This document shows positions 1 through 64,000 of a stretch of DNA of 64,000 bases, piece after piece. A program made the translations under genes and the position numbers. The notes below the pieces were generated by a model, which did no database searches, was not told where the DNA came from, and saw only the letters and a list, made by a program, of their open reading frames with translations. The DNA comes from Polyangiaceae bacterium (lineage in GTDB: Bacteria; Myxococcota_A; Polyangia; Polyangiales; Polyangiaceae): contig JANXOF010000053.1 of the NCBI GenBank assembly GCA_025353725.1, positions 62,001-126,000 on the forward strand. Reading direction: 5' to 3'. Positions within the stretch are counted from its first letter, which is position 1, and the number at the start of each line of letters is the position of its first letter.

Positions 1-106
1 CGGACTGCCCCGGCACGGCACTCGGAGACCCGGTAGCAGCAGCGCCGGGACGACCGGAAGGCATCGGTGCAGGGGGCGCATTCGGGTTCGGAGGCAAACT
101 GGACAT
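1..106 (-). CDS. N-terminus of a Pro/Ala-rich protein downstream of exbD (partial)
   Basis: An ATG (complement of 104-106) lies 3 bases after the TAG of the upstream ExbD gene and opens a frame that stays open to the window edge. The 35 visible residues are rich in Pro, Ala, Gly and Ser (MSSLPPNPNAPPAPMPSGRP at the start). This is typical of an extended, disordered N-terminus or periplasm-spanning linker. The near-zero spacing implies translation with the ExbB/ExbD motor genes. A TonB/AgmX-like partner is possible, but no domain is visible in the window. Confidence 0.5.
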   Translation of the reverse strand, partial: MSSLPPNPNAPPAPMPSGRPGAAATGSPSAVPGQS

Positions 107-109
107 CGA

Positions 110-661
110 CTACCTCGCGATACCGAAAGAGACTTCAGGGAACAATGGTTCGCCCTGCTCGTTATTGCGAACGGCGTCCATCGTGCTGATCACGGCCTGG
201 TAAGGAATGGACGGATTGGCGCTAATGGTCACTCCCGTCTCCTCGCGGAAGTCCGACGATGCGCCTTTGAGTTTCGTCGCGCACGCCTTGAGGGCGTCAT
301 AGTCATAGTCGTTGTCTCGCCGCGGGACGGCAATACCGGGCCCCGTATCATTGCAGCCCGGTGCGACGTTTCCGCCGCGCGCCTTCAGACTGAACCCATC
401 AGGCACGACAAGCACCGTTAGGCCGAGCGTCGGAGCTGTCGGCGCCCGAGCTCCGCTACCCGCGCGTGGGGGAAGCGTGTCGATTGTCGCGGTGAACGTG
501 ACGCTTACGGTCGCAAGGACGAACATTAAGACGTTCATGACGATGTCAAGGAAGGGCACAATGTTCAGCTCTCCTCCCTCCTCGTCGGCCGCAAGTTCCC
601 GAGGCGCAGAAAGACGCCTTATCTTGCTCCTCTGTGCTGCGCTGAGTTTCTCCTCGGCCAC
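110..661 (-). CDS. ExbD/TolR-family biopolymer transport protein
   Basis: Inner-membrane partner of an ExbB/TolQ proton channel. It has a short cytoplasmic N-terminus, one membrane segment, then a periplasmic domain. The conserved proton-carrying Asp is in ELNIVPFLDIVMNVLMFVL, at the start of the single membrane helix. The periplasmic part (about 110 residues) ends near VISTMDAVRNN, the usual ExbD C-terminal helix region. I chose the GTG at 661 because a GGAGAAGG ribosome-binding site precedes it; an upstream GTG at 709 gives a less plausible extension. About 183 residues. It lies 171 bp downstream of an exbB gene and 3 bp upstream of the next partial gene. The energised partner is unknown. 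Confidence 0.85.
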   Translation of the reverse strand: MAEEKLSAAQRSKIRRLSAPRELAADEEGGELNIVPFLDIVMNVLMFVLATVSVTFTATIDTLPPRAGSGARAPTAPTLGLTVLVVPDGFSLKARGGNVAPGCNDTGPGIAVPRRDNDYDYDALKACATKLKGASSDFREETGVTISANPSIPYQAVISTMDAVRNNEQGEPLFPEVSFGIAR

Positions 662-832
662 GGCGCCTTCTCCACATTCACGGGGTGACAAGCAAGGGAC
701 AATCCCCACTCGTTCAAAGTCGCTCTCAAAGTACGAAGACGGAGCTTGCGACCAAAACTCGCTGGCTAAGCCGCCAGCGTAAGGCGGGAGCTAAACAGAG
801 AGGACGAGGCCTCTCCCCTCGCCCCTTGGGCC

Positions 833-1543
833 CTAGTAACCGCCTGGGCGGGTCTGAATCGTGAGCAGGTTGAAAACCCGCTCCTGAGTCGCGTCGAGAT
901 CGTGCTGGATGTTCTTCGCGCGCTGGTGGAGGATAAGGTGCGCGATCATACAAATCACGGCGATGCCTAGGCCCATAGCCGTGTTGTACATCGCCTCTGC
1001 AATTCCGTTGGCCAAGATGCGCTGGCGATCCGCCGCCGACAATCCTGGAGCCGACACGGCTCCGAAGGTGTGAATAAGACCGAGCACGGTCCCGAGTAGC
1101 CCGACGAGCGTTGCGATGTTCGCGAGCGACCAAAGCGACCCGATCCGCTTTTCGACAGCCGGCTTCAGCTCGCCAAGCTTCTCGCTCATGGCGGCGTCGA
1201 TTTCGTCGGGTCCCTTGTTGGCGTGTGTCAATCCTGCCTTCACGAGCTGAAGAATCGGATAGTCACCGGCGTCACAAAGCTTGATGGCGCGGTCAATGTT
1301 GCCCGCGCTGACGAGTTTCTTGATTTGTGCAAAGAACTCCTTTGAGTTCACGCGATATTTCGTGAGCTGGAATGCAGCTCGCTCGACAATGAGGGCGATC
1401 ACGATCGCGCTCACCACGAGGTTTATCGACAGGAACGTCGGATTCTCTTTGAAAGCGGCCATGAAGCCAGTTTCGCCAGAACCACCACCGCTAGCGGCCG
1501 CCGCAGGTGCGCTACCTAGGCTGCTCAACAGAGCCACGAACAT
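833..1543 (-). CDS. MotA/TolQ/ExbB proton channel family protein
   Basis: 236-residue inner-membrane channel subunit that, with ExbD/TolR, uses the proton gradient to drive an envelope process. Three hydrophobic segments are visible: about residues 35-55 (LSINLVVSAIVIALIVERA) and two in the C-terminal half around ANIATLVGLLGTVLGLIHTF and MYNTAMGLGIAVICMIAHLI. The GLLGTVLGLIHTF signature and the following A-D-x-x-x-I-L-A-x-G-I-x-E-A-x-x-x-T block are diagnostic of the family. An AAAGGAGC ribosome-binding site precedes the ATG. It is the first gene of a minus-strand exbB-exbD operon and is divergent from a second exbB across a 654-bp spacer. Confidence 0.9.
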   Translation of the reverse strand: MFVALLSSLGSAPAAAASGGGSGETGFMAAFKENPTFLSINLVVSAIVIALIVERAAFQLTKYRVNSKEFFAQIKKLVSAGNIDRAIKLCDAGDYPILQLVKAGLTHANKGPDEIDAAMSEKLGELKPAVEKRIGSLWSLANIATLVGLLGTVLGLIHTFGAVSAPGLSAADRQRILANGIAEAMYNTAMGLGIAVICMIAHLILHQRAKNIQHDLDATQERVFNLLTIQTRPGGY

Positions 1544-2197
1544 CCCCGATGCTCCTTTCTTAACCCGTTACGTCGCGTTGTAGAGAGAGATGAAAGAGAG
1601 TTACGCGGGATGAGCACAACTCGGAAGAGGAACCTTCAATCGAGCTGCAAGAAGTGAGAACTTCATGCATTTTGTGCTGCCTCGTGACTCGCTGAGGTCA
1701 CGATAGCCGGCCTGATCTGACGAAGTCAACGACGCGAAACGCGGAAGTGACCGCGCTAGCGGCGCGTCCTGGCTTTTCGGAGGCACCACGACGAGCGAGT
1801 TCCAGTGCCACGGCATGTTTCGGCAAGCGCGCGAGACTGTGAAAGTTTCTTACGGTCGAAAGGCGTTCGAGGCCCAAACTCTATTGACCACCGCGGGTCA
1901 GTACCGTCAGACTTCTGCATGTCGACGAGTGTGTCTCCAGGAGGCTTGCCTCTTTTGCGAACGAGACGATATCGTTTCATTCACGGTCGACTGAGTCGCG
2001 ACAGATTCGTTTTCTCTTCTCGGCATTACCAGGGAAAGAGGCTCATCCGACGCGACGGAACCGACCGAATCGACACGCGTAAGCTCAGTAGTCAGCGGTA
2101 ACGGCAGCAGCAAAGCAAAACGACAACATGGCGACACGGGAGTGACTCGTGTCGACCAATCCCGGTCCGACGCGAGACCTCGGAGGAAGCAGCGAAC
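1544..2197. other. Divergent intergenic region between two exbB genes
   Basis: 654 bp with no frame that looks coding. It must hold the promoters of both ExbB/ExbD operons. The right-hand exbB is preceded by CGGAGGAAGC (ribosome-binding site). I found no convincing sigma54 -24/-12 element or long inverted repeat. Confidence 0.5.
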
Positions 2198-2854
2198 ATG
2201 TCTGATCTGTGGACTCACTATAAGCAAGGCGGCATCGTGATGATGTCGATCATCCTCCTCTGGAGCATCATTACCGTCGGCATCGTCATCGAGCGTGCTC
2301 TGTATCTCTATGGCTCCTCGATAAACAAGGACGTCTTTCTTGCGACGATGCAGAAGTGCATTTTGGCAGGCGATGTCGCGAAGGCTGTCAAAATGTGCTC
2401 TGCGGCCAACGCGCCGCTCGCACGTATATGCCAGGCCGGACTCGTCAAAGTGAACCGCCCAGACGAGGAAGTTCAAGCGGCGATGGACGAGTCGGCGCTT
2501 CGAGAGATTCCGCGCCTAGCGAAGCGCACGGGGTACCTCGCGCTCCTCGCAAACCTCGCCATGCTCACGGGCCTCCTCGGCACCGTAAAGGGACTCATCA
2601 CGAGTTTCGGCGCAGTTTCAGGCGAGTCGGTCGACCCGAGCCAGAAGGCGCGTATTCTCGCCGAAGGTATCTCCGAAGCAATGAACTGCACCGCTTTCGG
2701 GCTCATCGTCGCCCTCGGAGCGCTCATTGGGTACGCAGTACTCAATGGGAAGACTCAACAGCTCGAGGACGACATCAACGAAGCGAGCGTTCAAGTACTC
2801 AATCTCGTGGTGACCAATCGCCAAAAGGTCAACTTGTCAGGTATCGCAGCCTGA
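2198..2854 (+). CDS. MotA/TolQ/ExbB proton channel family protein (second locus)
   Basis: 218-residue ExbB/TolQ paralogue with the same three-helix plan. The first helix is at residues 13-33 (GIVMMSIILLWSIITVGIVI). The signature LAMLTGLLGTVKGLITSFGA and a final membrane segment around AFGLIVALGALIGYAVLNG follow. It begins with ATG after an AGGAAGC ribosome-binding site. It is followed 131 bp downstream by two consecutive exbD genes. One ExbB plus two ExbD matches the subunit set of myxobacterial gliding motors (AglR with AglQ and AglS), but sequence alone does not distinguish this from other Tol/Exb systems. Confidence 0.9.
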   Translation: MSDLWTHYKQGGIVMMSIILLWSIITVGIVIERALYLYGSSINKDVFLATMQKCILAGDVAKAVKMCSAANAPLARICQAGLVKVNRPDEEVQAAMDESALREIPRLAKRTGYLALLANLAMLTGLLGTVKGLITSFGAVSGESVDPSQKARILAEGISEAMNCTAFGLIVALGALIGYAVLNGKTQQLEDDINEASVQVLNLVVTNRQKVNLSGIAA

Positions 2855-2985
2855 GACTCGAACGGGCCGCTGCCTGGCCTCGTTTTTCTGGGTAGTGGTC
2901 TCGCTCAGGTTACTTATGTCGTTTACGTCGTTTACGTCAACGGCGGGGCTCTAGTTCGGCCCCGCCACTTCCTCGGAGCACGGAT

Positions 2986-3555
2986 ATGGGCGGTATAAGC
3001 GTTGGCGGAGGCGGCGGTGGCCGGCGGTCGCTTGACTCGGAGATCAACATGATCCCGTTCATCGACCTCCTGATGGTGACGATTTCGTTTTTGCTCATCA
3101 CCGCCGTGTGGTCGCACATGGCGCGCATCAACGCCGACGCCCAAGTGCCCGGGCCCCCACGGGAAGTCGAGCCGGTCAACATCGAGCCGGAAAAACAGCT
3201 GCATGTTGAGATGCGAACGCCCGACAAGTTCGTGCTTATCTGGAAGCAGGCGGGGACGGTGATCAGCACGGTCGATGTATCCCGCAAAGACAATCTCATC
3301 GTAAAGGATGGCAAGAAGAGCATTCGTTACCCCGAGCTCGCCCAGAAGATTGAAGCCGAGTGGAAAACCGTTGGCGCGCACCGGGACGGCACCGACAAGA
3401 AATTCGACCAAGCGGTCCTGCATACCGACAACGAGACAGCGTACGTTTACCTGATCGGCGTGATTGACGCCATTTACCAGGCCCATCGCCCGTTCAACGT
3501 GGGCGGAAAGTCTGAACAGGTCCCCGCATTCAACGTCACGTTCGCGGTCAACTGA
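2986..3555 (+). CDS. ExbD/TolR-family protein (first of two in operon)
   Basis: 189-residue single-pass protein. A Gly-rich cytoplasmic start (MGGISVGGGGGGRRSLDSE) is followed by the ExbD signature EINMIPFIDLLMVTISFLLI, with the conserved Asp in FIDLL. A periplasmic domain of about 140 residues follows. It sits between the exbB at 2198 and a second exbD at 3572, only 16 bp before the latter. A short tandem direct repeat, GTCGTTTAC twice at about 2916-2936, lies in the exbB-exbD spacer. Confidence 0.87.
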   Translation: MGGISVGGGGGGRRSLDSEINMIPFIDLLMVTISFLLITAVWSHMARINADAQVPGPPREVEPVNIEPEKQLHVEMRTPDKFVLIWKQAGTVISTVDVSRKDNLIVKDGKKSIRYPELAQKIEAEWKTVGAHRDGTDKKFDQAVLHTDNETAYVYLIGVIDAIYQAHRPFNVGGKSEQVPAFNVTFAVN

Positions 3556-3571
3556 GAAGTCGAGAAGACCC

Positions 3572-4111
3572 ATGACGATTCACGAACCCGGCCGACGTTT
3601 GATGCGCGGCGTTCCACTCAAGTTTGTACGCAAACGTGTCGCAGGCGGGTCGAGCAGACCCGTAGCTGCTGCGCTGTCGCTCACGAGCATGATCGACTTT
3701 CTTATCGTTACCGTGGTGTTTTTGCTGATGACGTTCAGCGCGTCCGGCGAAACTCCGATCAATAAGAACGTTCGCTTGCCTCAAGCCGAGCACACCCTCG
3801 ACATGATCGACGCGCCGATGGTGGCTATCACTGGAAGCGCCATTTTGGTCGACGGGAGCACAGCGGGAAACACGCGGGCCATCGAAGATAGCAAGCGACT
3901 CCAACGGATCGACGAGCTCTTCAACATTCTCAAGAGCAAGCGTGAAGTTTGGAAGCAGCTCCATCCGGGCAAAGACTTTCCTGGCGTTGTCGTGCTGCAG
4001 ATCGATCAGGAGGTCACCGCGGTCGTCGTGAAGAGTGTATTCCAGACGTCGGCCTTCGCGGGGTACCCAAACGTAAGTTTCATGGTGAACCAGCTACCGA
4101 AAGCACGCTGA
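3572..4111 (+). CDS. ExbD/TolR-family protein (second of two in operon)
   Basis: About 179 residues from the ATG at 3572; frames upstream of this ATG overlap the previous exbD. A basic N-terminus is followed by the membrane segment LTSMIDFLIVTVVFLLMTFS, which carries the conserved Asp, and a periplasmic domain of about 120 residues ending FMVNQLPKAR. It differs enough from the preceding exbD to be a separate subunit type rather than a recent duplicate. The next gene starts at the GTG at 4119, 7 bp after its stop, so it is part of the same transcription unit. Confidence 0.87.
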   Translation: MTIHEPGRRLMRGVPLKFVRKRVAGGSSRPVAAALSLTSMIDFLIVTVVFLLMTFSASGETPINKNVRLPQAEHTLDMIDAPMVAITGSAILVDGSTAGNTRAIEDSKRLQRIDELFNILKSKREVWKQLHPGKDFPGVVVLQIDQEVTAVVVKSVFQTSAFAGYPNVSFMVNQLPKAR

Positions 4112-4118
4112 ACCAAGC

Positions 4119-5105
4119 GTGGCTGACAAACGCGAGATCGGACTGAAGGCCGTCGCGTCCGCGCGCGCGGAGCGAAGCAAGACGAAGTATGGCAAGATTG
4201 ACGGTCGCGTATGGCTTATGGCTGGCGCGGCCGTTGTCTCTACGCTTGTCGCTGCATGGACGTTCAACGGGCGAACTCTCGCGACGCAAAAAGAGGAACT
4301 TCTCCTACAACAGCATACGGCACTTTCCGTCGTCGGCGATGAGTGGCATGTTTTGCGGGACCGACTCGAGAAACTTACCGTCGAAGCCGCTTCTCGCTTT
4401 GAAGGCGACCGAGTCGACGAAAGCGCAACTTCGTTCGACTTCCGGAGCGCACCCGGACTCTATCTGCGACTGCGTGTGAGCGAGGCTACAAAGGTCGAGG
4501 ACATCCGCAAGCACGCGAAGGACTCGGCCAAAGACGCTTTCACGGGTTGCTTACTTCGTGAGCCGAATGCGGCGCTCGCACGCGGCGACGCGGATGCAGG
4601 TGCGGTACCCGAGCAACCTTGGAACCTGCATCGCGCGTACAGCGCTACCCGCGTTTTGACCGAGGCTTGGACGTCTGAAGTCCGTGCTTCAGATAACAAG
4701 GACCGCCTTCGCGTCTTTCGTCAGCAGTATGACAGGGCGCTGCGCGATGAAATCCCCGTGGCCATAGACATTGTCAAGCGAGCGCAATTTTTTCTGCTCG
4801 TTCTCGACGAAGACGTTCCCGAGGCACTTTCTCTTTCGGGTGATGCGGGGACTATTGACCAAGACGCGTTGCAGCAAGTTGCACACCCCGCGCGGGTCCA
4901 CATCGTCAATCTGAAGAGCGGTCGCGAGGTCGCGCGGCTTCGGAGAACCGGCGATGCGTGGTTTGAATTTGCCGGCGAAAAAGCCGTACGAGATCCTGAA
5001 ATCCAGGCAGCTATGAAACGTCAGGTCAACAACTGCGCATTGGCGCAGACCGTTTGGGCCGCGATTCGACCGAGTGCGGGAGCCGAAGCAGGCTCTGAGA
5101 AGTAG
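4119..5105 (+). CDS. Membrane-anchored protein of unknown function in the exbB-exbD-exbD operon
   Basis: 328 residues, GTG start. A basic N-terminus of about 30 residues is followed by one hydrophobic segment (about residues 31-48, VWLMAGAAVVSTLVAAWTF) and a soluble, mostly charged domain of about 275 residues. The first part of that domain is predicted helical, followed by a possible beta-rich end near ARVHIVNLKSGREVARLR. The topology fits one helix with a periplasmic domain, so it may be a structural partner of the motor. I do not recognise a family. It ends 14 bp before the stop of a convergent gene. Confidence 0.75.
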   Translation: MADKREIGLKAVASARAERSKTKYGKIDGRVWLMAGAAVVSTLVAAWTFNGRTLATQKEELLLQQHTALSVVGDEWHVLRDRLEKLTVEAASRFEGDRVDESATSFDFRSAPGLYLRLRVSEATKVEDIRKHAKDSAKDAFTGCLLREPNAALARGDADAGAVPEQPWNLHRAYSATRVLTEAWTSEVRASDNKDRLRVFRQQYDRALRDEIPVAIDIVKRAQFFLLVLDEDVPEALSLSGDAGTIDQDALQQVAHPARVHIVNLKSGREVARLRRTGDAWFEFAGEKAVRDPEIQAAMKRQVNNCALAQTVWAAIRPSAGAEAGSEK

Positions 5106-5119
5106 AGCTTTTGCAACGC

Positions 5120-5764
5120 TCAGCGAGGTGCTGGGTCGCCGAGACCCACTACGCGAGTCCCGACGACCTGCTCCCAAGCAAGGGTTAGGGTCAAGAAAGC
5201 GGCGCGGTCGCGAGGATGGTCCGCGGCGTTGCCCGCAAGCGTCGCCTCGCTCCAGCGCGCGCCGCCGTGGATTCCAAAGACGGGCCCGTTCGCGGCCGAC
5301 AAGAAAGGAATCGTAAGGCCCAGTCCGGCTTGCAGCGCCGGCCGGGCGTCGAACCCGGAATTCGGGCCTGCGACGAACGCCGCGCCGAGCTCGAAAGCGA
5401 GTGAGTCAATCGTGAGGTCGACGCGCGCATTCCCCGTTTCGAGCCCCTGTAGCCATCGCGCGAAGAAGAGCGGGCGAAGCTCCACGCCCGTCGCGAGCAC
5501 GCTTTGCGGGTCGGAAGAGTTCCCCAAAAGCGCGGAGCCCTCGTAAGTCGCGAAAATGCCTGCCGTCGAAAGGTAGCGAAGCCGCGCGTCGGCGGCGGCT
5601 CGAACAGCGCGCGGACCGAACGTCGCCCCAACTCCCAAGGTGACGGAAAGGTCACCGTCGATGCGACCATAACTTGTCTCGGCCGCGGGCTCAGCCCGCG
5701 CCGGGACTTCAACCATTACCAAAGCCGCCGCGGTCGCAAGCGCTCTCGACGCGCGACCCCGCAT
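5120..5764 (-). CDS. Secreted, probably outer-membrane beta-barrel protein of unknown function
   Basis: About 214 residues from the ATG at 5764. A cleavable signal peptide is clear: MRGRASRALATAAALVMVEV then PARA-EPAA. The mature part alternates hydrophobic and polar residues with many Gly and aromatic strand ends (LSVTLGVGATFGPRAV, FATYEGSALLG, FLTLTLAWEQVV). This suggests a small outer-membrane barrel. Its ATG follows the HD-phosphohydrolase stop by one base, so it is the last gene of the methyltransferase-HD-barrel operon. No specific family was recognised. Confidence 0.65.
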   Translation of the reverse strand: MRGRASRALATAAALVMVEVPARAEPAAETSYGRIDGDLSVTLGVGATFGPRAVRAAADARLRYLSTAGIFATYEGSALLGNSSDPQSVLATGVELRPLFFARWLQGLETGNARVDLTIDSLAFELGAAFVAGPNSGFDARPALQAGLGLTIPFLSAANGPVFGIHGGARWSEATLAGNAADHPRDRAAFLTLTLAWEQVVGTRVVGLGDPAPR

Positions 5765-5765
5765 C

Positions 5766-7076
5766 CTAGGCTCCGAGAGCTCGCGTAATATCGTCGCGAA
5801 GCTCGGGGGCAACGATGAGGCGAACCCGTGACAAGACCTGTCCGGCGAGGCGCGCAAGCAAGAAGGAGACATCGCTCAGAGGGCGCGCTGGCCCTTTCGC
5901 GTAAACGACCATCAGCGGCTCTGAGTCTCCGCCGAAGGGAGTGTCACTCGCAACGTCGAGTGTGACGTACAGCTCAGGGTCGAATCCCCTCGCCTTGGCT
6001 ATCTCACGAGCCACATGTAGCGCGTGCTCTCGCCCCGCAGGTAACGCCTGCTCACCGAAAAGCTCGTAGGTCTTGAACAGCGTGCGAGCTCGAACGCGCT
6101 TGCACAAGTCGGCTAACCCCACGTCGCTCGCGGATTCCCACGCGTGCATGGCCACGGAAATGACGGCGTCGTCGAGGTCGAGGTAATCGGCAAGAAGAGC
6201 AGCTTCTCCGTGCGCCGGTCGTTCGATTCCGCGTGGAGTCCCCGGCAGGCGATGACCGTCCGCGATAAGCGCATTCGCCCGCCCGAGGACGGTACGAATC
6301 ATCCATTCGGCCGATCGCGTCGCTTTATGCAAATAAACCTGTTGAAACATGAAAAGTCGCGCGAGGAGAAACGCCTCTATCGCGGGCAGTCCTTTAGCTC
6401 CGTCGATAGCGAGGCCCGGCGCTGGAGGCGTTCCGGAGGAAGACGACGCGGCCGCGACAGGCTGAAACCGCAGGCTGCGAAAGAGCCAATCCAAGTCGAA
6501 GACGCCATAGCGTACCCCTGTCGAATGCGCATCGCGAAGGAGGTAATCACATCGATCGACATCAAGCGTTCCGCTCACCGCGCGCGCCAGGTAAGGCAGC
6601 GGATGTTCGCCTCGCACGAGGGCCGCAACGCGCTCGGGCATGTGGGGATCGATGCTTACGAGGACACGATGCACGCCCGTCTCCGGGGCAAGAACAATGC
6701 GCTCTGTCCACTCTTCGTGATGCGAGTTGCCGGGAATGGCGTCCTCGAAGAGGTGCGAAAGAGGACCGTGGCCTACGTCGTGAAGAAACGCCGCGGCGAG
6801 CGCATCTTGCGCGCGCTCACTCGTTACCTGCTGCCAAAACGGCAATTCACCGTGAATTTGCCGAAGCCGCGCGAGGAGCTTGGTCATCACGAAGGCCGCG
6901 CCTATCGCGTGGGAGAAACGCGTATGCTCAGCGCCAGGAAACGCGACCGAAGCCACGCCGAGCTGACGGATCCGACGGAGTCGCTGCACCTCCGGCGTAT
7001 CCATGAGTCGCGCTATCACCTGCTCTTCAGCAGCCTCGAAGGACACGAGACCGTGAACTGCGTCGCGAAGAATCAT
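5766..7076 (-). CDS. HD-superfamily phosphohydrolase (SAMHD1/YdhJ-like)
   Basis: 436 residues. The N-terminus LRDAVHGLVSFEAAEEQVI and the metal-binding set H51...H56, H99-D100 (FLHDVGHGPLSHLFED) are typical of COG1078 HD proteins related to dNTP triphosphohydrolases. A conserved LDVDRCDYLLRDAHSTG block supplies the last metal-ligand Asp. The likely reaction is hydrolysis of a (deoxy)nucleotide phosphate bond; the substrate cannot be read from sequence. The ATG overlaps the stop of the upstream DNA methyltransferase gene by 4 bp (7073-7076), indicating translational coupling. Confidence 0.87.
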   Translation of the reverse strand: MILRDAVHGLVSFEAAEEQVIARLMDTPEVQRLRRIRQLGVASVAFPGAEHTRFSHAIGAAFVMTKLLARLRQIHGELPFWQQVTSERAQDALAAAFLHDVGHGPLSHLFEDAIPGNSHHEEWTERIVLAPETGVHRVLVSIDPHMPERVAALVRGEHPLPYLARAVSGTLDVDRCDYLLRDAHSTGVRYGVFDLDWLFRSLRFQPVAAASSSSGTPPAPGLAIDGAKGLPAIEAFLLARLFMFQQVYLHKATRSAEWMIRTVLGRANALIADGHRLPGTPRGIERPAHGEAALLADYLDLDDAVISVAMHAWESASDVGLADLCKRVRARTLFKTYELFGEQALPAGREHALHVAREIAKARGFDPELYVTLDVASDTPFGGDSEPLMVVYAKGPARPLSDVSFLLARLAGQVLSRVRLIVAPELRDDITRALGA

Positions 7077-8518
7077 GGGTGCGTCTCCATGACAAATTTC
7101 GTAGTTACGCTTCCGTTATCGCCCCAGACGCGCACGACGGTATTCGCGACAATGGCGTCGACTACAGCCTCGCGCGGCGCGGCGGCGGCTTTTGTTCCGA
7201 GCGCGCGCTCTGCGTGCCAAATGCTTGTAAAAACGCTGTTTTGCATCGTTCCGACGGCCCACGCCATCGGCTCGCTAGGTTCCACGAGTGTCACGCAAAG
7301 GCCTGCCTTCCCTACCCTAGCGCTCGTCTCCACCCGGAGGACGGATTCCGGGGCGACGACCGCTCCCGCCGCGCGTTCGATTCGCACGCCGGCACCGTCG
7401 CGAAGAAGTCGCGCGCGCGCGGTTGCAACGGCAACAGGGCTGCGGTCTGCAAGCACCGCGCGGCGCCCCAACGCGTGAGCGGCCACGGCGGTCGTTCCGC
7501 TTCCCGCAAACGCGTCCACGACGAGGCCGCCGGGGGACGTCGCGCAACCAATAATTCGCTCGAGCAGCGCGCGCGGCTTTTGAGTCGGATACCCGGTCCG
7601 CTCGGAAGCCGCGGCATGACGCAACGGCGGCACGTCGGTCCAGAGCGCGTCAATTCGGCGCTCGCGGCACCAGACGCCCGCATCGTCCTTCACGAGAAAG
7701 TACTTGATATACACGCGACCACTCGGCGTTCGGTGCACGCGCCCCTCCGCGTCGAGTTTGGCGATCGACGCATCAGTGTAGTCACCACGCGGCGCGCTCG
7801 TGAAAGGGCGCCCTTCCGCGTCACGGCGTATGGCAGATTCGTCGATGGGCTCGAGGCGCGTAGGCGGTGTGAGCTTCGCGCCAGGCTTCCCGTACACCAC
7901 CAAGGTGTCAAGCGTTCGGCCAAACTGACCGCTCGTGGCTTGACGCCCAAGGTTTGGCGCGCGGCGCCAGACGATCTCATTGAGGAACGCGTCGCGCCCC
8001 AAAATTTCGTCAAGAATCGATCGGACGAGGTATGCCGCGCGCCAATCGAGATGTACCCAAATCGTACCTTTCGGAGCGAGCAGATCCGTGAGTGCCTCGA
8101 GGCGTGGAGCAAGCATTTCGAGGTAAGCGCCGAGCCCGCCGCTACGCGTAGACCACGTGTCTCCGTAGGCGGGAGTACGTACGACGCGCCCATCGGCGGC
8201 ACCGTCGAGTCGTGACTCGGCCACGTAGTCGCGTTCCGACGCGAAGGGCGGGTCGACGTAAACGAGGTCGACCGCGCCGCGAAGGCCTTCGCGTTCGAGA
8301 GCGTGAGCGAGGTCGAAGACGTCACCGTGAAGGATCCGATGAGCGCCGTCTCCCGTGACATCAAACAGGTTCGACGCGGCACGAGCAGGAGAACCGTCCG
8401 CGCAAGCCCCCTCCTCCCCCATCCGCCAGTGTCGCCCAGGCCACACAAGGCGCACGCCATGGGACTCGGCAGACGTCCGCTTTTTCGACGTCAAAGCTCG
8501 AGAAAGGAGGACCGCCAT
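7073..8518 (-). CDS. Site-specific DNA methyltransferase (N4/N6, beta-class order)
   Basis: About 481 residues from the ATG at 8518 (a GTG at 8536 and an ATG at 8422 are alternatives). Catalytic motif IV is DPPF near residue 90 (LVYVDPPFASERDYV); motif I is FAGSGTT near residue 340, followed by ALGRRAVLADRSP. Motif IV before motif I is the beta-class order. TGYPTQKPRALLERIIG just before motif I is also typical. Such enzymes methylate adenine N6 or cytosine N4. No restriction endonuclease is adjacent, so it appears orphan. It is translationally coupled to the HD phosphohydrolase downstream. About 150 C-terminal residues follow motif I. Confidence 0.85.
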   Translation of the reverse strand: MAVLLSRALTSKKRTSAESHGVRLVWPGRHWRMGEEGACADGSPARAASNLFDVTGDGAHRILHGDVFDLAHALEREGLRGAVDLVYVDPPFASERDYVAESRLDGAADGRVVRTPAYGDTWSTRSGGLGAYLEMLAPRLEALTDLLAPKGTIWVHLDWRAAYLVRSILDEILGRDAFLNEIVWRRAPNLGRQATSGQFGRTLDTLVVYGKPGAKLTPPTRLEPIDESAIRRDAEGRPFTSAPRGDYTDASIAKLDAEGRVHRTPSGRVYIKYFLVKDDAGVWCRERRIDALWTDVPPLRHAAASERTGYPTQKPRALLERIIGCATSPGGLVVDAFAGSGTTAVAAHALGRRAVLADRSPVAVATARARLLRDGAGVRIERAAGAVVAPESVLRVETSARVGKAGLCVTLVEPSEPMAWAVGTMQNSVFTSIWHAERALGTKAAAAPREAVVDAIVANTVVRVWGDNGSVTTKFVMETHP

Positions 8519-8595
8519 CGCGTGCGACCGTATCACGTCGCGTCGTCAACGACATGCTCGCAAGTGCACGTCGTTCGAGCTGTTCCCGTTGGGTG

Positions 8596-9927
8596 TCAGT
8601 CGCGAAGGCGATCCGTGACCCAGTCCTCCGCGGCACTTCGCGCGTTCACTTTGATGATTGCACCGCCACGCAAGAAGACTTCGGCGGGCAGCGCGCGACC
8701 GTTGTAACGGCTGGCCATCGCAAAGCCGTAGGCTCCGACATCGAGAATCGCAACTTCGCGGAAGTCACTGCCCGGCTCGGCCGGCGGCAAGTCGTGCACG
8801 CCGAAGTCGTCGGAACTCTCGCACACGGGGCCGACAACGCGCGTCGCGTGAAGGCCAGCCTCCGCGCGCGCGAGCAGCGGCACGATGCGATGCCTCGCTT
8901 GATAGAGCGCGGGTCGCATCAAGTCGTTCATTCCGGCGTCAATCATCAACCATCGGCGAGCGCTCGCGACCTTCTGCTGGACTACCTTCGCGAGAAGCAC
9001 GCCGTGCGCACCGACAAGGCAGCGGCCTGGCTCGCAAAAGAGCGCGAGGTCATCGACCGTCATCTCCCTCTGAAGGGCTCGTGCCGCGCGGATAAAGTCG
9101 GCCGGACGCACGGGGCAGCCGTCACCGTAGTCGATGCCAAAGCCGCCCCCGCCGTCGACGAAGGCAAGCGGGAAGCGTGCGCGAATCGCCCGCGCAATGG
9201 TAAAGACGGCGCGAGCCGAAGCGACGTAGCCATCGACGGCCGTAAGCTGCGAGCCGACATGCGCTCCGACGCCGACCAGGCGAACGTGCCGCGAACTCAC
9301 CAACAGCGCGAGCGCGTCTTCGAGACTCGTCCGCGGCACACCGAACTTCGCCTCGTCGTGCCCTGTCGCAATGTAGCTATGCGTATCCAAATCACCAATG
9401 TCGATAGCCGGATTGATACGCAACGAAACGCGCGCCACGCGCCCCGAGGCCGCCGCGCGCGCCTCGATGCGTGGGATCTCCTCGACACTTTCTACCTGAA
9501 TGGCCGCAATGCCGCCCCGTCCTCCATCGCCCGCAGCGCCCGCCATGATCGCGAGGTCGAGTTCGTCATCGCCTTTGGCGACACCGCTAAAGACGATGCA
9601 CTCTGGCGAAATGCCGCAGCGCAGCGCCAGTCGCAGCTCAGCGCCACTCACCACGTCGGCACCGCACCCCTCAGCGGCGAGCGCCTTCACGATAGGGCCC
9701 GCCGAGTTGGCTTTTACGGCATACGCGACGAGATGCGACGCGTCGTCGAACCCGCTTTTCAGCTCACGGGCCTCGGACATCATCGCGTCGACATCGTAGA
9801 TGTAAGCCGGGGTACCGACCCTCGCGTCTCGAGCGATATCCACGAGGGAGAGCCCACCCAGAGCAAGCACTCCGTCCGACCTGCGCACCACGGATTGCAA
9901 CACCATCGCGGCACGGAGGTACGGCAC
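8596..9927 (-). CDS. lysA: Diaminopimelate decarboxylase
   Basis: 443 residues; decarboxylates meso-diaminopimelate to L-lysine, the last step of lysine synthesis, in the cytoplasm. PLP-binding Lys72 is in VAYAVKANS. The Gly-rich phosphate loop is VDGGGGFGIDYGDG. Substrate-binding CESSDDFG and DVGAYGFAMASRYN in the C-terminal barrel match group IV decarboxylases. HVGSQ appears as GVGAHVGSQLTAVDG. Length is normal for the family. It lies upstream of, and codirectional with, the methyltransferase gene (about 77 bp gap) and is divergent from pyk. Confidence 0.93.
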   Translation of the reverse strand: MPYLRAAMVLQSVVRRSDGVLALGGLSLVDIARDARVGTPAYIYDVDAMMSEARELKSGFDDASHLVAYAVKANSAGPIVKALAAEGCGADVVSGAELRLALRCGISPECIVFSGVAKGDDELDLAIMAGAAGDGGRGGIAAIQVESVEEIPRIEARAAASGRVARVSLRINPAIDIGDLDTHSYIATGHDEAKFGVPRTSLEDALALLVSSRHVRLVGVGAHVGSQLTAVDGYVASARAVFTIARAIRARFPLAFVDGGGGFGIDYGDGCPVRPADFIRAARALQREMTVDDLALFCEPGRCLVGAHGVLLAKVVQQKVASARRWLMIDAGMNDLMRPALYQARHRIVPLLARAEAGLHATRVVGPVCESSDDFGVHDLPPAEPGSDFREVAILDVGAYGFAMASRYNGRALPAEVFLRGGAIIKVNARSAAEDWVTDRLRD

Positions 9928-10043
9928 GCGACGGCAAAGAGCAAGTCGCCCAAGCCGCAGAATTCAACCGGCGCCTGCCGACACGAGAACGGGGCTTGCC
10001 TTCGCGACGAGGTTGCCGGATGCTCCGCCGGAAACCTCAAATT

Positions 10044-11453
10044 ATGCCCGTAAGACGCACAAAACTCATCTGTACGCTTGGTCCCGCGGTCGATTCGGTG
10101 GAGTCGCTGAAAGCGCTCATCGAGGCCGGGATGGACGTCGCTCGCTTCAACTTTTCGCACGGCACGCATCAGGAGCACCTCGAGCGGCTTACTCGCCTAA
10201 GGCAGGCAAGCGCCGAGATGAATAAGCCCATCGCCGTCCTGCAGGACTTGTGTGGGCCGAAGATCCGAACGGGCACGTTTGAAAAGCCCTTCGACTTGAA
10301 GACGGGCGACGAGATCGTTCTTGTCGAGGGCGACGGAAAGGGTGACCCCGACCGTATGCCCATTACGTACGAGGGCCTCGCGCAGGACGTCCGCCTCGGC
10401 GACCGCATTATGTTCGACGACGGCAGGATCGTCCTCGTCGTCACCTCGATAACCGGCGACGAAGTGCGCGTGAAGGTGACGCAAGGCGGCGGGATGCGAA
10501 GCAAGGTCGGCGTCTTCTTGCCGACGCGTACGCTCCGAATCAGCGCACTGACCGAGAAGGACAAACACGACCTCGGCTTCGGCCTCGCGAATGGCGTCGA
10601 TTACGTCGCGCTGTCGTTTGTGCGACGCGCCGACGACATGCGCCTCGTTCGCGAAATTTGCGAAGAGTGGGGCAAGCCCACGCCCATCATCGCGAAAATC
10701 GAGACGCCCGACGCGGTCGAGAACCTCGAGAGCATCGTCGCGGCTTCAGACGCCGTGATGGTGGCGCGCGGCGACCTCGGAGTCGAATTCCCGCCCGAGC
10801 GCGTTCCCGTGATCCAGCGACAGATCCTGCTCGTCGCGAGGCGCGTTCGCAGGCCGGTCATCGTCGCCACAGAAATGCTCCAGTCCATGACCAAGAGCAC
10901 GCGGCCGACGCGCGCCGAGGCGAGCGATGTCGCGAACGCGGTGTTCGCGGGGGCCGACTGCGTCATGCTTTCGGGAGAGACCGCGAACGGTGACCACCCG
11001 ACCTTGGCGGCGGGCATGATGAGCGCCATCGCCGTCGAGGCCGAGCACAGCCCGTTCTTCGAGCAGCAGCCTTACGCGACGCGCGCGACAAGCGTAGCCG
11101 AAGCCGTCGCTCGCGGGGCCGTGAACACGGCGCGCGAAATAGGCGCGAAGTTCCTCGTCGCGTTCACCGAGTCCGGGTCGTCCGCAATGAACGTGAGCCT
11201 CGCGCGACCGTCGGTGCCTATCGTCGCGTTCTCGCCGAATCCTCAGACGCGTCGGCGTATGGCGCTGCTCTGGGGAGTCATCCCGAGGGAGCTACCCTCG
11301 CTCAGCGACACCGACGCGCTAGTCGATTGGGTGAGCGGAGACCTCATGGCGAACGGGCTTGCCTCGCCAGGCGAACGCGTGGTCATCGTCTTTGGGGCGC
11401 CGCTTGGTGTCAGCGGAAGTACGAATTCGATTCGCGTTCACGTGATCGGCTGA
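10044..11453 (+). CDS. pyk: Pyruvate kinase
   Basis: About 469 residues from the ATG at 10044 (MPVRRTKLICTLGPAV, the standard family start). It converts phosphoenolpyruvate plus ADP to pyruvate plus ATP, the last step of glycolysis. Motifs in order: FNFSHGTHQEH, substrate-loop Lys in IIAKIETPDAVENL, metal ligands in VMVARGDLGVEFP, and ATEMLQSMTKSTRPTRAEASD. The C-terminal allosteric domain is present and complete. The 3' end overlaps a convergent histidine-kinase gene by 16 bp (11438-11453). Confidence 0.96.
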   Translation: MPVRRTKLICTLGPAVDSVESLKALIEAGMDVARFNFSHGTHQEHLERLTRLRQASAEMNKPIAVLQDLCGPKIRTGTFEKPFDLKTGDEIVLVEGDGKGDPDRMPITYEGLAQDVRLGDRIMFDDGRIVLVVTSITGDEVRVKVTQGGGMRSKVGVFLPTRTLRISALTEKDKHDLGFGLANGVDYVALSFVRRADDMRLVREICEEWGKPTPIIAKIETPDAVENLESIVAASDAVMVARGDLGVEFPPERVPVIQRQILLVARRVRRPVIVATEMLQSMTKSTRPTRAEASDVANAVFAGADCVMLSGETANGDHPTLAAGMMSAIAVEAEHSPFFEQQPYATRATSVAEAVARGAVNTAREIGAKFLVAFTESGSSAMNVSLARPSVPIVAFSPNPQTRRRMALLWGVIPRELPSLSDTDALVDWVSGDLMANGLASPGERVVIVFGAPLGVSGSTNSIRVHVIG

Positions 11454-12913
11454 GCGCGCGATCCTGGCTTGGTCGGCATCAGAATCGAGACCTCCGTTCC
11501 CTTGCCGACCTCGCTTCGAATCGACACGTTTCCGCCCATCGAAGCCACGAGTCCGTACACCGCCGAGAGGCCGAGGCCGCTCTTGCCTGGCACGGGGGGC
11601 AACAGTCGCTCTCCTCCAAGAGTGTCGTCCGATTCTCTCGCGTAGAACGGGTCGAATACTTTTGCCAACCGCGACGGCGCGATCCCCGCGCCCTCGTCGG
11701 ATACCGACAGCACGATCATCGCGTCCTCGCGACGCGCGGACGCGCGGACGACCCCTCCCTTCGGCATCGACTCGACAGCATTTTTTGCGACTTGAAAGAG
11801 CGCTTCGGCGAGCGCTCCGATGTGGCACTGCACCGGACCAAGGTCATCATCGTACGCGCGGTCGATGATAACCCCACTCCGTGCGCGACCTACCGCGCTC
11901 TCGAGCGCAAAGTCCATCATCGCCGAAACATCAGCTTCCTCGAGAACCGACTCCTCCGCCATCGCAAACCGGCGCAATCGGTTGATCGTCGCGCGGATGC
12001 GCATCATGCCGCCCTGGGCGCGCACCGCGGCTTTTTGAGCGCCTTCTGGATTCTTGTCCGCGACACGAAGGAACTGCTCCGTCGAGGCTAAACTCACCGC
12101 GAGCGCGTTGTTGATCTCGTGCGCCATGCCGCCGACGAGGACGCGAAGAGCTTCGAGCTTCTCTACCATCACGAGTTGCTCCTGCACGCGGCGAAGGCGG
12201 GCTACGGCCGACGTCGCGCGCTCCATGCGGCGGAAGGTAAGGAGCTGTCGAGTGCGCCGCGCTCGCGCGAGCGCTTGTCCGCCAAATCCGAGCAAAACGA
12301 ACACGGCGAGCAGCGACGGGAACGCGCCTCGGCAGGCTAGAGCCGTCCCTACGAAGCCTACCGACGCGAGGAGAATCGGAACACGCGGAGGTAGCGGAAG
12401 TATCGCCACCATCGCCGTGATGCCGAGCGCGATGGCGAGCGCGTGGGGGCTTGTCGCGCCACCTTCAAGGTTCGCAACGACGGCCCAACCCGCGGAGAAC
12501 ACAGCCGACGACACAACGCCGACGCCGACGAGCACCGGTAGTTTTTTTGGCACCAACGTCGTCGTCAAGGCCAACAGAGCGAGCGCCGCCGCGGTGATGC
12601 CTTGCGCGAGCGAAATCCACCGCGAGCCCGGCGAGGCGCCCACGAGATCGCTCAGCGCGGCCGTGCCTGTTCCGACGGCAAGCATCGAAAGTGTCGAAAA
12701 TAGACGGGCGCTGAGATGAATGCGCTCTTCACGCAAAAACCGGCTACGCGGCGTTCCGGCAAGCGCCGTGCGGTCGCCCACCCGACTCGCTCGCTCGCGC
12801 AAGACCTTCGCGGTCGGCAGGGATACCGAAGACAGAGGAGTTTGGAAAGCCGGCGACGCCTCTTGCGCCTTGGCGAGTGAGTGGCTTGGGCGAGGCGATT
12901 CGCACGCGGGCAA
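11438..12913 (-). CDS. Membrane sensor histidine kinase
   Basis: 491 residues if started at the TTG at 12913; the true start may be somewhat later. Several hydrophobic segments lie between about residues 70 and 215, so the sensor is membrane-embedded with little periplasmic domain. The phospho-acceptor is His265 in LVGGMAHEINNALAVSL. The ATPase has N box VAKNAVESM, G1 SDEGAGI, F box FDPFYA and G2 GKSGLGLSAVYGLV. No receiver domain is attached and no response regulator is adjacent. It is the third gene of a Ser/Thr kinase-PEGA-histidine kinase run, 9 bp after the PEGA gene. Confidence 0.9.
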   Translation of the reverse strand: MPACESPRPSHSLAKAQEASPAFQTPLSSVSLPTAKVLRERASRVGDRTALAGTPRSRFLREERIHLSARLFSTLSMLAVGTGTAALSDLVGASPGSRWISLAQGITAAALALLALTTTLVPKKLPVLVGVGVVSSAVFSAGWAVVANLEGGATSPHALAIALGITAMVAILPLPPRVPILLASVGFVGTALACRGAFPSLLAVFVLLGFGGQALARARRTRQLLTFRRMERATSAVARLRRVQEQLVMVEKLEALRVLVGGMAHEINNALAVSLASTEQFLRVADKNPEGAQKAAVRAQGGMMRIRATINRLRRFAMAEESVLEEADVSAMMDFALESAVGRARSGVIIDRAYDDDLGPVQCHIGALAEALFQVAKNAVESMPKGGVVRASARREDAMIVLSVSDEGAGIAPSRLAKVFDPFYARESDDTLGGERLLPPVPGKSGLGLSAVYGLVASMGGNVSIRSEVGKGTEVSILMPTKPGSRAQPIT

Positions 12914-12922
12914 GGCGCAAGG

Positions 12923-13897
12923 CTACCAGCGAAACACCGAGTCGCGCCGCGAGACGTCCACGGAATGCTTGGAAGGAGTGATGAGCAGCAAGAGCAAGGC
13001 CGCGCCTCCCGTGAGCACGGCCGCGCCAAGCATCACGTCAGCCGTCGTACGGAAGTCGATCCCCTCCGTCCGCAGCTCCGGATCCTGGAAGCGGGAGCTC
13101 GAGGGGTCGGCGTAGCTATCGGACAGCGATTTCGCACGAAATGCGGTGATTCCGCCCGCGATGAGGGCCGCTGTCGAGAGGCCTGCGAGCGTCCACCCCA
13201 CGACCGTACGGACCTTCGGACCGGTCGAAGGCGGTGCATTGGCCACGGGCAGAATCACCACGCGGGGTTCCGCTGGCGTGGCTACGGTTCGAGCAAGCGC
13301 GACTTTGACGAACGCCTCACTTTTCGCGGTGACGTCGACCTCGCGCTTGCTCGAAGTGTAACCGTCCGCTTCCGCGACAACGGAATGCCGACCAGGCTTC
13401 AGCCGCACCTCCGCCACGACAGTCACGCTCCCAGGGTCGGCGCGGCGAACCGTCTCCACCGCTCGGCCATCCACCGCGACGCGCGCGATGGCAGGTGAAG
13501 CCTCCACACGCACAGTCGCGAGCTTTGTGCGCGCTTCGCCAAGCGCTTCACGAGCCCCTGCCAACTCTTCCGGCGAAGCGCCCACGTCCTCACTCAAGAA
13601 GCGCACAAGGTCTTGTTCGGCGCGGACGGGGTCGTCGGTTCGAAGGCGCGCAACGCCCAGGTTGAGAAGAATACTCGGGTGCGGATACAGTCCCCAAGCC
13701 ACCTCGAACGAGGCTCGAGCGGCAGCCCAATCTTGAGATCGGAGCTGCAACACGCCCTTTCGAAACATCGCGCGCGAACGCTCGCGGCCGTCGGCTTCGG
13801 AAGCGGCGTCGTCCGCTCTCGCCTCGCACACGAGGAAGCTCGTCGCCGCGGACGTCGCCAGGAAGACAGCCATGGTGAGAGCGAGGCGCGGAGGCAT
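12923..13897 (-). CDS. Secreted TPR/PEGA-domain protein with C-terminal membrane helices
   Basis: About 324 residues from the ATG at 13897. Signal peptide MPPRLALTMAVFLATSAATS...CEARA-DDA. A TPR-like unit (RKGVLQLRSQDWAAARASFE, then YPHPSILLNLGVARLR) is followed by a PEGA-like domain (RVEASPAIARVAVDGRAVET ... LKPGRHSVVAEADGY). A membrane segment (VVGWTLAGLSTAALIAGGITA) and a second near the C-terminus (VMLGAAVLTGGAALLLLLI) follow. This layout is common in myxobacterial envelope proteins linked to Ser/Thr kinases. It starts 13 bp after the kinase stop, so the two are probably cotranscribed. Confidence 0.82.
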   Translation of the reverse strand: MPPRLALTMAVFLATSAATSFLVCEARADDAASEADGRERSRAMFRKGVLQLRSQDWAAARASFEVAWGLYPHPSILLNLGVARLRTDDPVRAEQDLVRFLSEDVGASPEELAGAREALGEARTKLATVRVEASPAIARVAVDGRAVETVRRADPGSVTVVAEVRLKPGRHSVVAEADGYTSSKREVDVTAKSEAFVKVALARTVATPAEPRVVILPVANAPPSTGPKVRTVVGWTLAGLSTAALIAGGITAFRAKSLSDSYADPSSSRFQDPELRTEGIDFRTTADVMLGAAVLTGGAALLLLLITPSKHSVDVSRRDSVFRW

Positions 13898-13910
13898 GGG
13901 CAACGTTCGT

Positions 13911-15356
13911 TTAATAGCGTGGCTGCGACGTAAAGTGGGGCGCGCTTGTCTTCGGTGCTGCCAGAGGTGGACGAACGCGGATTCGAGGCGAACTCTTGCG
14001 TAGGGCAGGATTGCCAGCATCCGCGAGGGCGTGGTCGATGCCTGCATCGGCGAAGGCGCCAGCAGCCACGTCCGCGTTTTCGTCCTCGAACTCAACGCCG
14101 TCGACGGCCACAGGCTCTACCTCCGAAGGAGGGTCGACTCCTCCGCGCGCGCTCGAGATCGAACTTACGCCCGCCACGGCGCCGGCCGCCACGTCAGGAC
14201 CGCGCGCAAAAAACACCCCCACGGAGATCACGCCCGCGGCGAGGCCCCCTGCCGAGAGCCAAAAAGCGGCGCGACCGCGATCCGCTCGGCTCAGTCGAAC
14301 CGCGTGCGCAAGCCCAGATTGGGTCGGATGCGGTTCGACCGAGCGTCCGCCGTCTCCGTAGGCCGTCTCGGCGTACTCGTCGACCGCATCCGCGTCCACG
14401 TCGTCCTCGGAAGCGTGTCCTAGGCCTGTGCGAGGGAAACCGTCGGCGTTCGTTCGAATCGAGAGCGGCGCGACGTCGGCCGCTCCCAGTCGGCGCCACG
14501 CCTTGAGTAGGTCGTGCGCGGAGGAAAATCGGAGCGTCGGATCCCGCGCGAGCGCCTTCGCGACGAGCGCATCAAGGCCCGCGGGAAACGCGACGCGCGA
14601 AGCCTCACGCAAGCTCAAAGGATGATTCTCTAGCTTGCTCGCGAGAATCGCCATCTGGCTCGGGCCGTCATGCGGAAGACGACCGGAAAGTAACTCGAAG
14701 ACGAGGACTCCGAACGCGTAGAGATCCGCGCGATCATCGACTCTCGACGCCCCACGGATCTGTTCGGGCGCCATGTAAGCCACGGTGCCTATCGCTTCAC
14801 CCGTTTCAGTGAGCCGCTCGCTATCGACGACGTCCATCTTGCAAACGCCGAAATCGAGCACCATCGCGCGCGTACGCCCGCCCCTCGAAGCGAGGAATAC
14901 ATTGCTCGGCTTGAGGTCACGGTGAATCACGCCCGCGGCGTGGGCATCAATGAGGCCGCGCATGACATCGTCACCGATTTGCGCCACCTCCGGCCATTCA
15001 GGAAGGGGGTCGCTCTGCAGGCGCTCGGAGAGCGACTTGCCAACGAGTCGCTCCATCACCAAAAACATTTCGAGATCGTCGGTGTCGGAAACTTCAAGCA
15101 CGCGAGGCACGAATTCGCTTCGAATCCGTGCGGCAGCCTCGGCCTCGCGGTGAAGGCGCGCCATGAGCGTCTCATCGACGAGCACTCGGCTAACGACCTT
15201 GATAGCGATGGGTTCCGATGAGCCCGCAAGGTCGGTCGCCGCAAACACCTGTCCCATACCGCCTCGACCGATGAGCGCGTCGAGACGATACTTCGTTTGC
15301 TGAGTCGAGAGGATATCGCCTGGTTTGACCGCCAAGAGTGTTCCAAAGCGTACCAC
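13911..15356 (-). CDS. Transmembrane Hanks-type Ser/Thr protein kinase
   Basis: Roughly 481 residues. The start is uncertain: GTG codons at 15371 and 15356 and TTG at 15335 are all possible. Kinase motifs: Gly loop LIGRGGMGQVFAA, Lys in IAIKVVS, catalytic loop VIHRDLKPSNVFL, DFG in MVLDFGVCKM, APE in VAYMAPEQIRG. After the kinase domain come a proline/acidic linker, one membrane helix (AFWLSAGGLAAGVISVGVFF) and an Ala-rich extracytoplasmic tail ending in basic and proline residues. Active-site residues are intact. It heads an operon with the PEGA protein and the histidine kinase. Confidence 0.9.
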   Translation of the reverse strand: MVRFGTLLAVKPGDILSTQQTKYRLDALIGRGGMGQVFAATDLAGSSEPIAIKVVSRVLVDETLMARLHREAEAAARIRSEFVPRVLEVSDTDDLEMFLVMERLVGKSLSERLQSDPLPEWPEVAQIGDDVMRGLIDAHAAGVIHRDLKPSNVFLASRGGRTRAMVLDFGVCKMDVVDSERLTETGEAIGTVAYMAPEQIRGASRVDDRADLYAFGVLVFELLSGRLPHDGPSQMAILASKLENHPLSLREASRVAFPAGLDALVAKALARDPTLRFSSAHDLLKAWRRLGAADVAPLSIRTNADGFPRTGLGHASEDDVDADAVDEYAETAYGDGGRSVEPHPTQSGLAHAVRLSRADRGRAAFWLSAGGLAAGVISVGVFFARGPDVAAGAVAGVSSISSARGGVDPPSEVEPVAVDGVEFEDENADVAAGAFADAGIDHALADAGNPALRKSSPRIRVRPPLAAPKTSAPHFTSQPRY

Positions 15357-15457
15357 GGGCCGAACCGACACCCCATCGCACGAGAGACTCAAACGTCACG
15401 ACGCATAACAACGCAACACATCCGACATGTGAGCGCAGTATCCGCTACGTTCACGCG

Positions 15458-15895
15458 ATGGCGGACCCTCAGGACCATGTGCGAGACGAAAAAGAGGCAA
15501 CCCACGAGCGCGAGCAGCGAAAGGCGATTACCCTTCGAGTCGACTACAAGCGAGTCAACTCGTTCTTTGCGGACTACACCAAAAACATCTCCCGCGGCGG
15601 GACGTTTATCCGCACGCCTAGGCCGCTCGACGTGGGAACCGAGTTCGTGTTCCTGCTTGCGCTTCCTGACAACGTTCAATTCGAGCTGACGGGCGTGGTC
15701 AAGTGGCTCGTGAACGACGCGCACGCCAGCCCGGAGGCCCCGGCCGGGATGGGCATCAAGTTTGTTTTCGCGGATGACGCGCAACGCCACGCCGTCGAAT
15801 CGGTCGTCGAGAGCATGATGACCGACGCTCTGGGTCCGGTGCTCGCCGCGAAGCTCTTACGGGGAGTCAAAGCTCGAGAAACGGACGAGGATTGA
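15458..15895 (+). CDS. PilZ-domain protein (myxobacterial TIGR02266-like)
   Basis: About 145 residues from the ATG at 15458. A charged N-terminal tail of about 20 residues precedes a single PilZ-type domain: an Arg-containing RVDYKRVNSFFADY followed by NISRGGTFIRTPRPLDVGTE, then LTGVVKWLV and GMGIKFVF strands. These resemble the PilZ subfamily frequent in Myxococcus. The classic RxxxR motif is weak here, so c-di-GMP binding is uncertain. It is divergent from the kinase operon and 40 bp upstream of nadA. Confidence 0.85.
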   Translation: MADPQDHVRDEKEATHEREQRKAITLRVDYKRVNSFFADYTKNISRGGTFIRTPRPLDVGTEFVFLLALPDNVQFELTGVVKWLVNDAHASPEAPAGMGIKFVFADDAQRHAVESVVESMMTDALGPVLAAKLLRGVKARETDED

Positions 15896-15935
15896 TGGCT
15901 TTACCGCGCGTGAACGCGGTTCTAGATTCGCGCCC

Positions 15936-16922
15936 ATGATGACGAAGGCCCGCTCGCTCCCCATCGCCGGCCGCGCTGCACGCGAGCCCGTCGCCTCGGC
16001 TCTGGACCTCGAGGCCGAAATCACTCGCCTCAAAACGGAAAAAAATGCCGTCGTTCTTGCTCACTTCTACCAGGACGACGAGATTCAAGACGTAGCCGAC
16101 TTCATCGGCGACTCGCTTCAACTCGCACAAGCTGCGGCCACCACGACGGCGGACGTGATCTGCTTCGCGGGCGTCCACTTCATGGCCGAAACCGCGAAGA
16201 TTCTGAACCCTGATCGCATCGTCGTCGTGCCCGACATGGAGGCCGGGTGTTCGCTCGCTTCAGGCGCTCCGGCATCGAAGATCGCCGCCTGGAAGGCTCG
16301 CTTCCCCGGCGCTGTTCTCGTGAGCTACATCAACTGCTCTGCCGCCGTGAAAGCTCTCTCCGACTACATTGTGACGTCGTCGAACGCCGCGAAGATTGTC
16401 GCTCAGATTCCAGAATCAACCACGGTTCTCTTCGCGCCGGACAAAAACCTCGGGGGTTTCATCAACAAGAAGCTGGGCCGCGCCATGAAGCTCTGGCCCG
16501 GCACCTGCATCGTTCACGACACGTTTAGCGAGCGAAAAATCCTCGGTCTCAAGGAGCGTCACCCGGGCGCGCTGCTCCTCGCTCATCCCGAATGCGACGA
16601 CGTGATCTTGCGCATGTCCGACTATGTGGGCTCAACGACGGGGATCATCGACTTTGCGACGAAGAGCGAAAGCCATGCGTTCATCGTCGCGACCGAACCT
16701 GGGATTCTGCACGCCATGAGAAAAGCGTCGCCCGAAAAAGAGTTTATTCCCGCTCCTCCCGAGGCCAACTGCGCATGCAATGAGTGCCCGCACATGAAGA
16801 AAAATACTTTGGAGAAAGTCTATCTTTCGCTCCGCGACCTCACTCCGCGGATCGAAATGGAGGACGCGCTCCTACGCGCCGCACGGTTACCGATTCAACG
16901 AATGCTCGACCTGTCGCGCTAG
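15936..16922 (+). CDS. nadA: Quinolinate synthase A
   Basis: 328 residues; condenses iminoaspartate with dihydroxyacetone phosphate to quinolinate in NAD synthesis, using a [4Fe-4S] cluster. Family motifs: VVLAHFYQDDEIQDVADFIGDS, CFAGVHFMAETAKILNP, SYINCSAAVKA, LLAHPECDDVILRMSDYVGST and the Cys-rich PEANCACNECPHMKKNT. Three cluster cysteines (SYINCS, HPEC or a nearby Cys, NECPHM) appear present. nadB and nadC are not in the window. It ends 24 bp before a convergent gene. Confidence 0.95.
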   Translation: MMTKARSLPIAGRAAREPVASALDLEAEITRLKTEKNAVVLAHFYQDDEIQDVADFIGDSLQLAQAAATTTADVICFAGVHFMAETAKILNPDRIVVVPDMEAGCSLASGAPASKIAAWKARFPGAVLVSYINCSAAVKALSDYIVTSSNAAKIVAQIPESTTVLFAPDKNLGGFINKKLGRAMKLWPGTCIVHDTFSERKILGLKERHPGALLLAHPECDDVILRMSDYVGSTTGIIDFATKSESHAFIVATEPGILHAMRKASPEKEFIPAPPEANCACNECPHMKKNTLEKVYLSLRDLTPRIEMEDALLRAARLPIQRMLDLSR

Positions 16923-16946
16923 GTTCGCCGGCTACCGGAGTCGTCG

Positions 16947-19100
16947 TCAGCGCCCGAAGATGTTGAATAGCTTTCCGAGCACTTTGCCGAGACGGGATTT
17001 CGGGAGCTTCCAGGGATCGGCCTCCACGGCAAGCGGCTTCGCGCCTGAAGGTGCTCCCGTGTCCGGTTTGCCAAGGTCGCGCAAAATGTCTTCGAGAGGA
17101 CGCGCTCGGTCGAGGCGCGTCACCAACTTCCGACCCGAGCGCGCGTCCCGCGCGTCGATCGCCATCACGCAGTGCTCATCGAACGAGACGCGCACAATGA
17201 CGCGACCTCTGTCCTGAAGCGCACGATCCGAGACCAGCGCCGAGCAAAGGTACTCGTTGCGACTCGCGTCCGCCGACTCGCCTTGGAAGATCGGCATCGC
17301 CACTTCGCCCAGGATATCCGCATCGAGCGTCACCTCGCGGTGCGTAGGCAAACGCGTGTTGCGAGCAACAATCGGCACAAACGCAAGACCTACGCGCGCG
17401 TGCCCCACGCTCATGGGCAGAATATCGAGCAGTGTCGGCGCGTCGCCCGAACCAATCTCGTGGGCGAGAAGCGCCGCGCCGAGCGCGACGGCTTCGTCAG
17501 GGTTGATGCGCTTGCTCGGTCGACGTTTGAAAAGGTCGGCCACCGCCGTTTGGACGGCGGGAATGCGCGTCGTACCGCCGACGAGAAGCACGTCGTCGAT
17601 GTCTTCAGGAGTCAACGCACGCGCGAGCATCACCTCCGTAGCGATGGCCACCGTTCGACTGACGAGCGAGGCCGTGAACTCGTCAAAACGCTCTCGCGTA
17701 ATCTCTACACGCAAGTGCTTGAACGGCTCACGGGTGAATTCAGGGATCTCGACGAGGTACTCCGTCTGAACTGAAAGCGCCCGCTTTGCGACCTCGGCGG
17801 CTTCACGCAAGCGCGCTATCTGCTGCGGATCAGGGTCAAAGTCGACGCCTTCGGCGCGCTGGAATTCAACGAGTAGATGCGACGCGATAAGGTCATCGAA
17901 GTCGGAACCTCCCACGAAGTTGTCGCCGCCGGTCGCCAGGACTTCGAGCTGTCCCGCACTCAAGTCGACGACAGAAAAGTCGAACGTGCCTCCGCCGAAG
18001 TCCCAGACCGCGACGCGGGCTTTTTGCGATTGCTTGTGTCCGTAGGCGACCGCGGCGGCCGTCGGCTCGTTGACAATGCGCTGCACGACGAGCTTCGCCT
18101 CGCGGGCCGCACGCCGTACGGCCTCGCGCTGAACTTCTGAAAAATAGGCCGGTACCGTAATGACGGCGGCTTCGACGGACACGCCTAAGTACGCCTCTGC
18201 CGTGCTTCTCACCTCTTCGAGAATCCGCGCCGCGATCGTATCCATACTGATCACGCCGTCGTCGATGCGAACGCCAAATCGCTGCCCTTCGGCCTCAGCG
18301 AGCGGGTAGGCAAAGTGCTCTTGGAGGTCGGCGGCTGTCTGCGCTCTGTAGGTGCGGCCGACGAGGCGCTTAGAACCGTACACCGTGCGTAGCGGGTAGA
18401 GAATTTGGCGATCGGCCGCCCGCTGCCCGACGTACGACGTCCCGTCGGGGTCGAACGTGATCATCGACGGGATCGTGTTCGACCCCGTTCGACCCGGAAT
18501 GATTTTCGGCTGGCCGTCGACCACGTACGACGCGCATGTGTTCGTCGTGCCGAGGTCAATGCCTATGATGATGCCTGCGCGGCGAACGGCGAGCGGTTCA
18601 ATCTGAGGAGCGAACTCGTCGTCGACGTCACTCTCGTCGACGTCGCTGGCAGTATCGACCCCCACCCCAACCTGGCCCCCGCGAGCCGCGACGAGATGTT
18701 CGCCGGGAAAGGGAGGCGGGCCGCCGACCGTACCCGGTAGCCGAGGTGGAAGCACCTTCGCGGGAGCCTCGGGAGACGCGAGCGCCGCGATGAGCGAGGG
18801 GTCGATCCCGAGAGCGAGGAAGGCGATGCCCATGCCCCTCGTCGCATCGACCCAGACCACTTTCGCCAGACCTGTCGCGAAGCGCTCTCCGCGGTCGTCG
18901 AGGAGGTCAAAACGGATCTCCTCTCCAGCCCTCGTCACGGATGCCGTAGCCACGAGTGCGCCGGAGGGGCTCACGTCCCGCAGACGGTCGACTTGGATGT
19001 CATGACTCCCGGCTACTGACCAAAGGATCCGGGCGGTGGAACCAAGGCGAGCGTGGCTCCGGCGATTGGCCGTATCGTTCAAGACTCTCTCCTTGCGCAC
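16947..19100 (-). CDS. PilZ-Hsp70 (DnaK-like) fusion protein lacking the lid
   Basis: 717 residues. Residues about 11-100 form a PilZ domain with both c-di-GMP signatures: R14-S-H-A-R18 and D42-V-S44-P-S-G47. After a Pro/Asp-rich linker (about 100-175) comes an Hsp70 ATPase: phosphate-1 GIIIGIDLGTTNTCASYVV near 176-194, VPAYFSEVQREAVRRAAREA, phosphate-2 VAVWDFGGGTFDFSVVDL, and adenosine loop DDVLLVGGTTRIPAVQ. A shortened beta substrate-binding part follows (LDILPMSVGHARVG onward), and the protein ends at about residue 717 without the helical lid or an EEVD-type tail. It is predicted to couple ATP-driven client binding to a cyclic-dinucleotide signal. It is the third gene of an alr-mlaE-hsp70 run, 16 bp after mlaE. 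Confidence 0.9.
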   Translation of the reverse strand: MRKERVLNDTANRRSHARLGSTARILWSVAGSHDIQVDRLRDVSPSGALVATASVTRAGEEIRFDLLDDRGERFATGLAKVVWVDATRGMGIAFLALGIDPSLIAALASPEAPAKVLPPRLPGTVGGPPPFPGEHLVAARGGQVGVGVDTASDVDESDVDDEFAPQIEPLAVRRAGIIIGIDLGTTNTCASYVVDGQPKIIPGRTGSNTIPSMITFDPDGTSYVGQRAADRQILYPLRTVYGSKRLVGRTYRAQTAADLQEHFAYPLAEAEGQRFGVRIDDGVISMDTIAARILEEVRSTAEAYLGVSVEAAVITVPAYFSEVQREAVRRAAREAKLVVQRIVNEPTAAAVAYGHKQSQKARVAVWDFGGGTFDFSVVDLSAGQLEVLATGGDNFVGGSDFDDLIASHLLVEFQRAEGVDFDPDPQQIARLREAAEVAKRALSVQTEYLVEIPEFTREPFKHLRVEITRERFDEFTASLVSRTVAIATEVMLARALTPEDIDDVLLVGGTTRIPAVQTAVADLFKRRPSKRINPDEAVALGAALLAHEIGSGDAPTLLDILPMSVGHARVGLAFVPIVARNTRLPTHREVTLDADILGEVAMPIFQGESADASRNEYLCSALVSDRALQDRGRVIVRVSFDEHCVMAIDARDARSGRKLVTRLDRARPLEDILRDLGKPDTGAPSGAKPLAVEADPWKLPKSRLGKVLGKLFNIFGR

Positions 19101-19116
19101 ATCGTGCGCATGAAAC

Positions 19117-20001
19117 TCAAAGGTCCGTCAGTAAGGTAGTGACGACGTAGTCCGAAGCAAAAATAGCAACGATGCTCGACACTACGGCGCGCGCCGTAGC
19201 CTCGCCGACGCCGCGCGCGCCGCCTGAAGCAAAGAAGCCTTTTTTGCAGCAAATAGTACTCACGATGACACCGAAGAGCGCGCTCTTCACGAGCAGCATA
19301 CGGATGTCTCCCCATTTCACGAACGTCTGAATGCGATCGAAGAAGACACCAGGGTCGATGGACTGCCAAACGACGGCAACAACCCACGCACCGAACATTC
19401 CGGCGATTCCGAAACAGACGGCGAGAAGCGGAAGGACGATCGTGGTCGCAAGTACGCGAGGTACGACAAGGTATTGAACAGGGCTTACGCCCATCGTCGT
19501 AATCGCGTCGATCTGTTCCGTCACGCGCATGTTCCCGAGCTCGCTCGCCATCGTGCTCCCGGCACGCGCCGTGACCACCACGGCGGCGAGCACCGGAGCG
19601 AGCTCACGCGCAAGCGCGAGGGCGACGACGCCGCCGACCATCCCCTCAGCCGAAAACTGCCGAAAGCCGACAATCGTGCTCACGGTAAAAGCCATCCCCG
19701 TGAACATCCCGACGAGCCCCGCAATGAAGAGCGAGCCCGCGCCAATGAACTCAATAGCGTTGAGAAGCTGAGCGATGCGAAACGGTGGCCTGACGAGCCA
19801 CGTCAGCGCTTGGCTCAGAAGAAGAACCGTTGCGCCTAGGTCGTCGAGGAGGCCGACAAGTGGGTCGACGGCAAAATCGACGACGCGAAGAAACACACGC
19901 TGCAGCAACCGAATCCGCGACGTACGCGAACGAGAACGAGGTTGCGACGATGGACCTTCGGGACCGTCGGCGTGTTGAGGATCGTGTGTGAGTGCGGTCA
20001 A
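19117..20001 (-). CDS. MlaE-family ABC transporter permease
   Basis: 294 residues. After a basic, Ser-rich N-terminus of about 30 residues the sequence has the MlaE/YrbE pattern: IEFIGAGSLFIAGLVGMFTGMAF, LARELAPVLAAVVVTARAGSTMASELGNMRVTEQIDAI and TTMGVSPVQYLVVPRVLAT. At least five hydrophobic segments. Relatives move phospholipids or other hydrophobic molecules between the membranes with an MlaF ATPase and an MlaD lipid-binding protein; neither is adjacent here. It lies between alr (30 bp upstream) and the PilZ-Hsp70 gene. Confidence 0.9.
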   Translation of the reverse strand: MTALTHDPQHADGPEGPSSQPRSRSRTSRIRLLQRVFLRVVDFAVDPLVGLLDDLGATVLLLSQALTWLVRPPFRIAQLLNAIEFIGAGSLFIAGLVGMFTGMAFTVSTIVGFRQFSAEGMVGGVVALALARELAPVLAAVVVTARAGSTMASELGNMRVTEQIDAITTMGVSPVQYLVVPRVLATTIVLPLLAVCFGIAGMFGAWVVAVVWQSIDPGVFFDRIQTFVKWGDIRMLLVKSALFGVIVSTICCKKGFFASGGARGVGEATARAVVSSIVAIFASDYVVTTLLTDL

Positions 20002-20031
20002 GGCGGCGTGAGTGTAGCTCGCTTCCGTGAG

Positions 20032-21336
20032 CTATGGCTCGCGGTAGAAGCGCGGCACGCGACGAGAAATGGACGTCAAGACCTCCCATGCGATAGAGCC
20101 CCCTGCTCGCGCGACCTCCTCCGCCGAGATCGCCCCCTTCCCGAGTAAGCCTTCTTGCGCACCGAGGATGACGACTTCGTCACGAAGCGCAACGCCCGTG
20201 ACGTTGGTGACGTCGACCATGGCCATGTCCATCGAAACCGCTCCGACGATCGGAGCTCGACGGCCACGCACCAGCACGTGTCCGCGGTTCGACAGATGCC
20301 TCGATAGCCCATCGGCGTAACCCATCGGAATCGTCGCGATGCGCGAAGCTGTAGATGCACGAAAAAGCGCGCCATAGCCTACACTTTCGCCCGGCTCGAT
20401 AGCTCGCAGGTCGACGATCTCGGTGCGAACGCGCATGGCTGAGTGAAGCTCGCTCGAGACAGCCGCCAGGGGCGAAACTCCGAAGACCGCGATTCCCGGT
20501 CTCACGGCGTCGAACACGGCCTCGCCACGCAGAAGCGCGGCGCTGTTCGCCGCATGCCTTACCGTGCACGCGTCGATGACCCCCGCCGACGTCAGAACCT
20601 GCGTCGCCTCCTCGAATCGAGAGACCTGCTGGGCCGTGAACGCGGCGTCCGTGTGACCGGGTTCCGCGTCCGCGCAAGCGAGGTGTGTCATCAGGCCGGT
20701 GATGCAGACCTCACGCTGTTTCGCGAACGCCTCCGCGAAGGCTTTGAGGTCTTTCATCTGGACACCGAGGCGCGCCATTCCCGTATCCACCTTCAGGTGC
20801 GCGGGAACGCGATGACCGAGCGCCCGCGCCGCGCGGACAAGGGTCTCGACTTGGCCCAGGTCGTAGATGACGGGCGTAACGTCGCGCGAAGCTATCTCCT
20901 CGTAAGCCGAGGCCGCGTATCCTCCCATCACGAGCAACGGGGCGCGGATTCCCGCCTCCCGCAGCTCGATAGCCTCCTCGAGCAACGCCACGCAGAAGCC
21001 CTTGGCGCCGGCTCGTTCAAGCGTGCGCGCCACGGCGGGAGCTCCGTGCCCGTACCCATCCGCCTTGAGGACGGGCCAAACATGCGCAGCGCCGGCCTCT
21101 GTCGCATGACGCGTCACCACCCGAAGGTTGTGACGGAGAGCCGCAAGGTTGATTTCCGCGCGCGTCGCCCGGAGCGCGTCCGCGGGAGCAGCTCGTCGCG
21201 GTTTGAGCACGCGAACGCCCTCGGCGACGCCACCGCTCGCGAGCGCGCTCCCTCGGCTCGGCGTGTCAGCCTGCCGGCGACTCGGTCCCGACAGCGGCGC
21301 TTTCGGGGGCTCGCTCACGATCGCAGCGTGCACCAT
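20032..21336 (-). CDS. alr: Alanine racemase
   Basis: 434 residues; PLP enzyme interconverting L- and D-alanine for peptidoglycan. PLP Lys91 is in VWPVLKADGYGHGAPAVA; the second catalytic base Tyr is in ESVGYGALFRAS. LKVDTGMARLGV, PIVGAVSMDMAMVDVT and DEVVILGAQ are family motifs. The first 55 or so residues are a low-complexity extension before EINLAALRHNLRVV, where homologues usually begin, so the start may be downstream of 21336. It is first in the alr-mlaE-hsp70 operon. Confidence 0.93.
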   Translation of the reverse strand: MVHAAIVSEPPKAPLSGPSRRQADTPSRGSALASGGVAEGVRVLKPRRAAPADALRATRAEINLAALRHNLRVVTRHATEAGAAHVWPVLKADGYGHGAPAVARTLERAGAKGFCVALLEEAIELREAGIRAPLLVMGGYAASAYEEIASRDVTPVIYDLGQVETLVRAARALGHRVPAHLKVDTGMARLGVQMKDLKAFAEAFAKQREVCITGLMTHLACADAEPGHTDAAFTAQQVSRFEEATQVLTSAGVIDACTVRHAANSAALLRGEAVFDAVRPGIAVFGVSPLAAVSSELHSAMRVRTEIVDLRAIEPGESVGYGALFRASTASRIATIPMGYADGLSRHLSNRGHVLVRGRRAPIVGAVSMDMAMVDVTNVTGVALRDEVVILGAQEGLLGKGAISAEEVARAGGSIAWEVLTSISRRVPRFYREP

Positions 21337-21742
21337 GCAAAGTTTGACGACCGAATCCGACGGCCGAACGGCCTTGGCCGACGCTGCGCGCTCATTTGTG
21401 ATGGAAGGTTACTTCCGCCATCCGTGAACCGTCACGAAGAACGTTTCCTAGCGGAATCATTTCAGCGACTCGCCTCGAACGGTGCCGGGAGCGAGGCGAG
21501 GACGTCAGCAACGCCCGAAGAAGCGTGAGCACACTTAGCAAGGATGAGTTCATCGAACCCCACGCCTGTCCCCCTCGACCTGAATCGCTTCCGCCCATGG
21601 TGGTCGGAACGCGTCGGACTCCTCCCCGCGCATCATCGATTCGTCGACGAAGCGCAGCGCGCCAAAGCCTGACACCGAGAGGGCGACCCTTGGAGAGGCC
21701 CACGCTAAAAATGTTTGAGGCAGCTCTTGGCATCTTTAAGCA
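21337..21742. other. Intergenic region between alr and the radical SAM gene
   Basis: About 400 bp. It must contain the alr promoter (minus strand). It holds one short plausible frame (21544-21672, listed separately) and ends at a LexA-like operator. Nothing else was recognised. Confidence 0.4.
21544..21672 (+). CDS. Possible small protein of 42 residues
   Basis: ATG at 21544 opens a 42-codon frame ending with TGA at 21670. It contains DLNRFRPWWSERVG and HHRFVDEAQRAKA. About 70 percent of its third codon positions are G or C, which fits coding use, and AGCAAGG just before the ATG could serve as a weak ribosome-binding site. It could be a genuine small protein, the surviving head of a lost gene, or chance. 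No family was recognised. Confidence 0.25.
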   Translation: MSSSNPTPVPLDLNRFRPWWSERVGLLPAHHRFVDEAQRAKA

Positions 21743-21759
21743 CTGAACGTATATTCAGT
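21742..21759 (+). promoter_or_regulatory. LexA-type SOS operator
   Basis: ACTGAACGTATATTCAGT is an inverted repeat with CTGAA/TTCAG arms and a 6-bp centre. Read on the minus strand, CTGAATATACGTTCAG matches most positions of the Myxococcus xanthus LexA box as I recall it (CTRHAMRYBYGTTCAGS). It ends 7 bp before the ATG of the radical SAM gene of a DNA-repair cassette. A repressor bound here would block transcription, and the transcript leader must be very short or absent. Confidence 0.72.
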
Positions 21760-21766
21760 TCAAATC

Positions 21767-23023
21767 ATGGAAACGCGCCGAAAGCTCGAGATTCTCGCTG
21801 ACGCGGCAAAGTACGATGCCTCGTGCGCGTCGTCGGGGGCCAAGCGGGCACGGGTCGATGGAGGACTAGGAAGTACGACGGGGATGGGTATCTGTCACTC
21901 GTACACGCCCGACGGTCGTTGTGTCTCGCTCCTCAAAATATTGCTGTCAAACGTTTGCATCTATGACTGTCAATACTGCGTAAATCGAATCTCGAGCGAC
22001 GTCCCGCGTGCCACCTTTGCGCCAGACGAAATCGTAAATCTGGTACTCGACTTCTATCGTCGAAATTATATCGAAGGTCTTTTTCTCAGTTCTGGCGTCG
22101 TCAAAAGCCCAGATGCAACCATGGAACGAATGATTGAGGTCGCGCGAAGCCTTCGCGAAGATCACAAATTCGGCGGATATGTGCATCTCAAAGTGATCGC
22201 CAATGCGTCGCGTGACCTTGTCCTTCGCGCGGGTCTCTATGCCGACCGGGTAAGTGCAAACGTAGAGCTCCCGACGACTCCGGACCTTGCGCGCCTTGCC
22301 CCCGAAAAGCGTATGGCGGATGTCGAAAACACAATGCATACAGTGAATGAGAAGAGCATTGAGTCGAAGAGTGAGCGCAGGTCGTTCCGCCACGCGCCTA
22401 GGTTTGCACCCGCCGGTCAAAGTACCCAGATGATCGTCGGCGCAACACCGTCCGCCGACGGCACGATTCTCGCGACTTCAGCGCGTCTCTACCGCGCTCA
22501 CGGGTTGCGTAGAGTCTACTATTCGGCATACAGTCCGATCCCTTTTGCAGACCCGCGCCTTCCGCCGCGCGCGGTCGAAAAAGTCCGCGAGCATCGCCTT
22601 TATCAAGCCGATTGGCTGCTTCGGTTTTATGGCTATTCCCACGAGGAGCTCTTGCGACCGGACGAAAATCTCGACCCCGATCTCGACCCGAAAGTCATGT
22701 GGGCTTTATCAAACCGACACGCGTTTCCCGTCGATGTTGCACGAGCCCCCAAAGAGCTGCTGCTCCGTATTCCTGGCATCGGCGTGCGTAGCGTCGCGCG
22801 GATTCTTTCCACGCGTCGACATTCTCGAATTACGCTCGATGACCTCGCGCGCTTAGGTGTCTCGGTAGGCCGCGCGGCGCCTTTCGTCGTCACTGCCGAC
22901 GCACGAGAAAATAGTGAGCTGCGTACGTTGGACAACGTAGATCTCCGCGCCCGGCTCGTTGCCCGAGAGAACGTCAGCGCACGCCCGAAGCGCGCGTCCG
23001 ATGCGCAGCTTTCTTTGTTTTGA
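21767..23023 (+). CDS. Putative DNA repair/modification radical SAM protein (UDG-linked family)
   Basis: 418 residues. The N-terminus METRRKLEILADAAKYDASC and CVSLLKILLSNVCIYDCQYC match the TIGR03916-type family genetically linked to uracil-DNA glycosylases. The radical SAM cluster ligands are C64, C68 and C71 (CxxxCxxC). A helix-hairpin-helix DNA-binding motif lies near residues 347-368 (LLLRIPGIGVRSVARILSTR). The substrate is not known. Codon use is noticeably more AT-rich than in neighbours, hinting at transfer. It is preceded by a LexA box and followed by the UdgX fusion, whose ATG lies 19 bp after this stop. Confidence 0.9.
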   Translation: METRRKLEILADAAKYDASCASSGAKRARVDGGLGSTTGMGICHSYTPDGRCVSLLKILLSNVCIYDCQYCVNRISSDVPRATFAPDEIVNLVLDFYRRNYIEGLFLSSGVVKSPDATMERMIEVARSLREDHKFGGYVHLKVIANASRDLVLRAGLYADRVSANVELPTTPDLARLAPEKRMADVENTMHTVNEKSIESKSERRSFRHAPRFAPAGQSTQMIVGATPSADGTILATSARLYRAHGLRRVYYSAYSPIPFADPRLPPRAVEKVREHRLYQADWLLRFYGYSHEELLRPDENLDPDLDPKVMWALSNRHAFPVDVARAPKELLLRIPGIGVRSVARILSTRRHSRITLDDLARLGVSVGRAAPFVVTADARENSELRTLDNVDLRARLVARENVSARPKRASDAQLSLF

Positions 23024-23042
23024 ACTCGCGCGAGAGCGACCG

Positions 23043-24521
23043 ATGATCGTCGTACCCATCGAGCCCACGTTTGCATCTTTCCGTAACGGCGCACGGGCCG
23101 CCCTCGCGAGGAATCTTGGTCCGGGTTTGGTGAAATTCGTCCAACGAGATTCCGCGCAGACTCAGCTGTCGTTCGTGTCTCCAGACTCCCACGTTCTGAC
23201 GGGGGGCCGGGAGGCGCAAGCACACGACGCGGTCACCACTTCTTCCCGCGTACCTCGCGTTTCGAAGACGTTTTTGTCGCTCGGAGAGCGCGTGGCCGTG
23301 CATCGCGACACGGGCGTTTGGGACGCTCTGTATCGCGTGCTCTTTCGATTGACTCACGGCGAGCCCCGGCTGCTCGAGGTAGCGACAGACCGCGACGTTC
23401 GCCCTCTCTCGCTCTTCGACGCGGCGGTGCGACGCGATGTGCACAAGATGCACGCGTTCGTCCGGTTCCGCGAAGCACGAGCTCGTGACGGTGAAAGCGT
23501 TTGGGTGGCGTTCTATGAACCCGACCATCGCGTTGCCGATCGGGCCGCGCCGTTGTTTGTCGACCGATTCGGGGGCACTCGCTTCGTTCTTGCCACGCCC
23601 GACGTGACGCTCTTTTGGAACACGATAGCCCTTCAGCGGGGGCCAGGTTCTCCCGACGAAGCCGCGGCACGCGCCGCGTTCGACGAGGACACGCGGCACG
23701 AGGACGGCGTGGCGGACTTGTTTCGAACGTACTACGAAAGCATCTTCAATCCAGCGCGCGTAAACCCGCGCGCGATGCGTGCGGAAATGCCCGTCCGTTT
23801 TTGGAAGCATCTTCCCGAAGCCCAATCGGTCCCTCGTTTGTTGAAAGAGGCCACCGAACGTAAGAACTCGATGATTGAGCCTCGAGCGCTCGAACCGCGT
23901 GCCGAGCCGCCTATCGATGGTGACACGACCGACCTCGCGCGAGCCGCTCTTTCTTGTGCTGTATGCACACATTCAAAATCGGCCTCTCAAACCGTGTTTG
24001 GTCAGGGGCCTACCGATGCACGCCTATTTGTTGTCGGCGAACAGCCCGGAGACGAGGAGGACCTGAAAGGCCTCCCTTTCGTGGGGCCTGCTGGGCGATT
24101 CTTCGACAGTTTACTGGCCGAGGCGGGGGTGTTGCGCGAGCGGCTTTACCTTACGAACGCGGTGAAGCACTTTACGTGGGAGCCTCGTGGGAAGCGACGC
24201 CTACACGTACGTCCACACGCGAGCTCGGTGCGGGCGTGTCGCCCTTGGCTTGATGCAGAACTTGCGCGCGTACGCCCCAAAGTGATTCTTTGCCTCGGTA
24301 CGACGGCGGCACAGTCTTTTTTGGGGCCCGGGTTTCGTTTGAACCAAGCCCTCGGTAAGTGGCTTCCGCAATCATGGGCGGAAGGCTTTTTGGTGAGCTA
24401 TCACCCGTCGGCTATCTTGCGCATGCCCGAGGGGCCGCTTCGAGACGCGGCGCGCGCTGTCTTTATCAACGATCTCGTCCGGGCATCCGCGCTTGCCGAG
24501 AGCGACGGAACACGCTCATAG
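23043..24521 (+). CDS. DUF4130-UdgX fusion: uracil-DNA glycosylase that cross-links to DNA
   Basis: About 492 residues from the ATG at 23043. Residues about 85-260 resemble the DUF4130 domain that accompanies this cassette (RVLFRLTHGEPRLLEVATDR, HKMHAFVRFRE). Residues about 300-485 are a family 4-like UDG: Cys305/Cys308 (CAVC) and Cys399 as Fe-S ligands, motif A GEQPGDEED at 332-340, and SYHPSAILR near 452. The insert KRRLH at 384-388 is the UdgX signature. His388 corresponds to the residue that in studied UdgX proteins bonds covalently to the excised uracil site. It therefore probably traps uracil lesions rather than simply releasing the base. Second gene of a LexA-box cassette. Confidence 0.88.
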   Translation: MIVVPIEPTFASFRNGARAALARNLGPGLVKFVQRDSAQTQLSFVSPDSHVLTGGREAQAHDAVTTSSRVPRVSKTFLSLGERVAVHRDTGVWDALYRVLFRLTHGEPRLLEVATDRDVRPLSLFDAAVRRDVHKMHAFVRFREARARDGESVWVAFYEPDHRVADRAAPLFVDRFGGTRFVLATPDVTLFWNTIALQRGPGSPDEAAARAAFDEDTRHEDGVADLFRTYYESIFNPARVNPRAMRAEMPVRFWKHLPEAQSVPRLLKEATERKNSMIEPRALEPRAEPPIDGDTTDLARAALSCAVCTHSKSASQTVFGQGPTDARLFVVGEQPGDEEDLKGLPFVGPAGRFFDSLLAEAGVLRERLYLTNAVKHFTWEPRGKRRLHVRPHASSVRACRPWLDAELARVRPKVILCLGTTAAQSFLGPGFRLNQALGKWLPQSWAEGFLVSYHPSAILRMPEGPLRDAARAVFINDLVRASALAESDGTRS

Positions 24522-24563
24522 ACTCTGCGTGACGCTTCTTCGCGTGCCGACTACGCGGGAAAG

Positions 24564-26519
24564 CTACGCGGGAGAGTGAACGCTCTTCGCCTCCTCTTTC
24601 TGTAGCTCCTCGGCCGCAAACTGATGCCTGTAGAGGCGGGCGTAGACGCCATTCGCGTGTAAGAGTTCGTCGTGCGAGCCGCACTCGACAACACGCCCGC
24701 GGTGAAAAACGACAATTCGGTCGACGGCGCGAATCGTGGAGAGACGATGCGCGATAACGAGTGAGGTTCGACCCCTCATGACGACATCGAGCGCAACTTG
24801 AAGTCTCGCCTCCGTGTCGGAATCAATGCTCGCGGTCGCCTCGTCGAGAATCAGCACCGGCGTATCCCTGTAGAGTGCACGCGCAAACGCAAGAAGCTGA
24901 CGTTCACCGCCGGAAAAGTTCGCCCCCCGCTCGTCGACGCGGGCGTTGAGGCCACCGGGACGACGCTGAAAGAGGTCAAGGGCCCCAACGCGGGAAAGCG
25001 CTTGCTCGACCTTCGCGAGGTCTGGAGACTCGTCGCTCATCGCCACGTTGGAAGCGACCGTTCCCGCGAAGAGGAAAACGTCCTGAGGGACGACGGAAAA
25101 GAGCTCGCGCAGCTCACGGCGATCATAACTTCGAATGTCTTTGCCGAACACGCGCGCTCGCCCTTGCTCAAACTCGTAGAGTCGGAGCAGGAGGCTCGTC
25201 ACGGTGGTCTTTCCAGCGCCGGTCGCGCCGACGAGTGCGACGCGCTCGCCCTTCATCACGCGGAACGAAACATCACGCAGTACGGGTACGCCTTGCTTGT
25301 ACGAAAACGTCACGTCCTCGAGCGCGACGGCCTCGGCGGGGTCGACCGGAACAGTTGTCCCCAACGTTTCGGACGCGACCGGAGACGCGACAGGAGCATC
25401 GGCCGAGCGATCGCTTTCGAGCGAGGTCTCGTCGAGCAATTGGAAGATGCGTTCGGCTCCGCTCATCGCCGACTGAAGCACGGTGAACCGCGACGCGAGA
25501 AGGCTCACCGGCTCGAAGAATTGCTTGATATACTGGGTGAATACTACGACAAGCGAAAAGGTTATCGCGCTGTCGGTCACGCGCTTGAGGCCCACCCACC
25601 ACAAGATGCTCGCGATGCAGACCGTACCGACCATTTCAATCGCGGCGTCGAGCACCGCTTCGTAGAACACGGCCTGCTTGTTCGACTCGCGGTACTCGAG
25701 ATTGACCACGTCGAACTCTTTCGCCATTCCGCTCTCTCGCGCGTAGGCCTGCACCACGCTCATTCCTGACACTTGCTCGTTCAGAAAGGCATTGAGTCGG
25801 GCAGTCTTCACACGAATTTCGCGGTAAGCCTGACGCGCTCGACCCCTCACGTACCAAACGACTGCACCGACAAACGGCAGGGCCGCAAACGCAATAAGCG
25901 ACATGCGCGCATCGAGAATGAGCATCATGACGACAATGCCAACGAGCGCGACGAGATCTCCAATCGCGTTGAGCACACCCGACGCGAAAAGCTCCCCGAC
26001 GGCGTCCACGTCGTTGGTCGCACGCGTCACGAGACGTCCTACCGGCGTCTTATCGTAATAGCGAAGCTCGAGACGCTGCATAAATTCGAAGATGTGCGCG
26101 CGCAAGTCGGCCATCGACCGCGCGCCTGCGATCTGCATCGTGTACATCTGCACGAACGTTAGAAACTGCGTGCCAAGAACGACGAGCGAGAGCGTAACGC
26201 CGTAGCGAAGGAGTGATTGCGGCGACTCTTTCTGCGCACTTTCAACAAGTCGGCCCATAATGACAGGCCTCAGCAGACTCAGTCCGGCGGCCATCACGAT
26301 CATCGTGAGCGAAGCCGCGAGGTACGTCGCGTGCGGCTTCATAAAGGGCCATAAGCGCGCCAAGAGCTGGGCGTCGTAGGCTTGGCCGAGCCGCTCTTCT
26401 TCGTGAAAGCTACGAAGTGCAGCCGCACCTCGAGCCGCGCGCGGCGGCGGCTCGACAGGCTTTTCCGAATCTGAACGTTCGCCTTTTTCTGCTTGAGAAT
26501 GCGCCGACGAATCCGTCAT
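24564..26519 (-). CDS. ABC exporter half-transporter (active NBD)
   Basis: 651 residues: charged N-terminus of about 60 residues, six-helix exporter membrane domain, then an ATPase. Walker A GATGAGKTT, Q-loop VVPQDVFLFAG, signature FSGGERQ (not LSGGQ), Walker B LILDEATASID with the catalytic Glu, and H-loop IAHRLSTI. Codirectional with the 630-residue partner, overlapping its stop by 4 bp (26516-26519), which points to a heterodimer such as BmrCD, YheHI or MdlAB. Substrate unknown; related exporters move drugs or lipids. Confidence 0.9.
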   Translation of the reverse strand: MTDSSAHSQAEKGERSDSEKPVEPPPRAARGAAALRSFHEEERLGQAYDAQLLARLWPFMKPHATYLAASLTMIVMAAGLSLLRPVIMGRLVESAQKESPQSLLRYGVTLSLVVLGTQFLTFVQMYTMQIAGARSMADLRAHIFEFMQRLELRYYDKTPVGRLVTRATNDVDAVGELFASGVLNAIGDLVALVGIVVMMLILDARMSLIAFAALPFVGAVVWYVRGRARQAYREIRVKTARLNAFLNEQVSGMSVVQAYARESGMAKEFDVVNLEYRESNKQAVFYEAVLDAAIEMVGTVCIASILWWVGLKRVTDSAITFSLVVVFTQYIKQFFEPVSLLASRFTVLQSAMSGAERIFQLLDETSLESDRSADAPVASPVASETLGTTVPVDPAEAVALEDVTFSYKQGVPVLRDVSFRVMKGERVALVGATGAGKTTVTSLLLRLYEFEQGRARVFGKDIRSYDRRELRELFSVVPQDVFLFAGTVASNVAMSDESPDLAKVEQALSRVGALDLFQRRPGGLNARVDERGANFSGGERQLLAFARALYRDTPVLILDEATASIDSDTEARLQVALDVVMRGRTSLVIAHRLSTIRAVDRIVVFHRGRVVECGSHDELLHANGVYARLYRHQFAAEELQKEEAKSVHSPA

Positions 26520-28408
26520 GCTTCGACCTCCACCGGCAGGCCTGGCGTACTAGCCTCAGCTCCGTCGACGTCGACCGCTTCAAGGTCCGACTTCAACGAC
26601 TGTTCCGCCGCGAAGGCCGCATAAAGGCCGCCCGCCGCGACGAGCTCGAGGTGCGTCCCCTTCTCGAGCACGCGCCCCTCGTCGAGCACAAGAATTTGGT
26701 CGCACCGCGAGGCCGCCGCGACGCGGTGCGTGATCAAAAGGACGGTCCTCGATTGAGCTTGCCGCTCGATCGCATCGAGAATCGCGGACTCTGTTTTCGC
26801 ATCGACGGCGGAGAGCGGGTCATCAAGGACGAGCACGGGAGGCTCGCGGACGAGCGCACGCGCGAGCGCGATACGTTGCTTTTGACCGCCAGACAGCTGC
26901 ACGCCTCGTTCGCCTACGACAGTGTCGAACTGTTCCGGAAGTCCGAGGGCTTCTTCGAGCACCTGGGCCTCACGCGCGGCCTCGCGAATGCGCGCGACAG
27001 CGGCATCCGACTCTGGATCGTCGAGGCAAAAGCCGATGTTCCGAAGGACGGTCGTCGAAAAAAGAAAAGCATCTTGCTGCGCGTAACCTATCGCCTCACG
27101 AACCGCGACCAGGGGAAGGTCGCAAACGTCACTGCCATCGATGAAAACGGTGCCCGAGGGCGTAGGAAGGAGGCGAGCCAGCAAAAGAGCGAGCGTCGAC
27201 TTGCCCGATCCGGTACGGCCCACAATCGCCATCGACGTTCCGGTAGGGACCTCGAACGACACGTCGTCAAGCACCGGAGCCGAGCCGTACGCAAACGACA
27301 GACCGTGCACCGCAATCGAGCCGCGGACGACGGCAGGCTGAGGGAGTGAGCCGTCAGTGACCTCGGGAACCGCGTCGAAAATTTGCTTCAAGCGCTCGTA
27401 GCCCGCCCGACCCCGCTGGACGATCGAGATCGCAAAACCGAGCGCGACCATCGGCCACGTCATGCGGCCGTACGCGAGCCAGAACGCGAAAAACGCGCCG
27501 CGCGTGATGCCGCCCTCCGAGGGCTCGCGCTGAAGCAAAGACGCGCCGTACCAAAAGAAAGCGAGCACACCGAGAGAGCTCGCGGTGCCCACCATCGGTC
27601 CCATCAGGCCACGCAAGCGAGCGAGGGCGAGGCCCGCATCTCGGTAGGCTGCATTTGCCTTGTCAAAGCGGCTCCGCTCTCGCTTTTCGAGGGCGAAGCT
27701 CCGGACGATGCGGACGCCGGCGAGGTTCGTTTGGAGGACATCGCTCAGTGCGCCGAGGGACTCCTGGTTGGTCCGCGTCATGCGAAACATCGACCGCGAG
27801 AAAGAACGCGTCACGAGCACCATGAAGGGCAACATGACGAAGGCGACAAGCGTGAGACGGCCGCTTATCCGAATCATGACTTGAAGGGCGCTTGCGAACG
27901 CGAAGAGGACGTTGATGACGTTCAACACACCGAACCCGAGAAGAAGCCGAACCTGCTGTAAATCGCCGGTCGAGCGGCTCATAATCTCGCCTGCAGACAT
28001 GGTCCGATAAAACGCCGTACCGAGCCGATGCAAGCGATGCAGGAGGAGCGTGCGCAGCTCGTATTCCGCGTCGCGCCCGGCATTGAAAACAAACCAACGG
28101 CTGGCGACGCGCGCGACGAACGCGACTATAGAAAGCGCAAGAATGAGTAGCGCCGGACGCGTCACCTGGTCCGGAGCGCCGCCGAACACGGAGTCGATAG
28201 CCTCTTTGGACTTCCAGTCGATTCGGTTCAATGCAAACTGGAACGTGGCGAGCATCAGCATTCCCGCGACGTACCTAGGGAGATGCCTCTTGAACTGACC
28301 TCCCAAGGTCACGGGGAGCGTGCGCGCCGAGTCAGAGTCAGAGTCCGAGTTCGAGTCCGAGTCCGAGTCGGCAGCAAGTGTTCTGTGGGGTAGAGCGTAG
28401 CGGGGCAC
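26516..28408 (-). CDS. ABC exporter half-transporter (degenerate catalytic site)
   Basis: 630 residues. After a Ser/Asp repeat at the N-terminus come six membrane helices and an ATPase: Walker A VGRTGSGKST, Q-loop YAQQDAFLFS, signature VQLSGGQKQR, Walker B LVLDDPLSAVD, H-loop ITHRVAA. The catalytic Glu after Walker B is Asp, as in the non-hydrolysing half of heterodimeric exporters. Paired with the FSGGE signature of the 651-residue partner this predicts one degenerate and one active ATP site. The start may lie after the repeat. Confidence 0.9.
   Translation of the reverse strand: MPRYALPHRTLAADSDSDSNSDSDSDSARTLPVTLGGQFKRHLPRYVAGMLMLATFQFALNRIDWKSKEAIDSVFGGAPDQVTRPALLILALSIVAFVARVASRWFVFNAGRDAEYELRTLLLHRLHRLGTAFYRTMSAGEIMSRSTGDLQQVRLLLGFGVLNVINVLFAFASALQVMIRISGRLTLVAFVMLPFMVLVTRSFSRSMFRMTRTNQESLGALSDVLQTNLAGVRIVRSFALEKRERSRFDKANAAYRDAGLALARLRGLMGPMVGTASSLGVLAFFWYGASLLQREPSEGGITRGAFFAFWLAYGRMTWPMVALGFAISIVQRGRAGYERLKQIFDAVPEVTDGSLPQPAVVRGSIAVHGLSFAYGSAPVLDDVSFEVPTGTSMAIVGRTGSGKSTLALLLARLLPTPSGTVFIDGSDVCDLPLVAVREAIGYAQQDAFLFSTTVLRNIGFCLDDPESDAAVARIREAAREAQVLEEALGLPEQFDTVVGERGVQLSGGQKQRIALARALVREPPVLVLDDPLSAVDAKTESAILDAIERQAQSRTVLLITHRVAAASRCDQILVLDEGRVLEKGTHLELVAAGGLYAAFAAEQSLKSDLEAVDVDGAEASTPGLPVEVEA
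28329..28370 (-). repeat. Tandem 6-bp repeat encoding Ser-Asp
   Basis: Seven GAGTCN-type units on the + strand (GAGTCA, GAGTCA, GAGTCC, GAGTTC, GAGTCC, GAGTCC, GAGTCG). On the coding strand they give SDSDSNSDSDSDS near residue 14 of the 630-residue ABC half-transporter, before its first membrane helix. Unit number is likely to vary. Confidence 0.85.
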
Positions 28409-28507
28409 GAGGATCGAAACGTCATACCAGAGAGCCCGCTGCCTTGGGGGGTTTGGCCGTCCCGCAACGGCATTCGCCGCGAGAATCGTAAACGCGACCT
28501 TGGTACG

Positions 28508-29893
28508 CTAGCGCGGCCCCGTGTTCCGAGGGCTCCTGTGCGAACTCGCCAACATGGGGCGCTGGCCTTCCGTGCTCGCGACCACGTCTCTGAGCTCGAC
28601 GGTAGCTGCCAGGAGACCGAGGCGGACGCGCGCGCGCCCCTTTGAGTCGAGCTCCTGGACGACTCCAACCTTGTTTGCGAAGGCCCCGGAGAGCACGCGC
28701 ACCCGCGTTCCCTTTTCGATAGCGACCTTTGAGTCTTTGTCCGAGGCCAGCACGGGTCGAAGTCGCGGCGCGCGCATCATCGCCTGAAGCATCGGCCTGC
28801 GCGAAGGAGGCTGGCGACTCGCCTGGGCGGCCGTACGACCCTTGCCTTCGTCGGCGCAGCCAAGTTCCCCCGTGGCGTCACGAGGCTCGGCCCCAAGCAA
28901 CGACACACCGTCACCTTCACGAGCGGCAGCGAGAACGGAATGAGCCACGGTCACGAGGCCGCGCGCTTCTTCTCGCTCCCGGCGCGTCCCTTCGACGAGG
29001 GACGGCCTTTTCCTTGCGCTCCGACGTTTCCTGCGCTCGTCGCAACCGCGCTCGCGACGCGCCTCGTGCAGCGCCCGGCCCGCGCGCCACGCGCCCCGAC
29101 GACCCGCGCCGATGAGGTCGTTGTCGGGAGCCCAAGCGAGAAGCTTGTAGGCGTCGGCAAGCACGACCAGGGCGTCCGCGAGCTGCTCGCCGAGCTCCCC
29201 CGAATGCGTCAACGCGACCTCTCGCTTGACGCTCCACCCGACCCAGATGGCGCGCCGGCTCCGCTGACTGTCTTCCAATAGCGCTCGGATGTCGTCCGCC
29301 ATCGCGTGCTCGGCGCGCGGAAAATCAGGCACGCCGATCACCCCAATGGCGAACTCTTGCGGAAGCGTCTCGAACAAGGTCGTCAGCTCGAGAAGGCGAG
29401 GGCCATCGCCGAGGCGCGCTCGCAAATTTTTCACGTCAGCCTCGGCCTCAGGGCAAATTTCTAGGCTCACTTCGACGTGAACGCTGTCGATGGTGAGCGC
29501 GAGATAGGCGTGCGCACGGAGGGGGTCCACCTCAGGTTCTGTCCGAGGGACCCCCGTTCGCCCGAACGTGTCACGAATAAAAATCACGCGTTGCGCGATG
29601 GAGCGCGGGGCTCTCGACGAGAGATGCTGATCCACGTCATCCGGCACGACGACCTCAAGCGCAAGGCCGAGGGTCTCTAAGCGCGGAACAACTCCCTGCG
29701 CCCAACGCTCGATTCGCTCGCGAAGGTCCTTTCGCTGGGCCACGGACCCTGGAAAGCTCGCCTTCCGGTGGTGGGTCGCGGGCGCCGTTGACTCGAGAAA
29801 TGCATCGAAGTCTGCGGCTGAAAAGACAAGGGAGGAGGCAAGCTCTCGCGGCGCGGTCGCCTCTTCCGGGCGTTGCGGCACGGCAGCCCTCAC
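28508..29893 (-). CDS. KOW-motif protein of unknown function
   Basis: 461 residues. The C-terminal 60 residues hold a KOW-type fold: KGTRVRVLSGAFANKVGVVQ then RARVRLGLLAATVELRDVV, as in NusG and ribosomal L24/L26-like proteins. The first 240 residues form an unrecognised globular region (SLVFSAADFDAFLE, PRLLELTTLFETLPQEFAIGV). The middle (about 250-370) is very basic and low-complexity (ERRKRRSARKRPS). It may bind RNA or RNA polymerase, but this is inference. It is divergent from the sigma-factor gene with a 103-bp spacer. Confidence 0.7.
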   Translation of the reverse strand: MRAAVPQRPEEATAPRELASSLVFSAADFDAFLESTAPATHHRKASFPGSVAQRKDLRERIERWAQGVVPRLETLGLALEVVVPDDVDQHLSSRAPRSIAQRVIFIRDTFGRTGVPRTEPEVDPLRAHAYLALTIDSVHVEVSLEICPEAEADVKNLRARLGDGPRLLELTTLFETLPQEFAIGVIGVPDFPRAEHAMADDIRALLEDSQRSRRAIWVGWSVKREVALTHSGELGEQLADALVVLADAYKLLAWAPDNDLIGAGRRGAWRAGRALHEARRERGCDERRKRRSARKRPSLVEGTRREREEARGLVTVAHSVLAAAREGDGVSLLGAEPRDATGELGCADEGKGRTAAQASRQPPSRRPMLQAMMRAPRLRPVLASDKDSKVAIEKGTRVRVLSGAFANKVGVVQELDSKGRARVRLGLLAATVELRDVVASTEGQRPMLASSHRSPRNTGPR

Positions 29894-29996
29894 GACACTA
29901 AGCTTACGGACCTCGGTGGATCTGTCAACGTCGGCGCGGCCCTAGGTTAAGAGGAGCGCGCTGACTCGAGCGAAAAAGCGTGGTACGCCGGGCCTC

Positions 29997-31277
29997 GTGC
30001 CGCGATTGCCAAAGCCGTCCGCAAGCCGTGCAGCGACTCCGTCGACCTCTCGCTCTCCAAGCGCGGTCGGGGGACCGATGCGAACCCCGCGCGCGCCCAA
30101 GTTAACGAGTGCAGTGGGCGGCAAGGGAGCCAACACGGAAGCCAGCGCACTCGGGCGCCCTCGCTCCGCGAGCACGGAGGCCGAAAGTTCGAAGGCATTA
30201 AGCTCGACCGCTGAAGCTTCGCACGAGCGCGGCGAGGACGATTCCGAGCCTGCGGTCGACGAGCACGACGGAGAACCGGACGCCGCCGGGCCCGAAGAGC
30301 AAGACGGTGAAGCCGCGTCCGAGGAGAACGAAGGCGCCGAAACGAACGGGCCCCGTGCCCAGCTGCGAACGCTCCCCTCACGCGGAGTGACCCGCGGGGC
30401 GAGTTCGTCGCCGGACAGGCTAGACCCCATGGCGGCCTACCTTCGCGAGGTCCAGCGACACCCACTGCTCTCTCCGGAAGAGACTCACACACTCGCGGCC
30501 TCGTTTGTCACGACGCAGGACCCCGCGCTGGCCGCGCGCCTTGTCACCGCGAACCTTAGGCTCGTGGTGAAGATCGCTTACGAGTATCGGCGCGCCTACC
30601 GAAACGTCATGGACCTCGTACAGGAGGGAAATATCGGCCTGATGCAGGCCGTGAAGCGCTACGATCCCTACCGCGGGGTGAAACTTTCCTCGTATGCCGC
30701 ATGGTGGATACGCGCCTACATTTTGAGGTTTATCCTCAACAATTGGCGCCTCGTAAAGCTCGGGACCACGCAGGCGCAACGAAAGCTGTTTTTCAATCTC
30801 CGCAAAAAGCGCGCGGAGCTCGTCGCGATGGGGATCGACCCGTCAAACGCGGAAATTGCGAAGCAACTCAACGTTCCCGAGAGCGACGTCGAAGAAATGG
30901 ACGTGCGGCTCGCGCAGAGCGAAAAATCTCTTGATGCTCCCGTGGGTGATGCCGACGGGCGAGCTGTCGCCAAGATTGATAGGATGCCCAGCGTCGGAGC
31001 AGGCCCCGAAGCGCTCATGGCCGACAACGAGCTTCAGGCACTTCTGAAGTCCAAGCTGAAAGACTTCCGAACAACGCTTGCGGGCCCCGGCAGCAAGGAG
31101 AAAGAGCGAGCTATTTTCGACCTGCGGCTTGTCGCCGACGACCCTCTCACACTCCAAGAACTGGGCGACCGCTTCGGCATCTCGCGCGAGCGCGTGCGCC
31201 AACTCGAACAGCGATTGCTCGGGCGCCTCCGCGACCACTTGAAACGCGAAATGGGTGACGCGACGGACTCGCTCTGA
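29997..31277 (+). CDS. RpoH-like sigma factor with acidic N-terminal extension
   Basis: 426 residues from a GTG; an ATG at 30078 is an alternative. Residues about 1-140 are a Ser/Ala-, Glu/Asp-rich extension (ASHERGEDDSEPAVDEHDGE). Region 2 follows: LVTANLRLVVKIAYEYRRAY, DLVQEGNIGLMQAVKRYDPY, YAAWWIRAYILRFIL. The sigma-32 hallmark NWRLVKLGTTQAQRKLFFNL is present. Region 4 ends with LTLQELGDRFGISRERVRQL. Several RpoH-like sigma factors are known in myxobacteria for heat shock or development. rsmI begins one base after the stop, so they are cotranscribed. Confidence 0.92.
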   Translation: MPRLPKPSASRAATPSTSRSPSAVGGPMRTPRAPKLTSAVGGKGANTEASALGRPRSASTEAESSKALSSTAEASHERGEDDSEPAVDEHDGEPDAAGPEEQDGEAASEENEGAETNGPRAQLRTLPSRGVTRGASSSPDRLDPMAAYLREVQRHPLLSPEETHTLAASFVTTQDPALAARLVTANLRLVVKIAYEYRRAYRNVMDLVQEGNIGLMQAVKRYDPYRGVKLSSYAAWWIRAYILRFILNNWRLVKLGTTQAQRKLFFNLRKKRAELVAMGIDPSNAEIAKQLNVPESDVEEMDVRLAQSEKSLDAPVGDADGRAVAKIDRMPSVGAGPEALMADNELQALLKSKLKDFRTTLAGPGSKEKERAIFDLRLVADDPLTLQELGDRFGISRERVRQLEQRLLGRLRDHLKREMGDATDSL

Positions 31278-31278
31278 C

Positions 31279-32127
31279 GTGGCGGGTGAGCTCTTCGTCG
31301 TCGCCACTCCCATCGGTAACCTAGCGGACCTCACACTTCGCGCGATTGAGGTGTTGAAGGCGAGTACGCGCGTCGCTGCGGAGGACACCCGACGAACGCG
31401 CCAACTTCTCTCGCATCTCGGCATTGAGGGAAAGCCGCTTGACGCGCTTCACGCCCATTCGAGCGACCGTGACGTAGCGCGACTGGTGGCGCGTCTCGAA
31501 GCAGGCGATTCGATAGCCCTCGTAACAGACGCCGGAACCCCCGCGGTGAGCGACCCGGGGGACGCCCTCGTGAAGGCCGCGATCACGGCGGGTGTCCGCA
31601 TCGTGCCTATTCCAGGCCCGAGCGCGGTGCTCGCCGCGTTGGTGGCGAGTGGACTCGCGAGCGGCGTTGGATTCCGTTTCGTCGGGTTCCTTCCGCGCGA
31701 GGGCGCGGCGCGGCGCGACGGTATCGCGACCGTCTGCGCGACGCCGGAGCCGGTCGTGCTCTTTGAGTCACCGGAGCGTACGCAGGCCACGCTCGCAGAG
31801 CTTGCCGACGCGATGCCGGACCGCCCCGCCTGCGTGGCACGTGAGCTCACGAAGCTTCACGAAGAGGTTGTACGCGGTTCGCTCGCAAGTCTCGCGAACG
31901 ACCGCGAGTCGTGGCGCGGCGAAGTCGCGATTGTGCTCGGAGCGTGGTCGCGTGAAGCGAACGCGGAACACATTGACGCCGCCGCGATCGACGAGCGCAT
32001 CGAGCGAGAGCTCGTAACCGGTGCGCACGCTAAGACCATCGCCGACGCGATTGCAGCCTGGTCCGGACGACCGCGACGCGAAGTCTACGAGCGCGTCGTT
32101 CGCCTCAAGTCTGCACGGCGTACTTAG
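31279..32127 (+). CDS. rsmI: 16S rRNA (cytidine-1402 2'-O) methyltransferase
   Basis: About 282 residues from a GTG one base after the sigma-factor stop. SAM-dependent 2'-O-methylation of C1402 in 16S rRNA. The start GELFVVATPIGNLADLTLRA, AEDTRRTRQLLSHLGI, TDAGTPAVSDPG and PGPSAVLAALVASGL are diagnostic of RsmI. The C-terminal extension is complete (KTIADAIAAWSGRPRREVYE). Pairing with an RpoH-like sigma factor is unusual but may be positional only. Confidence 0.94.
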   Translation: MAGELFVVATPIGNLADLTLRAIEVLKASTRVAAEDTRRTRQLLSHLGIEGKPLDALHAHSSDRDVARLVARLEAGDSIALVTDAGTPAVSDPGDALVKAAITAGVRIVPIPGPSAVLAALVASGLASGVGFRFVGFLPREGAARRDGIATVCATPEPVVLFESPERTQATLAELADAMPDRPACVARELTKLHEEVVRGSLASLANDRESWRGEVAIVLGAWSREANAEHIDAAAIDERIERELVTGAHAKTIADAIAAWSGRPRREVYERVVRLKSARRT

Positions 32128-32359
32128 GTTAACCCGACAAGCCCCCGCATACAGCGTGCGCGTGCGCCCCACCTACGCTCGGCGCCGACCCACGGAGGGG
32201 GTGAGAGAAAATGAGGTCGGGTGACGCTTGGAGTCGTTGGAAGGAGCGTGCGATGATCCAGCACGATGAGCGGGAAAACGAGCATACCCACGAGGGTTTC
32301 CAGCGCGTCCAGCAGCCGAGGGATACGAAGCGTCCCGCGTGGGCTTCGAGTGCGCTTTC

Positions 32360-33820
32360 ATGTCTGAAGGGCCCTCAGAGTTTGGCGAGTCGCTGTTCGA
32401 CCTCCTCGTTTCTGGGGAGTCGACGCTCGCCACGGTATCGCTTACGCCGGGGAAAACGTACGGCGTGGGTCGAGACTCGACCTGCTCCATCGTGGTCGAC
32501 GACCCCTCCGTCTCGAGGTTTCATGCGGAATTGACCGTGGGTCTCGTGCCGACAATCACGGACCTCGGTAGCCGAAACGGCACGGTCGTAGGCGGAGTGC
32601 GGCTCAAGCGCGATGTACCCACGCCCGTCGTCGTCGGAGGCCTCGTCACAGTCGGTCGCGCCACGCTCGTCCTGCAGCAGCCCCGCTTGAAGGCACGCAC
32701 AGTTTCAAATACGATGGTGCCGGCGCCACTTTCCGCGCCGCCGACTGCGGACACCGTCGTGTTCGACCCGGTGATGAAGAACCTCTACGCCATGCTCGAC
32801 ATCGTCGCGCCGGCTCCCATCTCCGTGCTTATTCTTGGCGAGACTGGCGTGGGCAAAGAGGTGTTTGCGGCAGAGGTTCACAGGCGGTCGACCCGATCGG
32901 CCGAGCGGTTCCTTGCGCTCAACTGCGCGGCGATGCCAGAGTCCATGCTCGAAGCCGAGCTTTTCGGTTACGAACGAGGCGCATTTACGGGCGCAGTTCA
33001 ATCAAAACCGGGACTTTTCGAGTCCGCCGACCGGGGCACGGTACTGCTCGACGAACTCGGCGATATGGCACTTGCCACACAAGCAAAGCTACTTCGAGTT
33101 CTTGAAGTCGGAGAAGTCTTGCGGCTCGGTAGCTTGGTGCCGCGGCGGGTCAATATTCGTTTTATCGCGGCGACCAACCGCGACCTCGAGCAAGCCATCC
33201 GCGCGGGCGCGTTCCGGGCCGACCTCTTTTTTCGCCTCAACGGTATCACCTTCACCCTGCCTCCCCTGCGCGACCGTCGGCTCGACATTGTCCCCTTGGC
33301 CGAGTTCTTCATCGCGCGCGCGTTGGCGCGGACAAACCGCCAAGCCCTCCGGATGAGCCCCGAATTCATCTCTAAAATAGAGAGGGCGTCGTGGCCGGGA
33401 AATGTCCGCGAGCTGCGCAACGTCATCGAGCGTGCCGTCGTCCTTTGCCAAGAAGCCGAGCTTCTGGAGAGCCATGTTGTCGGTTTATCCACACAGAGTT
33501 CGTCGCTCAACGTGCCCTCTACAGAACGAGATCGCTCAAGCTTCAACGTCAGCGAGACCGGCACAGTGTCAAGCTTTCAAGGAGGTCTTGCGTCGTTAGC
33601 GGAGGTCGGAGAAGCCTACGAAACGCACGTCTCGCAAAGCGGAAACCTGCTCGACGCGGTACGCGTCCTCGAGCGCCAGCGGATCACGAATGCGCTCCAA
33701 GCGTGCGGCGGAAATCAGAGTAGGACGGCGAAAATGCTTGGTATTGCGAGGGCAACACTGCTTGCTCGGCTCGACGAATTTGGACTTGCGCGACCTCGGA
33801 AGCGACCGGCCGCACCATGA
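32360..33820 (+). CDS. FHA-domain sigma54-dependent transcription activator
   Basis: About 486 residues from the ATG at 32360. FHA domain (about 30-105): GRDSTCSIVV, SRFHAEL, SRNGT, the phosphothreonine-binding residues. AAA+ domain: Walker A GETGVGKE near 160-167, the sigma54-contacting loop GAFTGA, Walker B TVLLDELGDM. A Fis-type helix-turn-helix ends the protein (NQSRTAKMLGIARATLLARL). With FHA instead of a receiver domain, the activator should respond to Ser/Thr phosphorylation. The kinase gene overlaps its stop by 4 bp, so the two are translationally coupled. Confidence 0.93.
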   Translation: MSEGPSEFGESLFDLLVSGESTLATVSLTPGKTYGVGRDSTCSIVVDDPSVSRFHAELTVGLVPTITDLGSRNGTVVGGVRLKRDVPTPVVVGGLVTVGRATLVLQQPRLKARTVSNTMVPAPLSAPPTADTVVFDPVMKNLYAMLDIVAPAPISVLILGETGVGKEVFAAEVHRRSTRSAERFLALNCAAMPESMLEAELFGYERGAFTGAVQSKPGLFESADRGTVLLDELGDMALATQAKLLRVLEVGEVLRLGSLVPRRVNIRFIAATNRDLEQAIRAGAFRADLFFRLNGITFTLPPLRDRRLDIVPLAEFFIARALARTNRQALRMSPEFISKIERASWPGNVRELRNVIERAVVLCQEAELLESHVVGLSTQSSSLNVPSTERDRSSFNVSETGTVSSFQGGLASLAEVGEAYETHVSQSGNLLDAVRVLERQRITNALQACGGNQSRTAKMLGIARATLLARLDEFGLARPRKRPAAP

Positions 33821-35232
33821 ACAGCAGCGACGAGACACTCCTTCTCCCGCCCACGGAACCGATGGCCGCGGACGGACTGCAGGACGAGTTGGGCCCCGGG
33901 ACGCGCGTGGGCGGCTACGAAGTCGTCGTCCGTATTGCCCAAGGTGGGTGCGGCTCCGTCTACGAGGCCGTGCACGGGATTCATGGGACGCGCGTGGCCA
34001 TCAAGCTTTTGCGGAAGGACTTTGCCGAGTCGCGCGAAATGGTTGAGCGATTCATCCTCGAAGCGCGCGCGGTAAACCTAATTAGACACCCCAATATTGT
34101 CGACATTTTCGAATTTGGGATCACGGAGGATGGTCAGCCGTACCACGTGATGGAGATGCTCGAAGGAACGGGCCTCGACCGAAGGGTGCGGGACCGAGGC
34201 AGGCTCGACGAAGCTGAAGTTCTCGAAATTCTCGAACCCTTAGGCGCCGCGCTGAGTGCTGCGCATAGCCACGGCGTCGTCCACCGCGATCTCAAGCCGA
34301 GCAACATCGTCGTCTCGGCCGTGGCCGATGGATTACGCGTTACCGTGGTCGACTTCGGAATCGCAAAGCTGCTGGATGTGCCCGAGGGACAGGCCGGACT
34401 GACGGCCGTGGGGAGGAAGTTGGGAACCCCCGTATCGATGGCGCCCGAGCAGATTCTAGGCGTCGGAGTTACCCATCTCGCCGACGTCTACGCGACCGGC
34501 GTGCTCCTGTTTTTTTGCCTTACGGGTCGCTTCCCTTTCAAGTTCCGCTCACCGCAGGAACTGGAACACGCGCACCTCGCCATACCGCCACCCGCGCCGA
34601 GCAGCGTAGCGCCGGTGTCACCCGGAATCGACGCGCTCGTCCAGCGTTGCATGGCCAAAGACCCGCGCGCACGATTCCAAAGTATGGACGCCGTAGTTCA
34701 AGCATTTCGCGGCGAAATTCTCGTTCGCAAACAAAGCACTAAGGCCACGCTCGCGAAGGAAGCCGTGGCCATGTATGTCGATGTGGAGTCGAGTTTCGAA
34801 ACCGAGGACGGCGAGGACAGCGAGAACGACGAGTTCGCCATCCTCGACGACGCGGCCTCGGTCATCGAACGGGTCGAGCAGGATCTCACCGCATGGGGCT
34901 GGGAAATTGCCGTCCGAACAACCTCCGTTGTACTCGGTGTCAGGTTTTCGGATTCGGACGGAGAGAGCTCGGATGGGCCGGCAACGTTACGCGCGGCGGC
35001 GGCTCTAGCTCAGGCGCTTGCGGAGTCTCTCACTCGGCGCGCGGCTGCAAATAAGGCGAACAAAGTCACGCTCGCCGTGCGGCTCGACAGTGCACTCGAG
35101 AACGTCGACGCCGCGGGTAAGAGATTTCTCACGGGCCCCCTACTACGCGTCCACACATGGTGCTCTGACGTAGCGATCCCAGACGTGCGGGTGAGCGGCA
35201 AGCACGATGCTCCTCCGCAGGACGAGACCTGA
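33817..35232 (+). CDS. Ser/Thr protein kinase coupled to the FHA-sigma54 activator
   Basis: 471 residues. Kinase motifs: IAQGGCGSVYEAVHG, AIKLLRKD, VVHRDLKPSNIV, VVDFGIAKLL, SMAPEQILG; all catalytic residues appear intact. The C-terminal 150 residues (after about 320) form an unrecognised, non-membrane region containing ETEDGEDSENDEF and an Ala-rich helical stretch; no transmembrane segment was seen. The overlap with the FHA-activator gene suggests it phosphorylates that protein or a common partner. Confidence 0.9.
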   Translation: MNSSDETLLLPPTEPMAADGLQDELGPGTRVGGYEVVVRIAQGGCGSVYEAVHGIHGTRVAIKLLRKDFAESREMVERFILEARAVNLIRHPNIVDIFEFGITEDGQPYHVMEMLEGTGLDRRVRDRGRLDEAEVLEILEPLGAALSAAHSHGVVHRDLKPSNIVVSAVADGLRVTVVDFGIAKLLDVPEGQAGLTAVGRKLGTPVSMAPEQILGVGVTHLADVYATGVLLFFCLTGRFPFKFRSPQELEHAHLAIPPPAPSSVAPVSPGIDALVQRCMAKDPRARFQSMDAVVQAFRGEILVRKQSTKATLAKEAVAMYVDVESSFETEDGEDSENDEFAILDDAASVIERVEQDLTAWGWEIAVRTTSVVLGVRFSDSDGESSDGPATLRAAAALAQALAESLTRRAAANKANKVTLAVRLDSALENVDAAGKRFLTGPLLRVHTWCSDVAIPDVRVSGKHDAPPQDET

Positions 35233-35390
35233 CAACCTGCACACGATCTGGACTCAAGGGACAAGCGTCAGGCTGGCTGTCAGACCCATAGCGCCGCGGT
35301 TCGGGCATTTCCAACCTGGCATCAAGGGTGCAGCTCCGGCTTCGTCCGCTTCGAACCTGAGTCTAAGAGGAACATGTCGAATCACTCCAC

Positions 35391-35420
35391 GTCCCGCAGT
35401 GTCCCGCAGTGTCCCGCAGT
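35391..35420 (+). repeat. Tandem repeat, three copies of GTCCCGCAGT
   Basis: Perfect 10-bp repeat in three copies. Because 10 is not a multiple of three, each copy gain or loss shifts frame. It spans the apparent start of the decayed lipoprotein gene (GTG at 35409). Confidence 0.9.
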
Positions 35421-35692
35421 TCTCGCGCGCTTCAGTTCGGTCTTGCGGCATTTGTCATGACGGTCGCCGTGGCAGGCTGTTCCGAGCAGAATTCGGAAGC
35501 TCATCGAGCTGGGCTGCGAGTACCACACAGCCGCGTAAGCGGGCGAACGTAATGTACACACTTCTCGCGGACGCCAAACCAAGTGGAGCGGCTTGCCGTG
35601 GGTCCTACGAGTGTCGCGGTGGAAACTGCGACGCGCCGCGCGGGGAAGCTCAGGGCGTATGCAGCAACGGCTGGTACGGTAATACCAACTAG
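35409..35692 (+). pseudogene. Frame-shifted Cys-rich lipoprotein gene (putative)
   Basis: From the GTG at 35409 the frame reads a lipoprotein signal: SSRALQFGLAAFVMTVAVAGC, lipobox VAGC, then SEQNSEAH, and stops soon after. In another forward frame the end of the region encodes GAACRGSYECRGGNCDAPRG and GVCSN, a typical small Cys-rich repeat ending with a stop at 35692. The two halves look like one small lipoprotein split by a frameshift. A sequencing error is the alternative. Confidence 0.4.
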
Positions 35693-35758
35693 TCCACAGA
35701 TTCGCGAGAGAAGCTCTGCACGCGATACGCGCTGGAGAGAAGCTTCCGATCCCGAGAG

Positions 35759-38700
35759 ATGCGTGCGACCATCGTCGGTGTGCGATGTACGCAATGCGGG
35801 AGGAGAGCGCGAAGCGTTTTTTCGAGTGTTTGTTCCGTCCACGCTGTCGGTTTGGTCAGCGGCGACGAACGCGCGCGTGGGTTTTCACCACCGCGGCTCG
35901 GCCCATCGTTTCGCAGTTGGGCGGTGGTTAAGACCTTAGGCCACGGAGGGTTCGGCTCGGTTTATCTCGCGACCGGCGACCAAAGCGGTCGTTTGGTCGC
36001 GCTCAAAGTCGCTTTCGACAGCGACGAGGCACGCGAGCAACTCCGGCGTGAGGCAGCGGTGCTTACGGGCCTCGAAGGAGTCGGCGCCCCGCGTGTCCTG
36101 CACGACTCAAGCTCCGAAGACGTGCCGTTCCTGGTCACCGAACTTATCCCCGGCGTGGGCCTCGACGAGGCCATGGCCGACGGTTCGGTCGTTCCGGGCC
36201 CAAACGCCGTGAAAATAGGCCGAGCGTTGGTTCGCGCGGTCTACGAGCTCCACCGCGCGGGCGTCGCGCACGGCGACCTTAAGCCAGAAAACGTGCTTGT
36301 CGAAGCCGACGTTTGTCGTCTCATTGACTTCGGGCTCGCGCGACGCACCGGGACGGTCGCCGCCCCCGAGGGCGCAGTCACCACGACCCAAACCGCGTTC
36401 GACCGCGTCGTAGGAACGGCCGAATACATGGCTCCCGAACTCGAGGCAGGGGGTCGGCCCATCGACGAGCGAAGCGACGTCTACGCCTTGGGCGCCATCC
36501 TTTTCGAGCTGGTCAGCGGACGACCTCCATTTTTTGGGTCCGGAACCGACGTTCGGCTGGGTCATAGGGCGCAACGGGTGCGCGGCCATGCGCTACGCGA
36601 CGTGCCGTCCGGGATGCGCACTGCGATTCTCCGGGCGCTCGAAAAAAACCCGGTCGAACGATTTCCTTCGGCCGTCGAAATGGCGGACGCCCTCGATGGC
36701 TCCGTCTCACTACTCCCTCCTCCGCCCACGTCGGTGCGGGGTACCGGCCTCGAAGTCCCGACAGGGCGAATTCTCGTGGCCTCCGGGTCACGCGCGCTTG
36801 TCGCCCTGCTCGCCGTCGCAGAAGACCGCGCCACCGAAAACCTCACGGCACTCGTTGAAGCGCGATGGGGCGAGCTCGTGGCTAAACGCGCCAACTGCTT
36901 GGTTTTTGCATGGCCCGCGCGGGCGGCGCGCCACCCCGTAGAAGCGGCCGTCGCTTGCGCGCGCGAGCTGCTTGCGAGCGGCGCGTTGCCAAGAGCGCTC
37001 GTCGATTTCGGATACCTCTCGATGAGTCAACGGGCGGGCGGGCGCACGGCGTACGGAGGCCCGTTGCTCGGGTCCGTCACGAAAGGGTGTGCCGCGCTCG
37101 ACACGGACGGCGTGAGCCTAACCGCCGCCGCGGTCGACGCCTCGCGATTCGCGTCTGGGCGCTCGCCAACATCGAGCGCACCGCGTCATGTGGTCCAGCC
37201 GTTAGACGTGCTCGAGGCCGAGCAAGGCCGGCTTGTCGAGCCTGAACTCCTCGAGCGCGCGCGCACACTCGCGGCCATCGACGTCGCCGCCGTGGCGAGT
37301 CGCGGCGGCCCCGCTCATCTCGTCACGGTGATAGGCGGCGCCGGTGTGGGGAAGAGCGCCATCGTTCGCGCGCTCGAGCGACGCCTCGCGGACAGGACGG
37401 TAAACGTCCTTCAGGGCCGGAGCTCCGAAGACGTTTCGCTCCGAGCGTTTCTCGCGCTCCTTGGTGGCCTTTCCGAGGTCGCCCCAGCGGCCGAAATCGC
37501 CTCGGCTTTGGCTGAAAAGGCTGACCTGTCAACGCGTGAAACGCACCTTGCGGCCTGCGTCCTAGGTCTTGGCGCCAGTGACGCCCTCGACCTTCCCGCC
37601 CACGGTTTTCGCGCAGCTCTGGCTGAACTCATCGTCAAACTCATTCTGCTTCCGGGCATGCCACCGACCGCCCTCCTCGTGGACGATGCGCATCTCTTGC
37701 CGCCAGTCTTGCTCGACGTCTTGGAGCTCGTCACAACGGCCGGCGTCAACGCGCCGCTTCTTGTCGTCGTCGCGGCGCTCCCTTCGTTTGAGCGCTCTCG
37801 ACCGGCCTGGAGTTTACGCGCGTCGGCGTGCGTCCGCGTCGAACTCGAAGCACTCTCGGCGGAGGCCGCGATGCAGCTCGCGGCGACGCTGCTTCAACCC
37901 GCCGATCAGGTGCCCGAAGAAGCTCTCCTGCGGCTCGCCGAGCGGGCGGACCACAACCCGCGCGCACTGACGGAGCTCGTGGCATTCCTAAAACGCAGCA
38001 AAGGCGTTCGAAAGCGCGGAACAGGAGGCGCGTATTACCTCGCCCTCGAGGTACTCGCGCAGCTTCCGGACAGGTCGCGAGAGGAATGGCTCGCCGAGGA
38101 GCAGATACAGGGCCTCGCCGCACCGCTGGCGACGCTGGCAAGTGCGCTCGCGGCTCTCGGAGCGCGCGCCTTACGCACCACGATCGACGCCTATTTCGAC
38201 GATCTCGACGCGACGGGGCTCGGGGTGGAACTGACCCTCGATCTCAGCGTCGGATTGCGGTGCCTCTTAGAGGAGGGCATCCTCGAGGGTGATCCGCGAG
38301 GGGCGATCGCGTTCCGCACGCCGTTTCATCGTCACGCGTTGTTGGGTCGTCTCGACCCTGCTTTCCGTGCGGGACTTTACGAAACCGCGTACCGAACGAC
38401 CCGCCATGTGGTTTCACTCGATGACGCCGGAGCGTGCGAGCAACTCGCGGAACTTGCCGCCGCGTGCAGCCGGACGGACGAAGCCATAGCGCTGCTGGAT
38501 CGCGTTCTGCTCGCTCGCTCGCGAACGGCAGACTTCGTCGCCCTCGAACGCGCATGTTCGCGCTACCTGGAGCTTGCGAGCGCCAGCCCGGCGTTGCCGA
38601 CCGCGTCGGTCTTGCGAAAAAGGGCTATCGCTCGCGTCCGAACGGAGCGCGTCGAAGACGCAAGCCGTGACTTACTGGAGGCCCGTGAGCGAGCGAAAGC

Positions 38701-39727
38701 GACCGGCGATCGGGAGGAAGAAGCACGGGCGCTGCTCGACCACGCGCTCGCACTCGACCGCCTCGGCGAGTACCCGCGCGCAGCCGAGCTGGTGAACCAA
38801 GCCGTCGTGGTCGCCAAGGACCTTCCGAGCGATCTGCTCGGCGCCGAGTTCGAACTCGCACGCGGTCTCATCGAGTGTCGAACCAACGCGATGCCGACGG
38901 CTATCTTCTACATAGAAGAGGCAATACGTCGCGCGTCCGTCGACGCCGCAGCCCACTACGAGGCTCTTATTTTCGCACGCGTCATGCTTCCGTATCTCTA
39001 TGCTGGGCTCGCGCGACTCGACGAGGCAGAGCGTGCGTTCGAAGAGGCCGACCGGTTCGCGATAGCCAGCGGAGACGCGGATCGCGCCTGCTCGAACGCG
39101 TACAATCGTCATCTTCTCGACGCCGCACGGCACGATTATGCAAGCTACAAACAGACGCTGACCCGGGCGAGTGAGCTCTCTGCGCGGCATGGCCTTGCCT
39201 CCGTGCTCGTTCTTGCGCTCGGCGCACTGGCGATAGGGCTCATTCAAAATCGGGATCTCGACGAAGCCGACCGGTGCCTTACGCGAGCGCGCCGTGTAGC
39301 GCTCCACATTGGAGCGGCCATGCGCCTCTTTATCGTCGGCCTCGAGGCCCGTTGCAGCTTCTTCGGGGGCGATGAACCCGCCGCGCGCGAACGTCTTCTA
39401 GAAATGCGCTCGGAGATAGCGAGCGGTAGCGCGCTCTCCGCTGACTACGCACGCACGATGGTCGACGCCCTCGACCTCGCACTCGAACGAGCGCCCGCGG
39501 ACTCTTGGGAACGCCTCATCGCCGAGGTAACCTTACTCAATCCGCCAGAAGACGTCCTTGACGTGCTTCTGCTTCGGGCTGAAGCCGAGCGTCGTTCAGG
39601 GACGCCCGAGGCTGCTCTTCGAACGTTGGAGCGGGCTCTCGAGACGGCTTCGGTGACGCCCAACGTGGCTCGCGATTTCCTTCGCGAAGAGACGATTCAA
39701 CTCAGGACGAAGTTGTTTACGGCTTGA
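35759..39727 (+). CDS. Giant Ser/Thr kinase with cyclase-like, AAA ATPase and TPR-like regions
   Basis: 1322 residues. The N-terminus has a possible zinc knuckle (CTQCGRRARSVFSSVCSVHA, residues 10-29). Kinase: Gly loop GHGGFGSVYLA near 61, Lys83 in VALKV, catalytic loop AHGDLKPENV (HGD rather than HRD), DFG in LIDFGLARR, APE in EYMAPELEAG. About 345-470 resembles a degenerate nucleotide-cyclase-like domain. A signalling NTPase follows: Walker A VIGGAGVGKS near 525, Walker B ALLVDDAH near 640. The last 600 residues are helical repeats of TPR type. Such PknK-like architectures integrate signals in myxobacteria. It overlaps the convergent OPT gene by 31 bp. Confidence 0.87.
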   Translation: MRATIVGVRCTQCGRRARSVFSSVCSVHAVGLVSGDERARGFSPPRLGPSFRSWAVVKTLGHGGFGSVYLATGDQSGRLVALKVAFDSDEAREQLRREAAVLTGLEGVGAPRVLHDSSSEDVPFLVTELIPGVGLDEAMADGSVVPGPNAVKIGRALVRAVYELHRAGVAHGDLKPENVLVEADVCRLIDFGLARRTGTVAAPEGAVTTTQTAFDRVVGTAEYMAPELEAGGRPIDERSDVYALGAILFELVSGRPPFFGSGTDVRLGHRAQRVRGHALRDVPSGMRTAILRALEKNPVERFPSAVEMADALDGSVSLLPPPPTSVRGTGLEVPTGRILVASGSRALVALLAVAEDRATENLTALVEARWGELVAKRANCLVFAWPARAARHPVEAAVACARELLASGALPRALVDFGYLSMSQRAGGRTAYGGPLLGSVTKGCAALDTDGVSLTAAAVDASRFASGRSPTSSAPRHVVQPLDVLEAEQGRLVEPELLERARTLAAIDVAAVASRGGPAHLVTVIGGAGVGKSAIVRALERRLADRTVNVLQGRSSEDVSLRAFLALLGGLSEVAPAAEIASALAEKADLSTRETHLAACVLGLGASDALDLPAHGFRAALAELIVKLILLPGMPPTALLVDDAHLLPPVLLDVLELVTTAGVNAPLLVVVAALPSFERSRPAWSLRASACVRVELEALSAEAAMQLAATLLQPADQVPEEALLRLAERADHNPRALTELVAFLKRSKGVRKRGTGGAYYLALEVLAQLPDRSREEWLAEEQIQGLAAPLATLASALAALGARALRTTIDAYFDDLDATGLGVELTLDLSVGLRCLLEEGILEGDPRGAIAFRTPFHRHALLGRLDPAFRAGLYETAYRTTRHVVSLDDAGACEQLAELAAACSRTDEAIALLDRVLLARSRTADFVALERACSRYLELASASPALPTASVLRKRAIARVRTERVEDASRDLLEARERAKATGDREEEARALLDHALALDRLGEYPRAAELVNQAVVVAKDLPSDLLGAEFELARGLIECRTNAMPTAIFYIEEAIRRASVDAAAHYEALIFARVMLPYLYAGLARLDEAERAFEEADRFAIASGDADRACSNAYNRHLLDAARHDYASYKQTLTRASELSARHGLASVLVLALGALAIGLIQNRDLDEADRCLTRARRVALHIGAAMRLFIVGLEARCSFFGGDEPAARERLLEMRSEIASGSALSADYARTMVDALDLALERAPADSWERLIAEVTLLNPPEDVLDVLLLRAEAERRSGTPEAALRTLERALETASVTPNVARDFLREETIQLRTKLFTA

Positions 39728-41757
39728 ACGAGAACTCCGACGATGCTCTCTCCCGCAATGCCACCGGCCGCGATGGCGACGACATAGCGCTCAGCCCATG
39801 CCTTGTTTGCGGCGGTCGCGAACGCACCGAGCGCCGCGCCCATGAACATCGCGAGCGGATAGAAAAACGGAAGCACCATGCCGAGTCCAAGCCCCGTTGG
39901 AGAGGGCACCCAGTTTCGGTACCGCTTCGGCACAGTGAGCTCCGTCAGCGAGAGGAGAGCCCCGACCGCCAAGCCCACCTTAATGGCACTTTGCGACATC
40001 GGATGGAGGTTTCCGAGGCCATACTTGAAGACCTCGGCCACGGCCTTCCACTGCTGGGCACCGGGCGCTGGAAACGTCGGAGCCTTGAGATCACTGCCGA
40101 GCAACACGCTCGCGTCCGGAACGAGGATAAAAAAGCAAAGCGTGGTCGCAACCGTGCCCGTGAGGATCCCCGCGGCTTGGGCGGCGAACTGCCGGCGAGG
40201 ATTTGCCCCGAGCAAATAGCCACATTTCAAGTCATTCAGAAGGTCGGCACTGGAGAGCGACGCGCTCGCCGTGATCGCTGCAGTCTGCAGGTTTGCCGTC
40301 GAGCTCTGCGGAATGAGCACGCCGTACGTAAGCTGCATGATTTTTCCGAATGGGCCGCCAGGCGTGATGTCGGTCTCGCCGGTAGCGCGGCAAGCTACGA
40401 CGGCGAGCAAAAAGGTCATGGCGACCGCAAGGAGCCCAAGGTGAATAGGAATCTCGAAATAAACCCGCGCAACCACAATGACGCCCGAGCCGGCGAAAAG
40501 CATTCCGAATGCGAACCAACGCATCGGAACCTCGACGTCGCGGACGCGCCTCGCGGCCTCCAGTTCGCTGGGACTGAAGGTCTTCTTTCGCCCTGGCAGC
40601 AAGGCCTCGATGGCCCTTACCACCGTGCGCCACTGAGCGAGAAACGCGACGATACCGCTCGAGACGAGCATCGGGGCTCCCGTCCAAATGCCGATCTCCT
40701 TCCAGGCACTCCCGGGCTTGGTCACGGCCCCGACGGTGGCGCCGAGCGCATTTGTCCACATGGAATCCATCGCCGGAGGCGCAAGAAAGACGTTGAGAAA
40801 CAAGCCTCCCAGCACCATCCATCCGGTGATCCGTAGCCCAATGAGGATACCCGCGAAGACAAGCGCCACGCCGTGATCGAGTTGAATGTGAAAGTCGCTC
40901 AACTGAAAAGGAGCGCCATTCGTGTGAAGCTTCGAAGGGCCCGCCGTGAGCATCCGGTGGGTCCACGACTCCGGAAGCACGTTCGTAAGGCCGTCAAAGA
41001 GATTCGATTGACCAGGGATAAGCGTATCGCGGAGCGCTTTTCCGGACTTCGGGTCGACGCCCACTTTCTTGATATTAAGGTCTTTCAAAAGCGGAACGAG
41101 TCCTGAGAACGCCAGCGCCGCGAAAAGAACACGCGCGCGCTTTAGGGCTTCCGCGCCGTTGCTATAGAGGCCTTGCAGCGTGACGGCAGCGGCCGTCCCC
41201 GAGGGAAACTTCAGCTTTTCACGATTGATCATCGAGCGCTTCATCGGGATCGCGAGCACGACCCCGAGTCCTGCGACGAAGAAGATCCACATCGCGACGA
41301 CGGACCAAGGGATGTGGCGGCCTCCCGGTGCGTCCGTCGAGATCGAGAGAAGGAGCATCGCGGGAAGGGCAGTAATCGTCAAAAACCCTGTCGCGTAACC
41401 GGCGGAAGACGCGGTCGAGACGGCCGATGTGCTTTCGAGAATCGACAAGCGAGTCTTCGCGAGGCCGAACCGTTGGAGAGAGCTCCAAACGGCATAACTG
41501 AGCACGCACGCCGTGAGGTTGACGCCGAGAAACCAGCCCGTTTTCAGACCAATATAGACGTTCGTGAACGCCAGAAAGAACCCGAGGGCACTGCCCAAAA
41601 GTACAGCCCGCCGCGTGAACTGAGGCGCATTCCTTCGATAGGCTCGCGCATACCATTCGGCTTCGTCCATGAGCGCCACCTCCTCCGGCGGGATGGCAAG
41701 AGGCTTGCTAGCGTCGTGTTCTTCGGCGGTGCGCGCAGGCTGTTCAAAGAAGCTCAC
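39697..41757 (-). CDS. OPT-family oligopeptide/metal-complex transporter
   Basis: 686 residues with roughly 14-16 hydrophobic segments. FTRRAVLLGSALGFFLAFTN near the N-terminus, KLKFPSGTAAAVTLQGLYS and ATGETDITPGGPFGKIMQL are characteristic of the OPT superfamily (prokaryotic, COG1297 type). Import of small peptides or siderophore complexes driven by proton flow is the family function; the substrate here is unknown. It lies 20 bp after a CDP-alcohol phosphatidyltransferase gene on the same strand. Confidence 0.9.
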   Translation of the reverse strand: MSFFEQPARTAEEHDASKPLAIPPEEVALMDEAEWYARAYRRNAPQFTRRAVLLGSALGFFLAFTNVYIGLKTGWFLGVNLTACVLSYAVWSSLQRFGLAKTRLSILESTSAVSTASSAGYATGFLTITALPAMLLLSISTDAPGGRHIPWSVVAMWIFFVAGLGVVLAIPMKRSMINREKLKFPSGTAAAVTLQGLYSNGAEALKRARVLFAALAFSGLVPLLKDLNIKKVGVDPKSGKALRDTLIPGQSNLFDGLTNVLPESWTHRMLTAGPSKLHTNGAPFQLSDFHIQLDHGVALVFAGILIGLRITGWMVLGGLFLNVFLAPPAMDSMWTNALGATVGAVTKPGSAWKEIGIWTGAPMLVSSGIVAFLAQWRTVVRAIEALLPGRKKTFSPSELEAARRVRDVEVPMRWFAFGMLFAGSGVIVVARVYFEIPIHLGLLAVAMTFLLAVVACRATGETDITPGGPFGKIMQLTYGVLIPQSSTANLQTAAITASASLSSADLLNDLKCGYLLGANPRRQFAAQAAGILTGTVATTLCFFILVPDASVLLGSDLKAPTFPAPGAQQWKAVAEVFKYGLGNLHPMSQSAIKVGLAVGALLSLTELTVPKRYRNWVPSPTGLGLGMVLPFFYPLAMFMGAALGAFATAANKAWAERYVVAIAAGGIAGESIVGVLVQAVNNFVLS

Positions 41758-41777
41758 GGGCGGGAGCCTAACCCGAA

Positions 41778-42320
41778 TCAGTGCGCTCGCGCGCCGCTCT
41801 CACGCTGCCAGTAGCCCACCGCGGCGGCGACTCCAAAAGACGCAGTCGCCGCAAGAAGAAAGGGAACGACCGGCCACCTCGCGATCACCGCCACGACGGT
41901 CACGAACTCGAGCACCGTCGCCGTCTTCCCTATCCCGGTCGCCTTCCGCGCGTTCACAAGGACGCGTTTTCGCTCGCGGAAGAGCAACCAGCAAGCAAGC
42001 GGCACCTCGCCCGCCTCGCGCGTCGCGAGGAGAACCGCCTCACCGGGCGAAAGAAGACCCGTCGCTACCAGGGTGCCGACGACCGACGCCGCAAAAACCT
42101 TATCCGCGACGCCATCGACGAGCGCGCCGACGGATGTGGCCTGACCGAGCCTGCGGGCGACCCAGCCGTCGAGCACGTCGGAGACGGCGGCAAGGGCGAG
42201 CAGGCCCAAAGCGAGAGATACGTGGCCCGCGGAAAATGGAAACCCGAGGGCGAGCGGAAGGCGCACCGCGCTTAGAAGGTTCGGAAGGAGGAAGAGGTCG
42301 CCGATTCGATAGGTCGCCAC
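41778..42320 (-). CDS. CDP-alcohol phosphatidyltransferase family protein
   Basis: 180 residues with several membrane helices. The signature is complete: D48-x2-D51-G52-x2-A55-R56-x8-G65-x3-D69-x3-D73, in SDVLDGWVARRLGQ and GALVDGVADK. These residues bind metal and CDP-alcohol and catalyse phospholipid head-group transfer. The product (for example phosphatidylglycerophosphate or cardiolipin precursors) cannot be assigned. Genes downstream and upstream (OPT transporter, DUF2237 lipoprotein) are codirectional. Confidence 0.9.
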   Translation of the reverse strand: MATYRIGDLFLLPNLLSAVRLPLALGFPFSAGHVSLALGLLALAAVSDVLDGWVARRLGQATSVGALVDGVADKVFAASVVGTLVATGLLSPGEAVLLATREAGEVPLACWLLFRERKRVLVNARKATGIGKTATVLEFVTVVAVIARWPVVPFLLAATASFGVAAAVGYWQRESGARAH

Positions 42321-42418
42321 GCGAGCTGCGTCGTTGCATCAATCGCACCCGATCGAGGGGCCCTCGAGCTCGCTTATCGTGGGTGCTCAGACCGGAGGAG
42401 ATACCGCAGTGAGAAAGG

Positions 42419-42997
42419 TTAGCGGACCGACGTTCGATGCGCCCGCAGCTCGGTCGCGGGCACGACCGAGACCGCCGCTTGGTGTGTCGCCTCGATGACA
42501 ACGGGGGGCCCGACGCCGGCCTCGTTTGCTTCGCGCCAGCGTGCGGCACAAAGGCACCATCGATCGCCGGGCTTCAGGCCTTGAAATCCACCGCGAGGAG
42601 TCAGCAGATCGTTTCCGCGCGCTTTGCTGAATTGCAAAAAGGCTTGAGTCACTTCGCTGCAGACCACATGCACTCCCGTGTCGTCAGCGCCCGTCGAGCA
42701 GCGGCCATCGCGGAAGAAACCCGTGAGCGGCGAAGTCCCGCAAACCTCGAGGGGACGATCGTCGATGTTCTTGTCCGAGGCTTGAGAAGAGACGGGCGAA
42801 CTCGGCAACGCACACGCTTCCGCTGAGGTCGCTGGCGACGTCACGCCCGTAGGTCGCTGCGGCTTTGGCGGCTGCGACGGAGCCGCTGCCTCCGGGCGTG
42901 CTTCGGGGCTTTTGCACGCGCAAAAAAGCACGAGTGTGCTGGCCATGACGAATCCACGCGAAACGAACGTTCGCGAACTCAGGCAACCCGGCCTCAA
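42419..42997 (-). CDS. DUF2237-domain lipoprotein
   Basis: 192 residues. A signal peptide with lipobox (VLFCACKS; acylated Cys near residue 29) is followed by a Pro/Ser linker and then the DUF2237 domain: GFFRDGRCSTGADDTGVHVV, FLQFSKARGNDLLTPR, FQGLKPGDRWCLCAARW, VVIEATHQAA. DUF2237 is usually a free-standing cytoplasmic protein of about 120 residues, so a lipid-anchored form is unusual. Its ATG overlaps the stop of the glutaredoxin-like lipoprotein gene by 4 bp (42994-42997). Confidence 0.85.
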   Translation of the reverse strand: MRPGCLSSRTFVSRGFVMASTLVLFCACKSPEARPEAAAPSQPPKPQRPTGVTSPATSAEACALPSSPVSSQASDKNIDDRPLEVCGTSPLTGFFRDGRCSTGADDTGVHVVCSEVTQAFLQFSKARGNDLLTPRGGFQGLKPGDRWCLCAARWREANEAGVGPPVVIEATHQAAVSVVPATELRAHRTSVR

Positions 42998-43761
42998 CGC
43001 CCGACACCAAGCGCATCTTCAATGGAACGCGCGTCGAATCCGATCAGAATACGCCCGCGAACGTCGAGGACCGGAATAGAGCCAGAGCTTTTACCGACCT
43101 TCGTTAGCTTCGCCTGCATCTCGCGCGCAGCCGAACTGTCTTGTTCGATGTCGTGCTCGACAAAGCGAATGCCCTTCTTCTTTAGGTAAGCCGCCGCTTG
43201 GTGACATGCACCGCACCAGGATGCGCCATAGAGGATCACCGGGGGACGCGAGGCCACGTCGCCAGGGTTTGACGGATCGCCCGCCGCGCTCGCATCCGGC
43301 CCGCCGCCCGTACTGGCTCCGGCCGCACGAGGCGCGAGTACGGCAGTTCCGTTTTTAGCCCGTCGCGCGACCGCAAGGTCCTCGAACTCCGAGCGGGTCG
43401 CGACGCGAACGGGATACGCCCCCCCCACGCCCGGCGTGCGCAGGTCAGCAAGAAAGAAGCGACCTTCCCCGAGTGACTCGTTCGACGGCTCGAGCACACG
43501 CACGCTCACCATGTCGCGGTTGGTGGAGGGCACGTCCGCCGCGTACTGCTCCGTATGGAACTCGCCCTTATCGTCGATCCAAGAAAGCAGCAGCCCTTCG
43601 CTTTTATCGGTGACCAAAGGCACTGCCGAGGCCGCCTCAGAGACGACGTCAGCTTTGCGTCGACAGCCCGTCACGCTCGCGAGCAAGAACGAACCCATTG
43701 GAGCCGTCAAGCAAAGCATCGTGCCTGCGCGCGCTATGCGAGTACGAGTGAACGTGAGCAC
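42994..43761 (-). CDS. Glutaredoxin-like lipoprotein
   Basis: About 255 residues from a GTG at 43761; an ATG at 43719 is an alternative. Signal peptide with lipobox SVTGC. A middle region (about 40-150) of unknown fold precedes a glutaredoxin domain: VILYGASWCGACHQAAAYLK with CxxC active site CGAC, and GSIPVLDVRGRILIGFD containing the cis-Pro. Likely thiol-disulfide exchange in the periplasm. It is cotranscribed with the DUF2237 lipoprotein (overlapping start) and probably with the ABC-F gene 92 bp upstream. Confidence 0.82.
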   Translation of the reverse strand: MLTFTRTRIARAGTMLCLTAPMGSFLLASVTGCRRKADVVSEAASAVPLVTDKSEGLLLSWIDDKGEFHTEQYAADVPSTNRDMVSVRVLEPSNESLGEGRFFLADLRTPGVGGAYPVRVATRSEFEDLAVARRAKNGTAVLAPRAAGASTGGGPDASAAGDPSNPGDVASRPPVILYGASWCGACHQAAAYLKKKGIRFVEHDIEQDSSAAREMQAKLTKVGKSSGSIPVLDVRGRILIGFDARSIEDALGVGR

Positions 43762-43853
43762 GCGCCGAACTGGAGCCGTCGGAATCACGAGTGTAGCCAC
43801 CGCCCAGGAGAATGCCGCCTCCGGCGCTCGCGTACAAGCGGAGCGTTGGGAGT

Positions 43854-45779
43854 TTAGGAGCCGAGCGATTCGCAGAGGCGGCTCCACTCGGCCATCAGCA
43901 CGTCAACCCGTTTGGAAAGGCTCTGCTCCTCGGTAGCCCATTTGGCTACCTTCGCCCAGTCGCCGGCGGGGTCTTCGCGGAGCTTCGCGCGGAGAAGCGC
44001 GAGCTGGCTCTCCCCCGCCGCGACAAGGTCCTCGAGATCCTTGAGACGGCGGGCTCGCTTTTCGCGTTCCCGCGAGAGCTGCTTCTGAGCGTCGTGCTGT
44101 CCCTTTCTGTCCTGGTTTTCGAGCGCCGCGGGAACCTCGCTTTTTTTCTTCTCGCGAGGTGCACGAACCTCGGCCTTCGGTGCGTGCGCCGTCACGAAGT
44201 CGGTAAACCCTCCCGGATAAATGTCGACGCGACCCGCGCGGACGCTCACAATGCGCGTCGTCACCGTTTCGAGAAAGCGTCGGTCGTGAGAGACGAGCAC
44301 GACGGTGCCGTCAAACCCGACGAGCGCCTCTTCGAGGATCTCCGCCGCAGGAATGTCGAGGTGGTTGGTTGGCTCGTCGAGGAACAGAAAGTTACGCGGC
44401 TCGAGTAAGAGCTTGGCGAGCGCCAGGCGCGACCGTTCGCCGCCGGAAAACCCAGCGACGACGCGGAGCGGATCATCTCCCCAAAAGCGAAATCGTGCGA
44501 GGTACTGACGCGCGGCCTCGACCGTGAAATCCCCACGAATCGTCCGCACTTCGGCGACGGCCGTGTTCGCAGGATTCACGGCCCCCAAGTGCTGGTCGAA
44601 ATACCCCTCTTGGAGGTTCGTGCCACGCCTCACGTGGCCCGCATCGAGTGTCGGATCGCCCTTGCCGGCGAGGAGCTTGAGGAGCGTTGACTTGCCCGCT
44701 CCGTTCGGCCCCACGATGCCGATTCGTTCGCCGCGGCGCACGAGCAGATCGACGTCCTGAAAAAGCACGCGCCCCCCTCGCGAGGCCGCGAGCTTTTTGG
44801 CGTCGATGACAAGTTCGCCCGATCGCGCGGACTCCGCAAAACGGAAACTGATGCGGTCGGCGATGGCCCACACGTCCTCCGGACCGGAAACGCGATCGAG
44901 CTTGTCGAGCATTTTGCGGCGGCTTTGAGCTTGCTTCGACTTTTGGCCCGCGCCGTTTTTGCGAATGAAATCTTCAGTCTTGTCGACAAACGCCTGCTGC
45001 CGCTCCATGAGCGCCCGCTCACGCGCAAGGTCGACTTCGCGGGCTACCGCGTAATCGCTATAGCGCAGTGGGTAAACACGAAGTCCGCGGCCCCCAAGCT
45101 CCATCGTTTGCGTCGACACTGCGTCGAGAAACGCGCGATCATGCGAAACCACCAAAACAGCACCGCGGTAGCTTCGCAGCCATCCCTCGAGCCACGCAAT
45201 CGTATCGAGGTCAAGGTGGTTGGTCGGTTCGTCGAGCATGAGCAAATCGGGCTCCTGCGCGAGAATCACGCCGAGCTGCAGCCTCCCGCGCTCGCCCCCC
45301 GACAGCGACGCCACCGGGCGGGCAAGGTCTGCGTTCGAGAACCCAAGCTTCGCCGCGATCGCCGCGACCTGGTGCTCGAGGTCATCGCCACGCGCGACAT
45401 GGTACCTATCGGTCAAGTGCGCGAGATGCGCGAGCGCGCGTGGCTCACCGCTTGCGGCATCGTGCTGCGCGGCGACGAGCTGTTCGCGAAGCTCCACAAC
45501 ATCGCCAAAGCCCGAAAGAAATGCGGAGAGCACGTCGCCCTTCGCCGCGAGCTCATGCGATTGCCGGTAGTATCCGCGCGAGACGTCCTTCTTCACGACC
45601 ACAGTGCCGCCGTCCGGGTCGACCTCCTTCGCGAGCAGACGCAAAAGCGTCGACTTCCCAGCACCGTTCGGCGCCACGAGCGCCGCGCGCTCACCGAGGG
45701 CGAGGGTGAACGTCACGTTCTCGAAAAGCGTGTCCCCTGCGTACCCAAAGCGCAAATCAGCGACCTGCAAGACCGTCAT
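43854..45779 (-). CDS. ABC-F family ATPase
   Basis: 641 residues with two soluble ATPase domains and no membrane segment. First: APNGAGKSTLL, LSGGERGRL, LLMLDEPTNHLDL. Second: VGPNGAGKSTLLK, FSGGERSRL, LFLDEPTNHLDI. A charged linker and C-terminal coiled coil (KQLSREREKRARRLKDLEDL) follow. ABC-F proteins act on the ribosome, or, in Uup-type cases, in DNA/translation quality control; the coiled-coil tail is Uup-like. It is not clearly an antibiotic-resistance type. Confidence 0.92.
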   Translation of the reverse strand: MTVLQVADLRFGYAGDTLFENVTFTLALGERAALVAPNGAGKSTLLRLLAKEVDPDGGTVVVKKDVSRGYYRQSHELAAKGDVLSAFLSGFGDVVELREQLVAAQHDAASGEPRALAHLAHLTDRYHVARGDDLEHQVAAIAAKLGFSNADLARPVASLSGGERGRLQLGVILAQEPDLLMLDEPTNHLDLDTIAWLEGWLRSYRGAVLVVSHDRAFLDAVSTQTMELGGRGLRVYPLRYSDYAVAREVDLARERALMERQQAFVDKTEDFIRKNGAGQKSKQAQSRRKMLDKLDRVSGPEDVWAIADRISFRFAESARSGELVIDAKKLAASRGGRVLFQDVDLLVRRGERIGIVGPNGAGKSTLLKLLAGKGDPTLDAGHVRRGTNLQEGYFDQHLGAVNPANTAVAEVRTIRGDFTVEAARQYLARFRFWGDDPLRVVAGFSGGERSRLALAKLLLEPRNFLFLDEPTNHLDIPAAEILEEALVGFDGTVVLVSHDRRFLETVTTRIVSVRAGRVDIYPGGFTDFVTAHAPKAEVRAPREKKKSEVPAALENQDRKGQHDAQKQLSREREKRARRLKDLEDLVAAGESQLALLRAKLREDPAGDWAKVAKWATEEQSLSKRVDVLMAEWSRLCESLGS

Positions 45780-45925
45780 CGGCTGCGCGGTATAGTCGCT
45801 AACGCGCGCGAGGTCACGGCTTGAGACGGCGTCGCCTGCCCACGTTTCAACGGGAAGGCGCGCCTCTCTTGTCGGGGTGTGCGACGTCCTTTCGTCGTCA
45901 TGCCTCTCGCTTTCGCGTCACAGCC

Positions 45926-47545
45926 TCACGGGAGGTTCCGAGCACAGCGCCCGCCGACCTTGCCGTACCGTGTCAAAAGGCTCGTATTAACGACCGAATA
46001 GGGCACCCGATGGCCTTCCCAGGACCCGCTGCGTGACCATCGATGCTGGCGAACCTGAGGACTCTGTCCGGTCACGCCACCCGTGATGTAAGTCACATCG
46101 AAGAGGTTGCCTCCGAGGTCCATAACACCATGCTTTCCGCTGCCTTTAGGAAACCTACCGGGTGCAGAGATGAACGAAGAGTAATCGGGTTCATTCGTAT
46201 TTTCCCGAATCGGAAATTGATAAGCATACAAGTAGTTAGCGAACGTAACGTCCCCCGTAGCAGGCGTCTTTTGGCCATCGGTCAGGTTGTAGCCAGCGGG
46301 TTCGGGCCCGGCGCCCCACGGGTACTTACCCTGCCAAAGAAAGTCGAGCTCTTCGATTTTCGCAGTCCTTCCGCCGTCCCATTCGCAAAAGGCGGCGACC
46401 ATGAGAGACGAGACACAGTTGAGCGCCTTTTCGTCCAGAATCGACTGAGAATACCTATGGCTAATGTCACCGAGAGATGCCTGAACCGCGTCCGGCATCC
46501 AGTAGGTGTGAGTTCCGTTACCGGCCAAGTAGCACCCTTGCGTTCCTGGCTGCGCGTACATGAGCGCGTACGACAGCTGATGCCAAACGCTGCTCGCTTT
46601 TAGAGCATATTCTGTGGGCCCCGCCCCAAGCGCTCCGTCCTCGCCGTTCATACTGACGGGCAAGTATAAATCCCAAGCGGGGTCCCAATTCGGTGGCCGA
46701 TGCTCCTTGATGTAGCCGCGAATGTTGCCGTTGACTCGATCTACGAACTGACGCATTCGCCCCGCCGTAATTTGGTATTTGTCAACTACGAATCCACCCC
46801 CGGGGGCGGATTGATCCGTCACGGTCGCTGTCTCACAGCAGCTTTCGTGGTGCGCTTCGGGAGTGCCAAATTCGCCCGATCCGCACGTCGCCCCACCGTG
46901 AAGGGGTGTACAGCTTTTCCTTTCGATGCAGCGACCGTCGTAAGCACACGCATTACTTGTGCAGTCGGCGTGGACTTGACAGCTCTTTGCGACGGCACAG
47001 CGCGGCGCACGAGTCGTTGTACCTCCGCAGTCCACATCGGACTCGTCCCCGTTCTGCACGTGATCGACTGCGCTCGACGGTGCGCATTTGTTCGTCACGC
47101 AAACGCGGCTTTGACAATCGGTGGCGACGCTACACTGACGCTCATCCTGACAGGCGAGGCCACTTCCTCCCCCGCAGTCGACGTCTGACTCATCACCGTT
47201 GCGAACGCCGTCTGTCGCCGATACCGCAAAGCAAACGCAGAGGCCGGGGCCGCAGGCCGCAAGCGGATCCACGACCGGCCCCGCACCCGAACTCGCGCGG
47301 CACACCGCGCTCGCGCAGTCGGCGGCGGTGATGCAGGCTATCCCTGGCTCGCACTTCGAGGAGCGCCCTTGGCCGCAAGGGTTGGGCGCCGCGGGCGTCA
47401 CACCCGTCGCGTTCGCGTCCGGGTTGTCGCTCGGCGGCGCGACGTACGGGGACCCTTCTCCCGTGGCATTCGAAGTCGAGCAGCCCCCGAGCGCCAACCA
47501 ACAGACAAGTCGAAACGAAGAGAGCGAACCCGCGAATATTCTCAC
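45926..47545 (-). CDS. Cys-rich lipoprotein with formylglycine-generating-enzyme-type domain
   Basis: 539 residues, GTG start. Lipoprotein signal with lipobox LALGGC. Residues about 60-230 are Cys-rich, with two NGDESDVDCGG repeats and related DCxSxxC modules common in myxobacterial surface proteins. The C-terminal 300 residues form an FGE-sulfatase (SUMF1-like) domain: GFVVDKYQITAGRMRQFVDR, LDFLWQGKYPWGAG, GVMDLGGNLFDVT, GGRCARNLP. Many such domains are binding or non-catalytic modules. No sulfatase is adjacent. Single transcription unit. Confidence 0.85.
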   Translation of the reverse strand: MRIFAGSLSSFRLVCWLALGGCSTSNATGEGSPYVAPPSDNPDANATGVTPAAPNPCGQGRSSKCEPGIACITAADCASAVCRASSGAGPVVDPLAACGPGLCVCFAVSATDGVRNGDESDVDCGGGSGLACQDERQCSVATDCQSRVCVTNKCAPSSAVDHVQNGDESDVDCGGTTTRAPRCAVAKSCQVHADCTSNACAYDGRCIERKSCTPLHGGATCGSGEFGTPEAHHESCCETATVTDQSAPGGGFVVDKYQITAGRMRQFVDRVNGNIRGYIKEHRPPNWDPAWDLYLPVSMNGEDGALGAGPTEYALKASSVWHQLSYALMYAQPGTQGCYLAGNGTHTYWMPDAVQASLGDISHRYSQSILDEKALNCVSSLMVAAFCEWDGGRTAKIEELDFLWQGKYPWGAGPEPAGYNLTDGQKTPATGDVTFANYLYAYQFPIRENTNEPDYSSFISAPGRFPKGSGKHGVMDLGGNLFDVTYITGGVTGQSPQVRQHRWSRSGSWEGHRVPYSVVNTSLLTRYGKVGGRCARNLP

Positions 47546-48055
47546 TAAAATCCCAGTCCTTCCCTAGTTGCGCCGGTACATTCGCAGCGTCATTCGTCCC
47601 ATCAATACCGACCGGTAGTCGCGAATACGTCGCGGTGCGGCCTTTCAACTCACGCACAGGACCAGTCGGTCGTGACATCGAGAGCGCGCCAATGACATCA
47701 TGGCGAGACGGGTTCGGAATAAAGATTCGGCTCTCCTCGTCTCGAATTTATCAAAGTTCAACGCAATGAAGTCGATTCGCGGCGTCACACGTGGCTACAT
47801 CTCGAAGCGACGTCCAAGGGTTTGAAGTAGGAAGTATGGCCGCGCGGCGCCGAGACGCCCGCGCGACGTCCGCAACAGCGCGCTTCATAGCGTTCGACTC
47901 GGATGTTTCACGCGGTTGTCCACGGCTCCCGAGCTGTGCGCCTCGCTCCGCAGCCGACAAAGGGAATTCGGAAAAGCGATTTTTTACGCGACCGTCACCG
48001 ACTCGGCGGCTTCAAGCGTCGGTTTACCGGTCGCCTGACCGGGGGAGGGGCGTGC
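47546..48055. other. Intergenic region upstream of the FGE lipoprotein
   Basis: About 510 bp with no coding frame I can support. It should contain the promoter of the FGE lipoprotein. No repeat or hairpin stood out. Confidence 0.35.
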
Positions 48056-48328
48056 TCAGTAAAATCCTTCTCGCTTGGCGTACCGAGCTGCGCGTTCCTT
48101 GTCGTACGTCGCGGCATCGAACGTGTCACCTTGAATGGCGCGGACGATTTCGCCGTTCGTAGCGAATTCGGTGCGGTCGACGAAGCGGGTAGTGTCCCAG
48201 AACTGCGAGCGTAAAAAGGCCTTCGAGCACTGCGTATAGGCAGCCTCGATGTCGACCAAGATTCCGAGCTTGGGAATCTTTTCCTCAACGCTGCATTCCT
48301 CAACGAGAGCTCCGTCGGTATGGCTTGG
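48056..48328 (-). pseudogene. Relic of a PPOX-type FMN-binding flavoprotein
   Basis: The frame is open from 48328 down to 48056 and encodes KIPKLGILVDIEAAYTQC, SKAFLRSQFWDTTRFVDRTE and FDAATYDKERAARYAKREG. These resemble the C-terminus of pyridoxamine 5'-phosphate oxidase-like flavoproteins (COG3576 type), where xDVxxAxxHCxKAxxRSxLWDP is conserved. A stop lies immediately upstream and no N-terminal FMN-binding part exists, so it is a 90-residue remnant. It lies 44 bp downstream of the fliI-like gene. Confidence 0.6.
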
Positions 48329-48372
48329 CTACGACGTCGCGAAAAGCGCGAGTGAATGACGGCCCGGGCCGC

Positions 48373-49713
48373 TTAAGCGATGGCGTCACGAAGCATCGCC
48401 AACGTCTGTTCGAACGTCACGCGGTCGAAGGGTGATTGCGCGAGAAATCGCTCGATTTTAGGCATGCGCGCGATGGCCTCGTCGAGGAGGCGGTCCGAGC
48501 CCTTCGCGTACGCTCCGAGCGTGAGGAGATCGCGCTTCGCTTCGTAGTGCGCCACCAAGGCGCGCAGGCGGTTTGCGGCGACCTGGTGTTCAACCGAAAC
48601 CATCGCGCTCATCACGCGCGAGAGCGAGGCTGTCGGGTCGACCGCGGGATAGCGACCGCGCGCGGCGAGCGCACGGTCGAGGACCACGTGGCCATCGAGA
48701 ATACCGCGGACCTCGTCGGCGATCGGCTCATCCATATCTCCGCCTTCGACAAGTACCGTGTAGATGGCCGTGATCGACCCGCGTATCCCCTGCCCTCCCC
48801 GCTCGAGAAGCCTCGGGAGCATCGCAAAAACGCTCGGCGGATAGCCCCTTCGTGCCGGTGGCTCGCCCGCCGCCAGACCCACTTCGCGCTGCGCACGCGC
48901 GAATCGCGTGACGGAATCGACAAGAAGCATGACGCTTTTGCCCTGATCGCGAAAGTACTCGGCGTACGCGGTCGCCACCTGGGCGGCACGCAAGCGCTCA
49001 AGCGCCGCGACGTCGCTTGTCGCCACGACGACGACACTCCGCGCGAGGCCCTCTTTTCCAAGCGCGTGGTCGATGAATTCGCCCACTTCACGACCTCGCT
49101 CGCCGACCAACGCGACCACGACGACGTCGGCCATCGTACCCCGTGCAATCGCCCCGAGAAGCGTGCTCTTACCGACGCCGGAGCCCGCGAAAAGGCCGAT
49201 GCGTTGGCCCTCGCCGAGCGTGAGAAGACCGTCAAGCACGCGCACGCCCGTCGCGAGGGGTCGGCTTACCGGTCGCCGCGCAAACGCGGGCTCGGGGTCC
49301 CGATCGACCGGCACAAGCGCGCCTCCTTCGAGCGTGCCACGCCCGTCGAGAGGGCGCCCAAGGCCATCGACGACCCGGCCGAGCAACGCGTCCGAGGCGC
49401 GCACAACGAAGCTACCGCCCGTCGACTCGACTTCGTCGTCCGGCCCCACGCCGGCAAGGGCACCGAGCGGCATCCCCACGGCCTCGCCCGCGTCGAAACC
49501 GACGATTTCGCAAGCCAGCGGCTCGCCACGCCGTTTCACATGGACAACATCGCCTATGCGCATCCCCGGCATACTGAAGCGAAGACTAAGCCCACGCACG
49601 GCGAGCACGCGTCCGACGGCGTGCAAGGCGGGCGTTGCTCTAAGCTTTGCTCTGAGCGCCTGAAGCGGATCGGGCGGGAGCGCCTCGTCGGTGTCGGAAG
49701 CCGAACTCACCAC
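48373..49713 (-). CDS. FliI/SctN-type secretion ATPase
   Basis: 446 residues. F1-type hexameric ATPase of flagellar or type III export. Walker A LFAGSGVGKSTLL near 172-184, Walker B VMLLVDSVTRFA, DVVVVALVGERGREVGEFI and GRYPAVDPTASLSRVMSAMV are diagnostic. Length is normal. It lies 12 bp downstream of dnaJ. No other flagellar or type III secretion gene is in the window, so it is either part of a scattered system or works without the usual export apparatus. Confidence 0.9.
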   Translation of the reverse strand: MVSSASDTDEALPPDPLQALRAKLRATPALHAVGRVLAVRGLSLRFSMPGMRIGDVVHVKRRGEPLACEIVGFDAGEAVGMPLGALAGVGPDDEVESTGGSFVVRASDALLGRVVDGLGRPLDGRGTLEGGALVPVDRDPEPAFARRPVSRPLATGVRVLDGLLTLGEGQRIGLFAGSGVGKSTLLGAIARGTMADVVVVALVGERGREVGEFIDHALGKEGLARSVVVVATSDVAALERLRAAQVATAYAEYFRDQGKSVMLLVDSVTRFARAQREVGLAAGEPPARRGYPPSVFAMLPRLLERGGQGIRGSITAIYTVLVEGGDMDEPIADEVRGILDGHVVLDRALAARGRYPAVDPTASLSRVMSAMVSVEHQVAANRLRALVAHYEAKRDLLTLGAYAKGSDRLLDEAIARMPKIERFLAQSPFDRVTFEQTLAMLRDAIA

Positions 49714-49725
49714 CTCGAGCGTACG

Positions 49726-50853
49726 CTACTTCGCGGACCCCGTTCGCCCGCGAGCATCGCTCGCTCCCCCGCGCGAAAGGCCGACGAGCTCAAGCTCTTC
49801 GTGAAGTTGTTCAATAAGCTCTTTCGCCCGGTCGCTCAATGCGGTCGGGACATCAACCTGGACAACGCCCACGAGCGAGCCGCGACCGCGCCCGTCAAGC
49901 CTTGGGACCCCTTGACTTTTAATCGTAAAGACTGCGCCTGACTGCGTACCCGCCGGGATCTTCAGTGCGACCGTGGGCAGTTCTTCGGTGGTGTCGGCAT
50001 CGCCCAGCGCAGGCACGCGAACCTCGGCACCGAGGGCGGCCGAAGCGAACGATACGTGGAACCGCGTAACGAGGTCGGCGCCGTCACGTTCGAAGCGGGC
50101 GTCTTCCGCGATGTCGACCTCGACGTAAAGGTCTCCAGCGGGCGCGCCTTGTGGCCCGGGCAACCCTTGACCACTGACGCGCAGTCGCTGCCCCGCGTCG
50201 ATCCCCGCGGGAAACGGGACCATCACCTTTCGCGCTCTTTCGACGGCGCCTCGGCCCTCGCAGGGTTTGCAGGGCTGCTTGATGACGGCACCCTGCCCGC
50301 CACATCGCGGACACGGGGCCGTGAACATCACGAACCCTCGAGCGTTCGACACCTGCCCGCTCCCCCGACAGTGACCGCACGCTTCGGGCTTCGTACCTGC
50401 CTTGGCACCGGTGCCACCGCAGTCGTCGCAGACAACGGGGGCGCGGACCGTCACTTCTCGTTTCACGCCGAACGCAGCTTCGCGCAGCGTGAGGCGCGCT
50501 TGCATGCGGAGATCGCCTCCGCGCGCTTGGCGACGGCCACCGCCTCCGCCCGAGAACATCTCCGAAAAGAGGTCCTGCATGTGCGAAAAAACGTCACCTG
50601 CCCCTTGAAACCCGCCACCTCCGCCCTCGAGACCGGCGTGGCCGTACTGGTCGTAGATTTGTCGCTTTTCGCCGTCGGAGAGGATTTGGTAAGCCTCGTT
50701 GCAAGCCTTGAACTTAGCTTCCGACGCCGCGTCTCCCGGGTTCCGGTCCGGATGGTGCTTGAGGGCCTCCCGCTTGTACGCTTTGCGGATCTCCTCAGCG
50801 CTCGCGCTGCGTGCAACACTCAATACTTCGTAGCAATCGCGCTTATCCGACAT
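49726..50853 (-). CDS. dnaJ: Chaperone DnaJ (Hsp40)
   Basis: 375 residues. J domain with HPD at residues 34-36 (LKHHPDRNPGD), Gly/Phe-rich region (GLEGGGGGFQGAGDVF), four zinc-finger repeats CDDCGGTG, CGHCRGSG, CPRCGGQG, CKPCEGRG, and C-terminal client-binding domain. It stimulates the ATPase of DnaK. The matching dnaK is not in the window; the nearest Hsp70 is the PilZ fusion about 31 kb away. It is upstream of the FliI-like ATPase and downstream of the coiled-coil protein, all codirectional. Confidence 0.95.
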   Translation of the reverse strand: MSDKRDCYEVLSVARSASAEEIRKAYKREALKHHPDRNPGDAASEAKFKACNEAYQILSDGEKRQIYDQYGHAGLEGGGGGFQGAGDVFSHMQDLFSEMFSGGGGGRRQARGGDLRMQARLTLREAAFGVKREVTVRAPVVCDDCGGTGAKAGTKPEACGHCRGSGQVSNARGFVMFTAPCPRCGGQGAVIKQPCKPCEGRGAVERARKVMVPFPAGIDAGQRLRVSGQGLPGPQGAPAGDLYVEVDIAEDARFERDGADLVTRFHVSFASAALGAEVRVPALGDADTTEELPTVALKIPAGTQSGAVFTIKSQGVPRLDGRGRGSLVGVVQVDVPTALSDRAKELIEQLHEELELVGLSRGGASDARGRTGSAK

Positions 50854-50970
50854 ACGTCACGTCCAGGCTGCCGCACCTTAGCGCACCACGCAACCACTGG
50901 ACGTCGAAACTTCCCCGTCGAGGATTGCGCAGAACGCTTTCGGTTCAGGCGTGCGGTTTCGTTCCTCGAA

Positions 50971-52617
50971 TCACGATGGGACCTCAGGCGCAGCGGGCTC
51001 GGCGGGTTCAGGGTCGCCTGGTTGAGCGACCGCGTCGTCCACTGGTCGGACGAGTTCTGCATGCGGGTCGGGCTGCGTGGCGTGTGCCTCTGCGGTTAGA
51101 CGCGCCGCGTGCTCCTGCGTCAGCGCTTGGCGGAGGGCGTCGAGCTCGTCGCGCGCACGCCCAAGTTCGCCCTCGTGCTCTCGAACGTTCGGCATGGCTT
51201 CGGGCGGTGCGCTCGCACGAGCCAAGACTTTCTCGTTCTCGAGCTCCTGGATTCGCCACGCCTGCGCCGCGTGTTCCCCCTCGCGCCGTGCGATATCGAG
51301 GGCGAGTTCGTCCAGCTTGAGGCATAGGCGAGCTACCTCGAGCGAGGGGTCGACGGACGGCGCCGCCTCGAACTGCAAGCCCGCCCCCCCCATCGCCGCG
51401 TTCGCCGCGTTCGCGTCCCGCGCCTCCTCGAGCGACGCAAGCAGTTCGCGAATAAGTCGCTCGCGCCGTGCGAGCTCGGATTCCAGCGACGCGACAACGC
51501 GTGCTCTCTCGCGAAGCTGCTCCTCGATGCGCGCGGTGTCGAACGCACACGACTCCATGACAAAGTCGGCCTTGGCGAGGTGCTCCGCGAGCGTGCTCTC
51601 CGCGAGCTCGGCGCGAGCCCTTTGGTCATCGCGCTCGAGACTGCTTTCCTCGGCCCCGAGCAGCCGCCGCTCGAGCACACCGAGCGCCAGCTGTGCGGAG
51701 TTCAGGACTTCTTCGAGTTCGCGCGCTCGCCTTTCGGCGGCATCACGTTCGCGTCGGAGCGATTCGTTCGGACCACTCTGAAACTCCACGAGAGCTGAGA
51801 CGACAGGAAGAGCTACCGGAATAGGTCGTTCGACTTGAACAATCGCGTAGGGGTCAAGCGCAATGGGCGACGGTAAAGCGCGACCTGCGACGACCACGAA
51901 CACCCCCGGCGGCTCGGGGTCAACGAGATGCGTTTCGACGCTGACGGCGCGATCGTCGCTCGCCCCGAGCAGGGCGAAAACGACACCCTCGAACGGCAGC
52001 ACGCCCGTCATCGCCACGCTCTCGAACTGGAGCGCGAAGAGGTCGTAAAGTTCCGTGTAATCCACAGCCGCCGCGGCAAGCTCTGGAAAATCCGACGTCT
52101 CCACCTCACCCGCGCGCGCGCGGCCCATCGCGACCACAGCGCCCCGCGCGTCGACCACCCGCCGGAGCCGAGCGACAATTTCGGCGGGATCGCGGAGTAC
52201 GCCGAGGTCCGGAATCACGACGAGGTCGAAGGCGCCGTCACGGACGTCAAAATCCTCGCGCAGCGTGCGGACTGACACGCCCCGGGGGAGAACGTCGCCC
52301 ATGCGCGCGATGCGATCCGACGGGGGCCCCGCCGCGTTGACCGTTGGCGTTAGGTAGAGGTGCACCGAGCGCGCACCGAGTTCGAGAAGCCGCGCATGAA
52401 AGTGAGCGTGGGACGTTGGGCTCCCGTCGCCAATCACGGCAACGCGCGCGCCCTCCACGAGCGGTTCCACGTACACCGACAGAGCCGCGACGACTGACGC
52501 GCGGCTTCCGGAAACGTGCGGGTTCGCCGAAGCCATCCGTTCGCGGTCCGCGTTGTACGGATCGGACGAATCACACAAATCAGACGCATCAAACAGATCT
52601 GAGCGATCAGAGGCCAT
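50971..52617 (-). CDS. Methyltransferase-like protein with long coiled coil
   Basis: 548 residues from the ATG at 52617; an internal ATG at 52536 would remove the repeat. After an ASD/RSD-type repeat, residues about 45-290 resemble a class I SAM methyltransferase fold (VEGARVAVIGDGSPTS, FDLVVIPDLGVLRDP, VDARGAVVAMGRA) with a weak SAM motif. Residues about 290-515 are a strongly charged coiled coil (RRERDAAERRARELEEVLNS, ERARVVASLESELARRERLI), and the tail is Pro/Glu-rich. Function unknown. The start overlaps the end of the upstream membrane-protein gene by about 11 bp. Confidence 0.7.
   Translation of the reverse strand: MASDRSDLFDASDLCDSSDPYNADRERMASANPHVSGSRASVVAALSVYVEPLVEGARVAVIGDGSPTSHAHFHARLLELGARSVHLYLTPTVNAAGPPSDRIARMGDVLPRGVSVRTLREDFDVRDGAFDLVVIPDLGVLRDPAEIVARLRRVVDARGAVVAMGRARAGEVETSDFPELAAAAVDYTELYDLFALQFESVAMTGVLPFEGVVFALLGASDDRAVSVETHLVDPEPPGVFVVVAGRALPSPIALDPYAIVQVERPIPVALPVVSALVEFQSGPNESLRRERDAAERRARELEEVLNSAQLALGVLERRLLGAEESSLERDDQRARAELAESTLAEHLAKADFVMESCAFDTARIEEQLRERARVVASLESELARRERLIRELLASLEEARDANAANAAMGGAGLQFEAAPSVDPSLEVARLCLKLDELALDIARREGEHAAQAWRIQELENEKVLARASAPPEAMPNVREHEGELGRARDELDALRQALTQEHAARLTAEAHATQPDPHAELVRPVDDAVAQPGDPEPAEPAAPEVPS
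52561..52614 (-). repeat. Six tandem 9-bp units encoding xxD
   Basis: Units ATCGGACGA, ATCACACAA, ATCAGACGC, ATCAAACAG, ATCTGAGCG, ATCAGAGGC on the + strand; each begins ATC. On the coding strand they follow directly after the ATG and give ASD-RSD-LFD-ASD-LCD-SSD at residues 2-19 of the coiled-coil protein. Confidence 0.85.
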
Positions 52618-54508
52618 GGTCGAGGCGCGTCGTTATATCACGGAGTAGACGACGGGGCGGCACTCGGCGATCGGAGCATCGGCTTGCGGCTCGAGCCGCG
52701 CGCGCACTGGCGACGCGGTCCGAGCGGCGCTTCCCCTCGAGTCCGCGCACAAGGCGCGCGAGGAGCCTCGCGGCTTCAAACGACGTGGGCGCACGAGGCG
52801 TGAGGCGAAGCACCTTTTCCTCGGGCGAGCGACCTGGCACGAGTCGCAGGCCTGGGGCCAACAGGGCAATCTTGGACGCCGCTTCCGAGCCGTCGTCGAA
52901 CCGCACGAGTACTTCGGGGAGTGCCGCAGGCGCCCCGGGCTCGAGGCTCGTCAGCGCGAGTTCAATCGCACGCAAGCCGGGAATGCTATCGACGGGAGCG
53001 CACGCGAGGCGGACCTCATCGAAGCTCGACGTGCCCTCACGGAAGCGCGCGAGGCAGTGAACCTTGGCATGCGTCAAGTCGACAAGCGTGGAAAGCTTGT
53101 CGCGCACGGGCGCGAGAACGCTAGCCGCAAGCTCGCCAGGTGTCCGCGGCCATTGCGCACGCGTCCCCGTGACAAAAAGAGGAACGAGCACGCTTGCCAC
53201 CAGAGGCACGGCCATCACTATGCCCGCGACATGGGTCCGCAGTAGGAGTGTGATCGCGGTCAAAAGAAAAGCGATTCCGAGGATTACTTTTTTGCCGGCG
53301 GAAGTTCCGCCGTCGAGTGCGTCACCCGGCTCAGCAGCCGTTCGACGCGACGCAAACACCTCGGCGTCGGCCACCACCCGCCAGCGCCCCGGACCGCGCG
53401 GCTTCGCTATCGGCACGGGCGAGCGGTACGCCGCCAGCGCCATGGCGACCACGACGAGAAGTGCCCCATACGCGGGTGTTCCCCAGAGCAGCACGCCAAG
53501 CGAACCGGCCGACGAAGCTCCGTACGCCCACGGGCGGAGGTCGGCGCAGTCGCGAAGCGGAAGAAGCCGCAGCGGAAAAAACCGTAGCGGAAAGAGCCGT
53601 AGCGGGACGAGAGGTCGCGGGCGAGCGGCGTGCGCCTCGCAGCCTCGCGTGACGAATCCCACTTTCGCTCGCAGCGCGAAGGCAAGCGCTCCTGCGAAGG
53701 CGGCAAACGCGAACGCGACCAGCACGTCAGGAACGCGGTTTGCGGCGAGCGGCGGCGCGACCGTCAGCGCCAGCGGGGTGCGCAAGTCAGCTGAGAGAAC
53801 GCGCGGGAACGCCTTCGGGTCGACGCGCGCGGCCCACACCACCGATTCGCCTCGCGGGACATGAGCGCGCACGAGCTCGAGCTCGTCTTTGGAAGGGGTG
53901 CGACGCAGCGTGGCGAGTGTGGTCTCCGCGTGCTCCAACGAGTCCGCCTGGGGCTCCGTGGGCGAAACCGGGAGCTCAAAAACCACGCGCGCGCCGTCAT
54001 GTCCCTCTGCCGCGGGAGGCGCCGTCCACGCAAGGCGCCACATGGCGCCATCACGGGTCAGGGTTTTTGTGCTCACGAGGTCGAGCGCGTAGGACACGTC
54101 AACGACAAACTCACCTCGGGCTAGTCCGCGCGGTTCGTCGACGTTCACGTGCAACGATCCGGGAGCGTTTTGCGTGGCGACGACTTGAACTTCGCCTCCT
54201 TTTTCTGGATATACGCCCGAAGCGGTCACGCCCTCGCCACGCGGGTCGAGTCCCGTGACGTCGAAAGCCTTCACGCGAGTCGCCCCCACGCGGTAGCGAA
54301 GGTGGTGGCGAACGGTCGCTACGCCATCCGTGCCGACGGCAAACCGGATGTCTTCGGAGATCGACCGAAGCTCGTCCGACCCGCGCGCCTGGGCGCCGGG
54401 GACCTTAGAAGAGCTCGCGATGCCGAACGCAAACGCCACGAAAGCAAAGGTAACCGCTGAGCGTGTCGCCACGGAACTACACTTACCCACATCACCGCGC
54501 GGCACCAA
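52607..54508 (-). CDS. Secreted/membrane protein with tandem PLRxx repeats, unknown function
   Basis: About 633 residues; the start codon is uncertain (TTG 54508, GTG 54505, GTG 54472). A signal-like hydrophobic N-terminus (ATRSAVTFAFVAFAFGIASS) precedes a beta-rich extracytoplasmic domain of about 200 residues (RFAVGTDGVATVRHHLRYRV). It then has a membrane helix near DVLVAFAFAAFAGALAFAL, a basic repeat PLRLFPLRFFPLRLLPLRD, further membrane segments and a cytoplasmic tail. The order loosely recalls DUF2207-type proteins, but I could not confirm this. It is between a lipoprotein gene (58 bp upstream) and the coiled-coil gene. Confidence 0.65.
   Translation of the reverse strand: MVPRGDVGKCSSVATRSAVTFAFVAFAFGIASSSKVPGAQARGSDELRSISEDIRFAVGTDGVATVRHHLRYRVGATRVKAFDVTGLDPRGEGVTASGVYPEKGGEVQVVATQNAPGSLHVNVDEPRGLARGEFVVDVSYALDLVSTKTLTRDGAMWRLAWTAPPAAEGHDGARVVFELPVSPTEPQADSLEHAETTLATLRRTPSKDELELVRAHVPRGESVVWAARVDPKAFPRVLSADLRTPLALTVAPPLAANRVPDVLVAFAFAAFAGALAFALRAKVGFVTRGCEAHAARPRPLVPLRLFPLRFFPLRLLPLRDCADLRPWAYGASSAGSLGVLLWGTPAYGALLVVVAMALAAYRSPVPIAKPRGPGRWRVVADAEVFASRRTAAEPGDALDGGTSAGKKVILGIAFLLTAITLLLRTHVAGIVMAVPLVASVLVPLFVTGTRAQWPRTPGELAASVLAPVRDKLSTLVDLTHAKVHCLARFREGTSSFDEVRLACAPVDSIPGLRAIELALTSLEPGAPAALPEVLVRFDDGSEAASKIALLAPGLRLVPGRSPEEKVLRLTPRAPTSFEAARLLARLVRGLEGKRRSDRVASARAARAASRCSDRRVPPRRLLRDITTRLDHGL
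53551..53610 (-). repeat. Four tandem 15-bp units encoding PLRxx
   Basis: Units of consensus GCCGTAGCGGAAAGA (+ strand) at 53551, 53566, 53581 and 53596. In the minus-strand reading they give PLRLF, PLRFF, PLRLL and a diverged unit, a basic stretch before a membrane segment. Being a multiple of three, unit changes keep the frame. Confidence 0.8.
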
Positions 54509-54566
54509 GTTTGCGGCAACAAGGGCGAATCCGCCTCCATGACGCCTCGCTGTCGCGACGGCCGCC

Positions 54567-56558
54567 CTAACGTGTCATCACGACTTTAACGATGTCTTCG
54601 ATCGCCGCGCGGGAAACCTTCAGCCTCGCCACCGCCGACCCACCGGGCGACGCCTCTGAAGGCCTCTCAGCGCGCGTCGCAACCACGACGGGGTTCGCGC
54701 CCTTTGAGGGTAGGTCCCCGCGCGTTCCGTAGGCCGACCTGGCCACCCCGTCGCGTGAGTTCGGGTGGAGCGCGGTGAAGACGAGCAGGCCGCGCAGCGT
54801 CGCCAACATCGCCCCCGTCGCTTGAACGTCTCGAAGCTCGTCGGCGTACGGCGCGAACCGCAGCGTTCCCGCGTGCGAGGCTGTCGAAAGGGCACCCAAC
54901 GCTTTCTCAGCGAGAAGCGAGGGGTCGAGACCAACGGCGAGCCACGTACGGCCCTGGTCGGGCACGGCAAGGACATGAATCACGAGCGGGGCACGCACTC
55001 GCTTCGCGGGCCTTGCCTTTGGCTGAGCGCTACCTGGATGCACCGGGAACGACGAGGAAAGGTCGCGGTCGGAGGAGGCAAGCCTGACCGCAAGGTGCAC
55101 GGTCTCGTTGGGCAACCGGACATTTTTCGAACCCGGGGGCGGCGCGATTCGTAGCGTCGCGAGGGTCTTTCCATAACCCCGCGACTTCGCCCACGCGGCG
55201 AAGGAAGGCCGTCCCCAAAGCTGCGCCCAGTCTCTGAGAATGGAACCCACGTTCGTCACGGGTTCGTCGACTTGCACCAGCTGCCAACCTAACACTTGCT
55301 CCACGAGCGCGCGGCCGGCGACGCCGTTCGCGTCCTCAACACCTGCCTTATGCGCGTTCACAAACGCTCGGTCGACCGCGGCGGCGTCGTGGCCCTTCGC
55401 ATACACGAGACGGCCCGTGAAGAGACCGAGCGTGCGATCGACCAGGAGCTCGCGGAGCGGCGTGCGAACGTCTTCAGGCATGCCCATCGTCTGCGTGGTC
55501 TCCGCGAGGGCGTTACGAAGAAGCTCCTTCGGGTGCACCAAGAGCTCTGGAGCGACACCTCTCCCGAACCCTGCAAGATCGCTCTCGGCGGGGAGGTGCC
55601 AAAACGTCTGAGGGGGGACATCGGCCGTCGAAGCGTCCGACGTGGCGATTTTCGCAATCGTACTTTGGGCGGTCTGAAACTCGAGTTTCAGCGTGGTTTC
55701 GAGCCCGTCTCCGCCGAGCTGCGCGTCGAGCGTCAGGCGCGCCGCGTCCCTCACGAAGTCCACCAACTCGTTTACGCCCGCGTCGACGAGCTGGGCCAGC
55801 GAAGGGCTCGACGAGCCGAGCATCGAGCGCGCCATCGCAGGGAGTGCCTGCCGGAATTGCAGGAGAGGCTCCCGCACCGCACCAGGCATGAGCTCGACGT
55901 GGAGATCGGACGGCCAACTCTTTCGCGGAAGAGTACGCGTCAAGTAGGAAGCTAGGACGTCGACAGCCTCGGGCTCTCCGCACACGAGCCGAGCTCCCCC
56001 ATAGGCGTGGGCAAGCACGCACCAGGCAGACGCGTCGTGATCGTCACCGTGCGCCCCGCGTCCGATTCCCTCGACGTGCAACGCGCCGTTTTTTTCATCG
56101 GTCAGCGTGTGCGTCGTTTGAAGTTTCGCCTTCGCGTCCTCGAACGACGTGACCGCGACGGCCACAGCAAGGAGCGGCTTTGGAGTTCCAGAACCGGCCG
56201 CAAGAGCGATAGCGCCGTCCACCGGCTGAGAAAGGTCGACCGCGCTCGCCACGCTCTCGTCGGTGATTGAACGCACCAACTCGGCGCCGCCGGGGAGCGG
56301 GAGCTTGCTCCAGGCCTTCAACGTGGCCAGCATCGATTCCGCTTTCGCGACGCGCGCCACGAGCACGAGACCCGCGGGCTCAGGCACCAACGTCACGTCC
56401 GGCGGCGTCTCACGCGGTTGACCGACCGCGGGCGCGGCCACCACCGGGCGGGCGGGCGCCGACGGCGGCTGCCCACAAGCCAAAAGCGCCGTCAGCCCCA
56501 TCGAAAGCGCGAAGAGTGAGCATGTAACGGGAGCTGGGCGATTAGACAAGGGGCGCAT
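54567..56558 (-). CDS. Large lipoprotein of unknown function
   Basis: About 663 residues from the ATG at 56558. Longer frames upstream run antisense to uvrD and are rejected. Lipoprotein signal with lipobox TALLACG. The mature part has mixed alpha/beta composition with no internal membrane segment. It includes PDVTLVPEPAGLVLVARVAK near the start and a conserved-looking LRDWAQLWGRPSFAAWAKSRG. I do not recognise a family. It is first in a codirectional run (lipoprotein, membrane protein, coiled-coil, dnaJ, fliI-like) and divergent from uvrD. Confidence 0.7.
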   Translation of the reverse strand: MRPLSNRPAPVTCSLFALSMGLTALLACGQPPSAPARPVVAAPAVGQPRETPPDVTLVPEPAGLVLVARVAKAESMLATLKAWSKLPLPGGAELVRSITDESVASAVDLSQPVDGAIALAAGSGTPKPLLAVAVAVTSFEDAKAKLQTTHTLTDEKNGALHVEGIGRGAHGDDHDASAWCVLAHAYGGARLVCGEPEAVDVLASYLTRTLPRKSWPSDLHVELMPGAVREPLLQFRQALPAMARSMLGSSSPSLAQLVDAGVNELVDFVRDAARLTLDAQLGGDGLETTLKLEFQTAQSTIAKIATSDASTADVPPQTFWHLPAESDLAGFGRGVAPELLVHPKELLRNALAETTQTMGMPEDVRTPLRELLVDRTLGLFTGRLVYAKGHDAAAVDRAFVNAHKAGVEDANGVAGRALVEQVLGWQLVQVDEPVTNVGSILRDWAQLWGRPSFAAWAKSRGYGKTLATLRIAPPPGSKNVRLPNETVHLAVRLASSDRDLSSSFPVHPGSAQPKARPAKRVRAPLVIHVLAVPDQGRTWLAVGLDPSLLAEKALGALSTASHAGTLRFAPYADELRDVQATGAMLATLRGLLVFTALHPNSRDGVARSAYGTRGDLPSKGANPVVVATRAERPSEASPGGSAVARLKVSRAAIEDIVKVVMTR

Positions 56559-56685
56559 GCGGGCGCGAGAATACCGGGTAGCGCCCAGCGCTCGGCTTGG
56601 AATCGTCCGACGGCTGGCGCGTCCATCTTTTCTCCGGCCCGGACCCGTGTGTACGTCCGCCTTCACTACCGTGGCAGCACCCCGA

Positions 56686-58746
56686 ATGAACCCCGCCCAG
56701 GAAGAGGCGGTCGAGCACCAAAATGGGCCTCTCCTCGTTCTCGCGGGCGCGGGGTCGGGCAAAACGCGTGTCATCACCCACCGAATCGCACGGCTCATGG
56801 AGCGCGGCGTTCCCGCGCATATGATTTGCGCGCTCACGTTCACGAACAAGGCCGCCGGCGAGATGGCCGAGCGCGTCTCCCACCTCATTAAGGAGCGCCG
56901 CCTCGGCGGAAGGGAGCACGGAAAGGGAATCGTCATCTCGACCTTCCACTCGTTCGGCCTGATGGTCCTCGGCCGCGAGCGGAAGTCGCTCGGCGGAACG
57001 TTTACGATCTTCGATCAAGGTGATTGCCTATCGGCCGTAAAAGAGATCTTGAGCCGAACGGACGCCGGTAAGAAGTTCGACGCCGCCGCCATCGTGACGC
57101 GTATCTCAAATGCGAAAAACGCGTTTATCTCTGCTGAGGAATTCGCCGAGCGGGAGGGCGACGACTACGACGAGATGACCAAGCTCGTTTACCCGCGCTA
57201 CCAAAGTGCGCTCAAAAGCTTCCGCGCGTTCGACTTCGACGACCTCGTCTGCGAAGTCGGCCGGCTGTGGAAAGAGCGCGAAGACATCCGCGACCGGTGG
57301 CAAAAAGAGTTCTTGTACGTCCTCGTGGACGAATACCAAGATACGAACCGAGCGCAACTCGAGGTGCTACGGCTCCTCAGCGATCGGCACAAGAATATTT
57401 GCGTGGTCGGAGACGACGACCAATCCATCTACGCGTGGCGCGGCGCTGACGTGCGGAACATTCTTGACTTCGACGAACAATTCCCGGGCGCAAAGGTCGT
57501 CAAACTCGAGCAAAACTACCGGTCGACGGCGCCGATTTTGGCCGTCGCAAATGCCGTTATTGCGAAGCGTGCAGACTCCAAGTATAAAAAGTCGCTCTTC
57601 ACCGACAAGCCTGGCGGGGAGAAAGTTCGATTAGGCGTCGCCGCAAGTCCCGAAGCCGAAGCGGCTTACGTCGCGCGCGAACTGCGGCGCATCATTCGCG
57701 AGGAGGGGCGGAAGCCAAAAGACTGCGCGATTCTCTATCGCTCAAACGGTCAGGCCAAGCTCCTCGAAGAGCAACTCCGTGAGCAAGGCGTTGCCTACCG
57801 TATGATCGGCGGGCAGCAATTTTTCGAGCGAAAAGAGGTAAAAGACATCCTCGCCTACTTGAAAGTTGCACTCAATCGTGCCGACGAAATCAGCCTGAGG
57901 CGCGTTCTCAATTATCCGCCGCGGGGGATTGGCGACACCACCGTCGAGAAGCTCTCGCAGCACGCACTCGGGAAAGGCTGGTCGATGTGGGAGGCCATCG
58001 AACGGGTCGACGGTCTCGACGGCATTCCCACCGGTGCGCGCGAGGGTTGCGCCCAACTCGAGCGTATTGTGTCCGACCTTCGGAAACAGCTTATGGTCGA
58101 CCGCGCGAAGGCAAGCTCGGTGGCACGCGACTTATGCCAAGTTATCGGACTTCGCAAAGACATCGACCATACGTCGACGTCGACCAACGCGGCAACGCGG
58201 CGGTGGAGCAACGTCGAAGGAATTTTAGGCGTCTTCGCACGACGCGAAGCCCGCGTGACAGCCAAAGGACAAGACGACACGGCGGAGCGCGAGCTCATGA
58301 GCTTTTTGCATTCGCTCACGTTGCAAATGGACACGGAGGAGGAAGACCCCGGGAACGTCGTCACACTCTCGACGTTGCACGGAAGCAAAGGACTCGAATT
58401 CGATGTGGTCTTTCTTATCGGCTGCGAGGAAGGCCTGATTCCGCACCAGCGAACCCTCGACGTGAAGGCCTCGGACACGACAGTCCAAGACGTCGAAGAA
58501 GAGCGACGCCTCTTCTACGTAGGCGTCACGCGCGCGAGGCAGCGACTCGACATGACGCGCTGCAAATTCAGAGTGTCACGCGGAAAACCAATGCCGCGTA
58601 CGCCCTGCCGTTTCCTGATGGACATTCCCGACGAGCTCATCGAGCCCTTCGAGGTCAAAGACGCCGCGATGATGACCACCGACGCCATGCAGGAGCAGGC
58701 CACGAACCTACTCGCCATGCTCAACTCACTGGGCGGCAAGACCTGA
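56686..58746 (+). CDS. uvrD: UvrD/PcrA/Rep-family DNA helicase
   Basis: About 686 residues from the ATG at 56686 (MNPAQEEAVEHQ, the standard start). Superfamily 1 3'-5' helicase used in excision repair and fork restart. Motif Ia LTFTNKAAGEMAERV, Walker A LAGAGSGKTR near 20-28, Walker B VLVDEYQDTNRAQ, QxxR motif GDDDQSIYAWRGA, LEQNYRSTAPIL, TLHGSKGLEFDVVF and GVTRARQRL are all present. Size is slightly below E. coli UvrD, close to Rep/PcrA. No LexA box was seen upstream. Confidence 0.94.
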   Translation: MNPAQEEAVEHQNGPLLVLAGAGSGKTRVITHRIARLMERGVPAHMICALTFTNKAAGEMAERVSHLIKERRLGGREHGKGIVISTFHSFGLMVLGRERKSLGGTFTIFDQGDCLSAVKEILSRTDAGKKFDAAAIVTRISNAKNAFISAEEFAEREGDDYDEMTKLVYPRYQSALKSFRAFDFDDLVCEVGRLWKEREDIRDRWQKEFLYVLVDEYQDTNRAQLEVLRLLSDRHKNICVVGDDDQSIYAWRGADVRNILDFDEQFPGAKVVKLEQNYRSTAPILAVANAVIAKRADSKYKKSLFTDKPGGEKVRLGVAASPEAEAAYVARELRRIIREEGRKPKDCAILYRSNGQAKLLEEQLREQGVAYRMIGGQQFFERKEVKDILAYLKVALNRADEISLRRVLNYPPRGIGDTTVEKLSQHALGKGWSMWEAIERVDGLDGIPTGAREGCAQLERIVSDLRKQLMVDRAKASSVARDLCQVIGLRKDIDHTSTSTNAATRRWSNVEGILGVFARREARVTAKGQDDTAERELMSFLHSLTLQMDTEEEDPGNVVTLSTLHGSKGLEFDVVFLIGCEEGLIPHQRTLDVKASDTTVQDVEEERRLFYVGVTRARQRLDMTRCKFRVSRGKPMPRTPCRFLMDIPDELIEPFEVKDAAMMTTDAMQEQATNLLAMLNSLGGKT

Positions 58747-58844
58747 AAGAGGTTTAAGGAAGTTAGACTTAGGTTCAGCCAGCGCCGTCCCGAGCGAGCA
58801 TAGCTCTACGCGAATGCGTTCATTCTTACTTGGAGGTTCACCCC

Positions 58845-59447
58845 GTGAAGTTCAACGTACTCCCACCAATCGTCTCTTCTTTTCTTTTCTGCCGTCTCGT
58901 GAGCGTGACGGCGTTCGCCCAAGAGCGAGCTGCTGTAGAAGCGCCTGCTGAGACCTTGAAGCTGGCAGTTTTTGCCGACTTCTCCGAGTGCGGTCATTCA
59001 TTTCGTGACGCATGTGCACTCCAGATTCGTCACGATCCTAATATCGAGATAAGCCTCGCGAAGTCCCCGAACGCACCGGGAACGTGGAAGGGCTCTGCCG
59101 TCCGCAACGACTCCTTTTTAGGACTTGACGCATACGTCGACATTGAGGTTCAAAAAGTTATAGACCGTCGAATTTCAGAGGTTCCTCACTATGAAATCTC
59201 TGCTCGCGTGCGCAAGGCAGATGGCGCAATTATGATACCATGGGTAGGCGTTTCGTTTTTTGGAGAACCAAAGAACATTAATCGCGTCTTTGTGAGCGGA
59301 CCAGAGTTTGACAATGTCGACGCCGGTCTCTTCAAGGCGAAAATGTTTCTCTACGTGAATGCCCCGTTTGAATCCATCCCCGCGCTCCATCGCGAGGGAA
59401 GCAACGCGCTCTCGGATCGCGAAGACTCGGTGAGCGACGCGCGCTGA
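58845..59447 (+). CDS. Secreted hypothetical protein
   Basis: About 200 residues from a GTG at 58845; an ATG at 58830 would add five residues. Signal peptide VKFNVLPPIVSSFLFCRLVS then VTAFA-QERAA. The mature part (about 175 residues) has a beta-like pattern (KLAVFADFSECGHSFRDACA, GLDAYVDIEVQKVI, MIPWVGVSFFGEPKN) and two Cys that might pair. No family was recognised. AT content is higher than in core genes. A stem-loop follows the stop. Confidence 0.55.
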   Translation: MKFNVLPPIVSSFLFCRLVSVTAFAQERAAVEAPAETLKLAVFADFSECGHSFRDACALQIRHDPNIEISLAKSPNAPGTWKGSAVRNDSFLGLDAYVDIEVQKVIDRRISEVPHYEISARVRKADGAIMIPWVGVSFFGEPKNINRVFVSGPEFDNVDAGLFKAKMFLYVNAPFESIPALHREGSNALSDREDSVSDAR

Positions 59448-59450
59448 GTC

Positions 59451-59477
59451 ACCTGCCGCGCTGCCGGTCCGGCAGGT
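59451..59477 (+). terminator. Stem-loop after the secreted-protein gene
   Basis: ACCTGCCG (59451-59458) pairs perfectly with CGGCAGGT (59470-59477) around an 11-nt loop, four bases after the TGA. There is no T tract, so it may be a weak terminator or an mRNA 3' stabiliser. Confidence 0.45.
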
Positions 59478-59986
59478 CATCATTTGCATTGCTACCAGCG
59501 TCACGACCGCCTCCCGCGAGTGGCAGACCCGCTCCCTAGCATGCGAGGCCGGCGCGATAATTGGCGCGGTCACACTGAACGCGGTCTCTATCAATGCCGC
59601 AGAACAGAGGCGGGAAACCAAAACGTGTGGAGTTGACGGAAGCTCGAAACGCGCTCCAAACCGCCTCGTGGCGTGCAGGCGGATCGGACATACGCCGATA
59701 CGATGCGGCGGTCGGACGAAATTTCGCGAAAATTCGAGCGGTCGCGCGGTGCCTGGTAGCGGGCGAATGAAGGTGCCAAAGACCTATAGCGGCTTCGAGC
59801 ACGTTCTCGTGTGGATGCGACCCAAAGTTACAGGTCATGACACGCGAGTCGCCCCACGCAAAGGCACGACCTGACAAAACAGAACAGAGTAGGAGGCTAA
59901 ATTTTGCATTCTCCCTAGCTTGGGCGAGCTTCACTTGCGATGTGATAGCTTAGAAACGCCTCTATTGCCAAGACAGACACCTACGT

Positions 59987-60000
59987 GAGAGAGAGAGAGA
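59987..60000 (+). promoter_or_regulatory. GA-dinucleotide repeat acting as ribosome-binding site
   Basis: (GA)7 ends 4 bases before the ATG at 60005 and contains several GAGAG matches to the anti-Shine-Dalgarno. Slippage of this repeat would alter initiation of the lipoprotein gene. Confidence 0.4.
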
Positions 60001-60004
60001 CCCA

Positions 60005-60913
60005 ATGCGAATAGCGCATACTTTATTTGTATCGTTCGCTCTACTATCAAGTTGCGCAAGCGATCCGAAGCCGAATCGACCTGAAACAGCCTTGGGTTCA
60101 GCTCGACGAAACGCGAACGCGCCAATCCCAACGCAGGCACTCGCCGGCGATGCGGCCTTCCCGACCGGCGAATGGCTTCAACAAAGGCCGCCTTTTGCGC
60201 TTAGAAAGGCCAACGACGAAAGCGGCACGTGCGAGGTGTGGAACACGACGTCGCGGAAGCGTGTCTCTCAAGTTGACGACTCAAACCTGTTCGGCGGTGG
60301 ATCCGAAGGCGCGTGCGTAGCGCTCTCTCCCTCCGGGACACTCGTGGAATTTCAGAATAGCCGAAGGCGCGTCTGGAAGCGCCTCGACAACACGGTCACG
60401 CCTTGTGAGTTCGCAAGCGTCGCGGGTGATGATGCCACATGCATTCAACAAGACAGCTCGCCCTTTGAGTTCGGCGAACTCACCGGAGCCGCGCTAGTGC
60501 TTCCACTACGCCTGTGCGGGACAGCATACGATGGAACCTGCAAAGACGTCATAGTGCTCGCACGCGGACGAAATCGCGTTGGCCCGGACGGAGCCCGCGC
60601 CCCCGACTGGAAGGCCACCTACTGCAGCAGCAACGTCCTCGCCGTAGAGACACCGGGTTCGCTTCTGATACTTGAACCGCACTCGAAAACAGTCACGCAC
60701 CAGCGCAAGCTAAAGGCACGCGAAACGGTCACGTGCGAGGAGTTTACGAAGCCGTTTGGGGCTACATCTGCAACGACCGCTGCGACGGGTAAGACAAGGC
60801 ACCCATCCCGAGAAGAGTCGCCAAGCGCAACGAACTCCCCTCCACTATCGGGGCTTTCGGGCGGCATCGTGTCTCCCGACGGGGTTGCCTCGCTTCGAGT
60901 CGCGCGGCGCTGA
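60005..60913 (+). CDS. Hypothetical lipoprotein
   Basis: 302 residues. Lipoprotein signal MRIAHTLFVSFALLSSC with lipobox LSSC. The mature protein is Ser/Arg-rich near its start, then has a beta-propeller-like run of strands (GACVALSPSGTLVEFQNSRR, VLAVETPGSLLILEP). It has about seven Cys, several close together, and a Ser/Thr/Pro tail. No family was recognised; the strand repeats could be a WD/PQQ-like partial propeller. Confidence 0.55.
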   Translation: MRIAHTLFVSFALLSSCASDPKPNRPETALGSARRNANAPIPTQALAGDAAFPTGEWLQQRPPFALRKANDESGTCEVWNTTSRKRVSQVDDSNLFGGGSEGACVALSPSGTLVEFQNSRRRVWKRLDNTVTPCEFASVAGDDATCIQQDSSPFEFGELTGAALVLPLRLCGTAYDGTCKDVIVLARGRNRVGPDGARAPDWKATYCSSNVLAVETPGSLLILEPHSKTVTHQRKLKARETVTCEEFTKPFGATSATTAATGKTRHPSREESPSATNSPPLSGLSGGIVSPDGVASLRVARR

Positions 60914-60984
60914 CGGCGGCCCTTCCGTCGGGAAGCCGCTCACGTCGAGGTTGGCAATCTCCTCTCGTCAGCTACAGTTGGGCC

Positions 60985-61767
60985 ATGACGTTTCGTTCGT
61001 TTCCGGGCCACGGAATTCGCGTCGACGACAGAATTGTGGCCCCCGAGTCGCGCGCTGAAATCGTCGAGGGGCGTCTGGTTCTGTCGCCACCGTCCGATGA
61101 GAAACACGCCGTGCCGCACGCGGATCTCGCTTACGTGCTGCGCGCACACGCCAAGGCGGGATTCAGCGTCGCGGTCGACATGCTCACGCGCACGAGCAAG
61201 GACAACGACTTTGCGCCCGACGCGAGCGTCTTCGAATCCGAACGAGACACCGTCACCGGCGGACGTCGGCTCGAGCAGCTCGCCTTCGAGGTCGTCAGCG
61301 AGCAGGCGCTCGCGGTGCAGACCACCAAGGCGCGGGAACTCACGAAGCGTGGCGTGCGGCGAATGTTCTGCCTCGTGACGAAGCAACGAAAGCTCCTTGA
61401 GTGGTCGCGCGAAACCGACAGTTGGTCCGCGACACCGCTCGAGGTGATCGACGATCCTTGCTTCGTGCGTCCGCTCCCCACATCCGCGCTTCTGCGGGCC
61501 GCTTCCGCCGACGACGCGGTACTCCTCGCTCTCCGAGCGAAGGGACACCCCGAGTTCGAGGTGATTCGTACGGAAGGACGAGAGGAGGGGCGAGAGGAAG
61601 GGCGAGAGGAGGCGTTGCGCATCGGCATCTTCGACCTGTGCGATTCGATGGATATCGCGCCTCCCGAGGGCGCTGCCGAACGGCTTGCGAAGATGGGCGC
61701 TGACGCGCTCGATTCCGTGCGTATCGCGCTGAAGCGCGACAGGCGCTGGCCGGAGCCACAACGCTAA
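60985..61767 (+). CDS. Uma2-family (DUF820) putative restriction-like endonuclease
   Basis: 260 residues. Uma2/DUF820 domain (about 1-170): EIVEGRLVLSPPSDEKHA, NDFAPDASVFESERD with the catalytic Asp region, LAFEVVSEQALAV, and KARELTKRGVRRMFCLVTKQ. The residues match the PD-(D/E)XK-type fold assigned to the family. An EGRE repeat near residue 198 links to a short helical tail. These proteins are abundant, often multicopy, in cyanobacteria and myxobacteria; their biological target is unknown. Confidence 0.85.
   Translation: MTFRSFPGHGIRVDDRIVAPESRAEIVEGRLVLSPPSDEKHAVPHADLAYVLRAHAKAGFSVAVDMLTRTSKDNDFAPDASVFESERDTVTGGRRLEQLAFEVVSEQALAVQTTKARELTKRGVRRMFCLVTKQRKLLEWSRETDSWSATPLEVIDDPCFVRPLPTSALLRAASADDAVLLALRAKGHPEFEVIRTEGREEGREEGREEALRIGIFDLCDSMDIAPPEGAAERLAKMGADALDSVRIALKRDRRWPEPQR
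61573..61608 (+). repeat. Three tandem 12-bp units encoding EGRE
   Basis: GAAGGACGAGAG, GAGGGGCGAGAG, GAAGGGCGAGAG; in-frame EGRE-EGRE-EGRE in the Uma2-family protein, followed by another partial E unit. The same charged repeat commonly joins Uma2 domains to their C-terminal tails. Confidence 0.85.
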
Positions 61768-61771
61768 GTCT

Positions 61772-62774
61772 TTATGTTGGCGAGGCACTCGACAGCGCAG
61801 CCAAAAAATCCGAGGCCCACACCTGTGCAGTTCGTTGCTCTACCGTGGCAAGCAACTTTCGGTGGCGCTGTATGCGCTCCGCCAATTGCATGCGCAGCGC
61901 ACGGTCAATGACCTCCGCCATACCTTCCGTGTCGAAGGGGTTCGTGAGGAGCGCATCTTTCAGTTTCACGGCTGCCCCCGCGAACTTCGAAAGCACGAGA
62001 ACCCATGGGTTTTCTTGGTCCTGAGCCGCAACGTACTCTTTGGCTACGAGGTTCATGCCATCGCGGAGTGGCGTAACGTAGCCAACGTGGGCAATCCGAT
62101 AAAGCAAGCCAAGCTGGGCCGCGGAGTAGCCGCGATAGAGGTACCGTACAGGCACCCAATTGGCTTCACCAAACTGACCGTTGATGCGGCCGAAGATCTC
62201 TTCGACTCGCGCTCGTTGCTCAGCGTAGTGCGGCACGTCCGCGCGTGAAGGTACCGAGACTTGGACCAGCGAGACCTTTCCGCGCCACTCGGGAATTGCT
62301 TTCAGCAGATGACCGAATGCGAGAAGTCGCCCTGGAATCCCGTTCGTATAGTCGAGTCGATCGACGCCGAGAATCAACTTGCAGTCGCCGAGCGACCGGA
62401 CAAGGCCTTCGAGTTCTTCGGCGAACTCGGGGTCTTGGGTGCCTTGATAGTCTTCCGCGATGATTCCAATCGGAAATGCGCCCACACTGGTCTTATGCCC
62501 TCGGTACATAACGGCGTCGTCGGACACGCGCGCCGGATGGTGTGCACCCACACCCTCCAAAAAGTTTTTGGCGTGTTGTGGCGTGTGAAATCCGAGCAGA
62601 TCAAACTCTAGCAGCGCATCCAACACCTCTTCGGCTTGCGGAAACATCGAGAAGATTTCTTGCGGCGGAAACGGCACATGAAGAAAGTGCGCCATCGGCC
62701 CCTTGTGACCGCGACGGCGGAGGCTCCACGCGAGCAAGAACAGATGGTAGTCGTGAACCCATACCAGAGAAAAT
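61772..62774 (-). pseudogene. OtsA (trehalose-6-phosphate synthase) C-terminal two thirds, N-terminus deleted
   Basis: The frame WVHDYHLFLLAWSLRRRGHK (upstream of 62737) continues through VPFPPQEIFSMFPQAEEVL, LLGFHTPQHAKNFLEG, LILGVDRLDYTNGIPGRLLA, VSLVQVSVPSRADVPHY and TPLRDGMNLVAKEYVA to the stop, about 330 residues, all OtsA. OtsA normally has about 130 residues before the HDYHL motif, holding part of the UDP-glucose site; these are missing and replaced by a treS fragment. Any protein made from an internal TTG would lack the N-terminal domain. Listed as a broken gene. Confidence 0.75.
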
Positions 62775-63188
62775 GACGCGCGCCGTCGTGTAGCGATCCG
62801 TTGTGTCGCTCCACACGAAGTAGTCTCGATACGGTGACTCGCGGGATGCGCGCGCCGAAGCGAACCACGGAGGGTCGCAAGAGACGTGGTTTAGGACCAT
62901 GTCAATGATAACGCGTACGCCGCGCACATGGGCCTCTTCAATAAACCTATCAAAGTCCGCCAGACTTCCGTACTCGGTTGCAACTACACAAAAAAACGGC
63001 CACGTCATAGCCATCATCTTTACGCGGCGATGGGTAGAACGGCAGAAGCCAAATGCAGCCAACCCCGAGGGCTACGATGTAGCCAAGTTTCTGACGCAGC
63101 CCTTCGAAGTCGCCGATGCCGTCACCACTTGCATCGTAGAAAAATCGAATATAGACCTCGTAAAAACGGGATCTTTATGCCAATCATG
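62775..63188 (-). pseudogene. Trehalose synthase (treS) N-terminal fragment, frame-shifted
   Basis: On the minus strand from 63188: HDWHKDPVF, then after a -1 slip [48 protein letters not shown], then after a +1 slip [31 protein letters not shown] and SPYRDYFVWSDTTDRYTTAR. This is the start of a GH13 trehalose synthase/alpha-amylase (maltose-trehalose interconversion). The two slips lie in T runs (7-base A run at 62990-62996 and a 5-base run near 63161, + strand). It ends abruptly and joins otsA. Sequencing error could explain the slips but not the join. Confidence 0.7.
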
Positions 63189-63694
63189 AAGTGTTGCGCG
63201 CGCAGCTTACCATACAAATGCACTACTTTATCGAATTCTTCAACTCACACAGTTGCAGGCGCAACCATCTCAATGCATGGTACACCTATTAAGAATACCG
63301 CAATGGTAAGTACAGACTAGCTAGACACGACACAGCGACGCATCGGCTCCAAGCACCCTGTACTTTTAAAATATTGACCTTAGGGTTTAGGAGTACTGCG
63401 ACGGGAATGATGATTGGCAAAAGTAGGCCCCCTTACGGTAGCCACACACGGACTCGGCATTTCGGTGACGCGATGCGCGATCGCGTCTGGGACGGCAACG
63501 CGGCATCCGTGCCGTGAGTCAACGCCTGACCCAGCGCTCACAAGCACGCGACGCCTCTGGACCGAATGAGCTCGTCTCGGCGCAGGCCTCGGACATCTCA
63601 CCACTTGAGCGATCTACCCGGCTAAAAGTCGCGATATCAGCGATGGGGACGTCTCGCAACAGGGGCGAGTAATCTCGTGCGTACGGGTAGCTCG
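63189..63694. other. Intergenic region between treS relic and nat-like gene
   Basis: About 505 bp, more AT-rich in the left half. No coding frame, transposase fragment, tRNA or strong inverted repeat was recognised. Confidence 0.35.
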
Positions 63695-64000
63695 CTACGG
63701 CCAATCAAGCGCGGGGCATTGAAATTCGGTACCCGCTGGAAAGGCGAGACCAAAGTGCTCGAGGAGCGCCGCAAGCAGCGCCTCCCGAGAATCGAACAGG
63801 TGCGTGTTCTTCGCTCCTGCATGGTCGCGAAAGGAGAGCTCTCGATTCAAAATGGAAATGCGGCCGCCGTCGGTGCTGGCGCGCGCGACCAAAAGCCGAT
63901 TTTTGAAGTGGGACAGAGGGTGAGCACTCGTAAACCAATTGGCCACTTCCCGGTCAATCGGGGGCATCTCCTCGAGTGTGAATTCGGCAACGTCGTGCCA
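63695..64000 (-). CDS. Arylamine N-acetyltransferase, C-terminal part (runs off window)
   Basis: The frame is open from 64000 to the stop at 63695. Visible: WHDVAEFTLEEMPPIDREVA, NWFTSAHPLSHFKNRLLVAR, ISILNRELSFRD, LFDSREALLAALLEHFGLAF and TEFQCPALDW. This matches the C-terminal third of NAT enzymes, which transfer acetyl from acetyl-CoA to arylamines through a Cys-His-Asp triad. The catalytic residues would lie upstream, outside the window. Confidence 0.7.
   Translation of the reverse strand, partial: WHDVAEFTLEEMPPIDREVANWFTSAHPLSHFKNRLLVARASTDGGRISILNRELSFRDHAGAKNTHLFDSREALLAALLEHFGLAFPAGTEFQCPALDWP

What the first reader, a model, noticed from the sequence alone, without database searches (positions are those of the whole stretch)
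32360..39727. Ser/Thr-phosphorylation island with FHA-sigma54 activator
An FHA-type sigma54 activator overlaps a Ser/Thr kinase gene by 4 bp, and about 0.5 kb on lies a 1322-residue kinase with ATPase and TPR modules. The FHA domain replaces the usual receiver domain, so phosphothreonine made by one of these kinases may control sigma54 transcription. The giant kinase could be the upstream integrator.
Basis: partly seen in the sequence, partly recalled or inferred. Interest (0 to 1): 0.5.

Follow-up and report, generated by a model that had tools for sequence, protein, structure and literature searches.

The report
Two-kinase module with sigma54 phospho-reader
A myxobacterial genome carries a pair of protein kinases of a kind that travels together across many myxobacteria, here joined to a gene switch with a phosphate-reading domain, where Myxococcus xanthus has a phosphate-reading sensor kinase beside the related pair.

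Summary
In detail: an FHA-sigma54 activator (32360-33820) overlaps a Ser/Thr kinase gene (33817-35232) by 4 bp, and 526 bp on lies a 1322-aa kinase-AAA-TPR protein (35759-39727). Comparison adds much. The two kinases are a true pair: 56 of 60 'giants' with enough flank have a small kinase of this type within 5.5 kb, and the two co-evolve (Mantel r 0.93; 0.92 among seven paralogous pairs of one genome). Both carry a degenerate class III cyclase fold. In M. xanthus such a giant lies at espA, which encodes an FHA hybrid histidine kinase, and a paper says PktA5, with a partner kinase and EspB, may contact EspA. FHA-sigma54 activators stand beside the pair in other genera too; the window's is from a different activator lineage. 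Best reading: an Esp/Pkt-like two-kinase module whose FHA output is a sigma54 activator. Phosphothreonine binding, promoters and signal are inferred. 31 of 60 giants have no FHA activator or EspA nearby, so the FHA link is looser than the kinase link. New variant of a known kind.

The parts
32360..33820 (+). FHA-type sigma54 enhancer-binding protein (FHA - AAA+ - Fis HTH)
   Evidence: ATG at 32360; GAFTGA loop and FHA GR / SRFH / NG residues read in the translation (motif meaning recalled)
32465..32656 (+). FHA domain
   Evidence: Pfam PF00498 55 bits; 59 bits in the genome search
32765..33250 (+). Sigma54_activat AAA+ domain
   Evidence: PF00158 209 bits
33659..33781 (+). Fis-type HTH
   Evidence: PF02954 47 bits
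33817..35232 (+). small Ser/Thr kinase, RD type (HRDLKPSN), 4-bp overlap with the activator gene
33916..34695 (+). kinase domain of the small kinase
   Evidence: PF00069
34729..35229 (+). degenerate class III cyclase-like domain of the small kinase
   Evidence: AF2 pLDDT 83.2; the 50 listed Foldseek hits are class III cyclases or cyclase-like; homologous to the giant's middle domain, hhalign E 4.4e-6
35233..35758 (.). 526-bp gap with broken lipoprotein-like reading frames
   Evidence: by eye
35759..39727 (+). giant Ser/Thr kinase, non-RD (HGDLKPEN): zinc ribbon - kinase - cyclase-like - AAA_16 - TPR
35783..35842 (+). N-terminal Cys-rich (zinc-ribbon-like) segment, CxxC...CxxH in the window
   Evidence: R9 C10 C13 R16 C25 invariant in the 12 giants aligned; the fourth ligand varies; zinc binding is inferred
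35921..36661 (+). kinase domain of the giant
   Evidence: PF00069 126 bits
36764..37213 (+). degenerate class III cyclase-like domain of the giant
   Evidence: AF2 pLDDT 84.8; Foldseek best 1ybt E 2.1e-5, TM 0.58
37247..37768 (+). AAA_16 ATPase domain
   Evidence: PF13191 43 bits; G529 G531 K532 invariant in the 12 giants aligned
38336..39688 (+). TPR region
   Evidence: TPR_12 38 bits at residues 948-1016; outer boundaries by eye
39697..41757 (-). OPT oligopeptide transporter, convergent with the giant, 31-bp overlap; EspB-like in family and place, orthology open
   Evidence: PF03169 251 bits; 36% identity over 295 aa to the OPT of the Myxococcus espA-type locus L102; close orthologues in relatives away from the kinase pair

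Best explanation
The locus is a two-kinase signalling module of the PktA5/PktB8 (Esp) kind whose FHA output is a sigma54 activator instead of the FHA histidine kinase EspA. The small RD kinase and the giant non-RD kinase act as one unit, perhaps held together through their degenerate cyclase-like domains; the giant's Cys-rich segment, AAA ATPase and TPR region receive the signal. The active pair makes phosphothreonine, on the kinases or on the activator. The FHA domain of the probably co-translated activator binds it, which recruits or derepresses the AAA+ domain and switches sigma54 promoters. Shown here by computation: domain make-up, pairing, co-evolution, the shared cyclase-like fold, and repeated association with FHA proteins. 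Inferred: phosphorylation, binding, promoters and direction of signal.
For: Giant-small pairing 56 of 60; Mantel r 0.935 over 67 pairs and 0.92 (p 0.0018) among seven paralogous pairs of one genome. Within 5.5 kb of the giant: FHA activator 14 of 60, EspA-like FHA kinase 15 of 60, against an FHA activator within 6 kb of 15 of 148 other kinases of this genome. Different gene orders: activator-small-giant in the window; giant-small then convergent activator in Myxococcus, 0-7 bp apart in seven loci; activator-giant in G175 (L203); giant-activator in L072. A single clade of linked activators is rejected (AU p 7e-5; post hoc), so the association arose more than once or the activator was exchanged. 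EspA named above cut-off in M. xanthus L103 (1547 against 1400 bits). Giants at the espA-type loci are non-RD like the window's (HCD or HGD in 17 of 18). [quoted passage not shown] This genome has rpoN and no EspA over cut-off.
Against: 31 of 60 giants have neither an FHA activator nor an EspA-like gene within 5.5 kb. The Fisher p for FHA activators is only 0.025, related loci are counted separately, and the control uses a different genome and a slightly different distance. Activators most like the window's have a same-strand kinase in the 1.5-kb flank in only 5 of 29 loci. No sigma54-site excess. The module is rare near home: no giant in the 11 same-genus genomes; 25 of 183 genomes of the order match at E 1e-60, seven of them only weakly with frames of about 900 aa. 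Giant and small trees place the window differently: giant with the half that holds the activator-linked giants (99), small beside the EspA-linked clade (89); both branches are long.
Confidence: 0.6

Rival explanations
1. The activator and the small kinase form one pathway and the giant serves another output, or the activator's place beside the pair is mere neighbourhood in a kinase-rich genome.
For: Kinases and FHA domains are dense here; 31 of 60 giants lack an FHA activator or EspA-like gene nearby; the activator's nearest paralogue (C81, L077) overlaps by 4 bp a different kinase that lacks the cyclase-like domain.
Against: The giant-small pair is seldom split (56 of 60) and co-evolves, so a partner of the small kinase is likely a partner of the giant; FHA genes recur next to the pair in several orders.
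Confidence: 0.22
2. The kinases control the activator by phosphorylating it directly, and its FHA domain serves assembly within the activator rather than contact with the kinases.
For: FHA domains can bind within their own protein (general knowledge); nothing here fixes the sign of control.
Against: Another FHA protein with a different output domain (EspA) recurs next to the same pair, which points to the FHA domain as the shared contact.
Confidence: 0.12
3. The kinase pair is part of an anti-phage or other conflict system.
For: The small kinase matches a PADLOC PD-T4-6 model over nearly its whole length (351 bits, residues 3-451); STAND-like proteins occur in conflict systems (general knowledge).
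Against: 34 and 33 PADLOC models match the two kinases, so the matches are unspecific; relatives sit at the espA locus. No effector gene was sought systematically.
Confidence: 0.06

Closest known systems
espAB locus of Myxococcus xanthus with its flanking kinases pktA5 and pktB8
   Same: Small RD kinase plus giant non-RD kinase, an OPT gene convergent with the giant, and an FHA-domain signalling protein. That the small kinase is PktA5, the giant PktB8 and the OPT gene espB is my inference from order and from recall of Stein et al. 2006 (only its title seen).
   Different: The FHA protein here is a sigma54 activator, not the hybrid histidine kinase EspA (none over cut-off in this genome); gene order differs; the window's OPT may be an older resident.
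Giant kinase - small kinase - FHA activator loci L130, L136, L137, L140, L145, L148 (Myxococcus), L152, L157 (Pyxidicoccus), L161 (Archangium), L156 (record titled Comamonas)
   Same: The same three protein types in one locus.
   Different: Activator convergent, 0-7 bp from the small kinase in seven of the ten and 0.5-3.3 kb away in the other three, and from another activator lineage; no OPT gene found.
FHA-containing enhancer-binding proteins of M. xanthus (Jelsbak et al. 2005, title seen in a reference list)
   Same: FHA - AAA+ - HTH architecture.
   Different: Here overlapping a kinase gene with a cyclase-like domain and near a giant kinase; whether that paper reports kinase neighbours was not checked (not held).
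TOMM system kinase/cyclase fusion protein (TIGR03903)
   Same: Kinase, cyclase and further modules in one long protein; partial matches.
   Different: Far below cut-off (75 bits for the window giant, cut-off 705.75); TOMM genes were not sought.
Class III nucleotidyl cyclases (e.g. Rv1900c CHD, CyaC, CyaB)
   Same: Fold of the small kinase C-terminus and the giant middle domain, TM-scores mostly 0.45-0.6.
   Different: No Asp, Glu, Lys, Arg or Asn among the columns conserved at 90% in either family alignment: presumably not enzymes.

Membership tests
FHA-type sigma54 enhancer-binding protein | FHA domain in place of a receiver domain | tested here: met
   FHA 55 bits, no Response_reg match
FHA-type sigma54 enhancer-binding protein | AAA+ domain with GAFTGA loop, and a Fis-type HTH | tested here: met
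   loop read in the translation
FHA-type sigma54 enhancer-binding protein | a sigma54 factor in the same genome | tested here: met
   Sigma54_DBD 217 bits
FHA-type sigma54 enhancer-binding protein | activation of sigma54 promoters under control of a Ser/Thr kinase | not testable with these tools
   needs an experiment; the site scan showed no excess
Esp/Pkt system (espAB, pktA5, pktB8) | paired small RD kinase and giant non-RD kinase | tested here: met
   HRDLKPSN and HGDLKPEN in the window; espA-type giants non-RD in 17 of 18
Esp/Pkt system (espAB, pktA5, pktB8) | EspA hybrid histidine kinase | tested here: not met
   none over cut-off in the genome, best 188 bits against 1400 (assembly 97.55% complete); the FHA role is held by a sigma54 activator
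Esp/Pkt system (espAB, pktA5, pktB8) | OPT transporter (EspB) convergent with the giant | tested here: inconclusive
   right family and place, but orthologues of this OPT live in relatives away from the pair
class III nucleotidyl cyclase | cyclase fold | tested here: met
   AF2 and Foldseek for both domains
class III nucleotidyl cyclase | conserved catalytic residues | tested here: not met
   no Asp, Glu, Lys, Arg or Asn among columns conserved at 90% in A3 or A4
TOMM kinase/cyclase fusion (TIGR03903) | score above the curated cut-off | tested here: not met
   75 against 705.75 bits
PD-T4-6 anti-phage kinase | specific full-length match | tested here: inconclusive
   351 bits to one model, but 34 PADLOC models match the small kinase; no phage test

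The most novel reading that the evidence does not exclude
Across Myxococcota a two-kinase unit, one small and one giant kinase joined by a heterodimer of dead cyclase domains, is a portable signal processor that plugs into exchangeable FHA readers: a histidine kinase (EspA) in some lineages and sigma54 activators of at least two separate lineages in others. This would be a Ser/Thr counterpart of the swappable histidine kinase - response regulator pair.
Probability: 0.3. Interest if true: 0.7.

Novelty: new variant of a known kind. Interest (0 to 1): 0.52.

Why it matters
Which of the hundred or more Ser/Thr kinases of a myxobacterium talk to which output is largely unknown. If this reading holds, gene order and co-evolution give a wiring rule: a paired-kinase unit, recognisable by matching cyclase-like domains, wired to an FHA protein where one is linked. 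It would tie the little-explained PktA5/PktB8 kinases of M. xanthus development to sigma54 transcription in other species, and would let FHA-sigma54 activators be tested with defined kinase partners.

Tried and rejected
Sigma54 promoters: 81 sites with up to 3 mismatches against 95.8 expected, so no support; the one 1-mismatch site (41694) was not followed. The sigma70 and terminator scan gave nothing useful.

In-genome statistics alone: FHA activators are not significantly nearer to kinases than other activators (Fisher p 0.07-0.30 at 1.5-4 kb).

OPT transporter as proof of an Esp locus: weakened, because orthologues at 54-80% identity occur in relatives away from the kinase pair. A kinase-like ORF lies in 6 of the 11 loci read. 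Ten of these 11 genomes have no giant at E 1e-60; G024 has giants elsewhere.

Horizontal acquisition by base composition: GC and GC3 of the three genes are like their neighbours'.

Single origin of linked activators: rejected with the window included (AU p 7e-5), not rejected without it (p 0.34). Both groups were named after the tree was seen. The background was 14 of the 17 other FHA activators of the window's own genome, no other species.

Enzymatic cyclase activity: not pursued, because catalytic residues are not conserved.

Choices that may bias: the giant profile A5 was built from the window and 11 of 13 relative loci; the two left out (L074, L075) have no small kinase beside them, so the scan may favour paired giants. 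The scan kept the best 80 of 124 (79 loci). Rows dropped: giants under 1200 aa, or over 1600 aa except L072, in the giant tree (89 rows); of 86 distinct giants of 1200 aa or more, the 26 with under 5.5 kb of flank; small kinases outside 380-700 aa (67 of 72 kept). The window and the loci are not in the count.
Full report
Observation. The activator has FHA, sigma54 AAA+ and Fis HTH domains and no receiver match; the 1322-residue kinase has kinase, AAA_16 and TPR parts. Catalytic loops read HRDLKPSN in the small and HGDLKPEN in the giant kinase, RD and non-RD types. The genome is a 6.6-Mb, 98-contig assembly with 152 kinase-domain matches (150 listed), 46 sigma54-activator domains of good score (of 52 matches), 18 of them with FHA in front, and one rpoN. 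It groups with Polyangiaceae-like genomes: G014 is identical in its giants to a Byssovorax record.

The two kinases are a unit. A search of 58 genomes, own included, found the best giant outside the window's genome and the only other match to the small kinase's C-terminus on one contig of G014. Of 13 giant loci read in three genomes, 11 have a small kinase of the same type beside the giant, mostly divergent. A named-genome scan gave 79 more loci, from Myxococcus, Corallococcus, Pyxidicoccus, Archangium, Hyalangium, Citreicoccus, Sorangium, Polyangium, Minicystis, Byssovorax, Anaeromyxobacter and some MAGs (the best 80 of 124 kept). Of 86 distinct giants, 60 have at least 5.5 kb on both sides, and 56 of these have the small kinase within 5.5 kb. 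Where one of each was found the pair is divergent in 40 and tandem in 30 loci. Distances among giants and among their small partners agree (Mantel r 0.935, 67 pairs, p 0.0002). Within one genome's seven paralogous pairs, where species history cannot explain it, r is 0.92 (p 0.0018); in five pairs of a Sorangium strain 0.91 (p 0.009).

Shared cyclase-like domain. Pfam finds nothing after the kinase domain of the small kinase. Family alignments of its C-terminus and of the giant's segment between kinase and AAA match each other by profile comparison over 100 columns (E 4.4e-6 for this one comparison, probability 87%, identity 13%). Both fold confidently (pLDDT 83.2 and 84.8). The 50 structure matches listed for each are class III nucleotidyl cyclases or proteins of that fold, with E-values near 1e-5 to 1e-4 and TM-scores mostly 0.45-0.6. 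No Asp, Glu, Lys, Arg or Asn is conserved at 90% in either alignment. Class III cyclases work as dimers (established knowledge), so a contact between the two kinases through these domains is a natural but untested guess.

FHA partners. In 18 of 92 giant loci a protein like L086:13255-15537 stands with the pair; two of them, scanned with Pfam, are FHA-PAS-PAS-histidine kinase-receiver. These 18 loci are Myxococcaceae, Archangiaceae and one record titled Comamonas. In M. xanthus strain AM003 (L103) NCBIfam names it EspA, 1547 bits against a cut-off of 1400. All 18 have an OPT gene next to and convergent with the giant; the OPT gene was found in 25 of the 92 loci, none of them activator-linked. 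Seventeen of the 18 have the small kinase; in L103 the contig ends first. Their giants are non-RD in 17 of 18. This fits the espAB locus flanked by pktA5 and pktB8 (Stein et al. 2006: title in a reference list, details recalled). PMC4320627 (passages seen) says PktA5 appears to act with PktA8 [sic] and EspB and that the complex may interact with EspA.

In 15 of the 92 loci the FHA gene is a sigma54 activator: six Myxococcus, two Pyxidicoccus, one Archangium, the Comamonas-titled record, three Sorangium, one Polyangium and one from G029. It lies within 100 bp of one of the two kinases in 10 of the 15 and up to 3.4 kb away in the rest. One more is L203 of G175. With adequate flank: activator 14 of 60, EspA-like 15 of 60, either 29 of 60, neither 31 of 60. 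Control: 15 of 148 other kinases of the window's genome have an FHA activator within 6 kb, domain to domain; Fisher p 0.025, with related loci counted separately.

More than one activator lineage. In a tree of 32 FHA activators (window, 14 others of its genome, 17 linked ones) the window's falls with three of its own genome, nearest the C81 one (95), away from the Myxococcus-Archangium clade (100) and the Sorangium-Polyangium clade (100). Holding all linked activators together is rejected (AU p 7e-5); without the window it is not (p 0.34); both tests are post hoc. So at least two activator lineages stand beside this kind of pair. The giant tree puts the window with the half that holds all activator-linked giants (99), the small-kinase tree beside the EspA-linked clade (89), both on long branches; I draw no conclusion on descent. 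Activators most like the window's have a same-strand kinase in the 1.5-kb flank in only 5 of 29 loci, so a kinase neighbour is not general for this activator type.

The window's fourth gene. The OPT transporter at 39697-41757 overlaps the giant's end, as in M. xanthus L103 (giant to 11073, OPT from 11066). It is 36% identical over 295 residues to the OPT of L102. This genome has two OPT genes, which makes chance adjacency unlikely. But orthologues at 54-80% identity occur in relatives, and none of the 11 loci read shows a giant beside the OPT gene, so the gene may be older than the module. Membership of the Esp system stays open, and EspA itself is absent.

Mechanism. The most economical reading is a paired-kinase unit that marks threonines, read by an overlapping FHA-sigma54 activator, as EspA's FHA domain may do in M. 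xanthus. Domain facts and associations are computed; phosphorylation, binding, sign and targets are inferred. No sigma54-site excess was seen in the window.

Novelty. Searches of the held library listed no paper whose title or shown abstract start describes a giant-small kinase pair with exchangeable FHA outputs; most subscription papers, including the two most relevant, are not held. I rate it a new variant of a known kind.

Noticed in passing
window 35233-35758: Between the two kinase genes lie broken frames that look like a lipoprotein signal and a separate Cys-rich piece: perhaps a decayed lipoprotein gene.
   Followed up: partly
L066:11538-12509 -, and similar in L067, L070, L109, L114, L115, L118, L121, L123, L124, L128, L132: In Polyangiaceae a lipoprotein-like protein with runs of NALxP-type pentapeptides lies directly upstream of the giant kinase on its strand; function unknown, possibly the module's sensor.
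   Followed up: partly
L077:7319-10071 - (own genome C81): The nearest paralogue of the activator also overlaps a kinase gene by 4 bp, but that kinase has a C-terminal hydrophobic stretch (by eye) and no cyclase-like domain.
   Followed up: partly
L242, L243, L245, L249: Orthologues of the window's OPT transporter stand just after Ser/Thr kinase genes on the same strand in four relatives, as if OPT genes and kinases were linked more widely.
   Followed up: partly
L089, L156: Records titled Comamonas sp. KCTC 72670 carry Myxococcus-like espA-type and giant kinase loci; probably a mislabelled genome.
   Followed up: no
window 29997-32127: A sigma70-family factor gene overlaps an rsmI-like gene just upstream of the activator.
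   Followed up: no
window 41694-41709: A sigma54-type site with one mismatch (TGGCAAGAGGCTTGCT) inside the start of the OPT gene, on the opposite strand.
   Followed up: no
window 33817-35232: The small kinase matches a PADLOC PD-T4-6 model over residues 3-451 (351 bits), so that model seems to cover kinases with the cyclase-like C-terminus and may mislabel them as defence genes.
   Followed up: no
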